A DNA stretch of 64,000 bases from Adineta ricciae (Eukaryota > Rotifera > Eurotatoria > Adinetida > Adinetidae). Below the pieces are notes generated by a model, which saw only the letters and a program-made list of their open reading frames with translations, did not search any database and had not been told where the DNA came from. The position numbers and the translations under genes are program-made. The stretch covers positions 124,001-188,000 of the forward strand of contig CAJNOJ010000021.1 in the NCBI GenBank assembly GCA_905250025.1, written 5' to 3'. Positions 1-64,000 of this stretch are shown here, piece after piece; positions within the stretch are counted from its first letter, which is position 1, and every line of letters starts with the position of its first letter.

Positions 1-37
1 GTTTCGAGAATAGTCGTCATTCTGGTGAAATACATAC

Positions 38-2529
<2,492 letters not shown>

Positions 2530-3029
2530 AATTCATTGAGATAAAATATAATATTTCCAAAAAGAAGGCTTTACTATCGATACAGATCTAAAAAATACTT
2601 GATGTGACCAAATATCTAGAAGAGAAAAGCAAAAAAAAAGTAATTATATATTCTTTTCTTCCATAGCTGATTTTAGATGATGACGGTGGTATTGCTGTTG
2701 ATGCGATCAGTCGTATGCAAACGACGAAAGAGAAAAGGAAAATAGAGAACAACAAGAGAGAAAAAAGAGCACTGTCGAGAAATAATCTATAGCTTTTTTT
2801 TTGTTGCTACGAGCGAAAGAAAATCGATAAATGACGTCACCATGTACAGAAGTGAAGCTGACATGAAAAATCTCTGGTGAATTGTAATCAAGTAAAAATT
2901 TTTGTTTTTTTAACTGACAAATATTTATTAAACAAATATATATAGCTGTGAGCAGAGAATAGATCTTACTCGTTTTCTTCTTTAGTTTCTCTCGTTACTC
3001 AGCTGGATTGATCATTATCAGGAGGAGCG

Positions 3030-3057
3030 CGCGCGCGCACACACACACACACACACA
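3030..3057. repeat. (CG)n/(CA)n dinucleotide microsatellite
   Basis: A run of alternating GC followed by about 10 CA units, 0.5 kb upstream of the ATPase start codon. Alternating purine-pyrimidine tracts of this kind can adopt Z-DNA; no role can be shown here. Confidence 0.85.
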
Positions 3058-5165
3058 ATCCATCGAACGATCTATTTATTTCTGTAACTACGAGGATTAT
3101 TAAGGAAACATAAAAAACCGGAGAAGGAAGAATTCAAATTGACTAACCTATTCGTACGCGTTCAGACGAACGTTCTCCTTTTATTGGACTAATTCTCGTT
3201 TGATTCTTATTAATGGTTACATGGTAAATAGAAAGTTCGATGGAGAGAAAAAACAATACTGATTAACCAGTAACGTAGAAAAAACAATGTCAACGGGAAA
3301 TATTTTTCGTTAACATTTTCCCGTTGATCGCCGATACATCGATGCAATAAGAAGAGTACAACGATAGATTTGAATGCAGAATTATATATACGGCCACAAA
3401 AAAAAAACTGGCAAGGCATTTTTTTATTTCGTCTTCACTAAAAAAAAATGTAATCTTGCTCGTAAAATATATCACGCTCGTGTTATTTTATGATCTTTAT
3501 AACCATCGTTTTTTTTAACGATCGATACTTCTGATTTGGATAGAAGTTTTCGATCTTTACAAATACATAGATGTGCATGTTTGTTGCATACATATATGTA
3601 CTCAATTTTACCTTCTTCAAGATAGATAAACGCGTTGCTATAATAATAAATGTCGGCAAAAAAAACCGAGAGAAATGAGGAGACTACGAGGCCAATGCAC
3701 GCATCAACATGCATATGTCATTTCTTCGACTCGTAAACGTGCAAGCACTCCGCATAGAGAATAGAGGAAATAGAGTTTTTGTTCTCAATCGAAAGTCATC
3801 ATATTCGATAACGAATGAGGCAAGAGAAAAAAAAACGATACAGAAAGCAAGAACAAGACTTTTTTTTTCCTATGAAATGACTTTTGATCCTCTCTTTTTT
3901 TGTTCCTTGATAATAACATAATTCTAAGATGGATTGATAAAAGGAAACTTATCCACTCAGCGATTGACAGATCAGAATCAGCAGTCGACTTTCTCTTTGT
4001 ACTCGGAGAACTTACAGAAAATAATGCTTTTTTTTTATTTTAAATAAACTAGTTTCATATTACCTTGACTTGAAGAGAAACAACAAACTTATTCTACCTG
4101 TTGTATCAACACATGAGTGCAAGTATCCCTTTCGTAAAGTGCAAACATTCTCATTCGCAATGAGATAAACAGAAGACAAAACCGCAAATAAACTTACTAC
4201 GTTCAAAATCACAAAAGCTATTTTCTAAATATCTGTTAAACACGATGACTGTCAATATATTTGCCATGTAAATTGCAGTTTGGGGATAATTAAAAAGATG
4301 TTGTATATCCTCTTTTTGATGACAGTTTATTTTTCCTTGTCTATCTGTCACTGTCTATTGCCAATAGGACTGACAAGAAAAAAAAACTATCTGCGAGAGG
4401 GAGAGAGAAAAAAACCGTAGAAGACGACGATGAAACAGGAACACACGATCATGTCACACTAGATGAATTCATTACTGCTGTTATTCGTCTAACTAACCAA
4501 CAGAAATATGAAGATGATAATGTGGAACTAAACATATGTGAAAGACAGTCAAAATAATGCGCAAGTGCACTCTTCTCCCACACATATACATGGCGGTTTA
4601 CATCATTGCCAACATACTAGATGCAACTTCTCTCGTTCCTTGTGTTCTGTGTTCTGCCACCGACAATAGTGTGCATTCGACGACGGCAGCAACGACGACC
4701 AATCTTTGCACACGCACACATTTAGTTTTTTTTGCTTGTGCCGCTCGACACTACTCCGCAATAGCAGAGCGAAAAAAAAAGCCACCATCACATACCAAAG
4801 TGTTTTTATCAATAGGAAAGCGAAGAATTGTGATGATGGTGTGATAGTGGCATTAGAGTAGAGAAAAAAGCATAAGAAAAAGAGAGAAAAAAAACTGGAG
4901 AGAAGGAATCGGAAGCAAGAAAAAAGAAACCCAAGGAAAGGAAAGAAAATAAGAAACCCAGCCTACAAATTTTATAATATCAAACGCACAAAAAAAAGAC
5001 AAGTGTTGATGGTAAAGCAAAAGAAACGAGCGCGGGAGAGTGAATAAGATAAAAAAAATAACTGATTGCAAAAAAAAGACCTTGAAAAGAATCAAGTAAT
5101 TCAGTAATCTGATATTTCAAAACGAAGTATATGTTTGACGAGACATTAATATACAGCACAATAAA

Positions 5166-5191
5166 AAAGAAAGAAAGAAAGAAAGAAAGAT
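5166..5191. repeat. (GAAA)n tetranucleotide repeat
   Basis: About six tandem GAAA units in the gene-poor stretch; a simple microsatellite. Confidence 0.8.
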
Positions 5192-6553
5192 AAGCATCGA
5201 TTTAAATAAGATCAAAGTATATTTCAATTAGAAAGTAAATCGATAAAACATTTAATACAGAAAAAACACGAACGATTCAGATTACACCAGGCAGAAAAAA
5301 AAGCTCATCTGTTACTGTTAATCGAAACAGGATTCGATTATTCCGAATAAACAGTACAATCTGTTCGAAACTCTCTTCTGTATGATGTCAACAGGGAACT
5401 ATTAGGGTTAGTTGACTTGCTGCAGACGATCATCTATCTCCCGAACTAAGTACAAACTTCTGTTTCGTGTGGTCGATGGCTTCTTCTATTAATTTCCTAA
5501 CGATAAATATGACATTTATTCATATTCAAATAGAATGGTATATGTAATACCTTAACGCAAATATATACTCAATTAGCATAGAAAAAGCAAAACTGTGAAT
5601 ATGTTGTTTTTATGGTCTAATCATTCACACATCTATTGATACTTTTAGACTTTAATAAGAGAAAAACTGGCGTAATTGTGTAATGATATAAAAAGATGAA
5701 TGTTTTTCTTTTCTTTGAATAATTATCGCTTTAATCGTAATCATCAGGTGAAGAATGGTAGAATAATGACACGATACTCGCGACGTCAAACAGCATTTCA
5801 ACTAAATCAATTCGTTCACCAGGCAATAGGATCGGCGAGATCTGCGCAGAGTTTTTCAAAACAACACATTAGCTGCAAGTAAGGACGTGATTCATCATCT
5901 ATGCGCATATGTTAATTACGTCACTAATAGCAAAGTCCACCACTTAGTACTTTTGAAAAATTAACGCAAATCGAGATTTTTTTGCATATGACAGATAATC
6001 TCGTATTTCAATGACATTTTTACAATTCTCTAAATGCAAGATAATAGCTATGGGAACATGACCTTATCGTTCGTGCTGATCGGCGTTTCGGTATTTTCGT
6101 TGTTGAAATTTATTATACTCGTTAGAAAGAAGTTTTATACTTTTTTTCATGATGTTGACGTCAGTAGCGATCTTGTTGTTCTTGGCAAGAAACCTTGCAG
6201 ATGAATTACACGTCGGAGCTTTTTTCCTTCTCACCATACATCGATGTTATTATTGCTTGCGAGAGTATACCGAGTACTCCGCTATGAAAGTGATGAGAAA
6301 AAACGTCCATCTGCTATAGAATCGATTTCGATGCATCCAATAAACTAAATTAATTCCAACTGACTTCATAGAAAAGGATCGTTGAGGTAGTTTCAAGCGA
6401 AAGAACTTTTTCACTTATGTATGAAGTCCTTTGACTGGAAAATCAGCTTCTTCTGTCAAGAGCTGGAAGAACAATGGCTTAATTAGAGATTCTCTTTTTT
6501 TTGCCAATGACTTGTTTATTTATCAAAAAGAAAAACACACAAACGTCTAAGAA

Positions 6554-7122
6554 TTATTCGGAATACCATTCGGATTTACGTAGGTCACTTCGACACATTG
6601 GACATTTGGAATTTTTCTAAAATTCAGCGAAACGTTCGCGTTGAAACTGGGAGGCAAAGAAATTCCTTCTTACCTTAAGCCATTTATCGATACATTTGTA
6701 ATGAAATTGATGTAAACATGGAATCGTTCGTAGTTTATCATCTGCTTTGTATTCATTCAAGCAAATGTCGCATAGTTTACCGACTGCAGAGACTTTGTCG
6801 GCAGTTGTTGTTGGATAACAATCGATTAGTTGTTTAGCCAAACCGATATCAGCAAAACTTTCATCATCTTCGTTATCATCGTCGAATTGTTCAACGTGTG
6901 CACTCTCAGAATAGAAATCACCTTCGTCGTCCGTTTCCCAACTGAAAATTTCCGGACAAATAAGTTTTCGATATTACATCGACTGTCTTACCTATCACTT
7001 TCACCGGCATGGGCTTCATCGACTTCCTCAATGTGTTCGGAGGATGATGAAGCAGCAGCAGCAGCAGCTTGTTGATCAGTTGAAACTGGAATTACTTGAT
7101 CATCTTGATTACTCGAAGCCAT
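6554..7122 (-). CDS. Small RING-H2 E3 ubiquitin ligase
   Basis: Predicted 153-aa E3 ligase. Exons 6992-7122, 6674-6941, 6554-6616, all with GT-AG borders and consistent phase. The N-terminus is acidic and low in complexity, with an alanine run (GCT repeat) near residue 26. The C-terminus holds a RING-H2 finger: CDICLNEYKADDKLRTIPC, then H, H, C, the DKWLK helix and a final CPMC pair encoded by the last exon. RING-H2 fingers recruit E2 enzymes. No membrane segment is seen, and the substrate is unknown. The start at 7120-7122 is the first ATG of the open exon. The next gene on the same strand (7636-8737) is another RING-H2 gene, so they may be a diverged tandem pair, although similarity outside the finger is low. 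Confidence 0.85.
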
Positions 7123-7635
7123 TGTAGCACTTATTCGCACTGAGTTCGTTATTGCCGAAATATTCGAATATCATGACTCACTAGCGTTGATGATGAATGG
7201 ATATTTCCTCTAGTATCTGCCTGTAGAACAGATATTTTCAATAGATGTCGATGATTTGCAATGCTTGATCTCGATTTTCATTTCTCTTCGGATTAGCGAG
7301 TTTACCCAAATTGTTTCCTGTATGATAAACTGTCGACGGCATTCGGAATTCATTGTTGTCTGATTGGAAAAACTCTCATCGGCGTGCTGTGATCGAAAAT
7401 AGATAATTACTTATTCTCTAAGGACACGAAATAAACGAAGTGGAACAATAAAAAATAGCTCATTTTTAACCAGTAGCAAGATTTATGTCATGATATTGAT
7501 CTTACATAGAAGAAGCAAAAATATAACAATTTTTATTCGTGTGTAAAACATCATTGTGCGACAGTGAATTGATTAACAAAATAGATTGTTTTTCTTCATG
7601 CAAAACATTGTTGGGAAAGAAAAGAAGTCACATAT

Positions 7636-8737
7636 TATACAATAGGAGGTATACGACAGATTGGACATTGATTTTTGTCCTAAACAAAGATCAAATTGAT
7701 TCGATATACTGAAATCGGATCTTATCTTACTTTTAACCATTTATCTATGCATTCTTTATGATATAGATGAAAACAGCGTAGTCGACGTAATGTTTGACTT
7801 TGTTCGAAGTCATCCCAACACACACTGCACTTATTTTCTTCGTCGTTTTTATTCTTCGCGCCTTGAAATACTTCGGTTGGTAGAATATTAATCTGTTCCG
7901 AAGTTAATTTTTTCGTTGGAACGTTTTTATCAAGGTCAAGTAATCTCTGCATAAAAATATAAACAATAAAGATAAAGGAGCTTCCCTCCGAAAACTTGCT
8001 TCATAATCATCAGGACCAAAGTCATCTGCAGTACCCTGAGTATCATGATTTCGTCGCCCTGGAAGGCGCTGCCCACTAGCAGCTGCTATGGAACTGAAAA
8101 GGTTTGCGATATTGCTAGCAGGATCGTTACTTCTTGCCGGACGACGAACTGTCGGTCTTTCTATTAGTCTTGGTATTGATATTATGTCAGGTTCATTAGG
8201 TTCAAGCCTTGCACTTTGTTGTCGTCGTGCGTAATGGTTAGGTCGTTGTTGGTGTCTTCGTCCTCGTTGGTTTTCTTCAGCTTGTAAATGTTCAGCTAAT
8301 TGTGCGTCACTGCGGATCGATGCAGCATGTGAAGGTGTTCTTTTAGTGGTTGATGAACCTCTGTATGATCGAGAGGGATCGAGAGTTTGTCGAGAATATT
8401 CTTCTTGTTGAAGTTCACGAGCGTAAGCTGCGTCAGCATCAATATCGACTCGTTGACGAAGATTAAACGGAATGCGAATGTATTCGACTTGTTCTGAAAC
8501 GTCCATGGGCTCAGTTTCGTAAAAATTTGCTTGTTGTTGTCGAGCAATTTCTTCGTCACTCATTGTCTCTAGTGCAAGCGCCGAGTTCAATCGTGGCTAA
8601 ATGAACGGAAATGTCAGTTGCTTTGAATTAGGAAAATAACTTACAAGGATCCGATCGAACAGATCGAATCCGAGTATCTCTTGTCGTTCACTTACACCAC
8701 GTGTTTGTGGCGAAAAAGACCTTCGACTATCTGTCAT
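7636..8737 (-). CDS. RING-H2 E3 ubiquitin ligase with long disordered N-terminus
   Basis: About 315 aa. Exons 8645-8737, 8000-8596, 7731-7946 and a last exon at about 7636-7680. The first 230 residues are charged and disordered (Q/R-rich, a region like RRPARSNDPASN). The C-terminal RING-H2 has CSVCWDDFEQSQTLRRLRC, then H, H, C, DKWLK and CPICR. The layout resembles cytoplasmic ligases of the RNF115/RNF126/RNF38 kind, but no zinc finger is seen at the N-terminus, so no symbol is given. The intron between exons 2 and 3 keeps frame only if it starts with GC (GCAAGT donor). I could not place the last intron to the base, so the final exon border is approximate. Confidence 0.8.
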
Positions 8738-9375
8738 TGTATCTCCAAACAAGTGAAAACCTTCTTACTTGTCGTAAACAAGTGACTCACAGCGTTTTCT
8801 TTCTTTTAATAACGTGAAAAACAACATCAACATGGACAAATAAGTAACGAAGAAAAGGAAAAAAACCCAGCATGGAAGCCGACACAGAAGCAAAAAAGGA
8901 ACACCTACCATTTCGTAACGATTAGGATTCGATGCATTGATAGACGCAGTGTTTGCTCGGGAAGAACGCATACCTTGTTTGAAGATTATAATCAAGTGAT
9001 GTTGATCTGAAAGAACTATCCAGTTCGCTACTCTACTCACAAATTCAAATTTGGAATAAATTTAACAAAACTTTGATACATATGTTCTCATTAAGAAGAC
9101 GATGATATCTTTGCCTCTTGCTTTGAAAAGATCTACTTAATAGAAAAATGAAGCAATGGCTTCCTATGAGTCCGAGAAAACGAAGAATGCAAACAACAAT
9201 AAATATCACAAAGGCCATAAAGAAGACTTTTTCAAATGATGCGATTGGTAGTAGATTTAAAGAATAAAATGTCAGTATGAAATTTCGACAAAATCAGATG
9301 GCGTGCTTTCGCAACAAAAAATTTAGTTTTCCATCACAAAAACTACATTTAATTTACACACGAGTTGCACGTTTT

Positions 9376-9909
9376 TCATTGATGTTCATGCAGAAAAGCA
9401 GCGTCCATGCTATTCAATAATGTTAGTAAGTCCTGTGATAGTTGGTCTCCATCAACCGAAGAAGAATTCAATAAAGATACAAATTCATCACGCATAATAA
9501 AAGGAATCAATGATGTATGTTGCATATTATACAATTCTCTTCGTGATTTCGCCGTCTGTCGGTCAGTAGATCCTTGCTGATATCTTGTAATTTCATCCAC
9601 TATATCCGTATCGATTTTTATTCGTTTACTATCAGATGAATCTTCTATCAATTGAAGTTCACATAGTGTTTCTTGCTGGTATTGACGAATTACAGCTGCT
9701 TTTTGTAATCTGCGAATGCGATCTTCTAAAGACGCTCTTGATGATCCATGTTCCGAGCTAGTATTCGTACTATCGCCTAAGACCTACAATGAATTCATAA
9801 AATAGAACAATCAGTAGAAAAGATATGCTTATACATGTTTCAAGTTCGCACGAAGTGTTCGGCGTTGATCAGTTTGTTGTGCTTCTGACGAAATATAATC
9901 CAACGGCAT
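9376..9909 (-). CDS. Hypothetical 160-aa helical protein
   Basis: Two exons, 9835-9909 and 9376-9783, joined in frame by a GT-AG intron; 160 aa from the ATG at 9907-9909. No domain is recognised. The middle is predicted helical and charged (residues such as EDRIRRLQKAAVIRQYQQET), followed by a short basic patch SKRIKID that could act as a nuclear signal. The C-terminus is leucine-rich (DLLTLLNSMDAAFLHEHQ). Neighbours are a RING ligase and ORC3 on the same strand. The consistent splice phase and even codon use support a real gene; the function is unknown. Confidence 0.6.
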
Positions 9910-10416
9910 AACAATGATTGTAACGATAACAACAACGCAAAATAAGATTGTGATGACAAGTGACCGATTTTATATATAGGTGAATGCAAATACAATGAAA
10001 AATAACATTCATTGTAGACAGATTCTACAATAAGAAATAATGTCAAGATAACATCATCTCTAATACAGTCAATTTTTAGTAGGTAGCTGACGTCTTTTCT
10101 TTTCACGAATGACATGACACTCAAATCATGTCCAATGTGTCGATTAAACTGCGTTGGAGACAAAATCAAAGCAAGTGAAAACAATACATTATGATCAACA
10201 AGAGTCATCACAGATTATTATTGTTATTAGAGAGATTGATGAAAGCAACGCAGCGTAAAGGAGCAAGTCAAACTAGCAGAAATCGCCTTGAAAAGTGCGA
10301 GAACCCAAAGTAAATGCAAGTTACGTGATATTCTTATTACTTTTATTTGTTTTTACAATAGATCCATGAATTATGTATATTATTTGCCAAGTTAACAAAG
10401 AAAGAAAAGTTTCTAT

Positions 10417-12481
10417 TTAAGTGTCCCAGGTTAATTTGGTGGCGTGATAAGAACGCTGTAATGACGTTTTTGTAAAGCCAAGGTAGTCGAGTTCGGCAAG
10501 ACCGTGAACAAATCGTGCTCTGAAATGAGTTCAAATGAAATTTGTTTTTAAAAGTTTCGATTCATTATCAATCTTACAAGATCGATTTATCAGCATCATT
10601 GTCCAGAACTTCTCGTTCTTCGACCAGAGTTGCGAATGACTGAAAAACAAGATGATTTGAAGAATACGGTCATTTGATTGTCGAACGAATCTTACTTCAA
10701 ACCAATCGCTTAATGGAATTTTCGTACCCGATTCTGTGTAGATGCGAAAGAGCAAAGCTAAATCTGGTGTTTGTGCTTGTTTGCAATTATTCGTTTCTGT
10801 TAATTCTCGAATGAATGTGGCTCTTGTCATTGGAATCAGTCGTTCTTGCAAGAGATAGTCAGTGATTTTCGTTGTTGAATGAGCATTGGAAGAAATAAAT
10901 TCTTCACAGATTTGTTTCAACCAGATGAACACTTGTTCTCGGTATCGATTTAGTTTTCGATCTCCAACCGATCTTAATGTGTTGCTCAATGCTTGAGACT
11001 CATCGGCAATTTGTTGTTGTTGTTCAATCAAAATCTTCTTTGCCAACTGACTATACTTTTTACATAAAGAATTCTCATTACAGCTATGCTCAATGAATGA
11101 ATTCAAGCACGTTTCAAGTTGATAAGTAGTCGAGGAATTGACTGATAATGTTAATTCATTAAAAATTGGACTGTTGGAGAGATAAGATCCGTAGAACGAT
11201 GAACGATAACGACCGAGTGGATAATTAGGTAGTTGATTGCACGAAACATACACAGCATTGAAGAGACAAATGTTCAGTGAGTGTGTTGGTGCAGTATTGG
11301 TTTCAGAAAAGGCAATGAACTAAAATTAGGAAGTCAAATCTCGATTATTGATCTTCTTCGCTGACCTTGAGTGCATGTTCGAGCCATGCCAATGAAAATG
11401 TTTCGAAATAGCCGTTATCAACGAACTGAAGTTGTTCAGCAGTGATTGAAAATTGTTTCTTTGGATCATTTTCCGTTAGAAATAACTAGATTCAATCGAA
11501 AATGAGCGTCGAAGTTTTGCTTCGAACGAACAACCTACTGATTTAATAATATATTCGTAGTATTTTCTTGCGCTCGAGTCGTAGATGGTATCGATGGATA
11601 GTTTCGATGCGATACGACTTGAAACTAGCCGTTGTAATGAATGTTCACCACCAGACAAACCCAAGACGAATGAGATCGAGATGAATTTAATTTGTAGACT
11701 GGAAACAAAAAAACAAGTCAAATCTGCTTTTCGCGATTGTTTTTGCCATACCTGAGTAAAGTGATCAAATTCTCAAATACAGATATATTAATTGATTCGA
11801 ATTCTGGAATTATGAAAATTATCGAACGCTTTTCACTTTCTTTTAACTAAATACATGTGAAACTATCAATGAACTTTCTGTCGGTAAGACATGCTATTCA
11901 AACCTCATTGTAGCTGCTGACGAATTTGCTCAATTGGAAGAAAACGTTCTTACTCTCGTTGTCTTTGTCTGGATAAAACTAAATGAACTATTATCAGAGG
12001 AACGAATAAACTTTGTACAATTTACGATACTTTATTTAGTTCTGTCTTTGTCATCTTTAATATATTATGAATAGATGAGTATTGTTCGGGATTCAGTAGT
12101 TTAATGATGATTGAATGGAATTTTCCAGCTAATTGCTCCTGAAGTTCATCAAACAGATGACTGTGCTCCGAGATATTCGAATCTGAAGGTATACGGAGAT
12201 CTTCGAAACTACTGAACTTATCGTCGGAAGTACAAACCCATGCATAAGGCCATGACAGGAATATGCTCAAAACATCGTTGGGTAATCCGACGAAATTTTT
12301 CATTCTTTTTCATAATGTCCAGCACACTGGTAACAAGACGAGCGTGCAATTGAGATTTAACATTCGTAATCACATTCGTAATGTGATCAACACGAGCCAA
12401 ATCAAGTTTTTCATGTGGTTTCTTGCTTGTCGATCGTTGCGTAGAACGAGTGATAGAATGAACTTCGACAGTAGTATCCAT
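10417..12481 (-). CDS. ORC3: Origin recognition complex subunit 3, with apparent internal frameshift
   Basis: ORC subunit that helps bind replication origins and load MCM. About eight exons. The identity rests on the C-terminus ARFVHGLAELDYLGF...LTW, on the NYPLGR segment, on the LSDWFE segment, and on a winged-helix-like end, all in the same order as animal ORC3. A 15-nt exon at 11954-11968 joins the N-terminal block to the LKESEKRSIIFIIPEF block. In the first exon (12031-12481) the homology starts in one frame (ending EHIPVMALCMG near 12240) and continues directly in the +1 frame (VCTSDDKFSSFEDL), with no room for an intron. So this copy is shifted, is an assembly or base-call error, or is an inactive allele. 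The start at 12479-12481 is the only ATG in the open stretch; an upstream exon is possible. Confidence 0.85.
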
Positions 12482-12868
12482 ATTCAGATGTAATATTGAT
12501 TTTCCACACGCTTCACTGGTTCCTTTGTTCAGTTCGATCGAGAATCGAGATATGCCATTATTGTCAAGTGCACTTTTTCGTTCGAATGGAGGATAAGTTA
12601 GAAGATGGTGCTCGATAACACATAGTCAGCTTATTAGAGAACGTGTTCTTTTGTATCAAGTAGCTGCTGGATACAATTTTTCTGATTTTCTTTTATTAAG
12701 ATGAGGAAAAAAAACTTGTAGAAAAATATGATTCAATTGAAACCTCTTGCTTCCGAAAGAAACGAAAGGTTTAAAGAATTCAGTAACAAAAAAAGGCCCG
12801 AATGACTATGTAGACAAACCGCTATCATAGTCATTTTATCTTGATTACTGAATACGAAAACCGCTTGT

Positions 12869-15734
12869 TTAAATCATATATTGTAACGTATTTGTGTGAG
12901 TATGTTCCAAATGATTTCCTGAGGATAATTTTTCTTGTGCTAAGTACGCTTGAAAGAGATTATGAGCCAATGCTGCAATTGTCACAGGTCCAACAGCGCC
13001 AACAGGTGGTGTGATGAGAATACATTTGTCACGAACCGAGTCCATGTGCACATCACCACGAATGTGTGGTGGATCGTGACTAACTCCAGCATCGACGATG
13101 ACCAATGATCGATTCTCGGGAAGGAGATCACCGTGAATAAGATGTGGCGAACCTGTAGCTGTGATAATGATATCAGCGTGACTAAAAGCTTCGCGAAGGT
13201 CTTGTGTGTGTATTGAACAAATCGTCACTGTAGCACCACGAGCCTTACAGAGAAGGCTAACTGGTTCTCCTGTTTCAATAAAGGAATGTCAATGTTCGTC
13301 TATCTTGCTCTAAAGTGATATACGTACCGACTAGTTTTGAAGAGCCAACAACGACGACATTCTTACCATTCAACTTAACATCATACCAATCGAGTAGCCA
13401 AATGATGGCTTGAGCAGCACATGGAACAAACGATGAGTTCGGGTAGAGCAGACCATCAATATCTTTTTCTGGATGAATAAGTTTGAGTACACCACTTTGA
13501 TATTGTTTCAAATGTTCAGGAAAAGGTAATTGAACAAGAATGCCATGAATATTTGGATCTGCATTCCATTCACGAATGACACGTTCTAATTTCAGTCCAA
13601 ATAAATTATCATTTTCACCTGGTTGCAGTTGAACGATATGTGTTTTAAAATTAACTTTTTCCCGAAGACTTTTTTCTTTCATTCTCACGTATAATTCGCT
13701 TTCAGGTTTCGAGCCAGCTAATAAACATCCCAGAGCTGGTACATTTCTATCGTCTAAACATATGTACATTGAGATTCTGTTTTCCATCGATACAAAGCTA
13801 CCTACTCGGTTCATATTTACTCTTGATTTCATTATAGATATGTGCTGCACATGTTTGGCCTTTCATCATAGTTGCCTGTTTGCTGCCAACTGAAAGTAGA
13901 TGGAAAGGCGTTGTATTCGCAGGTATTTTTCGAACAAACTGGTAACGAGCACGATTGTATTCAAAAGAAGCGAAGTTATCATTCATGATCTTGATTTCAC
14001 GATGACGACAAGCTTCCGGATGGCCAAACTTCGTGATGTTTTCTTGACGTTTATGTGCCTTCCATTTCAAATGTTCACTGAGATTAGGAAGGATATCATT
14101 CGTAATCTTCTCCTGCACTTCATTCCATGCTGAATACGTAAAATCAGCAAAACCTGAAGTCACTGCTTGTTGAGCATTCATTGGTTGCAGATGATTGACA
14201 AGTGAGTTCGCCTGTGCAACTGATCCGAGACGAGATGGTAAATTGAACGTCCAATATTCTGAACCAAATAAACCCATCGTTCTGTAATGTGCATTGATAA
14301 TTGAGTTTTCATGAATGAAGATAAAGTCACCTACGAGAGGCATCATTGCACCACCTGCTCCTGCATGTCCTCGTAAGACCGATACAATAATTTTATCCGA
14401 AAGATCCATCATAAGATATCGAATTAGATCATTAATAGCATGAATATATTTTTGCGATTGTTCAACAGGATTGTCCGATGCTTCAATTGTATTTAAATCA
14501 ATTCCGTTGGAAAAATATCGAAGGCCACCCAGGAGAACAACGACTTTCACACTAGCATTGATATTCTGCCTGATCGCTTGTTTTAACCGATAACAGTGAT
14601 CATCACGCATAGCTCCATTGTAGAAATCCCATTGAACATAACATACATCATCTTCGACATCCACATGAATATCTTCAAATGAGAGATAGTTTTGTAAGAG
14701 AGTAGGTGTCGACGGTAAGACTTGAGCTGCTGGTAGTTTAAAAGGATTCTTCTTATCCAATGCGTTTTTCAAATGTGTTATCCATAGAGCACTGGTACTG
14801 TCTGCACAGCTGAGAAGGAAAGCATTTTTGTCTTTCGCCAGAATGGTTTTTGGAGGTGTGTGGATAGATTTGTTCAATGGCTGAACATGAGCACCGAAGA
14901 GATACAGCGGAATATTACAAAGAGAATCGAGGAGACCTGGTTGAGAGTCGCGAGACTGAATTTTACGTGCGATTGTACTCGCTGAATCCGAAGACCAATC
15001 AATGGCGCAGTCACGTTGTTTCAGTGTATTTAGTGGTAAACTTTTTACTGAAGCTAAAGAGAAACAGATACGTAAGTTAAGTTTGTCTCTGTAAATGAAT
15101 GGATGAACTGGTCATTACCCGGTTGTTCAACACCTGGATAATGTCCAAGGAAGATTTTATGATAAATTTCTCGTAATCCTTTCATTGCGAGTGTTGTCAA
15201 AATATTGTAAGCATCGCCCTTTGTTGCTGTCTGTGGTAAATGTTGTTCTGTATCAAGTTTTTCTTCCGCCCATACAGGACCAGCGTCCATTTCTTCAACC
15301 GCTTCGAGTATTGTTACTCCCCATTCTTTTGGTCTTTCCAACACCCATCGATCGACTGAATGGCGACCGCGATCACCCACTGGACCAGGGTGGACGATCA
15401 ATGTGATGTAATCGCGGTAGATTTGATTTGGAATTGATCGAGTTAAAAATGGACAAATGATCAAATCAGGTTTATGCATTTGAACACGCTCGACGAGTTT
15501 CTCATTGGAATGCAACTCAACCATTACTCGACACTGAAGTGTGGAAGACAGAAGACATAGAGCTTTCTGTGACATCGTATTATGACTTGTAACAATGAAC
15601 AAGATGTCGAGTGATTGCCGACCATTCTTTATCTCACGTTCAAGTGTTGGCCATGCTGGATGAACAAAGCGTTTCGAATAACAATTGCGAAATAGTCGCC
15701 GATTCAATAAACGAATAGCATTACTCGAGTGCAT
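12869..15734 (-). CDS. HypX-FolD fusion: formyltransferase + crotonase (CO-forming HypX type) + methylene-THF dehydrogenase/cyclohydrolase
   Basis: Four exons (15119-15734, 13806-15053, 13328-13753, 12869-13269) give 897 codons with no frame break: one 896-aa protein. Residues 1-42 are basic and non-acidic, like a mitochondrial presequence. Residues 45-310 are a formyltransferase of HypX type (KPDLIICPFLTRSIP, VHPGPVGDRG, EMDAGPVWA, CAIDWS, YLFGAH). Residues 330-580 are the HypX crotonase half (FSNGIDLNTIE, RGHAGAGGAMM, GLFGSEYWTFNLP). Residues 590-896 are FolD: ELYVRMK with catalytic Tyr/Lys, ILVQLPFP, EKDIDGL, VGSSKLVG, PPVGAVGPVT. In known bacteria HypX moves a formyl group from formyl-THF to CoA and releases CO for [NiFe]-hydrogenase. 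FolD makes formyl-THF, so the fusion joins source and user (inference). The usual GRS of the FolD nucleotide loop is GSS here. Neighbours ORC3 and VPS45 are ordinary animal genes, and the introns argue against contamination. Confidence 0.93.
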
Positions 15735-16868
15735 TTTGAATTGTACTGTCTGTAATGAAAAAGCATTTCTTTACATCCCTTCATAATTAATCATGTTAGG
15801 AAGAGTGACGAAAATTGCTCTGCGGGATATGAAACTTTTCTCTCATGTTGATTTACCATAACCAAACGTGATTCACATTCAGTACATTACACTACGACCT
15901 GTTTTTGTACTTTACTAGCTCCGATAGAAATAAATAGTAGTAGGTCGACAGTTCGTACTGTCGCATTCTGAAAGATATGAACGTTGAAGGTAGGCAAAAG
16001 AGTAAATGGGGAAAGTAGAAACAGATCAAAGCATATTTCGTTCAATATATGAACCTTTTATATTACGTAAAGTAAACATGCGATTGAAAATAATCTAGAT
16101 CAGCAGTAACTATCCCTATATAGACCCACATTCATAAGAAAAGAAGAAGAGCAAGTACATTAAAAGATCATCTGTAAAAACATACATATGAACTATATTA
16201 TAGGTACTTTTCTTTTTTCTTACACAGTGCTCGCTCATTAACTTATAGAAGATCGGAAGAAACAATCGTACTACATATCGATAATTATGTTTCACTGAGA
16301 GTGATCACGCGAGCGTTCGTTTAACTTCATACTCGGCAGAATGTTTTTGTCACATTCAAATACTTCGCACATGAAAGCTGCGCAATTATACTCGGCCTGT
16401 GCTGATTCAGGTAAATTCAATTGGCAGCGCTATGAATAGGATCACAAAAACACTTTTGATGAATCGAAAGAAATATTTTGTATAAATTGCACATTCATTT
16501 AATAGAATTACGTCCCACCTTTTGAAAATAATTGCACAGTTGGATACTTGTACGAAACTGTATTCCAAAGAGAAGGATCCTTGAAAAGTACGAAAATGGC
16601 AAAACTCAAAAGCATGAGTGCAAACGTGGACGAAAACAAAACTTTTGGTTTACACCCAAAAGTACGTGTTTTTGCGAATATTTTCTCTGCTCCTCAAGTT
16701 CTTTTCTCTCTTGTTCAATTGGGCAAAGAGCGGCCTCTTTCTTACTCTCATATCCATTGGTTCAGATGATGTCACGAATGAATCAATCGATTGACAGCTT
16801 GTGTAAAGTAAAAGGACGAAAGTAGCATCTAAGTTCATCTGCTATTTTCTCAAGAGAATCTCATCAAA
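15735..16868. promoter_or_regulatory. Divergent intergenic region between HypX-FolD and VPS45
   Basis: 1.1 kb between two divergent starts, AT-rich, with no supported gene. It should hold both promoters. A frame near 16532-16825 shows no domain and is probably chance. No operator or TATA box could be assigned. Confidence 0.4.
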
Positions 16869-19202
16869 ATGACGAATATCAATGTTATCGAAGCGGTTCG
16901 TTCGTATATCAATCGAATGATTGAAGATTGCGGCTCAACGATAAAAGGGCTTGTCATGGACAAAGAAACGGTTTCGAATTCTTTCCTAGTCATACTGCTT
17001 TCTGGAGACCTTTTCTTTTCTAGGCTTCGATTGTTAGCATGGTATATGCTCAATCGGAAATTCTTCAAAAAGAAGTATTCCTTTTCGAACGTATTGACAT
17101 TGCTGGCCAGAAATCATTGAAAAATCTGAGCGCGATCTGTTTTCTCCGACCAACGGATGAGAACATTCAAGCGCTAGTACGCGAGTTACGTGATCCAAAG
17201 TATGGAAGTTATTTTATCTGTAAGCTTATTTATTGATCACAGTTGTCTTTCGAACAAAAAAAAACGCTGTTCAATTTAGATTTTACAAACTTTGTTGAAA
17301 TGAGTGACATCAAAACGTTAGCTGAAGCCGATGAATTCGAATGTGTTCGAGTTGTACAAGAATTTTATGCAGATTACTTAGCCATCAATCCACATTTATA
17401 TTCCCTCAACATTCCGAGTACTTATCAAGTGAGCAGAAAGATTTTAGAGAAGACGTTTTTTCAAAGTTATTTATACTAGAGAAATTATGAATGGAATGAA
17501 AATCTTCTCCGTCGTACCGTACAAGGCTTAATGTCATTATTACTTTCTCTACGAAAGAAAAGTGCAACAATTCGGTATCAAAAGTCATCACCAATGGCTA
17601 GATCGTTAGCTGATAAGCTTTTCGTAAGTTTTCTCTGCGAAAAATCACCTTTTCTAAACTTTGTAAATCTTCCCAGAGCACATTGAAACGTCAAGTGGAC
17701 TTCAGCACACCGAATCCGAACGATATCAATCAAACAATAGTATTGATCGTTGATCGACGTGAGGACGCAATTACTCCACTATTGAATCAGGTTTGCTTTG
17801 CGGATAAATCTAACGAAACGAACGAATTTTTCTAGTGGACATACCAAGCCATGGTTCATGAATTGATCGGAATCAAAAATAATCGGGTTAGTCTTAGTCA
17901 AGTGCCGGGTATTACGAAAGAATTGGAAGAAGTTGTGATGAATGCTGAATATGATGAGTTCTACGGCAATGTAAGGCACACAGAGAATATTGGATCATAC
18001 TCACCATGTATCTGTATAGAATCTCTATAGTAATTTTGGTGAAATTGCCACAAATATTAAAGGGCTGATGGAACATTTTCAAGAGAAACACAAGAGTCAA
18101 TCAAAAATCGAATCGATTGGCGATATGAAGGTTGACATTCAAATGTTCACTGTAATGTAATCACATGTCTTCCTATCTCCAAATAGGTCTTTATCGAAAA
18201 CTATCCGCAATTCAAGAAACTTTCGGGCACTGTGTCTAAACATGTGACCATTGTCAGCGAATTGTCACGTTTAGTTGGTCAATATCATTTGCTCGAAGTC
18301 AGTGAAACTGAGCAACATTTAGTTTGTCAAGGTGATCATAATGAAGTTGTTCAAGTATGCAAAATTTGTCTTTAGTTTTTCAACTTTCATTTTTCCTTTT
18401 ATAATTTCTAGAAAATTAAACGTTTGATCAAAGACGAGAAAATTCGCGATGTCGATGTCCTTCGTCTGCTATCTCTCTACGCATTACGTTATGAACGGCA
18501 TGCAAGTAATGAATTCAATACATTGAAATATGAAGCACAAAAACATCGACGATTGTCCGACAAGCATCTTCATGTATGGAAACCGAATTTTTCTCACCTA
18601 GGAAATGCTCATAGTTGACTTGTAGTTTCTCCAAGCTATACTCGAATACGGCGGTTCAAAATTTCGACAAGCCGATCTGTTCAATACTCAAACACCGATG
18701 GCTATAACCAGACAATTCATCCGCGGATTGCGAGTGCGTGAAAATCAGAAGACTATATCTATTTATAGACTATTTGCTCATATACATAGGGAGTAGATAA
18801 TGTCTATGCGCAGCATGTCCCATTAATAAAAGATTTAATTGATCAATTACTACGCGGCAAATTGAAGGACACATCCTATCCAAATGTAAGTTCGAAAGAA
18901 CAAGCTACACAACAAAATTTATTACAACAAGGTCAAACTGTCAAGTACGAAAACTGATTATTTTCGTCCATAATCGTCTTCTGTTTGTCTGTAGGCCAAG
19001 TGAAATTATTGTCTATGTCATCGGTGGTGTGACTTATGAAGAATCGTACCATATTCAGATGATGAACAAGCAGAGTGCACGCATTTTACTCGGTGGTTCC
19101 TATATCCACAATTTTACGTCATTTATCGATGAAGTTCTCGATGGAGCACCATCGTCATTATCGGCTGCGTCCAATGAACTTCTCTCATCAAAACGTCGTT
19201 AA
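16869..19202 (+). CDS. VPS45: Vacuolar protein sorting-associated protein 45 (Sec1/Munc18 family)
   Basis: SM protein that holds endosomal/TGN syntaxin (syntaxin-16 type) and promotes SNARE pairing for endosome traffic. Twelve exons: 16869-16970, 17024-17219, 17280-17428, 17480-17623, 17677-17790, 17836-17970, 18020-18130, 18187-18354, 18412-18573, 18626-18733, 18790-18944, 18995-19202; 583 aa, against about 570 in mammals. Diagnostic blocks: [40 protein letters not shown]-like [53 protein letters not shown] and [12 protein letters not shown]. All introns are about 45-65 nt. The gene is complete, with an ATG in the expected place relative to the family N-terminus. Confidence 0.96.
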
Positions 19203-19991
19203 TTTACATTTATTTTGCTTTTCTTTCAATGTTGTAACAAATAAAATACAGAATAATCATATCCGTGTAGAACAAACATCTTCCAACCAAAGCTATTTAT
19301 TGTTCTAAGCTTCCGTCGATAAATTATCTTATGCGAATCGTTGTTGAGATTCATACATCATTTCTATCGACATTTGTTTTGTATTTTCACACCAGGCCAT
19401 ATTCTCCTCTCGATTCTCTCCTATTTCCCACAGATAACAGTTGTTTTTAGACTTATCCGATCGGAAATACAGAATAGCAATCAATCGACGGGCGACTTTT
19501 CTGTTTGAATTCAATACATAATCGATAACAGAACTAGCGTTGACATGTATGATAAATTTGAGTAAGTCTTTCAGTTAGTCTTTTCAGAAAATTGCACGTC
19601 TGTTGAGATCACATACCAAAGTTATAAATCGTCACATTCGTTCTTCCACAACAAATCATTTCGAGAAGCAGGATGATTTTATTGCTTTCTCCATTATTGT
19701 CGATATCAATCTTTGTATGTTACAGAACATACATTTGACATCTCATATGGACCCTCATGATACACACAATTACTTCCTGCACAAAGAAAATTTTCAACAA
19801 GTAATGAACAATCATTATTTTTACTCGTACAAATTTCATCTTTTGACAGAAGAAAAAAAAGGCGTATTGCACAATATCGAGTAGTTGTAATTAGATGTAC
19901 TTCTTGCATTCGTTGATCAATCTAGACAATTAGCGTTTGACAGAACTAAAACAGATCGTGTACTCTACTGTTGTTTTTCTGCTAGTTATTA
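19203..19991. other. Intergenic, no gene seen
   Basis: About 0.8 kb after the VPS45 stop. An AATAAA-like signal (aataaaataca) lies at about 19242-19250 and may end the VPS45 transcript. No supported open frame. Confidence 0.45.
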
Positions 19992-20456
19992 ATGTATTCA
20001 GCAACGAAATCAAACACACCTCCTCGGACAAGTCAACTATTCATTCGAGTAAGGTATTTTCTTGGACTGTTTCGCTAATCATGAATGCTCTTTTTTATTC
20101 AGATCATTTCTAATGAAGCATTTTCGCATTTGATAAATCGCAGATATCTTCTAGGAAGATTTCACCTCTGCATTTATTTTCCATTGGTTTATCAAGATCC
20201 TTGGCTGATAGTTAAAGGTAAACGAATAATTCTTATCTAAATATCAACTTAGGGTGAAAATGCATAATATCATCAATTGCGGGGGGGAAAGTATCTTTTT
20301 CGATATCTCAAATGTCGTACTTGTTTTTTAGTTCCATGATAAAGAAACAGATAGATAAGTCATAATTGTAACATTCTGTCGTGTGTTTTTCTTTCCCGAT
20401 TCGTAGAATTCATTTACCACGCCTATTTAACGTTACTCCGATCGACGTTATCATAA
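19992..20456 (+). CDS. Possible small three-exon gene, 73 aa
   Basis: Exons 19992-20048, 20103-20217 and 20407-20456 join through good GT-AG borders (cga|gtaagg, ttattcag|atc, aaag|gtaaac, cgtag|aatt) into an uninterrupted 73-aa frame. No domain is recognised. Residues near 38-50 are hydrophobic (GRFHLCIYFPLVY). The only support is splice-phase consistency, so this may be chance. Confidence 0.3.
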
Positions 20457-20912
20457 TTTATCTTGACATAGGCAAAGAAACTCTTCGCTTGCCACACATC
20501 TTCATTAACCGAAAAAGGAACCAAAACTACGAATTTCTATCAAGTAGAAGCGTATTTGTTTTCCAGAGGAAAATTACCTGCTACGGTTGTTCATTTAGGG
20601 GCACAAGCGAGATCTTCTTTACATACTTCATTGAGGACACATTCTATCGATTAGTTAGGAGACCTCGATAGTTTGCAATCATTGGGCGTTTCTTTCTTTC
20701 TATTATTTCTTTTTCTATCTGCAGGAAAAAAAAAGAGAAACGAAGAGAGGAAATCACTTGTTAGAGCTTCCTTATATGTGGTAGATGAGAAGAAAAAGAG
20801 AAAACTATCAGGATATATAACGACATTCAATACAAGTCTGCGCAAGTGTTTAGTTAACACATCTCTTGACTCTTGATTTATGCCTACAAATGTCTTTTGA
20901 TTAATTGTTGAA

Positions 20913-22140
20913 ATGACTAATGCAGCAAAACAAAATCGCAATCATGCAACCGTCTTGTTTTTGATTATTTCTATTGGTGAAATCATCGTTGAATACGGTA
21001 AGCTATTTCAGTTTTCTATCAATAACGACTATTCAACTGAAGTTGAAATAAGGAAAAAAATCAATATACCCAAGTGCACTTGACTCAGTCGGCATCTTAG
21101 ATATAGACGTGATAAGAAAGCTCTTCGATTCCAGCTTCCATATGAGACCTTATCTCAAGGTCAGATTGTTTATATCGTTCTAATGGGTACTAAATTACAA
21201 CCACCTTTCAGAAATCTCCTCTTATGCAATTTGATGTCTACCTTGAGACCTCTAACACGCATTAGTCCCTCGATGCCGAAACATTGGCTAGTTCGAAATT
21301 TTCAGAAAATCAACAATAATTGAAAGCGACACATTCACTGAGAAAGATATTTTTTCTTGTATAACTTCAACATACATCCTACTTTTCTTTTGCACATTTT
21401 TCTGTTCAATATATACATTGAATATCTTATCCTTCATTACATGATTTAAGCCTTTGACCTTGTTTACTGACCAATCGTTCATATAATTATCAATTGATTT
21501 TTTTGCTCGTTCTCCCTTCTTTTCCTCTCATCTTTACAGACGAGGATACGTTTTGACGTAGCTATTTATGTATGGTGAAAAGAAATGAGTGCACACGCCA
21601 TCACCGCGTTTGGTCGATACACAAACATATACATGCATATGTGCATCCTCGTCGATACGTTTATTTCATGATATAACTAGTGTCTATAGTTGCAGAAAGC
21701 AAAATTGGCGGACGGTTATTCTTCACCTCGTGTATGCTGAGCTTCTGTGTTTTTACCTTTTTCTGCGTATTAGCCGTTTTTCTCGGCAATATTTTCTTAA
21801 GAAATACATTTTCGTATATTGTTTTGCTAATGGATATTTTCAATGATTCACTAAATGGTAAGTTTATCTCTCTACAGCAGAAAAAAATCAATAATGGAAA
21901 CCTTGTCGAAACGATTGATTAGTTTAATTTCTTTCAGTGTGCCTTGTTGTTTTATTCTATTTCGCATATCACTCTTGCGTAAGCGTACTGAGTTTCATAG
22001 GATATTCCATTTGTTTATATCTCTTGTTTAACTATTGCCGATCGAATAAAGGTCGTGAATATCTGTTTATGTTCAGGCAGAAAAACTGTTCAATGTTTCT
22101 TCGCAATAGAAAGAAAAGAGTATCTTTTTCAGGACGTTGA
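20913..22140 (+). CDS. Predicted small multi-pass membrane protein, 149 aa
   Basis: Exons 20913-20997, 21696-21857 and 21938-22140 join in matching phase (1, 1) and end at a TGA, giving 149 aa. Three or four hydrophobic stretches: TVLFLIISIGEIIVEY, a segment LSFCVFTFFCVLAVFLG, and two more in VCLVVLFYFAYHSCVS and FIGYSICLYLLFNY. The tail is basic and cytosol-like (RNRKKRVSF). The first intron would be about 700 nt, far above the local norm, so an extra exon could be missing. No family is recognised. Confidence 0.5.
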
Positions 22141-22349
22141 TACGATGAAGCTTACTAAAATAGCCCGAACACTATCATGAAGAAAGAAAGCTGATGTCCT
22201 GCAGTATTTAGATATCTTCTGACCGACATAAAAGCATGAGTGAGTGAATGAACTGCTTGAAATTCTTCGAACAAAGTACGATGATTGCGCTGTTATTAGT
22301 TATTTAATCTGTTTGGAATTGTTCGTTTCTCGTCAGATTTCCTCGACGT

Positions 22350-23527
22350 ATGGGGTCAAGAGGTAATACAAGTCAAAGAGAGGGACACATGATATCGTTT
22401 GAATTGATAATAGCATATTTGTTTTTCTCTGAAAGTAATCAAATGATTTCGTCTTTTCTAGTCCGTCGTAATGAAACGGTTTGCTGTCTGATTGGTTTTG
22501 GTATTGGTGTCGGTTGCTGTATTCTATATCGATTGATATCAAATTTTTTGACGCCTTCGATCAATATTATCCCAAGCCAGAATGTAAATAATCCTTATGT
22601 GTATCGAATGCTAGAGTTCTCGGTTGTTGTTGTTGTTGTTATATTTAGGTCAAAACGTCGATGCCATCGATTGCAGAGCGCAAACGCGAACGTTCGCTAA
22701 GTATTAAATATGAAGAAGAGAATCGTGAACGAAGTAACACGAATGCAGACGAAATGACTTGGTCAGAAATGTCATCATCATTGAGTACTGTCAATCTACT
22801 TCATGATTCGTACCATTCCAATTCATTGACGGGAGATTCGGGCGTGGATTGTCCGGAAATTCCAATACGAAATCACCATGTACACCACGATGATGAAACA
22901 CGAAAATATGATTCCGATTCCGGAATTCATCATGATACACGTAAGAAGAAATTCTTTGCACAGATGTATTCGACGCATCTATTCACTTTCAGAGAAAGTG
23001 ACTGAAACTCAAATGATGTCCTACATATCGACAGAAAAGGGCTTAGAACGTGCATTGGAACAAACGAGTCGATTCTACACTGATCTAGAACACATTGCAC
23101 TCGATCTTGGCACATTAACAAAACGGTATTCACACTCAGAATCATCGTTAGTTCGTCCATCGATCGATGCATTGGACTGGGATTGGCTTGATGATATGCA
23201 TTCACCAACAGTTCAATCACCTAAAACAATCTCTCGTAAGCATCACTGTCTTCGTTCGAGTAATAAATCGAAACTCCGGCGAAGGATCAACATGAATATG
23301 AATCAAACAGAGTACAACGAATCCGATCAAGAAAATCGTTCATTCGATCTTTCAACTTCACCGCTAAGACGAAGTACGAACAAATTGTTTAGTCTATTTC
23401 TTGTACTAATTATTTTTCTTCTATCTTTCTCTCTCTCGAAGGACACAGTTCAGTCTACTTTGGTTCAACTGATAATTCAAGTGATGAAGATAACGGCGGA
23501 AATGAAACTTTACAAATCAAATCCTAG
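22350..23527 (+). CDS. Predicted single-pass membrane-anchored protein with FFAT-like tail
   Basis: Five exons, read as MGSR + VRRNETVCC... with introns at about 22363-22461, 22586-22649, 22940-22992 and 23377-23442; about 310 aa. An N-terminal transmembrane anchor (CCLIGFGIGVGCCILYRLI) is followed by a long charged disordered region and a helical part (GLERALEQTSRFYTDLEHIA). The C-terminus reads RRHSSVYFGSTDNSSDEDN. The order 'N-terminal anchor, helix, SSVYF plus acidic run' recalls the first part of RMDN3/PTPIP51, a mitochondria-ER tether that binds VAP proteins by an FFAT motif, but the tetratricopeptide part of RMDN3 is absent. The assignment is tentative. Confidence 0.6.
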
Positions 23528-23974
23528 ATAAGTTCAGTCTTATCTTTCATTTCCGGTGTGCTGAACATCGATCGAAGAGTTTAACAAACAAAAAACTGCT
23601 CTCGAGATGTAGCGAGTTGATTATATTTTTCGATGTGTCAGATTTCGATATGTGTATAACTGATGACACGTTGATGTACATGTAAATTTTCTTCTCTCTC
23701 TCTCTCACTCTATGTTCTTTGCTTCTTTCTTTTCGGTTCAAATTGCATTTGATTATTCTGATAAACAAAAAACAAAGCATCACTTGATAGATATTTGGTT
23801 TCATTGCCAGTCTATAGATTTCTATCCTTAATATTGTTTTACATCAGCCAATACTACTCTAAGCTTCTACGGTATATTTTGAAGTAAAATGTCAAACAAG
23901 TGAAGATACTTTTTAAAGATAATTTATTTCAAAAGGAAAAAAAGAGAATAATTTAATTGTAATTGAAATTAAGA

Positions 23975-24304
23975 TCATTCGTCTTTGGTGTCAAGGACTG
24001 ACACCCGTTTTGCAGTTTCAGCCGTCGGTGAGGAATTATCTGTGTCGAAAAGAAGTCGGCTACTATCTTCGTTAAATAATGGTACTGATGGACCCTGGAC
24101 GTCTTTGAATAACAATTTTTTTTTATCTTCAGTTGGAATTCCAGTCGTTTTTTCCGTTTGGTCAAAAGATTTCTCTGTTGTTCCAGGAAACTCCTCTTTG
24201 TCATCGTCGACAGGAGCAGATGAAATGGTGATGGCCATAGCCAAAAGTAATGTTGCCAAGACGAAAATATAACGATTTGAAACCATGTTGATAATTGAAG
24301 ACAA
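23975..24304 (-). CDS. Small secreted acidic protein
   Basis: Single-exon 109-aa frame (103 aa if started at the second ATG, MVSNRY). A clear signal peptide (YIFVLATLLLAMAITISSA) is followed by a likely cleavage site after SSA. The mature part is about 75-80 residues, rich in Asp, Glu, Lys, Ser and Thr, with no cysteines, so it is probably disordered. No family is recognised. The signal peptide gives moderate support. Confidence 0.6.
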   Translation of the reverse strand: MSSIINMVSNRYIFVLATLLLAMAITISSAPVDDDKEEFPGTTEKSFDQTEKTTGIPTEDKKKLLFKDVQGPSVPLFNEDSSRLLFDTDNSSPTAETAKRVSVLDTKDE

Positions 24305-25133
24305 TTACAAGACGTATGAAACTTTACCGAAGACGATCGATGCTTTTATAGTCAATCGAAACTCCATCTTTCGTTCTTTATGTGCGTTCTTTGTTTGCCG
24401 TCGACGACTTTACTTCTATAGTCCATATCTTTGTGAACGTAGACCTATTATTAAGACGTCTACGTCGACCAAAGTGGTGTCACTATGATCGTGCGCGCGC
24501 CTGGATAGAAAGAAAAGAAAAGATCTGCCTTGACACAAGTAAATCGGAAGATTCACAAGATTAGTCTCAGCGAACATGTAGGTTGAACTACGAACGTCAG
24601 GATCAGGCATTTCTATTCCCTGTCTTCTCGGCTTACTGATTGTAAAAGAAACATTCATAATTGAATGATCCATAATATTCCGACAATGAGATCGTTCATG
24701 AATACAACTGGAATGTTGCGATTACCGAATTCCATAATGGATAACTATGTAGATTCTATCTGACTGTTTCATCGCTCGCGAATGTGTTTCTCACAGATGT
24801 GACATACAAACGCAATGGCTATGGTTACATATTCATATGAATTTAATATGCACAACAACAACAAAAAAAAACAAGTGTTTTCTCGTTTGATGAACTGTGT
24901 AAGCAAAGAAGAGCAAAACAAACATTCTATATTTATCAAATTTAAAACATACATAATTATCACAAATAAATTTTAAAAAAAAACAGATCTCGTGAAAAGT
25001 TTCATGTATTAATTGGTTTTTGTCAACGAAGTAAACAACAGCAATAAGAAAAAGAAGAAGACTACTCATATACAATAAGATGAGAGATGAACAAAAACGA
25101 ACTGTATTATTAGTATTATTTGCATAAAATACA
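24305..25133. other. Intergenic, no gene seen
   Basis: 0.8 kb of AT-rich DNA with A-runs. Open frames here are short and hydrophobic by base composition only. Confidence 0.4.
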
Positions 25134-25699
25134 CTAATCATCATCGTGATCATTTGAATTAGGAATAAATTTGAGAAGAAGCGCTGCGTCAACATTGGTC
25201 GAGCAATGCGGACATGTCAGGCTCTTTTCTAACCATCCATCTATACACGATGGATGAAACACGTGTGCACCGTCGCATGGTAATTGTCGGATCTGTTCAT
25301 TAGGTAGAAAATCAATTAAACAAATAGCGCAACTAAAACAAATGGATAGAGAAAAAGCTTTCTACATGAGATCTTCATCTTACTCAGTTTGTTTGATTAA
25401 TTTTTCATTGTAGTATACTAAGGGTAAATGTTCGAAGAGATTTCGACATTGTGCAGCTTTGATGGCATTCATATCTGTTACAACTGTTGACTGATTTACC
25501 GAACGATTTAATGTGACTAACTAAAACCAGTAGGAAGTCAAATAGATTCCATCGATAGATGAGATTTTACCTTTGGCATAGATGTTTCCGATACATTTGA
25601 AGTTGAATGAGAATTTGATGACGATGTTGACGTTCGATGAGTGGGTGGGAGGGGAAGAAGACTCGCATGATCTTCAGGTACACGCCAGCAATTTCCCAT
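25134..25699 (-). CDS. RNF11: RING finger protein 11 homologue
   Basis: Exons 25571-25699, 25384-25520, 25134-25332; 154 aa, the same length as the mammalian protein as I recall it. Starts MGNCW, an N-myristoylation (Gly2) plus palmitoylation (Cys4) signal that anchors RNF11 to endosomal membrane. The RING-H2 finger is CAICLIDF...LPCDGAHVFHPSC...GWLEKSLTCPHC, followed by NVDAALLLKF, which matches the RNF11 tail. The proline-rich PPxY motif that binds Nedd4-type ligases is not seen; PLPPTH is in its place. RNF11 is an adaptor in ubiquitin editing and endosome sorting. It is divergent from the Rab5 gene, 477 bp away. Confidence 0.88.
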
Positions 25700-26176
25700 T
25701 TTTACAAGAAAAAATCAAGCCTGGAAATCAAGGACGAAACATGTATGTTTACATGTATCAGTAACGAATAAGGCGAGCGTAAGAATATGTAAAAGATCAG
25801 CTGGTTTGTCTTGCCACTCAGATTCTCTTCCATATGATTGATTGAAAATTGATTATCTATGACATCCAATCTCAAAACAATTTCGTTTTGTACAAAATGA
25901 ATTTTTTAAAATCAAGATTTGGAAAAATAAACGCAAGAAAATATTCGTTAGCATAGATTCGTCGAAAAGCAGATGTCGCTAATTGTCTTCAACAGAGAAA
26001 CTCACTTCGTTAAAGATGCACACAAACACTTGCCTAATATGGCTGTTCTGTCGTCGTCGTATGATTTATTTTCTATTTCCATTAATCATTCTGATTAATT
26101 ACTTTTCTAGATTTATTATTTTATCCCAACTCCCTAACGATTAATATCCCGTTACGCTAACAAAACATAGAATACA

Positions 26177-26907
26177 ATGAGTAATACGAATCGTCAAGCA
26201 GCAAACGGTCAAACAGCACGAACATGTCAGTTCAAAATGGTTCTACTAGGTGAATCAGCTGTTGGAAAGTCATCGCTGGTTCTTCGATTTGTTAAAGGAC
26301 AGTTTCATGAATATCAAGAGTCAACTATTGGTGCAGCCTTTCTTACACAAACCGTATCTGTCGATGATACGACTGTTAAACTCGAATTATGGGATACAGC
26401 TGGGCAAGAACGGTAGAACCAAATGATCTTTTCTGAAAACTTTCACACTGTTTTCCACGTTTTCCTAGATATCATTCACTAGCTCCGATGTATTATCGTG
26501 GTGCTCAAGCAGCTATTGTTGTCTATGATATTACTAATGCGGACACATTCAGTCGTGCAAAAGTTTGGGTCAAAGAATTACAACGGCAAGCTGCGCCGAA
26601 CATTGTTATTGCCCTAGCTGGCAACAAAGCTGATCTAGCTCCTAAACGACAAGTGGAAGTCAATGAAGCACAAGCCTACGCAGATGAAAACGGTCTGATT
26701 TTCATGGAAACTTCAGCTAAGACAGCAATAAACGTTAATGATATATTTATGGCGATAGCAAAGAAACTGCCGAAAACTCAAGACGTATCGAATCCGTCGG
26801 GTGGCCGAGGGCGTGGAAACGACGGCTCATCGATAACCGTCGGTGGATCGGGCAATTCCAGAGCAGGCGGAAATGAAAGCGGAGGTTGCTGTGGTGGTTC
26901 TAAGTAA
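26177..26907 (+). CDS. RAB5: Small GTPase Rab5
   Basis: Early-endosome Rab that controls endosome fusion and recruits effectors. Exons 26177-26412 and 26469-26907; 224 aa. G motifs: GESAVGKS (P-loop), Thr in ESTIGAAF (switch I), WDTAGQER (switch II), NKADL and ETSAK. The Rab5-specific segments [20 protein letters not shown] and GAAFLTQTV are present. The C-terminus GGCCGGSK carries the double cysteine for geranylgeranylation. The hypervariable tail is unusually Gly-rich. All catalytic residues are present, including the switch II Gln. Confidence 0.97.
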
Positions 26908-27421
26908 AATAAACTCGTTCTTTTCATTTTTGTTCTTTTTTTTTTAAAATTATTTCAAGAATAAGAGAAAAAAAATCATTCTTCACGATCAAATTGAGTC
27001 CTTTAAAACCAACAACGTCATCTTTAGAAACAATTCAATTTCTTATCTCTTGTCTTTTGTTCCACTGTAAATCTGTTCGTTGTCTTCTGTCCCTTTTTCT
27101 TCAAAACACATTCAACTTAAATTCTCTCTTTATATATATACATAATTACATATATACATATATTCAGTGTATTCGATCTTTTCTTTTTCTTATAACTTGT
27201 CGCGTGTGATGATTCTGGCCGCTGATTTCTTGTTTCCAAAAAAAAAGCGAAAGAAAATGAAGAAAAAACAAAAGGTCATCTTTTTTTTTCTCGACTGCAG
27301 ATTGAAAAACACAGAGAATCGCCTATGTTTGTATGCAATATAAAAAAATCCAATAAAAAAAACCAAGCGAATGCATTTTTTGCATATCTACTTTTCTTTT
27401 GTTTAAGCTTGAGTAGAACAT

Positions 27422-28448
27422 ATGAAAGGTATGCCCTGTAGGGAAATGTTATCTTGGCAGATAATCCTACGCATATTTTTGTTTGTAGATATACACATGG
27501 ACTTATCATTGTTTAAGCTTCTGCGTTCATTCATTCTCGTTTTATTCATTGCTGTTGTTGAATATCGCCGTGGCTCATTTACACTTTCGGGTGCTATCAC
27601 CGGTTCTGTTCTATGTTTCTTCATCGCCTATTCCAATATCGTCTTTTTATTCGTGATGATCACGTTCGTTTTGAGTGGCTCATTCGCTACACGTTATGGA
27701 TTCGATTTCAAACAAACGAAAATCAATGAAAATGATCATAATGTTCGCGGGCGAAAATCGAAGAGAGCGGCACGCGATTACTCACAAGTGTTATGTAATG
27801 GTGCTCTCGCTTGCTGCTATGCTTTATGTTACTGTTCACAAACAAATTACTCAGGTCTTTCATTACCGATCGATAACAAACATCCGTCCACGATATATTC
27901 CATTGGATTTCTCTTTACAATTGTTTGTTGTTGTGGAGATACACTAGGTAAAGCATTCGAATTGTTGTTCTTATGTTAACAACGTCGTCTGTTTAGCATC
28001 GGAATTAGGTTCTGTTTTTGCTCGAGGCAATCCTCGTTTACTAACGAATCCGTTTCGAATCGTGCCGATTGGAACCAACGGTGGAATTTCACTCGCTGGT
28101 TGTTTGTTTAGTCTATTCGGCGGGTTGATTATCGGTATTAGTTATATCATAGGTAATATGATATTCTGTCGATCGGATCAGTTGATCAATACATCTATGA
28201 TAACTATTCAATTACTTTTGTATTGTACATTATTTGGACTTGTTGGTTCATTGATTGACTCACTCCTGGGTGCAATATTACAATTTAGTGGCTACGATCG
28301 CGAACGTAATGTCACCGTTCAAAAACCTGGACCATCTGTCGAACATATATCTGGTCGAAATATTTTGTCAAATAATCAAGTGAATCTTTTTTCATCATTT
28401 TTAACTTCCATTCTGGCTATTTGGATTATACCAAATATCCTTCTGTGA
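27422..28448 (+). CDS. TMEM19: TMEM19 / DUF92 family membrane protein
   Basis: Multi-pass membrane protein of the DUF92 family; plant members (VTE6) phosphorylate phytyl phosphate, and the animal role is unclear. Exons to 27947 and from 27997; 325 aa unspliced at the 5' end. Family blocks: FTLSGAITGSVLCF, CNGALACCYALCY, CCCGDT|LASELGS, VPIGTNGGISLAG, GSLIDSLLGAILQ, ISGRNILSNNQVNLFSS. A 60-nt stretch 27429-27488 has a good donor (aaag|gtatgc) and acceptor (tttgtag) and keeps frame either way, so the N-terminus may be 20 aa shorter. Complete. Confidence 0.9.
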
Positions 28449-28759
28449 TATTTGCAATCGTATATAAAGCAATGTGATTTTTTTAAAAGTTTCTATGTGA
28501 AATAAATGAAAGAAAAACAATGGATGATGTTCGAACGATCAAGGCGTATGATTCATCTGACTTAGTCAGACAAGATTGAAAAAAAAACCACCAATCCAGT
28601 ATGATGAACATAACCGATGACTAACTGCATAAGCTAAATCTATATATGATTAGAATTAGAAATGGAATCAATCACAACAAGCAAAGTGAACCTAAATGAC
28701 ACTCTCATATCTATTCAATTGAACGAAAATGAATCTAAGAGTTGCTGAAATATAATGTC

Positions 28760-30200
28760 TTATCAATGCGTCTTGTGCGAATTCAAAACGATATTCCACT
28801 AACATCACTGGTAAAGAACTCATTTTCTCGATGAAATATTGTTTGTTCTGTTTAATTTTAGACGAAAAATGATTTAACGATTAGTACAATACATTTAGCT
28901 GAAACAGTTCATGAACGATTAAAAGAAGCAGGAAATATCAATTGATCATTGCCGATTCTTCGACAATGTTTTGAAATTTTACGAGAAAATCAATCACAAG
29001 ACAATGTCGATTTTCAAAGAATCATTTTTCGCTTTTGTTGTATTTTGAACATAGATGTTTTCATATTGTGAACTGAAATTAATATTGTTTTTCAAAAGTT
29101 ATTTTGATGATGAACGCCGAATGCGAATGATTCTTTGTGTTAATCCAACTCTGTTGATGGATATCAAGAAATCCAAGTAAATTTATTGTATTTGATACAT
29201 TTGAATCATTTTACTTTTAACATCTATTGAAATTTGGCGAATGAACAGAAGATGTCAGTGGTGTGACGTTCTTGACCATCACTATCTGTTCTACCTACAA
29301 GTAAGTCTATGAATTTCTAACAAATGAAATTTATTCTCGTACTCAAGCACTGATTGTTTTATTTCCATCACTTGAATATTCTTTATTAGATGAAGTGAAT
29401 GATGGTGATGAATCGATTTTAATTCTTCAAGAATATTTACTGTTGAATTCATGTCCAGTTATGAATCATCTATATCTAATCAAGAAGATTTATTCAAAGA
29501 AAATGATCAACAAATGAAAACCATTCGTCGTTTAGATATACATATTAAATTACTTTGGAAATCACAAAAGAATCTATTGAAAACAACAAATCAAACCGAA
29601 CGAGATAATAAAGTATATCATCGTATTGAAACGATTATATCAGAAAATTGCAATACATCCTCATTGTCGTATACCGAATACTGAACCAATGCGCATTGCT
29701 AATATTAATACACATGTAACTGTTGCTCGCTCTCAATCGACAATCACGATTATTAAGTGAAGTTTGACTTGAATATCGATCACATGAAACAATCCAAATG
29801 TTAATCCACAAGGCGAAATTGCAACTGGTTTTAACAAAGTAAATTCGGAAGATTTTGAATTATGTTGAACGATCAACATGTACATCATCATCAAATCCAT
29901 TAATATTTGATAAACGATGTCGAAGTGAAGAGCAAGTTTCTCAACAAATACACTCATCCTCACCCTCAGGTTATTTCTCAATCGGATAGCACATTAACGA
30001 ATAATGACAGTCCATATAAAGCATGCCATTATAACACAAAGAAGACATCACACATGGCAGATACCATTAGTTAGCACAAAATCATTCGATGTTTTCAAAC
30101 AAACTATTTTTCCCTGATACATACATACAAATCATACGCATAGAGGTCTAGATCTCTTTCAAATTGATAATCTGAGTACTCCTCACGATGGCTCACATAG
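28760..30200 (+). pseudogene. Decayed kinesin-like KIF23/MKLP1 copy
   Basis: Pieces of a kinesin-6 protein occur in the right order, but broken. At about 28862-28990: LTISTIHLAETVHERLKEAGNIN, then a TGA stop, then SLPILRQCFEILRENQ. Near 29090-29150: FFKSYFDDERRMRMILCVNP, then a shifted frame. Near 29215-29260: a neck-like LKFGE, then a stop, then TEDVS. Near 29350-29450: FPSLEYSLLDEVNDGDES. At 29451-29684: a coiled-coil piece. Near 30090: LFFPDTYIQIIRIE. These match the KIF23 motor end, neck and coiled coil. KIF23 works in the central spindle and cytokinesis. The P-loop part of the motor is missing, with several stops and frame changes, so it cannot make a working motor. It is likely a dying duplicate. 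Confidence 0.8.
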
Positions 30201-31543
30201 AATATTCTTTTGATTCTTCGACGAGACAATGATGTGTATTATTTCATAAATAACTTTATCGAATATATTAAAAACAAATGTTTACAATTGACCATTGAAT
30301 CTCTCCATACCAAATGCATATGGATTCGAGAAGAAAAGTGTCTAATAATGATATTTTTATTTATATTAATGATGATGGACTGTCGGATGGCAGTGTCTGG
30401 TAATTATAAACAATCTCATTTCATAGTTTTACCTTATTTGCTGTAAGTACGAGTGGAACTAAATCATCAACATCACTTACAGTTGAGATTTGTAATCGTC
30501 TGTAAGATTCTTTGTTAAATTTATAAGATGAATCTATTTCTAACATATTCGCATTATTAGATGATTTTGTATTAACAAATCAGCATCAACGGATAAAACT
30601 GTAGATAGATTAACTCATTGTAGTCTTGAAGTTCAATGTACATATTAACTTATGACAAAATATTTACTTTTTTCCTCTAATTTCTACATAAAAATTGCTA
30701 ATTGACATTCGAAGATGTCAGGAACGAATCATGGTTTTAGTTCGTAAAGATTTCGTACTCATATTTCGTTACGTTATCTATTTGTTAACCACCTTTTCGC
30801 ATTATTGAAAGTATTGTTTATTTTTCATTCATGCATACTTTAACACAAAGATTTCAATAATAACAATAGTAAGTCTCGTTGTGGTAAAATCACACATCTT
30901 GTGATTGAATTATACTGAATATTGATGAATTGCTTGTTGTTACTGATAAATTTTGTAAAATAACATTGAAACAAGAAGAAAACTATTCAAGAATTTCTTG
31001 GATACGGTAATTTGGTTTTCATTTATTTATCTTTTACAATTATTTTCTCGTTAATTAGAAATAATCTGTCATGATGCATTTAGGAAAAGTAAATCTTATT
31101 CTTTAGAATGATTAATGATAGATGATGTCTCTTCTAGAGGTGACAAAGATATGATTCTCGCGTGCAATTGAAACTTCATGTACTTGTCACTAACGGCACC
31201 ATATATACTTCTCTATCGAAATGAAATAAGTTCAAAGCTTTTTCGATAGAATTGGTCACTCAATCATTTGAAATATTTTTCTACTTGTAATTTACTCATA
31301 GTAAAGAAAGGTGTGACTACCTTTAATTTCTCATAAAACAAGAACAGGATTTACTCACTTTTTTGGTCCAGACTTTATTCGATTCAGCGTGTGAAACCAA
31401 TCGTATGCATGTCGCTATTCGTTAAAAGCAAACAAACGCTTAAGAAGAAAAAAAAAGGGAGAGAAATTCTTCTGTTTCATATTATTTCGACGATAAACAA
31501 GAAGAAGATATCTTTCGTTTGTCTTTTATAGAAAATAACAAGA
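30201..31543. other. AT-rich intergenic, possibly further pseudogene debris
   Basis: 1.3 kb upstream of PICALM. No intact frame. The first part may hold eroded 3' remains of the KIF23 copy; the rest should include the PICALM promoter. Confidence 0.35.
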
Positions 31544-34115
31544 ATGCAACCAGGCGGTCAGAGTATTGTCGATCGTATTTTAGCTGCGAAAAATACAATT
31601 GCTGGTCAACCAGTGGCTAAAGTTGTATGTAAGGCAACTACAGAGGAACTCATGGGACCCAAGCGAAAACATCTGGATTGTAAGTGAACCTAAATTCGAG
31701 ATGAATTTTCGACGAAAAACCCACGGTTGAAATCGTGATTTTAAGGTCTTTTACAAGCAACGCACGAAATGAATGTATCTATTCCGGATATTGCTGACCT
31801 TTTGATTGAACGCTCTCAGAATTCATCTTGGATCGTGTCATTTAAATCTTTGATAACCATTCATCATTTGATGGCTTATGGAAACGAGGTAGAATAAAAA
31901 CGCCCTCGTCCTCAATTCTCATTCCTTTGTTTTTGTGTTTTCAAAGCGTTTTGAAGCTTATATGGCTTCGCACAACCATCATCTTCAAACTAGTATCTAT
32001 ACAGATCGTCTGGGTATGGGTGGAAGTGATATGACAACGCATCTTCGTCGATATGCAGCTTATTTACATGAAAAACGCGATGCTTACAAGTTGATGGGTT
32101 ATGATTTTTGTAAAATAAAACGAGGGTGCGTTATCTCTGTACCCATGGAAGATAAGTCCGATGTAATTTGGTCTATTTTAGAAAAGATGATGCCGTGCTT
32201 CGAACATTACCAACAGATAAAGTAGGATTTCTTTTTCGATGTTGCGAAAATATCATTGAAATGTTGATTTAGTTATTGAAAACGGTGCCCATTGTTCAAA
32301 AACAGCTCGATGCTCTACTGGAATTTCAAGTATGAAACAGAAAATCCTGTTTTACATAGCATTTCTTTCTTTCGCCTAGATTGCATCCCATGAGTTGATC
32401 AATGGTGTGATTAATAGCTGTTTTTTCCTACTAATCAAAGATCTTGTTCAACTCTATGCGGCTTATAATGACTTAATGATTAATTTGCTTGGTATGAAGT
32501 GCTTTAGTTTGTCAGAAGAGAAAAAATATTAGTATTTTTCAGAAAAATATTTCACTATGAACAAGAAACAATGTCGTGAAGCACTCGATATGTACAAAAA
32601 ATTTATCGATCGAACGGATAAAGTTTCACAATACTTTAAAGTGGCCGAAGTAGGTGAAACCTATGAACATCTACCTAATCAACCTTTTCCCATGATATTA
32701 TAGTCAACAGGCATGGAACACAACGAAATTCCAGATTTAGCTCAAGTAAGTTTGAAAAACAGCGATGACGATCTGTGAATGTTTATATATATCTAGTTAA
32801 TCGAAAAGAATACAGTAGGTAGATGTGATTCGATTGCTATACAATGCCTTTTTCTTTGATTTTGAGCCATTTCTACATCATTGTCTCTTCTCTTAGGCAC
32901 CTAACAGTTTATTAGAAGCATTAGAGAACCACCTGGCACATATCGAAGGCAAAAAATTGTCATCCCAACCATCGATGACATCTGTTAATTTAAATTTAAA
33001 TCCACAGAAAGCGATTGAAGAGGAAGCGAACGCCTTATCACAATTTAATAAAGTTGGTTCGCATTTTTCGACGTACAAAAAAACTAATTAATCTTTCTAG
33101 AAAAAGGAACTGTCTATATCGCCACCTCCTCTTTCGCCACAATCATCAAGAGCGGTAAATGGAAGTAATGGTTTTGATGATGCCAATCTATTTGCTCAAC
33201 GTGCCACAACAACAACAACCAACGGTCATCATCAACAACAGCAGCAGCAGCAGCAACAACTATTCTCTAATGATATATTTTCACTCGCACCAACTACATC
33301 GTCATCAACAGTAACGAATACGTTCAATCCATTTGATAATACATTCAGTGCGCCAGCACCGAGCCGTAAATCGAATTTGTTAATCTTCTTCTTACTGACC
33401 ATTCTATATTTAGAAAATATGTTCGATGATCTTCTTCAACCAGTACCAACACCAACACCAACAACGAAACCTATGATGACAATGCCATTATTTCCTACTA
33501 ATCAAAATATTCCACCTGTAGTTAAGCCACTCCAATCAGGTGATCTGAATTCATCACTTAATCAGTTGATTGATAATCTTGATATCAAAGATCATTCAAA
33601 AATTGGGTAAAGACTCTCTTTCTATTGACATCTAACCATCAGTTTTCTCTAACAGAAAGGATCACCAATGGACACCTAATGACGGCAAAGGTCAGCAGAT
33701 ACTCAACACAATCCATGGTACTACAACTACTTCCGGTCCAACATGGGCCAATTCCACTGGATTCAACGCACCATTTGGTAATTTTGTAAGTCATCTCTCT
33801 CACTATAGAAGTTCTCCTCATATTGTTGATCTTGTAGGCCAATAACGTTCAATCACATCCGGTATGGCCACAAGCCCAACCACCAATGATGCCAGCCACT
33901 TCAACTAATCCGTTCACTGCGTCAAACGGTTCATCCGTATGTTTGAAATAAATTTTTGTAACATTTATCAAATGCTTTCATTTTAGCAAAACAACTTTGC
34001 TCATATGACTCAACAAGCCTCAAGTTTTTCAACGAATCCATTTGCTGCTCAGCCATCCTATGGTACATCTTTTTTCAACCAACCTCAACTGAATGATCCA
34101 TTCAGCAGTCTCTAA
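31544..34115 (+). CDS. PICALM: Clathrin assembly protein PICALM/AP180
   Basis: Endocytic adaptor that binds PtdIns(4,5)P2, clathrin and AP-2. About 13 short exons. The ANTH domain fills the first ~280 residues: [106 protein letters not shown] and [14 protein letters not shown]. The C-terminal half is disordered, with a poly-Gln run, several NPF motifs (for EH-domain proteins) and a final NDPFSSL (AP-2/clathrin box type). The exon border in [14 protein letters not shown] needs the intron at 32128-32174. Complete, with TAA at 34113-34115. Confidence 0.95.
33229..33258 (+). repeat. CAG/CAA repeat coding poly-glutamine in PICALM
   Basis: A CAACAACAGCAG... run coding about nine Gln after HH. Mixed CAG/CAA codons suggest a fairly stable tract. 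Confidence 0.8.
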
Positions 34116-34606
34116 TTGAAATGAATTATTGATGTGCAATCTATATTTACTATCGATTACGTTCTAAATCTACACGAATACACTCCCGGTCAGTCTTCTT
34201 GTAATTAATCTTCCCTTCTGTTCATTATACAAACATGTATGACTGTGTGTTTTTTTTATCGGTAATTTAATCTACTTTTTCTTGAATGAATTATTTGATA
34301 ATATTTTATAAGGAAAATCATATGTTCTGATTTGACTACGAATAAATTCTTTATATTCAACAGAATGCTTCTATGATTAATTAAGTAAACAAAAGTAACG
34401 GGAAAATGTTGTTTCAACTGTCATTACTTTTTCGTTCTGATGCATTTCGACACATTTGAAAAATGTCAATGTTTTTATGTATAAATTAACCATTGTTAAC
34501 ACAGTTCTCTTCAAAAGACGGATGCTGAGCGCAATCAAACATCCAACGAACATCAAAATTCGTCAGTTTTTCGTCTATTACCGTATTTGAAAGAAAAAAG
34601 AAGCCT

Positions 34607-35659
34607 ATGCAGATCGTCAAAGAACGTATTGTTAGTCCTAGTCAAATCGATGATGAGTACCTTTGCCCAATATGTTATCACCTTCTCTGGAAACCGGTGG
34701 AATGTCAAAACTGTCAACGATTATTTTGCAAATCGTGTATTGACGAATGCTTACAGGAGAAGCCTGATGCTTGTCCACTCTGTCGGCACTATGTTGAGAA
34801 ACGTTGTTCGCCAATGTTCTACGCATTACTATCGAAATTCAAAATCGAATGTGAAAACAAAATCAATGGTTGTGAACAAGTTTCAACGTACGAAACACTT
34901 GAAAGACATCAAAATGCCGAATGTCAATATAAAATGAAAACATGCCGTGGTTGTGAAAAGAATGTTTTAGAAAAAGAATTTTTACAACACGAACGTTCCT
35001 GTGGCCAGGTCAAAATCGAATGTACACGTTGCAAGCGAGTTTATAAACAAAAACAAAAGCATGAACAAATGGAATGCTTGATCAACATGTTGGACACAAG
35101 TAACAAAAGAGGCGAACGTTTAGAAAGCAAAATCGAACATTTAGAACAGTACGTTCAAGAATTAGAAACAACATTGCACTTGTATATCGTCGGTGGATTT
35201 GGTGGTGGTGTTGTGCATGATGTTTCGATAGCATCCTTGCCCACATCATGGGATATCATCTATGATTTTAACTACGGTCATGTGACAACAGTTGATGAAC
35301 TACGAGCATTGCGATCGCGATGTAAAAAACAAATTATTGTTGGAGCTATACAAGGAAATTCATCGAATGTATTGAGAATAGCAGCGATGGGACCATCGGA
35401 CATCTTGCTATTGGATAGTCCATTGAATGAGCCGACAAAATTCGGAAATGTTAATTGGTATTTAACACCGAATTATTCATTTGGATTTGCACCAGCGTGT
35501 TCGACGATAAATTGTAATTGTGCAGATTATAACGAGAGAGAAAATTCCGATAATCGATTAAGTTGGCACTTAAGTGGCGATGGTGGTTATCGAGCGGGTG
35601 TATTCAAAGATCTTGTTCATAATACAGATTGGAGAAAGATTATCATGGCAGAAAAATAA
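34607..35659 (+). CDS. Intronless RING / TRAF-type zinc finger protein with unknown C-terminal domain
   Basis: 350 aa in one exon. Residues 20-60 are a C3HC4 RING (CPICYHLLWKPVEC...CKSC...CPLC). Residues 65-150 are TRAF-like zinc fingers (IECENKINGCEQVSTYETLERHQNAEC, CRGCEKNVLEKEFLQHERSCG, IECTRCKRVY). Residues 160-190 are a coiled coil. Residues 190-350 are a globular domain I do not recognise, with LYIVGGFGGGVVHDVS, a repeated TSWDIIYDF/NVNWYLTPNY pattern and SWHLSGDGGYRAG. It is probably a ubiquitin ligase with a sensor-like tail. The lack of introns contrasts with neighbours. Its stop lies 7 bases from the end of a minus-strand gene. Confidence 0.85.
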   Translation: MQIVKERIVSPSQIDDEYLCPICYHLLWKPVECQNCQRLFCKSCIDECLQEKPDACPLCRHYVEKRCSPMFYALLSKFKIECENKINGCEQVSTYETLERHQNAECQYKMKTCRGCEKNVLEKEFLQHERSCGQVKIECTRCKRVYKQKQKHEQMECLINMLDTSNKRGERLESKIEHLEQYVQELETTLHLYIVGGFGGGVVHDVSIASLPTSWDIIYDFNYGHVTTVDELRALRSRCKKQIIVGAIQGNSSNVLRIAAMGPSDILLLDSPLNEPTKFGNVNWYLTPNYSFGFAPACSTINCNCADYNERENSDNRLSWHLSGDGGYRAGVFKDLVHNTDWRKIIMAEK

Positions 35660-35666
35660 GCGACTA

Positions 35667-36398
35667 TTAAGTATAAAAACTGTAATGATAAATACTAATT
35701 AAACTTCGAATAAAAAACATATAAGTATATAAATAAAGAGGAGTTCGATGGGACCATATTTGAGTTAAGTGAATAAAATAAATAAATCCTAATGCTTGAC
35801 AAAGAATGACAAGAGAAAGAAGAAACGAACAGGTTTGATACTTTGTTGCATTAGGATAGGATAAATATTGAACGATCCATAGGAGAAATTGATGAATATA
35901 GAGCAGAAACGAAGATGTGTAGAGGTAATAATGAATACGATCGAGTAGATTGAAATTTGAGAACGAGTTTGACTGTATTGTGTCAAGACGTTCGTTGATA
36001 CGCTTCGTTATCTCTATCAATCCATCCTTTTGAACAAATTCTAAAGTTTTCAATTTATTCCGAGTATTCTCTTGTAATATTTCGTCGGTGGTATTGTTCT
36101 CGGTGATATCTTTAATTAAATCAACAAGTTCGGTTTGAGTTCGTAAAAGGATTTCTAAGGTTTGATGAATCGGTTGTAAGAATTGTTTTTCTTCATCGCC
36201 ATGTTTCCTAGGATCAATCTTCTTGTGAATTGACGAATAAAAGCTGAGTCCATACAACGAAGCATCGATGAATCCTGTTATAAACACGATATAACCTGAG
36301 ATTGATAGGTCAGTCGAATATGGGTAAGAAACATTTCGAATAGGACCAGTAATGAAAATTGTCAAACTGATTAATATCCATGAGAGTGTATTCGCCAT
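35667..36398 (-). CDS. Intronless four-helix membrane protein, unknown
   Basis: 243 aa, single exon. Hydrophobic segments near residues 5-20 (LSWILISLTIFITG), 30-52, 160-180 (YTSSFLLYIHQFLLWIVQYL) and 190-215, with a charged coiled-coil-like central loop (residues 60-150, with QTLEILLRTQTELVDLI). No family is recognised. It is tail-to-tail with the RING/TRAF gene. The ATG at 36396-36398 gives the first membrane segment directly. Confidence 0.6.
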   Translation of the reverse strand: MANTLSWILISLTIFITGPIRNVSYPYSTDLSISGYIVFITGFIDASLYGLSFYSSIHKKIDPRKHGDEEKQFLQPIHQTLEILLRTQTELVDLIKDITENNTTDEILQENTRNKLKTLEFVQKDGLIEITKRINERLDTIQSNSFSNFNLLDRIHYYLYTSSFLLYIHQFLLWIVQYLSYPNATKYQTCSFLLSLVILCQALGFIYFIHLTQIWSHRTPLYLYTYMFFIRSLISIYHYSFYT

Positions 36399-36750
36399 TG
36401 CCGTGTGATTTTGTTAAAGTTATCAGTCCAAAGGATGAAGCAAGAGAAAAATGCAAAACATCTGGTAAATTTTCATCACGTACACAACTCGCATATGTAT
36501 TTCTCAACTCTGCTATCACTGAGTAATGTTTTTGTAATCATTGACACGAGATTACATGATACGGCGAAAGAAAGAGAAAGGCATTGATGCATGTCAATGT
36601 ACTTCTCTTTTCTGTTCGTCGAAACCTTCTATGAAAAAGAGCGACCAAGCATACTGATTTTTCTTATCAGGATGTGGAAATTACACAGCTGGTGCACAAA
36701 AAATTTGAATGATATATTAAAAATTTCTTGATCATAACAGAAAAAAAGGG

Positions 36751-39700
36751 CTATTCTTCATCATGATGTTCATTTGTGTATAAATGTTCCTCTGATGAAC
36801 GCCGTTCGGTGAAATGTGTTTGCGATAGTTTTGTATCAATGGTCGATAATGTCGTGCGTTTTGCGTGGTTATCTCGGTCGAATGGTCTCGGTTTTTCATA
36901 ATTGACATTGCTCGTTGAGGTTTGTTTCGTAACAGAATCTTTCCATTGAACATTTGCGCGATATTTCTTAGGCGGATTTAGCAATTGTGGAAATGGTACT
37001 TCTTTACTGATTGGTTCGATACGATGACGTAGTAGTTCGAGAAGTGCACGTTTGTAATTGCCCTTTGTATCGGTCTGAAATAGAGTAGGATAAATATGTT
37101 AATTAGAATTCAAACAAACCTGAATATGATCGAAAAGCGTACGATGAGCTATCTTTTCGAATTCGGATTTGATTTGTACCATATCGATTTCACATCGAGA
37201 GACGATAATGCGTGTTAAATTATTTTCATTCGTGCCCAATCCCTTATATAGATAAAAGAGAAAATAACCTTGAAGTTACGATGTTTATCCTACTTTCAGA
37301 CTTTTCTTTAGTTCATAGGCGAAAAATCGCGCTTGATTTCTTGTAAATCGAACTAGCAAGGAAAAATATTGAACTATGTCATCAAAAGACAAGTTCGTAT
37401 TTACCAATAGCCATTAATGTTCGACTAAGATCAGAATTTACATCCATTCTGATCGTATCTTCAATATCAACCCTTGTATACTGTTGATAAGCCGCAAACG
37501 TTTGTTTCAAATGCTCATTACTAAATAGAAAAATACTGAAATTCGTACAGTTTACCAAGAAATGAATTCAGTACCTTCGATTGCATAGTAATCGAATGAA
37601 TGATGATCCATTAGCACGCCATTTCGCCTGTGATTCTGCCAGATATCGAGCATCATCAAGTACTTCATCCTGATCGATGCGATCATCTTCGGGACGGTTT
37701 GCTTGAAGTAATGCCTGAAAGATTCTTATTGATGGTGTATCGGGAAACGCAAGAAGATCTTGTTCCACTGTACTCTCAAAAACTATTGAAGCAAGCAAAG
37801 TTATTTGAATCAATGAATCGAATTCATTTACATTTGTTATAACAGCTCAGAATAGCTCGGATTTGTTGATTGGTGTTTACTAAGAATATTTCGATCAGAA
37901 TATTTTCATCCAGATGTGTATTTTTTAGTATTCGTCGTAATTCATAACAATCACGTTCAACAGATGGCAAAAGAAGAATTTTCAGAACCTTTTTCGAATT
38001 ATCAGTAATGCTCGATTCGATAACATGGATCAGATTCTGAAAAGCAAACATATAGTAATGTACTTCTCAGATTGGAATCACTGTCTTTGGTTATTTAGAA
38101 CAAATGGGACTTACTTGATGATAAAGATTCTTGTAGACATCACGAATTTGAACACGTTGAACAAGACTTCGATTACAAAGAATTCTTATCACCGCTGCTT
38201 CGTCAACATGCGATTGATTGAGGATTTTGTTCAACTGTCGACAATCTAAATCGAAGACAAACAATCGCATTGGTACAGTTTACTCGTTCACCAACCTTGT
38301 TCAACATCGAAGCCATTGGATCGAACTAGAGTTCCTTCGGCAACAGCGACATGTCTAATGTCTTCCATCGATGGTGATTTTACTTGAATATAACTGGAAG
38401 AATGATAATTCTCTCTTTTGATCTCGTGTGCTGACGACGAGCGAAGAATGGACTTTCGTGTTACAGTTGTATCTTGCGATGATCTGGACGAATATCGATT
38501 TAATTCGTCTCGATATTTCTCTATGCGTTGTTTAAGTTCAGAACGAATGTGCAGAGCATTTTTAAGTTGTTCTTCTCTGTCATGTATTATTTGTTCAAGC
38601 ATTGTCAAATGTCTTTGATCACTTGATCTTGAGCGTAGTTCAATATCATCTTCAGTTATTTTTTTTCGTAATATTTCGATTTGATGTTGAATTTCTTGAA
38701 TCGAACCTCGCACAGAACTTACCTGTTGTTCTACTGTTTTTCTTTCACGTTTTACTTGATCTAGTTTTTGTTCGTGCTCTCGTGTCACGTTCGGAGTTGG
38801 ACGAGATCTACACATATGATAACGATGTAATTCTAGTTCATACTGTCGATGTAATTCGTCGCGATACGTTTGAATCTTTTTTTCATATTCAACACGACTA
38901 CGTCGAACATGATGAATCAATTGTTCACGATAGTGTGCCGATGGTTTTAATGCTACAATCTGTATATGATGATCGACTGAAGTTCGAACTTCATCAACTG
39001 TTGCTGCGTGTGTGTCTTCGGTGGAAATTTTCTCACTTTCTAATATTTCTACTTCGCTTTGCAGGACTTGTTTAGCAAAGATTTCTTCATCTAGTTCATA
39101 ACGTAATTTCGCTTGCCGAATTTGTAGATTTTCGTTTTTCACTGTATAAAATTGAATTTCGTCATTGAACTGTTGAATACGACAACGTAGAAATTCTGCT
39201 TCAGCTCTTGTTTGTGCTAACTGACGATGATAGTCGAATATTTCACGATTTGACGAATTTCGCTTGGATAATAATTGTTGATAACATTCGTCATTCGCTA
39301 AAGTTACCTGATGAACATCTTGAAGTTTCTTTTTCATGTCAGGTTTATACCGTGATGCATCTTCTACTAATTCACGAGCTGTTTGGGTTTCCTGACGAAA
39401 CATTTTCTCAATTGTCGACGAATTCTTATTCGCGTTATTTTCTAACCATTCAATTTGCATCTCTAATGCACGATTGTGAACTTCTAAATAACAACATTGT
39501 AGAATAGTGTCGGTTAATGTTTCTGTTATATTAAACAATTCACGCTGCTCATGAATGGAACGTTCTCCATCGATAATTTCAGTCGACGATGCATGCGAAT
39601 AGGAAGTTTCAACTAATGCAGCTAAACCATGATCCGTCGAGACGGGTGTTGACTTGACCGTTGATCCAATGGTCGAAAGAGCAAAATTTCGCAAGGAACC

Positions 39701-39853
39701 AGTGTAAGTATTGGCTACATTGACACCAATAGTCCGAGGACCAATGTATTTCCTAACTGTGGATGAGTTGTACGGTGGAGCGGTAGTGGGTCGACCCAGT
39801 TCATCGATACCGTAATGATTATCATTGGTTTTCGTGTTTCTTTTCAATGCCAT
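36751..39853 (-). CDS. Intermediate filament-annexin fusion protein
   Basis: Eight exons (38296-39853, 38115-38245, 37844-38036, 37575-37782, 37405-37520, 37294-37352, 37120-37242, 36751-37074) give 904 codons in one frame. Residues 1-105 are a Ser/Thr/Pro head. Residues 108-456 are a coiled-coil rod with an IF-like start (LTDTILQCCYLEVHNRALEM) and an IF-like end (LKNALHIRSELKQRIEKYRDEL). Residues 505-830 are four annexin repeats. These begin SNGFDVEQ|DCRQLNKIL and have typical blocks such as VIRILCNRSLVQRVQIRDVY, ALLQANRPED, and a fourth repeat with the type II calcium loop GLGTNE...VSRCEIDM...TDTKGNY. Repeats 1-3 have lost the GxGT loops. A basic/acidic 75-aa tail ends the protein. Function (inference): a filament that docks on membrane by calcium. 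A longer start at 39919 is open but less likely. Confidence 0.88.
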
Positions 39854-40118
39854 CACAATGAAATAACAAACCACACTTAGACATTTAGCTTCTCGTAAGT
39901 TTTTTTTCTCTGTTATCACTTATCTGATAAAAAGTTACCTTGAGCTGGAAATCTCCTTCGTTGATCTTTCTCATACTAGCGTACGCATTTTCATACGGTA
40001 TATTTATCTTTACATGGTAAAAATCATACAACATCTTTTTTGTTATTTTTGATAACAAATTGAAGTACTGTTATTCTCTCTCTCGTTTATTTCTTCACTG
40101 AAGAACGAACATTCATTT

Positions 40119-41746
40119 TTACAATTCTTGTATGCGATTAGAAACATTGGTTGATTGTTGGTGTAAACGAATTTGTTTTAAGTTTCTCTCAATTCGATTC
40201 TTGTCATGCTGATATTGGGTTAGTTCATAGCGAAGTTCGTGTTCAATTTGTTCTAATTCGTGTTCGAGTATGACTAAGCGATTCGAATGTGTAATCGTCC
40301 AACTTAGAAAATAATCGATTTTATGTGAAAGTGACTGAACTAGTTTTCGACTGAAGATTTTTGGTTTTTTGGTCTTTTTCAGTGGAGATGTTTTCGAAAT
40401 AGTTGGTTTTGATTCAATACGCAATTTACTATTGGCCTAAAAGAGAGATTTGCGTCGATGTCTGTGTCGAAATATTGACTTACTGATCGGTTGACGGGCT
40501 GTTTTGCTTTGACTGGTCGATTGGTATGAAATACGTTTGTTATGGTTGAACTCGGCTTGCTCGACTCTTCAGACTCTGGTGGCTTATAATCTTGAATTTG
40601 AATCAGAAATCGTTTGAGATCGGAGAGTGCCGCGAGTACATAAGTGTTTGACGGTGTCTGACGCGAATATGGACCATGAATGATGCTGATGACATCAGCG
40701 AATAAATTAACAAAGAATTCTTCCGAGATAGAACACGAGATTGTTTCATTGTGTAGACATTCTCGAAGTAGGGAAGTACGTGTGCGAAGGATTGAGACAG
40801 GATCTTCTTGTTCGTCGAATGGATCTGGTTTTTGGGTGAAATGTCTTGATGCGACATGAACGAATTCAGTGCCAGCTTCGGCTATGTAAGGTTGAAAATC
40901 TCCTCGATAACGAATACTGATAAGAACATAGGCAAAGAGAACTTCAAATACATCAAATCGCACGTGAACATGAGGGAGGATCGATGTTAATGATGGAAGC
41001 GGTACAATATTCGATGCGATTGCTGGAATCGTATCAGGTAGACCAGATGCTGTCGAAGTGTCTAAATCCGACACGAGCGGTGGTGCAGAAGTTTTAAATA
41101 ACCACCATGGTTTCCATGGTTTATAGTCGTTGAGTAAATGGGAAATCCGTCCATCTTGTAACATTTTTTTAAACTCTTGTTTCTCTTCTGTGGTTAAATA
41201 ACTCCATAGTTGATTGACATTCTCATCTGATTCATCGACATCATTCGGTAAATCTGGAGGTGGTTCTTCGTCACTGGCAATACGCTCTTCACCTTCATCA
41301 TCGTCACCTTCATCATTCTCACCCATTTCCTAAAAGGATTCAGTTGTTTTCCTATGAACCGATCGAATCGTTCTACATACTTCTCGATATGCTTGCGAGT
41401 CTTTTGTCGGTAATAAATGTTCGAAAAGTTCATCAATTTGTCCATCGTCTTCGTCATTATGAAAGTCTTTTTCATCTAATTTCCGTTTCAGTATATCTTC
41501 GATTCTTTCTCGCACGAAATTGTTCGTCGTCGTTCGATTTTCATCAGGAATCTCATCGATGGTCATCGAATCGATCAATTCTTTTTCGTCGAATTTCCTC
41601 GAACATTTCTCATGCAATTGATCACGGTAGCACGTTAAACTACAATACTTCAGTTGACATTTCGGACACCTATACGGTGCTGATTTTTCTTGACAAATTT
41701 GACATAAAGTATCGTAGTTCATTGTTTGATCTAAAATGGATTTCAT
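40119..41746 (-). CDS. ZNHIT2: Zinc finger HIT domain protein 2
   Basis: Component linked to R2TP/HSP90-assisted assembly of the U5 snRNP. Three exons, 41381-41746, about 40488-41329, and 40119-40440. The zf-HIT domain is at residues 14-45: CQICQEKSAPYRCPKCQLKYCSLTCYR, with the paired cysteines and histidine. The central acidic linker is followed by LWSYLTTEEKQEFKKML, YKPWKPWW, FEVLFAYVLISIRY, NTYVLAALSDLKRFL and, near the end, KIDYFLSWT, all in the ZNHIT2 order. Length about 490 aa. Both ATGs (41746 and eight codons on) are possible. Confidence 0.9.
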
Positions 41747-42248
41747 CCGAATGAGTTCGCAGCGATGAATGAAGATTTATAGAAATTCACATGTTTATTT
41801 TTCCTTTGAAAAACAAACTAAAACGTTTAAGTTAGGTTTCTCAAAAGTATCAAACAAGTTGCGCCGACACGCTCATCTAGAAAAAAAAACATATATGTTG
41901 ATGCGCCATGTAAAAAAGAACTCAAAACAATAATAACAACAACAGCAACAGCAAATGTCTCATGAAATAACAGTGTCATAGTGATGTGGAGAAAAGAAGA
42001 AGTCAGATTCGAGTGTTTCCAAAGTAAGAAGATGAGCACGAGAAGAGAGAAGAACAATTCGCATGTCTTAGCTTGTTTCGTTTGTGTAACAGTTTACTCA
42101 TTTAAAAGAAAAACAAAAGAACACGAACACTGGGAAATCAATCGTGAGATAGAAAAAGAAGAACAAGTATCACGTTGTGTATTATGTAAAAGAAAAGAAA
42201 AGCAGATCACTCAGGACGGAATGTAAATAGAATTAATCGATTGTTTGT
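41747..42248. other. Intergenic, no gene seen
   Basis: 0.5 kb between the ZNHIT2 start and the FATP stop. Only chance frames; contains CAA/AAC-type simple sequence near 41930-41950. Confidence 0.4.
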
Positions 42249-45083
42249 TCAAAATTGAAGTTTGCCTTTTGAGATTAAATTAAAGATTTCAGGTATTAAC
42301 CTTTCGTACGTTTGTTTCTTGTGATTTAAATAGTAGATTGGCTCGGTAACACGTTCAAGATCAAAGCCTTCTTCTTGAAATACGGTTTTTTTCACTTTAA
42401 ATGTACCTGAAACGAAAGCACGGAATTACAAATGTACACGGGTGATATGAATCAGTCAACAAACCGGTCATTTCGATATGCTTGGTCACACGAATGAAAC
42501 ACGGTCGAGCGTAGGAGGGTAAACCATGTTTCTTCATATCGTTCGCTAGTTTACTCATATTGATCGGTGAAGATGTACTTTCAAGGACGACAGCCATTCC
42601 TGCTTTTCCATCAGTGTCTAAAACAGAAACACAATATCCAAAACTCTCGGTGTGAGAAGAATGAATCTTATACCTGGAATAGACACACCGAAAACCAACA
42701 CATCATTTTGTTTGAGAATATCCATGAGAATGTTTTCGATTTCCACAGTAGAGACATTTTCGCCTTTCCAACGAAACGTATCGCCAGTTCGATCGCAAAA
42801 GTACAAATAACCATATTTATCTGCTACCATTACATCACCTATTCGAAAAGTACACAAACTACTTTCACAACTGATAATTATCGTGCTTTTTCTTTACCTG
42901 TATTGAAGGCACGATCGCCTTGTTTGTAAATATTTTCGACTATTTTTTTGCTCGTTCCAGACGGATTATTCACATAGCCATCGAAAGCATGTAGTAAACT
43001 TTTCCCGATCATTCCTAACAGTAGTCCGCGTTCGCCTGCTTTGCACTGTATACAATTCTTCGTCTTTTCGTTTCGTATCGGTTCCATTGTTGTCGGATCA
43101 AACCGTACAAGTACACTTCCAAGCGCACGTGGAACAATTAACGAATAAAAACCGCACGCACCCGGATGTGAATCGACATTGACTAGAGACGAAAAGTGGA
43201 TGTAACAATCGTCAACATTGTTATGTCTACTTACAAAAATATGCATTGCTTTCCGTTGCAGCGTAGAATTCATAGACGTTTCGGATATTGAATCGGTCGA
43301 CGAATGAGCTCCATAGATTTTGTCGAAGACCATTACCCGTACAAAGTCGAATGGAATGTTTACGATCATATTCACCAGGTGGTTGAGCAAGTAAAAATCG
43401 GCATAGTTCGCCGACATAAGTAAAACCCTACATCAATTTTGTTCAGCAAAATGGATCATCTTGAACGATCACTTACTGTACACTTGTATCTGACACAATC
43501 TTTCCAGAAATTGGAAGCGGAGAATTTTCTACGTAATACTGTTGTACAACCACCCAAAAGACTAAAACAATCAGTAGAATTTTACAATATCATGTGTTAT
43601 GCAATGCTTACCTGTAGCTAATACAGATCCAACCGCCTAAAAAGTAACAAGAGTAGACAGAAGATGGCGTTTTTGCAAAAGAGAACATACCCAATGAATG
43701 ATAGAGTGGAAGAGTATCATACATAATATCTTTATCATTAATCCCGGTTGCTGAGAGAAAACCAAGTGCACCAAGTAGAAATCTATCGAAGAAAACAAAC
43801 ATATTCGTCACATTCCATCTCTTCCATAGACGAGTCAATTATCACTAAGCATGCGATCTGTCAAACAGCTTCCACTAGCACATGAATCATTTCACTGTAT
43901 ATAAAACTGACTCAAATGTCGCTTTTGGTGGATTATCTCAATGCTATGTGTATATAAGTAAATATTGAGAGTATACAGATAAAATTCCAATTCGCGTATG
44001 CTAGAAACTATCGAACAGAAAAAAAACCTCACTCATTAAACTGAAGTTCCATCGACATTATTGTCCTAAGTGGATACAAAATTAATTATACTCGGACTCA
44101 TTATCTTCTATCATCAGAATGTCTATAGAAGAAAAACTAATAATCGCAATTCTTTTGTTGCGCTTTGAAAATAGTCCTTCTTTGTATTCAACTAACCTCG
44201 AATGTTTAATAACAGCAGCTTTTGGTAATCCTGTAGTTCCTGAAGTGAATATATAGAAAACAGGTTCTATAAAAAGACAAGGACGAATATATCATTTGAA
44301 TTCTCCTTTAATTAACTTTACGTTTCAAGTCGAATGGAATAGGCTTCGTGGGTTTCGTTGAGCATTGTTTCAAACTGTCATATAAATGAACAGTTTCAAT
44401 GTCACTTATCGACGCATGGCCATTCGTTGTCGAACTTGACTTGGGATCGAAGAGATAAACTTTATTAATATTTAATTCCTTCAATTCATTTTCGATCTCT
44501 ACACAAAATCAGAAAATATGTATGTTTTGCTCTAGAATCTATGAGTTTTCATTCTTACCTGGAAGAATCTGCTTGGATGTGATAATACTTTTTGCATTTA
44601 CTGTTCGTATTGAATGAAGTAATGGTGTAGCACGTAGATTTGAATTGATCAATGCAGTAATACAACCAAATTTACTCAAACCAATCCATACGCATGGATA
44701 TTCAATTGAATTATCTAAGATCAATGCAATAACATCGCCATGAGAATAACCCTCGGCAAGAAAGAAATTCGCTAATTGATTGGTCAGATCTTCGACCTAG
44801 AAAAACAGTTTGCTATTTAACAGGTAAGTTCAATGCATGAAAAACAAACCTCTTGAAAGGAGAGTGTCGTATCTTCTAGTATAAAACATGGTTTTGATTT
44901 ATAACGTTTCACATTTTTTCGAAATATGGCGAGAAAGTCTTGCTGTCGGTACATATAATACTGAATCAAGAACGAATGTCCAAGGAGTTTATAGAGACCA
45001 CGTAGATCACGCGGTAGAGTTCGAAGAATACATAATACATAATCGAATAAACATACAAAATACGTCCATATTTGATCGAACAT
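42249..45083 (-). CDS. SLC27A4: Long-chain fatty acid transport protein / very-long-chain acyl-CoA synthetase
   Basis: Membrane-bound AMP-forming enzyme that activates fatty acids as CoA esters during uptake. About 13 exons. An N-terminal hydrophobic segment ([15 protein letters not shown]) is followed by the AMP signature [16 protein letters not shown] (near 44240), [46 protein letters not shown] and the FATP motif [17 protein letters not shown]. The C-terminus is [20 protein letters not shown]27A1 or A4 are the closest by memory, so the number is tentative. One intron, from about 44199 to 43783 (about 415 nt), is far longer than the rest. TGA at 42249-42251. Confidence 0.92.
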
Positions 45084-45682
45084 CTAGAAAAGAAATACAA
45101 ATGACGAATGTAATGATCTGTTGTTGTTTCGCTTGGATTCACACTTTATTTATGGTTCGCGATAGACTATTGTCATGGTTAATGTTATTTTTGTTTCAAT
45201 GTGCGAGCATCAATAAGTATAAACCTAAACACATATGCATCACCATGAGAGTATGAGTAAGAAGAAAATGACGATCGTCCGTTTATTTTCTTCTTTTTTT
45301 TTCTTCCTTTCTTTCCTTTTTTAATATTAACGTCGAAGAGAAGAAACAGAATGAAGTGCAAAGAAAAATGAGAAAAATCAAACATTTTCTCGTTCTTTTT
45401 CTTCTTTCTTTTTTTCTCCTACGTGATTAAGAGTCATGCACATTGAATTAATGTGATACAAACGACGTCCTAACATTCCTCGAGATACCGTCGATACATT
45501 CTTTTTTTCGGCGAGTTTGCATCTCGACACAGCATGAAAAGGAGACACAGAGAGAAAGGAAAACACAAGCGTTTTATTAGTCCAAAAACAGTTTATAGAT
45601 TTTGAATATTATTGAAACACATAAAATATTTAAATACAATTCTGTCTCGAGGAAAATAAGAATACTCGAAGCTTGTATCGCT
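45084..45682. other. Intergenic, no gene seen
   Basis: 0.6 kb with pyrimidine-rich runs near 45290-45420. It likely holds the FATP promoter and the 3' end of the Arkadia-like gene. Confidence 0.4.
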
Positions 45683-47222
45683 CTAGCAAATCTCATCTGG
45701 AAAATCTCCTCGATAGTCAATATCGATTCGACATATGGGACATCGCTTGCTTTGCATTAACCATCGATCTACACATTCGATGTGAAAGAGGTGCATACAA
45801 GGTAAACGACGCACACATTCATTCAGATCGTATTCAGATAAACATATAGTACATTTTTCTTCGGATGTATGTGCACTTTTCGTGTATTTGTAGGATAATG
45901 TTCGACAATTGATTTGTTCGATAGTGGCACCTGAGTTTGTCGGACCATTCAAACCATTTAACTGTTCTTCCATACGTAATAGTTCCTCGAGAACATGCTC
46001 ATTGTTATGTAAAAAGAGTGGATTGCGAAATGAACGAAGTATCAGAGGTGTTGGCGGCCATGAGTTATTATTTTCGATTCTTGCATTCATTTGAGAATTT
46101 AGATTGTACGCTGCTGTCGGTTGAATATTGATATGTGTATGAATATAGTGATTAGATGTTGTGGGATTATTCAACAGCGCATGAAGATGTTGATCAGCAG
46201 TGAGCATAGCTGATGATGATGGTGCATGGCTTTGAAATGCACTCAGACGTTGACGATGCAATTCAGATGCCAGTTGTTGTCGGTATTGATGACGAAGTTG
46301 AGCCGGATTATGAAGACGTGGCATGGGTGGAAGGGTAGCTGGATGAGAGTTCACTTGAGACACTGCAGATGCATGATGTAAACATGAGCATGAGGAATTT
46401 GAGGGATTAAATGGTGCAAAAAGTTCATCATCACTTGAGTCAACTACTTGTGTCGGAATGCGATTAATTTGACTGTAGAGTGGAGGAGTTGAGTGTATTA
46501 ATGAATTCGACATATTGATAAGATCAGAATTTATAGTTGTAGGTGCAGAATTATCATCATCGGACGAAGATGATGAATATTCTTGGATCTGCAGTTGATG
46601 AGATGATGATGAAGACGCAGAACCTTTCGAGGAAAAGAAGAGCAAACAGAGATCAAGGATCTGTGAAAATAAGTTTGTACAATCTACCTGAAGATGATTG
46701 TATGGGACGAAATCGTTTTGATGGCTTGTATTCATTAGATATCGATCGTTTCCTTCGATTAGTAGATGATGAATAATAACTCGGATCGGACCCTGTGCTA
46801 GCTGACATCGTTGAATGTTGTCCACCTGTCTTATTTGATGAACATTTCTTCAGAAGAGATTTGTAACGCGGTAGATTTGTCGGTGTCGTTGTTGTTGAGG
46901 GTGGTGCGTCAGCAGTAGCGGCAACAACAACAACAAGAGAATCTAATTATTGAATTATGTGTGAAAATAATCGCGAACGAAAAAGAAACATTTGTTTACC
47001 ACTGTTTGTACGTGTCGAAACTGCGTATGATGTGGGTGGATGAGTGTCTCTCAATATGTCATGACCATCAGTCGTCGTTTCAGTTCGTACAGTTGTAGAA
47101 TCGATGACATGAGGAATGGGTGTGGTCTCATCAGCGAGAAATTCAGCAAACGCCGCGCTCATTGCCGATGTCACGTCGTCCGGATTAACAGTTGCTGCGG
47201 ATTGTTGTGGTAGAATATTCAT
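45683..47222 (-). CDS. RNF111: Arkadia/RNF111-like RING-H2 E3 ligase
   Basis: Three exons (about 46999-47222, 46687-46943, 45683-46622) joined in phase; about 470 aa. The C-terminus has the full Arkadia pattern: [18 protein letters not shown] (the NRG/TIER-like segment), then [48 protein letters not shown] (RING-H2). Upstream is Ser/Asp-rich sequence with [11 protein letters not shown], a SUMO-interaction-like motif, matching the SUMO-targeted role of Arkadia in TGF-beta/BMP signalling. The symbol is given at family level (RNF111/RNF165). A 5' exon before the ATG at 47220-47222 is possible because a TTTTTTAG acceptor precedes it. Confidence 0.85.
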
Positions 47223-48814
47223 TAAATAATCTAAAAAACACAACGAGTTGAGTTTGCAATCGATGAAGTCGATAAAGAAATCATCTTGTACGATTTTCAC
47301 GACCCACACAAATATCTCCTGGCGATGTTCATGTATACCTCAGTTGTTATTGCTACTAGTAATGCTTTTTCTTCTTCTTCTTCTTCTTCTCCTTTTTTTC
47401 TCATCACTCGTCAATGTTATACTCGTCGACCGCCATTTGAGAATAGGGAGCACACGCGAGCTTGTTCGCATTCGCTTTCGCGATAATAAATGTTTTTCTT
47501 CTATCTTATACGTCTATAGGTTCAGTATAAACTTTTCTTTCTACTCCATTCTATGCACTTACGGTATGAGAACGAGAAAAATATTATGTCACTCACGTCT
47601 GCTTTAAGTGCAAAGTAGCTCAAACCTCATTATTGAAATCATTCCTGAATGAAAAGCGAAGTCTTTCTTGTCTAATTGTTCTCAAAAACGTGAAACGAGG
47701 CATTGAATAATCGAAGTTAAGAAGAGCATCTCTATCCGAATGCTGAGTACATACAAACATGACAGTCGAATGGAGTACAAGTAAGAGACGCCGCCGAGAA
47801 CGGGTGTATATATATATGCTTTGCATTGCCAAAAAAGAGAAGAAGAAGAGGAAAAAAGCACGAGAAAAAAGAACGCAGTCAGAAGACTTTAGGGACGTTA
47901 TACACCTAAAAAGAACCATCAAGCAATAGTATTTCTCTTTTTCTGCTGTCTCTGCATCATGCAGTGCTAATAAACAAAAAACATCATAATAACGTGTTTA
48001 TTCGTCAAAATAGAATATTGACAAAATTTACAAAAAAAGAATCAATTTTTAGCTTCGTCTGTCTTGTTGATATCCTTGTAAGTCATCGAATACTCGACAT
48101 TCGTGCACTCACACCATCCTCTCGTGAAATATGAATCATGTGTTGACCTTGACGAACTTTCCTAGAACAGAATAAGATTTGTATTTGAAACTGGTGAGTT
48201 AAACAAATGTACAACGGGTGAAATCAGGATATGTGATTTACAAACACACGCCTGTTGGAATCGTTCTTCTTGAAAAGATCACTTTTGCACTTTATATTCA
48301 CTATCAAGATGAAGTTCAGAACTTTCAGATAATAGTACTGAAAGGTCGACCTCTAAAGTGCATGTCACATTCAAAGCTGAAATGTATGTCAGAATTGTCA
48401 CCTCCAGGTTTCAACTTACTTTGTATAATAAATGATAAAACCATTCTTCGTCCTTATGCGATAGAACTAGAATAAGAAATGTTAAAACCTTGCTATTGTA
48501 GTTGTGCATATTAATTAATGAAGATTTTACCTATGAGACCAAATTAGAATTCCAATGAAGCATTATCATCGTTTATTTTATTAAAACGACTACATTTTCG
48601 TCGAGAGAATCGAATTATGATCAAATCCAACTTTAACGAGATGTTGTTTTGTTTTATTTGATATCGTATTCAAAAATGAAAACGACTCTCCCCTCAGCCT
48701 CCTCTACAATAGTATAATCAACCGATCGATGTTGTGATGCACTACAACTGTAAAAGATGTCGTTATATACTAAGCGAACAACTTTTTTATTCAAGAAAAG
48801 TAGATCATCAACTT
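47223..48814. other. Intergenic with simple repeats and a weak exon-like patch
   Basis: Contains a CTT/TTC run near 47370-47392, AG-rich stretches, and a minus-strand patch near 48050-48160 that is open after a CTAG acceptor and ends at a stop. No family could be recognised and no start found, so no gene is called. Otherwise nothing is seen. Confidence 0.35.
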
Positions 48815-49897
48815 TTACAAAAGTTCATTTTGTAGCTCTTCAAGTGTTGATTGTACCGTACTACGACATTCTTGTAAACTTTTGTTCACTGCTGGATCGT
48901 CTGGATTAGTCAAGTCAGTCAGATACCACGACGCCAGATTTGTTACGAATCGGTCGAATTTTTTCAATAGAGAAAAGTGTTGAATCGTTCGTGGTGTCAA
49001 CACGTTTCGTTTGTCTAATTCGTCAAAGAAGAACTCTTGAATATCTTTGTCATTGTCATCGTTAATAGTATTGTACGAAGTAAAATATTCTTCCGAACAT
49101 GGAAATGAACCGGCCCATTCCCAATCAACAATACCGGTGATACGTGGAGAATCAGGATCATCCATACATACTAGAATATTGTGAAAATCTAAATCGCCAT
49201 GTGAAAAGACAAACGGTAAATGATCAAATGATGGAAACGGTAATCGCTCGAATCGCTCGATTGCATCGAGCATTGCGTCTTTAATTGGTGCGAAGACAGG
49301 ATTTGTATTCAATACAGATCGCTCTGACTGAGCTCGAGTACGAATGAACTGCTCGTAGGTTGACCAAGGTCCGAGTTTATTCAGATCTGTACCGATACGT
49401 CCATCGAGTGTGAAAGCACCAATTTGATTGTAACGTGGAACTTTGAAGTGCATTTGCGCGACATAGTCAGCTAGGTCTCGAATAAGGATCTTCTTTGTGT
49501 TCGTAGTTAACGTTTGCCTACTACAAACATCTCCTAAATTTTGTCCAGGTAATCGTGTCATCAAGATCCATTCGACACCGAATTCATTATTTCGATCCGA
49601 TGAATACGCCAGCACTTTTGGCACTGGAATAGTTGTATATTCATGTAGTAATTGTAAAGCTCGAACTTCTGCTTCTGTTTTTATTCGAATCCAATATCGA
49701 CCGCCAATTTTCAGTGCGTATTCTTGTCGATTTTCAGTTGTCTTGATGAAGAAAAGCAGATTATTGTAGCCAATATCGACACATTCAAATGAAGTTATTG
49801 TTTCGTGTAAATGTGTTCGAATTAAACTCTCCGCTTGTTCACGTGTAAAGGAAATTCCATCTCGAGGCCCCTTCCGTTCTAAAAGTTGCGAAGACAT
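48815..49897 (-). CDS. Intronless aminoglycoside phosphotransferase-fold (APH) kinase
   Basis: 360 aa in one exon. APH/choline-kinase fold: the N-lobe has EYALKIGG with the ATP-contact Lys, then IPVPKVLAYSSD and WILMTRLPG (hinge). The catalytic loop is FSHGDLDFHNILV (His, Asp, Asn) and the metal motif is GIVDWEWAG (Asp). All key residues are present, so it should be active on a small molecule or protein; the substrate is unknown. Family members of this shape are common in fungi and bacteria, and the lack of introns among intron-rich neighbours suggests transfer or retroposition (inference). It is not evidence of antibiotic resistance. Confidence 0.85.
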   Translation of the reverse strand: MSSQLLERKGPRDGISFTREQAESLIRTHLHETITSFECVDIGYNNLLFFIKTTENRQEYALKIGGRYWIRIKTEAEVRALQLLHEYTTIPVPKVLAYSSDRNNEFGVEWILMTRLPGQNLGDVCSRQTLTTNTKKILIRDLADYVAQMHFKVPRYNQIGAFTLDGRIGTDLNKLGPWSTYEQFIRTRAQSERSVLNTNPVFAPIKDAMLDAIERFERLPFPSFDHLPFVFSHGDLDFHNILVCMDDPDSPRITGIVDWEWAGSFPCSEEYFTSYNTINDDNDKDIQEFFFDELDKRNVLTPRTIQHFSLLKKFDRFVTNLASWYLTDLTNPDDPAVNKSLQECRSTVQSTLEELQNELL

Positions 49898-50574
49898 CTT
49901 TTATGTTAATTAAGTAAACTTTCTCCATGATGATTATACAGAATAAAAAGAAGTGTTATTTCGAAACTCGAACGTCATTTGTGAGTCACGAGATAAGAAA
50001 ATTTATTCGTCATCGTATTTGACTAGCCAGATGGTACCGAGCACGAGCGCCAAATGCTTGTTTCTATCGATTGGTTATTCTGTCTTCCAGTGCAACGAAG
50101 TAGTCGAGAGTATGTATACACCAAGTTTCTTTTTTTCTTCTTGTTGTTCTGAGATTCTTTTCTACTGCTGCTTAGGCAATGTAAATACTGAAAAAATCTG
50201 TAATGAAAAAAGATACACCATTTATCATTGATTTCAACAGTAAATCTCACACAGGATCAGATTTTTCAGTATACCGAGTATGTTCTGAAGTTTACCAATA
50301 GACCCCGTATGGCTTCCGACCGTAGATGAATTGAAGCATTGCACGGCTTTACCTTTATTAGAGTTTGTCAGGAGAAAAAAACATGTTTTAAATCGTTTCC
50401 TTTGAATAATTTAGTTCTGCTGTCGTTCACCTCGACAACAACGTACATGGATTGTATCATTAAGCTTTCTTTCTATTCTATCCCTACTTGTTTATATTGG
50501 TTATTCTAAACATTCTTCAAAATTTACCCAACACATTTCATTTGAATATCATCCAAGCGAAAACAACAAAGAAC

Positions 50575-52744
50575 CATGGCAACAAAAGCAACGCAGACAT
50601 GTGAGTCGAATATTTTCATTTTTCTTTACTAAGATAACAAAAGAAGCAATGCTTTCGCTTCATTCTACATGTCTTCTCAATTGAGTTTCACGAGAGTCTA
50701 TCTTCTCTTCTTCATTTCCTATTGCACTTGTGAGGATCTTGATTTAATTTCGTTTTCTAATGTCTGTTTCTCTCGATGCAATGAATACGAAGCGAAAGTC
50801 AATGTAGGTTCGATACGTATTATAACTTTATTAAATATTTCCATTGATGTATTTAGGAGAACCAGCGTATCGAAGGAAAAGTGTTCGCACGTAAATATGA
50901 AAACCTGTTTCCTTTGCCTCTCTACGAAGTGAAACGCATCTCGTTTAGTTCCAACGAACGAACGCCAGATAGCTGTACGTGATGCAATGCGACATGCTTG
51001 GAAAGCATATCGAACATATGCCTGGGGTTTTGATGAATTAGAACCAATCTCGAAAAGACCATCGGTATGGTTCGGTTTAGGTTTAACTATTGTTGATGCG
51101 ATTGATACTTTATACATAATGAATATGACCCAAGGTGAGATCGTTTTTCTGTGAATATGAAGGCATTTTTCGAAATTTTACTTAAGAGTATAATCAAGCT
51201 CGAGAATGGATTGAAAACTATTTCAATATGGATGTGAATCTTGTGGATAAATTCAATTCCCACTTCGAAATCACCATACGGATACTTGGTGGTTTGTTGA
51301 GTATATATCATTTAACAATGGATGATGTATTCATGAAACGAGCAGTAAACAAGCGAAGAACATCGATGGTATAAGGAATTCAGTAATGTTCTAGGTTGAA
51401 TTGGGCGACCGACTATTGTTAAGTTTTAACACGAGTTCAGGATTACCGCTTGCCGAAATCAATCTGAAACGGAAGATCGCACATACTTATGGGTATGTAA
51501 AGAAGTGTCGTTCATTTCAAGCAGTTGAACACCTTAAATTACTACTAGGTGGACATCCGATTTGACTACAGCAGAAGTGGGGACAGTTCAACTGGAAATG
51601 CGTGATCTATCACGAATAACCGGTGATAATAAATATGAAGTTAGTTTTGTTCGAAATCCGTCTCAAATGAACAGCGCATTGATGATTATTTAGAATGCAG
51701 CTGATCGATCAGCAGCCGTGCTTCACGACCAGGCCAAAAATGATGGTCTAGTACCGATCTTTGTCAGTTCGATAACTGGCCAATTTTCTGGTGAAATTAT
51801 ATCGCTTGGTGCACGTGGTGATTCCTACTATGAATATTTACTCAAACAATGGTTGCAAACAGGACGAAAGCGGCCGAAGTAGGTGAAACATGTTCTATTG
51901 ATAGTAATAATCGAATCGACACTTTTCTTTTCATCGCAGTTTTTGGAACGACTGGATAGAGAGTATTGGTAAGTTAAGACGACTGTGATCAGATCATGTT
52001 AATATTTCGCTCTTTTTCAGATGGCGTCCGAAAACATCTCTGGCGTGTAGCATATTCTGAAAATTTCTATTTCGTCGGCGAATTATTGGGTATCTCAGTG
52101 TTCTCACCGAAAATGGTAATTCGAAGTTTTTTCGCAAAAGTATTGATTCAGAAACAAATTCAATTAGGATCATTTGGTTTGTTTTCTTGCTGGTAATATG
52201 GCACTCGGCTGGCACTTTCGTCGTGATCTAACCTATCTACTTGACATGGCGAAAAATTTGACGGCAACTTGCTACGAAATGTATGCTCAACAACCCACGG
52301 GTCTCAGTCCTGAGATCGTCTATTTCAACCTCGATGCCGAGTCGAACAAAAGTGCAATTCTCGTCGAAGTAAATTGACTTCGTCATTAAAAAAACATATT
52401 CCGCATGTCTTATTCAGGATAATGATGTTCATAATCTCCTCCGACCGGAACTAGTCGAGTCATTATATTACATGTATCATTTAACAGGCGATAAAATTTA
52501 CCAAGATTGGGGTTGGCAGATATTTCAATCATTTGAAAAATATACGCGCCAAAACGACGGTTACTCATCGATCAATGACGTTCGACATGTTGACGATGTT
52601 CAACCACGTGATAAGATGGAAAGCTATTTTCTAGCTGAAACATTAAAATACTTTTATTTGTTATTTCATCCAACGAATCTATTTCCATTTCATCAATGGA
52701 TATTCAACACCGAAGCACATCCATTACCCATCTACACGAATTGA
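50575..52744 (+). CDS. MAN1B1: ER mannosyl-oligosaccharide 1,2-alpha-mannosidase (GH47)
   Basis: Trims mannose from N-glycans in the ER/early Golgi, marking misfolded glycoproteins for disposal. About 12 exons. The GH47 domain runs from [26 protein letters not shown] through [124 protein letters not shown] and [20 protein letters not shown], to [10 protein letters not shown], whose Thr binds Ca2+. Acidic catalytic residues lie in these blocks. The N-terminus is uncertain: the ATG at 50575 with MATKATQT is the most upstream fit, and exons up to 50890 are tentative. The ER form is preferred to the Golgi forms from the [11 protein letters not shown] and GYSSINDV blocks. Confidence 0.9.
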
Positions 52745-52971
52745 TTCACTAATTACTAATCTTGTATGAATAAGTGGGGAATCCTCAATTGAAAAATACC
52801 TATTCATTCTTTTGTTCGAAAAAACTATTTTTCGCTGATATGTATCTTGTTAATAAAAAAAATACTTTATCATGATGACAAGGTGATTTTTTTCTCTTTC
52901 AGAACGATAAATATCGCAGTGTTTTTCTTTTCTTCCTACCACAATTATTACACATTCTAACGGTTTGTATC

Positions 52972-54211
52972 ATGTCTTCGGATGCACAGGTAAGATCAAA
53001 CTTTCATTCAGTGCTATGCGTTGAAAATCTTTTGTTTTAGAATGAAAATAAAGATAAACTCGAACCTGTACTCAATCCAATATTTCCCAAAGCTACCGAA
53101 ATACTTTTCTACACTGGTAACACGTTGACATTATTCAAAATAATGAAGAAAACTAATACAAGTGTCACTGAAGAGGTAAATTACAATCGATTCGAATATG
53201 CAAGATTCGTTGATTTCGTTAAATTTAGATTACGGAATATATGTCAACAATGTTACAAACAATGAGAACAGAAGGAAATGAAAAACATTTTCAAGTAGAG
53301 AAGAAAGAAATCTTTTCATGTCGAAAGCGAAGGAGGAATTTGTTTTAGAATCAAACGTATGTGAAGTTTCTTCCAACATCGGATGAAGCAACAGTCGCCA
53401 GTAATCAGAATGGCTCGAGTCCTGACAATGAACAGTTGACACGCGAAGACTTAAAGTTTTCCGGTAGAAATCTTCTTTTTCAATGATTCGAAAATAATTT
53501 GATCATTTTAGTGAAGATTTTTCTTCGTTCATTGGAACCTGAGGTCTTATCACATACGATCGATACAGGTCTTTACATTTGTTCATTGAAATGACTTGCA
53601 ACGTTCGTTTCTGTTTAGTTTTACAAGAATTAAAAGAGAATTATTTAGAAAGCGTGATGATTTCTCTTCCGAATTACGGTGCACAGATTACATTGAATGA
53701 ATTTCTTCCTCTGTGGCGTATTGTCGAGGATTATATTGACAAACAGAAGATTCTCTCAGCTGGTGTTTGTGATTTCATGCTTCCATTATTTTCAGATTTA
53801 TGTGATGCTTGTAAAGTAAGACACGTTTTCACCTAAGATCAAACCATGTTCCTCAACGTTCGTCTTCTTAGCATAAACCATATGCCAATCAAATCAACCT
53901 AGGAGTATGTTGTTCGATTCCAGAGGAACTAAATAAATATGTTAAAGAGCACAACATTCAACTTTTAACACACAGTGATCCAATTGGTGAGTCGAAAGTC
54001 AAGTTTATGAATATAATTTTGTTTTGCTGTAATAGATGTTATTTCGGACTCTGATTTTCAACAAGTTCTTCGAGAATATTGCCATGAGTATGATGCAATG
54101 AATTGGAAGCCATTGTCAATCGTTCGCTATAACTCCGTCATTGCCAATCGAGGAATTATCAAAACCAAAGGATTTTTTGTCTATGCTAAACGCGAACTAC
54201 GCATGAATTGA
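52972..54211 (+). CDS. GCLM: Glutamate-cysteine ligase regulatory (modifier) subunit
   Basis: Lowers the Km for glutamate and eases glutathione inhibition of the catalytic subunit, the rate-limiting step of glutathione synthesis. About seven exons. First exon MSSDAQ (52972-52989), second from 53041. Diagnostic end: YANQINLGVCCSIPEELN, HNIQLLTHSDP, DSDFQQVLREY, NWKPLSIVRYNSVIANRGIIKTKGFFVYAKRE, matching GCLM with its aldo-keto-reductase-like fold. About 290 aa. Complete, TGA at 54209-54211. Glutathione supply fits an animal that tolerates drying, but that link is inference. Confidence 0.92.
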
Positions 54212-56283
54212 AAAACAAGGCACAGACTTGATCTTTTTCTTCTTTTATACAATAAACTGATCATTAAAAAACTGTTTCATCTACTTTGACATCACTTCCT
54301 CTTGCCATCAAGAAAGTATCGAGCTTCACAGACCAGTTGCAAGTCGTAGATTGTGACTGATGCTAGTGTCTATATAATTACCGGTGATTCACTGTTCGGG
54401 AAAATCACGTCCACCTTGAAGATTAACGAGGCAGGGAACGAGAAGTTTAATGAAAGAGAACATCAAAACGAACAACTCAATCAGAAAATGAACGTCGGCA
54501 AATGTCAAATTCATTATCAGATTCGACATATTCCTGAACTTTATTCACCTAACCAAATGATATTTTCTCTCGTGCATCTCAGACGACGATTTCAGATCAT
54601 TTCCATGTAAAGGAAAAGAAATGACGATGAATTATTCTTTGAAAGCATGTCAAGAGAAGGAGATAAGAGTTATGATTAAGTTACTTAGATATCGTAATCA
54701 TCTCGAAGAAAGGATAATCATATATTTTTATCTATAATTAACACAACAGTTCTTCCCTGTTCATTTTCGAGCGAGAAAGCTTTTTTTTCTTGCGAATAGT
54801 ACGCAATCAAAACGACATTAGTGATACTTGTTAGTGAAGAGTGCAAAGAAAGTAAGTAAAATTATCCGTTACTTCAAGTATGAGAGAACCTACGTTCACT
54901 TGTGTGACACAAAGCGCTTGAAAATCATCATATTTTTTGTCTAATAAAGTACAAGGCTCTTGAATATATTCAAAGGATTATTGTCCGAGAGAAAGAAAAC
55001 ATTTCTCAATAAATGATCACGAAGAAAATTCATTAAATTCACGACATGCATTCACTTGCAAATGAATATTCGAGAAAAAGGCTAAGCTATTGTTTTTTTT
55101 TCTATAACACATTATTACCACTAATGTAAGATCTTTTTCTTTATTCCTTCCAATCGATAATAATGTTCCAAACAAGGTCGTTGAACTCTCTTCTCATTCT
55201 TACTATAAAAAAAAACGAGTAGAAGTTTATTGACATCAGAGATGTTTGTCAATGGAAAAAAAAGGAAAAGTCTGACATGTATCATCATGTCATTTCTTTA
55301 TCTCTCATACTTGTCACATTTCACACTGCTCGACTTGGTAGGACAACATTCGAGAACGATAATGTACTTCTTTTACATCTTGAATCTTCCCGATGTCGGA
55401 ATATCAAAAGGAAACAGCGTGTTTAAATCCTTGAAGTGATAATTTTTTGCATGAATTGCTTCAATCCGTCTTTTTCTTTTTCAGGATGATTGTTCTCTGA
55501 GCTTTTTCAATCTTCTTCTCTCCAACTAGCTGAACATCACATTTGCAATATATTTATTCATCCTGTGACGTCACGCGTCTAGAAACAAATAAACATAGAT
55601 ATGTGGAAATGTCTCTCAGTATTTTAAGTAGTCAATATAGCAGAATCGAAAACAGTCGTTTTGCCAATCCGAAGAAATGTGCTGATTAGTTTAGAAATAC
55701 GTCTACTTGTCAGAATAATTGAATCGAAGAAAAGGTGCGTATGTCGTCTTAGTAACAGTCGGTGTGTTATTATTTTCAATAGAGAGAAGTGAGGTATAGT
55801 TTAAGTATTAATGAATATCCTCCATCAGAGTTCCTATCTGTGACATCTGCGAGTTGTGCACCGCTTGAAATATTTCGACTTTCGTTGGCTAGCAATTCGG
55901 TCAATATTGAAGAGAAACTAGTTGTCAATGCTTAATTATCATGACTCTACGTGGCAAAACTCGAGTAGAAGAAATTGCAGGAAAAACCAACGGCATCATC
56001 AAAAATTGGTTCCGAACGGAAGAGAGAGGCGAGAGAAATTTTAACAGAAACAACTAGAATAAAATGGCATGACAATTTTGCACATCTTTCCTCATCGACA
56101 GATAGAGAGAAAAGAAGAAGCAGCAGCAGCAAAAGAGAAAGTATTTGTGTCTTCTACGGACAAGCACACAGGTAAAATGAACATTTTCCTCAAAAAAACG
56201 ACAGAAAATCGTGCTTGCATTCATCGAAATCGATTTTTTCATTTTCTAGATTTTGACGACAGAGCTTCTCGAAGGGTTCATTC
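54212..56283. other. Intergenic, no gene seen
   Basis: 2.1 kb upstream of the PKA-RII gene. Only short frames without domains (for example 54353-54610). AG-rich tracts precede the RII start. Confidence 0.45.
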
Positions 56284-58238
56284 ATGACACAGATTGAAGT
56301 TCCTCATGATTTACCAATAATTCTACGTAATTTCACGTTAAGCGTATTACGTACGAAGCCGCGTGATATTGTCGATCATGCTGTGCATTATTTCACTCAA
56401 CTTCAACAACAATCACAGTTAATTACAGACGACAATAACATTGCGACAACTTCTCATTCCTCTTCGCCATCCATTAGTCAGAGCAAGACTTTGAAAAATA
56501 ACATTGAATGTGCAGGTAAGTAGTGCATTTAAATGTTGACAGAAATACAAGACGATTAATTATGATTTCATTCTTAACTGGCAAGATTATTTTTACTGTT
56601 GAACGAGGAAATGCATCACATTTGATTTATTGATTCGTGAGACTTTTCTTTCTCCCCCCTCTCCCGTCATAAATCACGTTCTATTCTTTACCATCGACTG
56701 AGCAGAAGGAGTACTTGGAAAATTGACATCCGTCATATTCAAAAAACATCTTTTTCTCGAGCTCAAACTTTCAGATGTTTACTAGGAATGAGATTAGATT
56801 CAAAGATAAATGAAAGGAACAAAAAAGAAAAGTAGCACACAGAGGCACAGGCAGAGTGGATGTTTGCGTGACAGATATAAAAAGAGTCCATTTTTATACG
56901 TCTCATATGAAATCTGCTGATTATTTTTGATACATTATGCAAAAATTGATACTTTCTATAAGGTAAATAATGAAACTAATTTAACAAAAGATGCCACTCA
57001 TATCTATATTTATTGAAAAACAACACGAATTTCTACGATGTGACTACTTAGATGATGCTGTAACTATGGAAAACAAAGGTTTGCCATCAGAAACCAAAGA
57101 AAATATAGTGACAAATCCAGTGAATATTTCCATTCATTGTACTTCATCCACTGTACCAGAAGAAGAAGAAGAAAGTGGATTGAGTGAAGAAGATGATGTT
57201 CTGGATGCTGACGAAAATATGCGAGTATGTCTAAGTTCTTTTCTTCAATCCAATCAGAATTTATTGAAATTTCTGATATTTCCTAGCGTCAATATATTCA
57301 AAAGAATGATTCACGACGTGTATCAGTTGCAGCTGAACGATACAATCCGGAGGATGACGATTCTGATGATGAACAAACCCACGTTTATCCCAAAACTCCG
57401 GACCAACGACGACGTTTGAGAGATGCTGTACGTCATAGTCTTTTATTTCGTACATTAGAAACGAAACAAATCGATTTTATCATCGATGCAATGTGGGAAA
57501 AACAAGTGAAAAAAGGAGAATATATTATTCAACAAGGTAAGTCATTTGTAGGGAAGATCTCCGTTTCATCTATACAAGTTCTTACTTTCAACTATCAACG
57601 TAGGCAAAGACGGAGACAATTTTTATGTTATCGACGAAGGAACATATGAAGTCTATGTTTCCAAAGAAGATGAACGTATTAGCGCACCGGTTAAAATTGG
57701 TGAATATGATAATACAGGTTCATTTGGAGAATTAGCTTTAATGTATAATCAACCGCGTTCAGCAACGATCATTTCGACGAGCGATGGCGTCCTATGGGTG
57801 ATGGGTCGACAGACATTTCGTAAACTTGTTTTAAAACATGCATTTCGTAAACGTCAAATGTATGAAAACTTCTTACGTGATGTGGACATTCTGCAATCAT
57901 TGACCGATTACGAACGATCAAATGTTGCCGATGCATTAATACCGATCGATTACTATCAAAACGATATCGTCATAAGACAAGGTGATGCTGGTGATCGCAT
58001 GTTTTTCATTGAAGATGGTCAATGTGATATATTTGTGAATAATCAATGTCATAAACGTTTGACTAAGGGCGATTATTTTGGCGAACTTGCTCTTCTTACT
58101 CACGAACCTCGATCGGCAACAGTTATTGCAGCTAGTTATAAAGTTCGATTAGCATCATTAGAAGTGCGATCATTCGAACGTTTATTAGGACCATGTATGG
58201 ATATTTTACATCGGAATACGTCGAGATATCTTAAATAA
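56284..58238 (+). CDS. PRKAR2: cAMP-dependent protein kinase type II regulatory subunit
   Basis: Holds PKA inactive until cAMP binds and docks it to AKAPs. Exons 56284-56515, 57052-57224, 57287-57536, 57604-58238; 429 aa, all phases consistent. Residues 5-45 are the RII dimerisation/docking helix pair (LPIILRNFTLSVLRTKPRDIVDHAVHYF). The inhibitor site is RRVSVAAERY, with Ser at P-zero, so it is type II (autophosphorylated). Two cyclic-nucleotide domains follow, with phosphate-binding cassettes SFGELALMYNQPRSATI and YFGELALLTHEPRSATV, each with its Glu and Arg. The first intron (536 nt) is unusually long, and an in-frame ATG at 56991 inside it could be an alternative start lacking the docking domain (inference). 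Confidence 0.95.
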
Positions 58239-58723
58239 CTACTAGTGTGTTTTTTTCAATGTGTTTGTATGTGTGTGTGTGTTCGAATTTTAATGATAGA
58301 ATTTTAGTTTAAAGAAACGAATATGTATATGAATATTGATGATTTTAGGCCAGAGGAAAACGTGTTCATTGGATATTCCCACTTGCAAAATTTATTGTAT
58401 CGGTTAACAGTAAAATGCGTATGTTGTTGTTATGAAATGATAAGAAACGATTATCCGAGAAAGAAGAGAAAAGAAGAAGGCAAAACGCAAATAAGTTTGC
58501 TATTAAAAATCACAATGCAAGGTTAATGCTAAGAGTGAAAAGTTATAAACAAGTAAAAACCGGTTTTCTTAGTGAGTGGAACAAGAGAATGATAGATGTT
58601 TGACTCACTAGAGATTTTCTTAAAAAGTTCCCCTCACACAATGTATTTTAGAATGACAATAAGAGATGAAAAAGCCAAGAAGAAACTGCCAAAAACAATT
58701 TGTACAAGATTTTTTCGATATGT

Positions 58724-60609
<1,886 letters not shown>

Positions 60610-62513
60610 TATTGAATAAATGAATCAAAAGTTAATCTTCCGAGTTATTTTTTCTCGAATAACTTGTGTAAAGCGATTATAGCTTCTAGTTTCTCGAAAC
60701 TTGCAAAACAATGAAAATGGGATTTCAACGGAAAACAACAACAACAACAAACAAATGATGAAAATTTGTTATAATGACTTTTTTTCAACTCATTTGCTGC
60801 TATGCAACTACCTTCAGTAATGTTTCAATGAAATATTTTTCCAGACTATTTTCCTCCGAATAATTATCAATAAACTCGATTAATTAATTATGATTTTTCT
60901 TACACAAAGAAGAATTTCAAGTTTCAATAGAGGGCGTACTTTGTCAAACATACTGCAGAAGTTCTTATCAATACACTCAAAGAAAATGTTAAGCACATAC
61001 AATATTGGATCTAAACACGAATGCAATCAGTGACATTCACCTAATAAAATGACATTTTTGAAATCTGATTCCAGTGATAAATAACGCGGCGAGATTATAT
61101 CTCTATTAACAACATCAACACCTATGTATTTAATTGAATATCTCATTATTTATTTGTATCATTCGTTAAATATTGACAGTCTGTAAAATGGAAAAAGAAA
61201 TTGTTGGAAAGCGAAAAAAGTAATCATAAACAAATTGAGCTGGTGAGGTCGAATGTCACCTCTGATTAATAGTTATGTATAAAGATACATCTATTGGATA
61301 GAATATTCTTTCCTCAGTATGCACTGCATGATGACATTGTTGATTTCCATTTGTTTTTGATATTTTGCTATTTGTGTCTTGCCTAATTATAAATGTACAT
61401 ATAGCCAGTCGTATCTCACGCATCGTCGTTATTTTTCTCTCTATCTCTCTCTGTCTCTGTTGTTCGCTGTTCGAACTATATGTATGTTTAGACGTGTAAT
61501 GATAAATGTCAGTAAATGAATCTCTTTCATTCATCGATTGTTGATCAGGAAATATCGATAGTGCAACAAGAATTTCTTTCGTAGATGAATAACGATAATA
61601 CTCGAGTAAGTCTCATTGTTTAGAGATAAATGCAAAAGAAATGAGTGCTTCCTACTGGCAGGATACCTTACTGATGTTTGATTGAAAAAGTATGTGCTGT
61701 AATTTGTCTGATTTTGTAATTATTCATTCTGTTTTATTGAATCGCAAGAGAAGCACCTAGTAACATGCTGAAGAGACGAAGAAGAAGGAGAAAACGAAAC
61801 GAATGGTATACAATTTGCATCAACTGTCCGTCGTAGCACTTCAGTCAAATACATGTGAGAGAGTAAAACCGATTCTCTATGAATTTCTATTTAAAACACA
61901 CACACACACACACAACAAATAGGCCTCTTCAAGTTTGATATGAAAGCATTAACTAACCATTTTTCGAGAATGTATAAACAAACAAATCGAGATTCACTTC
62001 TTTTTTGTTATAAGACAGCTGGTTTGATTAAGTGAATGATTTCTTATCTTCATTTTTGTTCTATCATAGGACTCAACGTCGAAATATACATACAAACATA
62101 TATATCAAGTAAGATTAAACCAAGACGTACGTATAGATCACACTATTGTCCTTCTGTATATAAAGCATATGATCATTATCATTCAATTGATGATATCTCG
62201 ACAGCTCAGTCGTTATGCAATAACTTAATTCGAAATAAACGATTTTTCATATATCTTTTTTTCAAATCGAAGTCAGCACAAGAAAAAAAGAAAGAATGGA
62301 GGAATCATCTACACTGCTGTTTGTCTCATAATTGATTGATATGAGAGGTATTTATTAACAGGTGAAGGTTGATCTGCTTCATCTTCGTTTCGATAAGCGT
62401 ATATATATATAGATGTGCGTATGTGTATGTCATTCGTTCATTTTTTTAATCGTCTTATAGATATTTCATTCATTTTGACATCCTAAGTAGAGTGGTGAAT
62501 CTCGTCAGCAAAG
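60610..62513. other. Intergenic, no gene seen
   Basis: 1.9 kb, AT-rich, between divergent genes (ZC2HC on minus, unknown protein on plus). A CA repeat lies near 61896-61912. No supported gene. Confidence 0.45.
61896..61912. repeat. (CA)n microsatellite
   Basis: About eight CA units followed by CAACAAAT. Confidence 0.7.
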
Positions 62514-62990
62514 ATGAATGGTTATTCGCAACGTTCGAATCGACATCCAAATTTACTTATTACAGTCAAACATGAAACGGAAGAACGATCTGTAATTGAA
62601 ACTCATTCAAATCATCAACGAAAACGGCGAACAAAGACAAATTATTATCCAACAACGATTTACTACAATAGTAATCATCGTCAAAAGTCACAACCGACAC
62701 GCTCGTCATATCCAACAAGAAACTACGAGCGCTATCCATCGACTGTTCGTCCATTGATGGAAATCAAGAATGTCTACGAAGATTTCGATAAGGATGAAAT
62801 CGCTTATCTCACATATAAACCACGTGAATCGAAACAACGTGGTCAATATCGCAATCGCAAAGCTGAACTGGATTGGGATCATGCATTTGATCTTGATCAA
62901 TTACATTTATACACCACACAAATCGATCTCGATAATCACTCGTTGACAAGTCTTCAAAGTTCAACTGACAATTCATTTTCATTCTTTTGA
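62514..62990 (+). CDS. Hypothetical basic protein, 158 aa, intronless
   Basis: Open from the ATG at 62514 to a TGA at 62988-62990. Rich in Arg, Tyr, Asn, Ser and Thr in the first 90 residues, then an acidic part (VYEDFDKDEIAYLTY, ELDWDHAFDLDQLHLY). No signal peptide, no membrane segment and no known domain. Length and composition suggest a real disordered protein rather than chance. Confidence 0.5.
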   Translation: MNGYSQRSNRHPNLLITVKHETEERSVIETHSNHQRKRRTKTNYYPTTIYYNSNHRQKSQPTRSSYPTRNYERYPSTVRPLMEIKNVYEDFDKDEIAYLTYKPRESKQRGQYRNRKAELDWDHAFDLDQLHLYTTQIDLDNHSLTSLQSSTDNSFSFF

Positions 62991-64000
62991 AACTATTTCT
63001 GTATATTTCCCTATCCAATATAGACGCCATTTTCATGTTACATGAAGAATAATCAAAGGTCATGCCATGCACTTTCATCGATACTTATCACGAAATTTAT
63101 TTTTAATTTTGTATGTGAAACGGCTTTAGGATGGACGTTTTTGTTCCTTCTGTATAAAGATAGAAAAACTCCTGAAGTTCTGAACGATAAGAGGATAAGA
63201 GAAAAGAAGGTGAGCTGAAAGTTTTCAATACAAACCAAGATTGTTGACTCTGTTCTCGTGTGATATTCCGAAACGTCTAGGTCCCGTGAGTGTAACACGC
63301 TTTCTTGCATTATGTATTTTCATCTCTGTTTTTTTTTATCTCTCACTTGTTAACTCTCAGAAATCAAGACTAATTAAAGTTACGGTTGTCAGATGGAGAA
63401 TAACAAACATTTGCTTAAAGACCAGATGTCAAGAATATTTTAATTCTTATCTATATCTGCGCTGACAAGTTGCAGAGGATGTTCCAAAGTTAATATAATT
63501 TTTCTTCTTCTTCTTCTTTTTCTTTGCCTAGAAACCTAGACGACTCCGAAATAATGTAACGTATCATATTATTAATTTATTTTCATTGATTATATTGAAC
63601 ACGCCATTCGGGTATATGATAGTGTAGGCAATTTCTTTGCTCGATATCGGATGACTCAATTAAATCTCGTTCGGATTGACAGAAGTTTGTAAATACATGC
63701 GTGAGCGTGTTGTCAAAAGAAATCCAAGCAGATTTTGATGGAATTTTGATCAAGAATAAATTGTAGTCTAGAAGTTGCTGACTAATTTGTATAACCATTG
63801 AACACGCACATAGTTATTCGCTCATCATACCTAATAAAAAAAAGTCGATGAACACATGTTCTCCTTTTCTTCTACGATCTCTGTTTTTCATCTTCAGCTC
63901 ATTTAAACCAAAAGAATAGAAAAAATCAAGACAAATGTAGGCTACTAAAGATAGTTTTACACATGTTTGCGAAGCGCATTTAACCGTAGAAAGAAATAAC
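62991..64000. other. Right end, no supported gene
   Basis: A TTC run lies near 63503-63522. A minus-strand frame 63583-63798 (71 aa, from MVIQISQQLL) has no domain; it could be the last exon of a gene beyond the edge, but no convincing acceptor leads into it in frame. Confidence 0.35.

Follow-up and report, generated by a model that had tools for sequence, protein, structure and literature searches.

The bdelloid rotifer Adineta ricciae carries a gene whose product is probably a eukaryote-type formyl-tetrahydrofolate decarbonylase, that is, a CO-forming enzyme with the HypX fold, which is fused to its own supply enzyme, FolD. The gene lies in the window, which is the whole 64,000-nucleotide stretch of contig CAJNOJ010000021.1 that was analyzed (assembly GCA_905250025.1, positions 124,001 to 188,000). 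Excerpts of a review citing work on Ralstonia eutropha describe HypX as making CO from 10-formyl-THF via bound formyl-CoA (PMC12134894). By analogy to bacterial HypX and FolD, the FolD half of the rotifer protein would oxidize 5,10-methylene-THF to 10-formyl-THF, the N-terminal half of HypX would transfer the formyl group to bound CoA, and the crotonase half would split formyl-CoA into CO and CoA. The attachment of FolD means that the input would become methylene-THF and NAD(P)+, and the net effect would be the conversion of a one-carbon unit to CO, with a gain of NAD(P)H and the return of THF. A use of the CO in signaling or regulation, and a mitochondrial location of the enzyme, are weaker parts of this proposal.

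The fused gene is on the minus strand and consists of four exons that form one open frame of 896 amino acids plus the stop codon (Table 1). This bears out the 897-codon frame that an earlier note had read from the sequence, and the predicted protein is 100% identical, over 100% of its length, to a database protein of A. ricciae (P0001, 896 aa). Five Pfam matches, all of which exceed their gathering cut-offs, were found: Formyl_trans_N (residues 75–162), Formyl_trans_C (216–303) and ECH_1 (362–522) in the HypX part, followed by THF_DHG_CYH (602–721) and THF_DHG_CYH_C (723–873) in the FolD part. The nearest solved structure is that of Aquifex HypX (6J0P), which matches residues 42–591 (about 40–601) with an E-value of 9e-89, and FolD structure chains match at about 597–880. 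These domain and fold matches are far beyond chance. The formyltransferase and crotonase halves are in the HypX arrangement, and the Pfam scan of the protein revealed no aldehyde dehydrogenase domain. The same note had named a HypX-type enzyme with a full FolD, citing the blocks VHPGPVGDRG, FSNGIDLNTIE and GLFGSEYWT; all three are in the protein, and the identification is upheld by the domains, the 6J0P fold match and the retention of the proposed catalytic residues.

Table 1. Coordinates of the fused gene and the duplicated region (positions in the window), and of MHYT-domain genes near bacterial HypX (positions in each locus)
Feature	Position	Strand	Content
Tandemly repeated part of window	2..26681		Matches C21:95584-122357, 28.4 kb upstream on the contig
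Exon 1	15119..15734	-	Residues 1-205 and first base of 206; presequence-like extension (residues 1-41), then HypX formyltransferase part with H115, D121, D150
Intron 1	15054..15118	-	65 bases, GT-AG; equal length in tandem copy
Exon 2	13806..15053	-	Remaining formyltransferase half, crotonase half (Y462, E471), HypX C-terminal tail; FolD start at about residue 597
Intron 2	13754..13805	-	52 bases, GT-AG
Exon 3	13328..13753	-	FolD catalytic domain (YVRMK, VQLP, DIDG motifs), start of NAD(P)-binding domain
Intron 3	13270..13327	-	58 bases, GT-AG
Exon 4	12869..13269	-	Remaining FolD, short tail, stop codon; reads ITPPVGAVGPVT where ITPVPGGVGPMT is usual
MHYT-PAS-GGDEF-EAL	L016:11739-14156		Peribacillus; next gene to HypX
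MHYT-PAS-GGDEF-EAL	L017:2828-5320		Bacillus aerolatus; next gene to HypX
MHYT-PAS-kinase-receiver	L032:3234-6023		Methylococcaceae; two genes on from HypX
MHYT alone	L059:167-922		Cellvibrionaceae; gene before HypX
MHYT alone	L070:9146-9910		Gammaproteobacterial; gene before HypX

The gene and its neighbors are part of a 28.4-kb tandem duplication, the long pieces of which are 93–94% identical (one 660-base piece, 90%), and a second intact gene copy is present at C21:111348-108483. Counting the stop codon, 31 of 897 positions distinguish the two copies. Between them, the NG86 method gives a dN of 0.0155 and a dS of 0.1455, which is a ratio of 0.106; separately, the ratio is 0.126 for HypX and 0.042 for FolD. 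Both halves of the fusion, HypX and FolD, are under purifying selection. The GC3 of the fusion gene is 0.31, versus 0.26–0.37 in eight neighbors. Pfam was used to scan the 18 other window frames of at least 150 aa; matches above the cut-off were to the Ras family, DUF92, RING, APH-type phosphotransferase and cyclic-nucleotide binding, with an ORC winged helix and an intermediate-filament match below it, and the recognized neighbors in the window are of animal type. The APH-type phosphotransferase frame (PF01636) is at window positions 48818-49900 on the minus strand, near the RING and cNMP-binding genes.

Parts of the Aquifex study by Muraki and colleagues propose that H74, D80 and D109 function in formyl transfer to CoA, and that Y416 and E426 are responsible for decarbonylation (PMC6802093). 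Like bacterial HypX/HoxX (Aquifex 6J0P; Cupriavidus necator, formerly Ralstonia eutropha), the rotifer protein has the fold and all five of these residues, as H115, D121, D150, Y462 and E471 (reference numbering is that of the Aquifex protein of L027). In an alignment of 89 HypX rows (34 from eukaryote groups and reversed fusions, 55 bacterial), the H74 column is His in every row with a letter, D80 is replaced by Asn in one row, and gaps are the sole variation in the D109 and E426 columns. The CoA-site residues mutated in Aquifex are R9, Q15, R131, S194, Q195, N306 and R542. Q15, S194, Q195 and N306 are conserved in the rotifer, as in bacterial HypX (Q56, S242, Q243 and N351); R542 is K581, with Lys in most rows, and R9 is S50 in a column that is variable across the family. 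Unlike bacterial HypX, where R131 is Arg in 54 of 55 rows, the rotifer protein has an alignment gap at this position. In addition, the rotifer protein, like P0106, reads INAHY beside Y462 where most rows read NPHY.

These differences bear on another reading, in which the crotonase half no longer decarbonylates and the enzyme is a formyl-CoA supplier or a formyl-THF hydrolase, with formyl-CoA or formate as product. Crotonases change chemistry easily, and the absence of R131, the INAHY sequence and the lack of a known CO-requiring partner in the rotifer would all fit. However, Y416 and E426 are conserved in 34 of 34 eukaryote-group rows and purifying selection acts on both halves of the fusion, which makes this reading improbable, even though the Tyr argument is weakened by the replacement of Y416 with Thr in five hydrogenase-linked Bacteroidota rows (L049, L062, L066, L077 and L085). 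The predicted formation of CO is preferred.

The FolD half is a complete two-domain FolD, in which Y52, K56, Q100, D123 and D125 (human MTHFD1 numbering) are retained, and in this it resembles the FolD/MTHFD2-type methylene-THF dehydrogenase-cyclohydrolases. It differs from them in being fused to HypX and in its PGGVGPMT motif, which reads VGAVGPVT in both A. ricciae and A. vaga; PGGVGP is retained in P0004 and P0005. In the A. ricciae fusion R173 is Ser and S197 is Ile. As these residues are contacts for the NADP phosphate, the dehydrogenase may prefer NAD over NADP. In 12 of 12 aligned rows of the Chloroflexota-type fusion (P0013, P0193, P0195, P0197, P0200, P0202, P0203, P0216, P0235, P0248, P0251 and L035; two are records named Chloroflexi or Ktedonobacter), the catalytic Lys of FolD is replaced by Ile, so that these FolDs may have no cyclohydrolase activity.

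A. ricciae is not alone in having the fusion. Three protein searches each listed the best 120 of about 2700–3400 matches. Of 360 HypX-domain proteins or ORFs, 255 have HypX alone, 89 have the order HypX-FolD and 16 the order FolD-HypX, with three rows relabelled by hand. Among the matches listed, the animals with HypX-FolD are Adineta, Rotaria, Didymodactylos and Macrostomum lignano, and the A. vaga protein is 83% identical to that of A. ricciae. The same order occurs in the stramenopile Chrysoparadoxa australica, in transcriptome-derived eukaryotic records, in metagenomic rows and in Chloroflexota (Ktedonobacter P0216 and an 888-aa frame at L035). The reversed order is found in two Brachionus rotifers (B. 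plicatilis and, as a partial protein, B. calyciflorus), in Gigasporaceae (Glomeromycota; two of the genera were checked for this assignment) and in a few other rows. HypX stands alone in a gnat, Bradysia coprophila, and a liverwort, Calypogeia fissa. The reversed fusion is common to Brachionus (P0047, P0198) and Gigasporaceae (P0028, P0029, P0033, P0074, P0187), at 42–53% identity to P0047; the two groups may owe it to transfer from one eukaryote to another or to a donor that they have in common. Separately, P0004 (A. steineri) and P0012 (Didymodactylos carnosus) are so close for different bdelloid genera (branches of 0.08 and 0.07) that cross-contamination between assemblies is possible. The open-licence literature, searched partly by title, yielded no published description of a eukaryotic HypX or HypX-FolD fusion, no well-described fusion with another proven function, and no paper linking HypX to MHYT or endogenous CO to formyl-CoA; it did include a HypX survey which, from the part available, concerns marine bacteria (PMC2974642).

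The trees divide these proteins into several groups. In a quick-search tree of 89 hand-picked HypX domains, with SH-aLRT support, a branch at 100 sets off 24 eukaryote-type rows, which include all seven bdelloid rows used, and the Macrostomum-type, FolD-HypX and Chloroflexota-type proteins formed separate groups among the bacteria (100, 100 and 99). A careful tree of 48 rows had the same split at 100/100 for 19 eukaryote-type rows, with a weak pairing of the Macrostomum-type and FolD-HypX groups (80/58). This clade, which also sets the rotifer protein apart from bacterial HypX, is separated from all bacterial rows used, and the horizontal transfer suggested earlier is not supported in the form of direct passage from a bacterium to rotifers. 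Inside the clade, fused proteins are interspersed with unfused ones (p 0.016 against fused rows alone), which implies loss or repeated gain.

Gene transfer also enters a reading in which a bacterial HypX was recently acquired and is now decaying, or in which the assembly is contaminated. Bdelloids are known for foreign genes, and the patchy distribution among the matches listed would agree with it. Nevertheless, it is very improbable and largely refuted by the introns, host-like GC3 and animal-type neighbors, by a second copy with a dN/dS of 0.11, by the A. vaga protein and by the position of the HypX half inside the eukaryote-type clade.

In a tree of 44 FolD domains, the Macrostomum-type FolD is placed with human MTHFD1 and the MTHFD1-like gene of A. 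ricciae (100/99). The bdelloid fusion FolDs do not group with animal MTHFD1 in this tree, and that of A. ricciae is away from both the MTHFD1-like and the second FolD-like gene of the same genome. The AU test was applied to groups that had been named after a tree was seen. For FolD, it rejected a single clade of eukaryote-type and Macrostomum-type (p 0.0006) and a single clade of all HypX-FolD-order FolDs (p 0.0004); eukaryote-type plus Chloroflexota-type gave p 0.024, eukaryote-type plus FolD-HypX p 0.052, and P0010/P0011 were not separable from the main eukaryote-type group (p 0.18). On the HypX side, eukaryote-type plus Chloroflexota-type was rejected (p 0.019) and eukaryote-type plus Macrostomum-type was not (p 0.33). 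For FolD, the independence of the Chloroflexota-type and reversed fusions is only moderately supported. Overall, the trees suggest that HypX and FolD were fused independently at least three times, and probably four, once in reversed order. This recurrence, in both orders, is a strong hint that FolD supplies HypX.

HypX is known as a maturation factor of [NiFe]-hydrogenase, and here the rotifer differs. Searches of the A. ricciae genome in six reading frames, exon by exon, gave no match to PF00374 ([NiFe]-hydrogenase) or PF01924 (the HypD scaffold), and control genomes gave matches to both; the earlier view of a host lineage without this hydrogenase is supported. PF00551 matched at nine places. 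Two are the fusion copies. Four were read by eye: C14 and C168 are GART-like, C66 is MTFMT-like and one place on C227 is a standalone formyltransferase. C310, the second place on C227 and C179 were placed in these same kinds solely on match range and frame length. The two places on C227 (42525-43028 and 54843-55343) lie near each other, with standalone formyltransferase frames of 327 aa.

None of the nine places was recognized as ALDH1L-like, as judged on the formyltransferase frames. ALDH1L, the 10-formyl-THF dehydrogenase, produces CO2. It shares with the fusion a formyl-THF-using N-domain; the fusion, however, continues into a crotonase half rather than a carrier and an aldehyde dehydrogenase, and its predicted product is CO. 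Sections of PMC6802093 compare ALDH1L with HypX. In another reading, the fusion may act in place of ALDH1L as a one-carbon overflow valve, which would dispose of excess methylene- or formyl-THF, regenerate THF and NAD(P)H and release CO as waste. The physical coupling of FolD would favor flux from methylene-THF, in line with this. As waste, on the other hand, CO would suit a mitochondrion poorly, and an ALDH1L gene, judged from PF00551 frames only, may still be present. Overflow is an unlikely second choice for the fate of the CO; the first, held tentatively, is signaling. More weakly than for the reactions themselves, we infer that the CO would serve signaling or regulation and not metal-site assembly.

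The mitochondrial location is likewise suggested more weakly, by simple scores of the N-terminus. The 41-residue extension, which resembles a mitochondrial presequence, contains 9 Lys/Arg and 2 Asp/Glu, with a low-confidence predicted helix at residues 3–18. Basic extensions of a similar kind are found in several of the 20 eukaryote-group rows that were scored and are missing from others; the median extension in 74 bacterial rows is 0.

Indirect support for CO signaling, by analogy, comes from bacteria. Of 87 bacterial loci (the best 80 genome-contig loci and 7 plasmid loci, with flanks of up to 10 kb, some short), 27 lack hydrogenase and hyp genes within the flank; in two of the 27, FolD is either fused (L035) or lies 190 bp upstream (L050). 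MHYT-domain genes (PF03707) adjoin HypX in 5 of these 27 loci versus 0 of the 60 others (Table 1). A whole-genome search of 21 of these genomes found 8 without a PF00374 match, including 4 of the 5 MHYT cases, and three controls did match. In a sample of the class of L059's genome, 21 of 369 genomes have HypX. Among the 20 genomes not met before, PF00374 matches occur in 19, with some weak matches that may be due to complex I, a relative; 18 loci have adjacent hyp or hyd genes, and none has MHYT beside HypX within a flank of roughly 1.5 kb. In a sample of the class of L016's genome, HypX is present in 5 of 398 genomes, four of them new: G638 has no PF00374 match and an MHYT gene, with broken frames, directly downstream of HypX; G453 has neither; G452 and G473 have a hydrogenase and no MHYT.

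When the genomes are pooled, MHYT is a neighbor of HypX in 5 of the 11 that lack a PF00374 match (the other 6 have no MHYT neighbor) versus 1 of the 37 that have such a match (Fisher p 0.0014). This pattern was noticed post hoc, flank lengths differ, several genomes are MAGs, and 21 of the 48 were selected because their HypX has no hydrogenase genes next to it. Once close relatives are collapsed, the counts are 2 of 8 versus 1 of 37 (p 0.077). Passages of PMC11347149 describe the MHYT domain of the regulator CoxC as sensing CO, with copper. CoxC is, as described there, a bacterial membrane sensor separate from the fusion, and the common ground is confined to CO as effector; MHYT genes sit beside HypX in some bacteria that have no hydrogenase match. 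The HypX-MHYT pairs are bacterial, and they bear on the rotifer by analogy.

Heme oxygenase is generally regarded as the source of enzymatic CO in animals. If the proposal is true, an intact, folate-fed, CO-forming enzyme under selection would give an animal with no hydrogenase match a second route to CO. A broader version, which is speculative and which we regard as doubtful, is that HypX-FolD is a dedicated, heme-independent CO synthase in animals, fungi and protists (with HypX also present, unfused, in a liverwort and a gnat), fused repeatedly because folate-derived CO acts as a signal, and that bacterial HypX-MHYT would be its prokaryotic form, with the CO maker beside the CO sensor. These bacterial gene neighbors make endogenous CO signaling directly testable.
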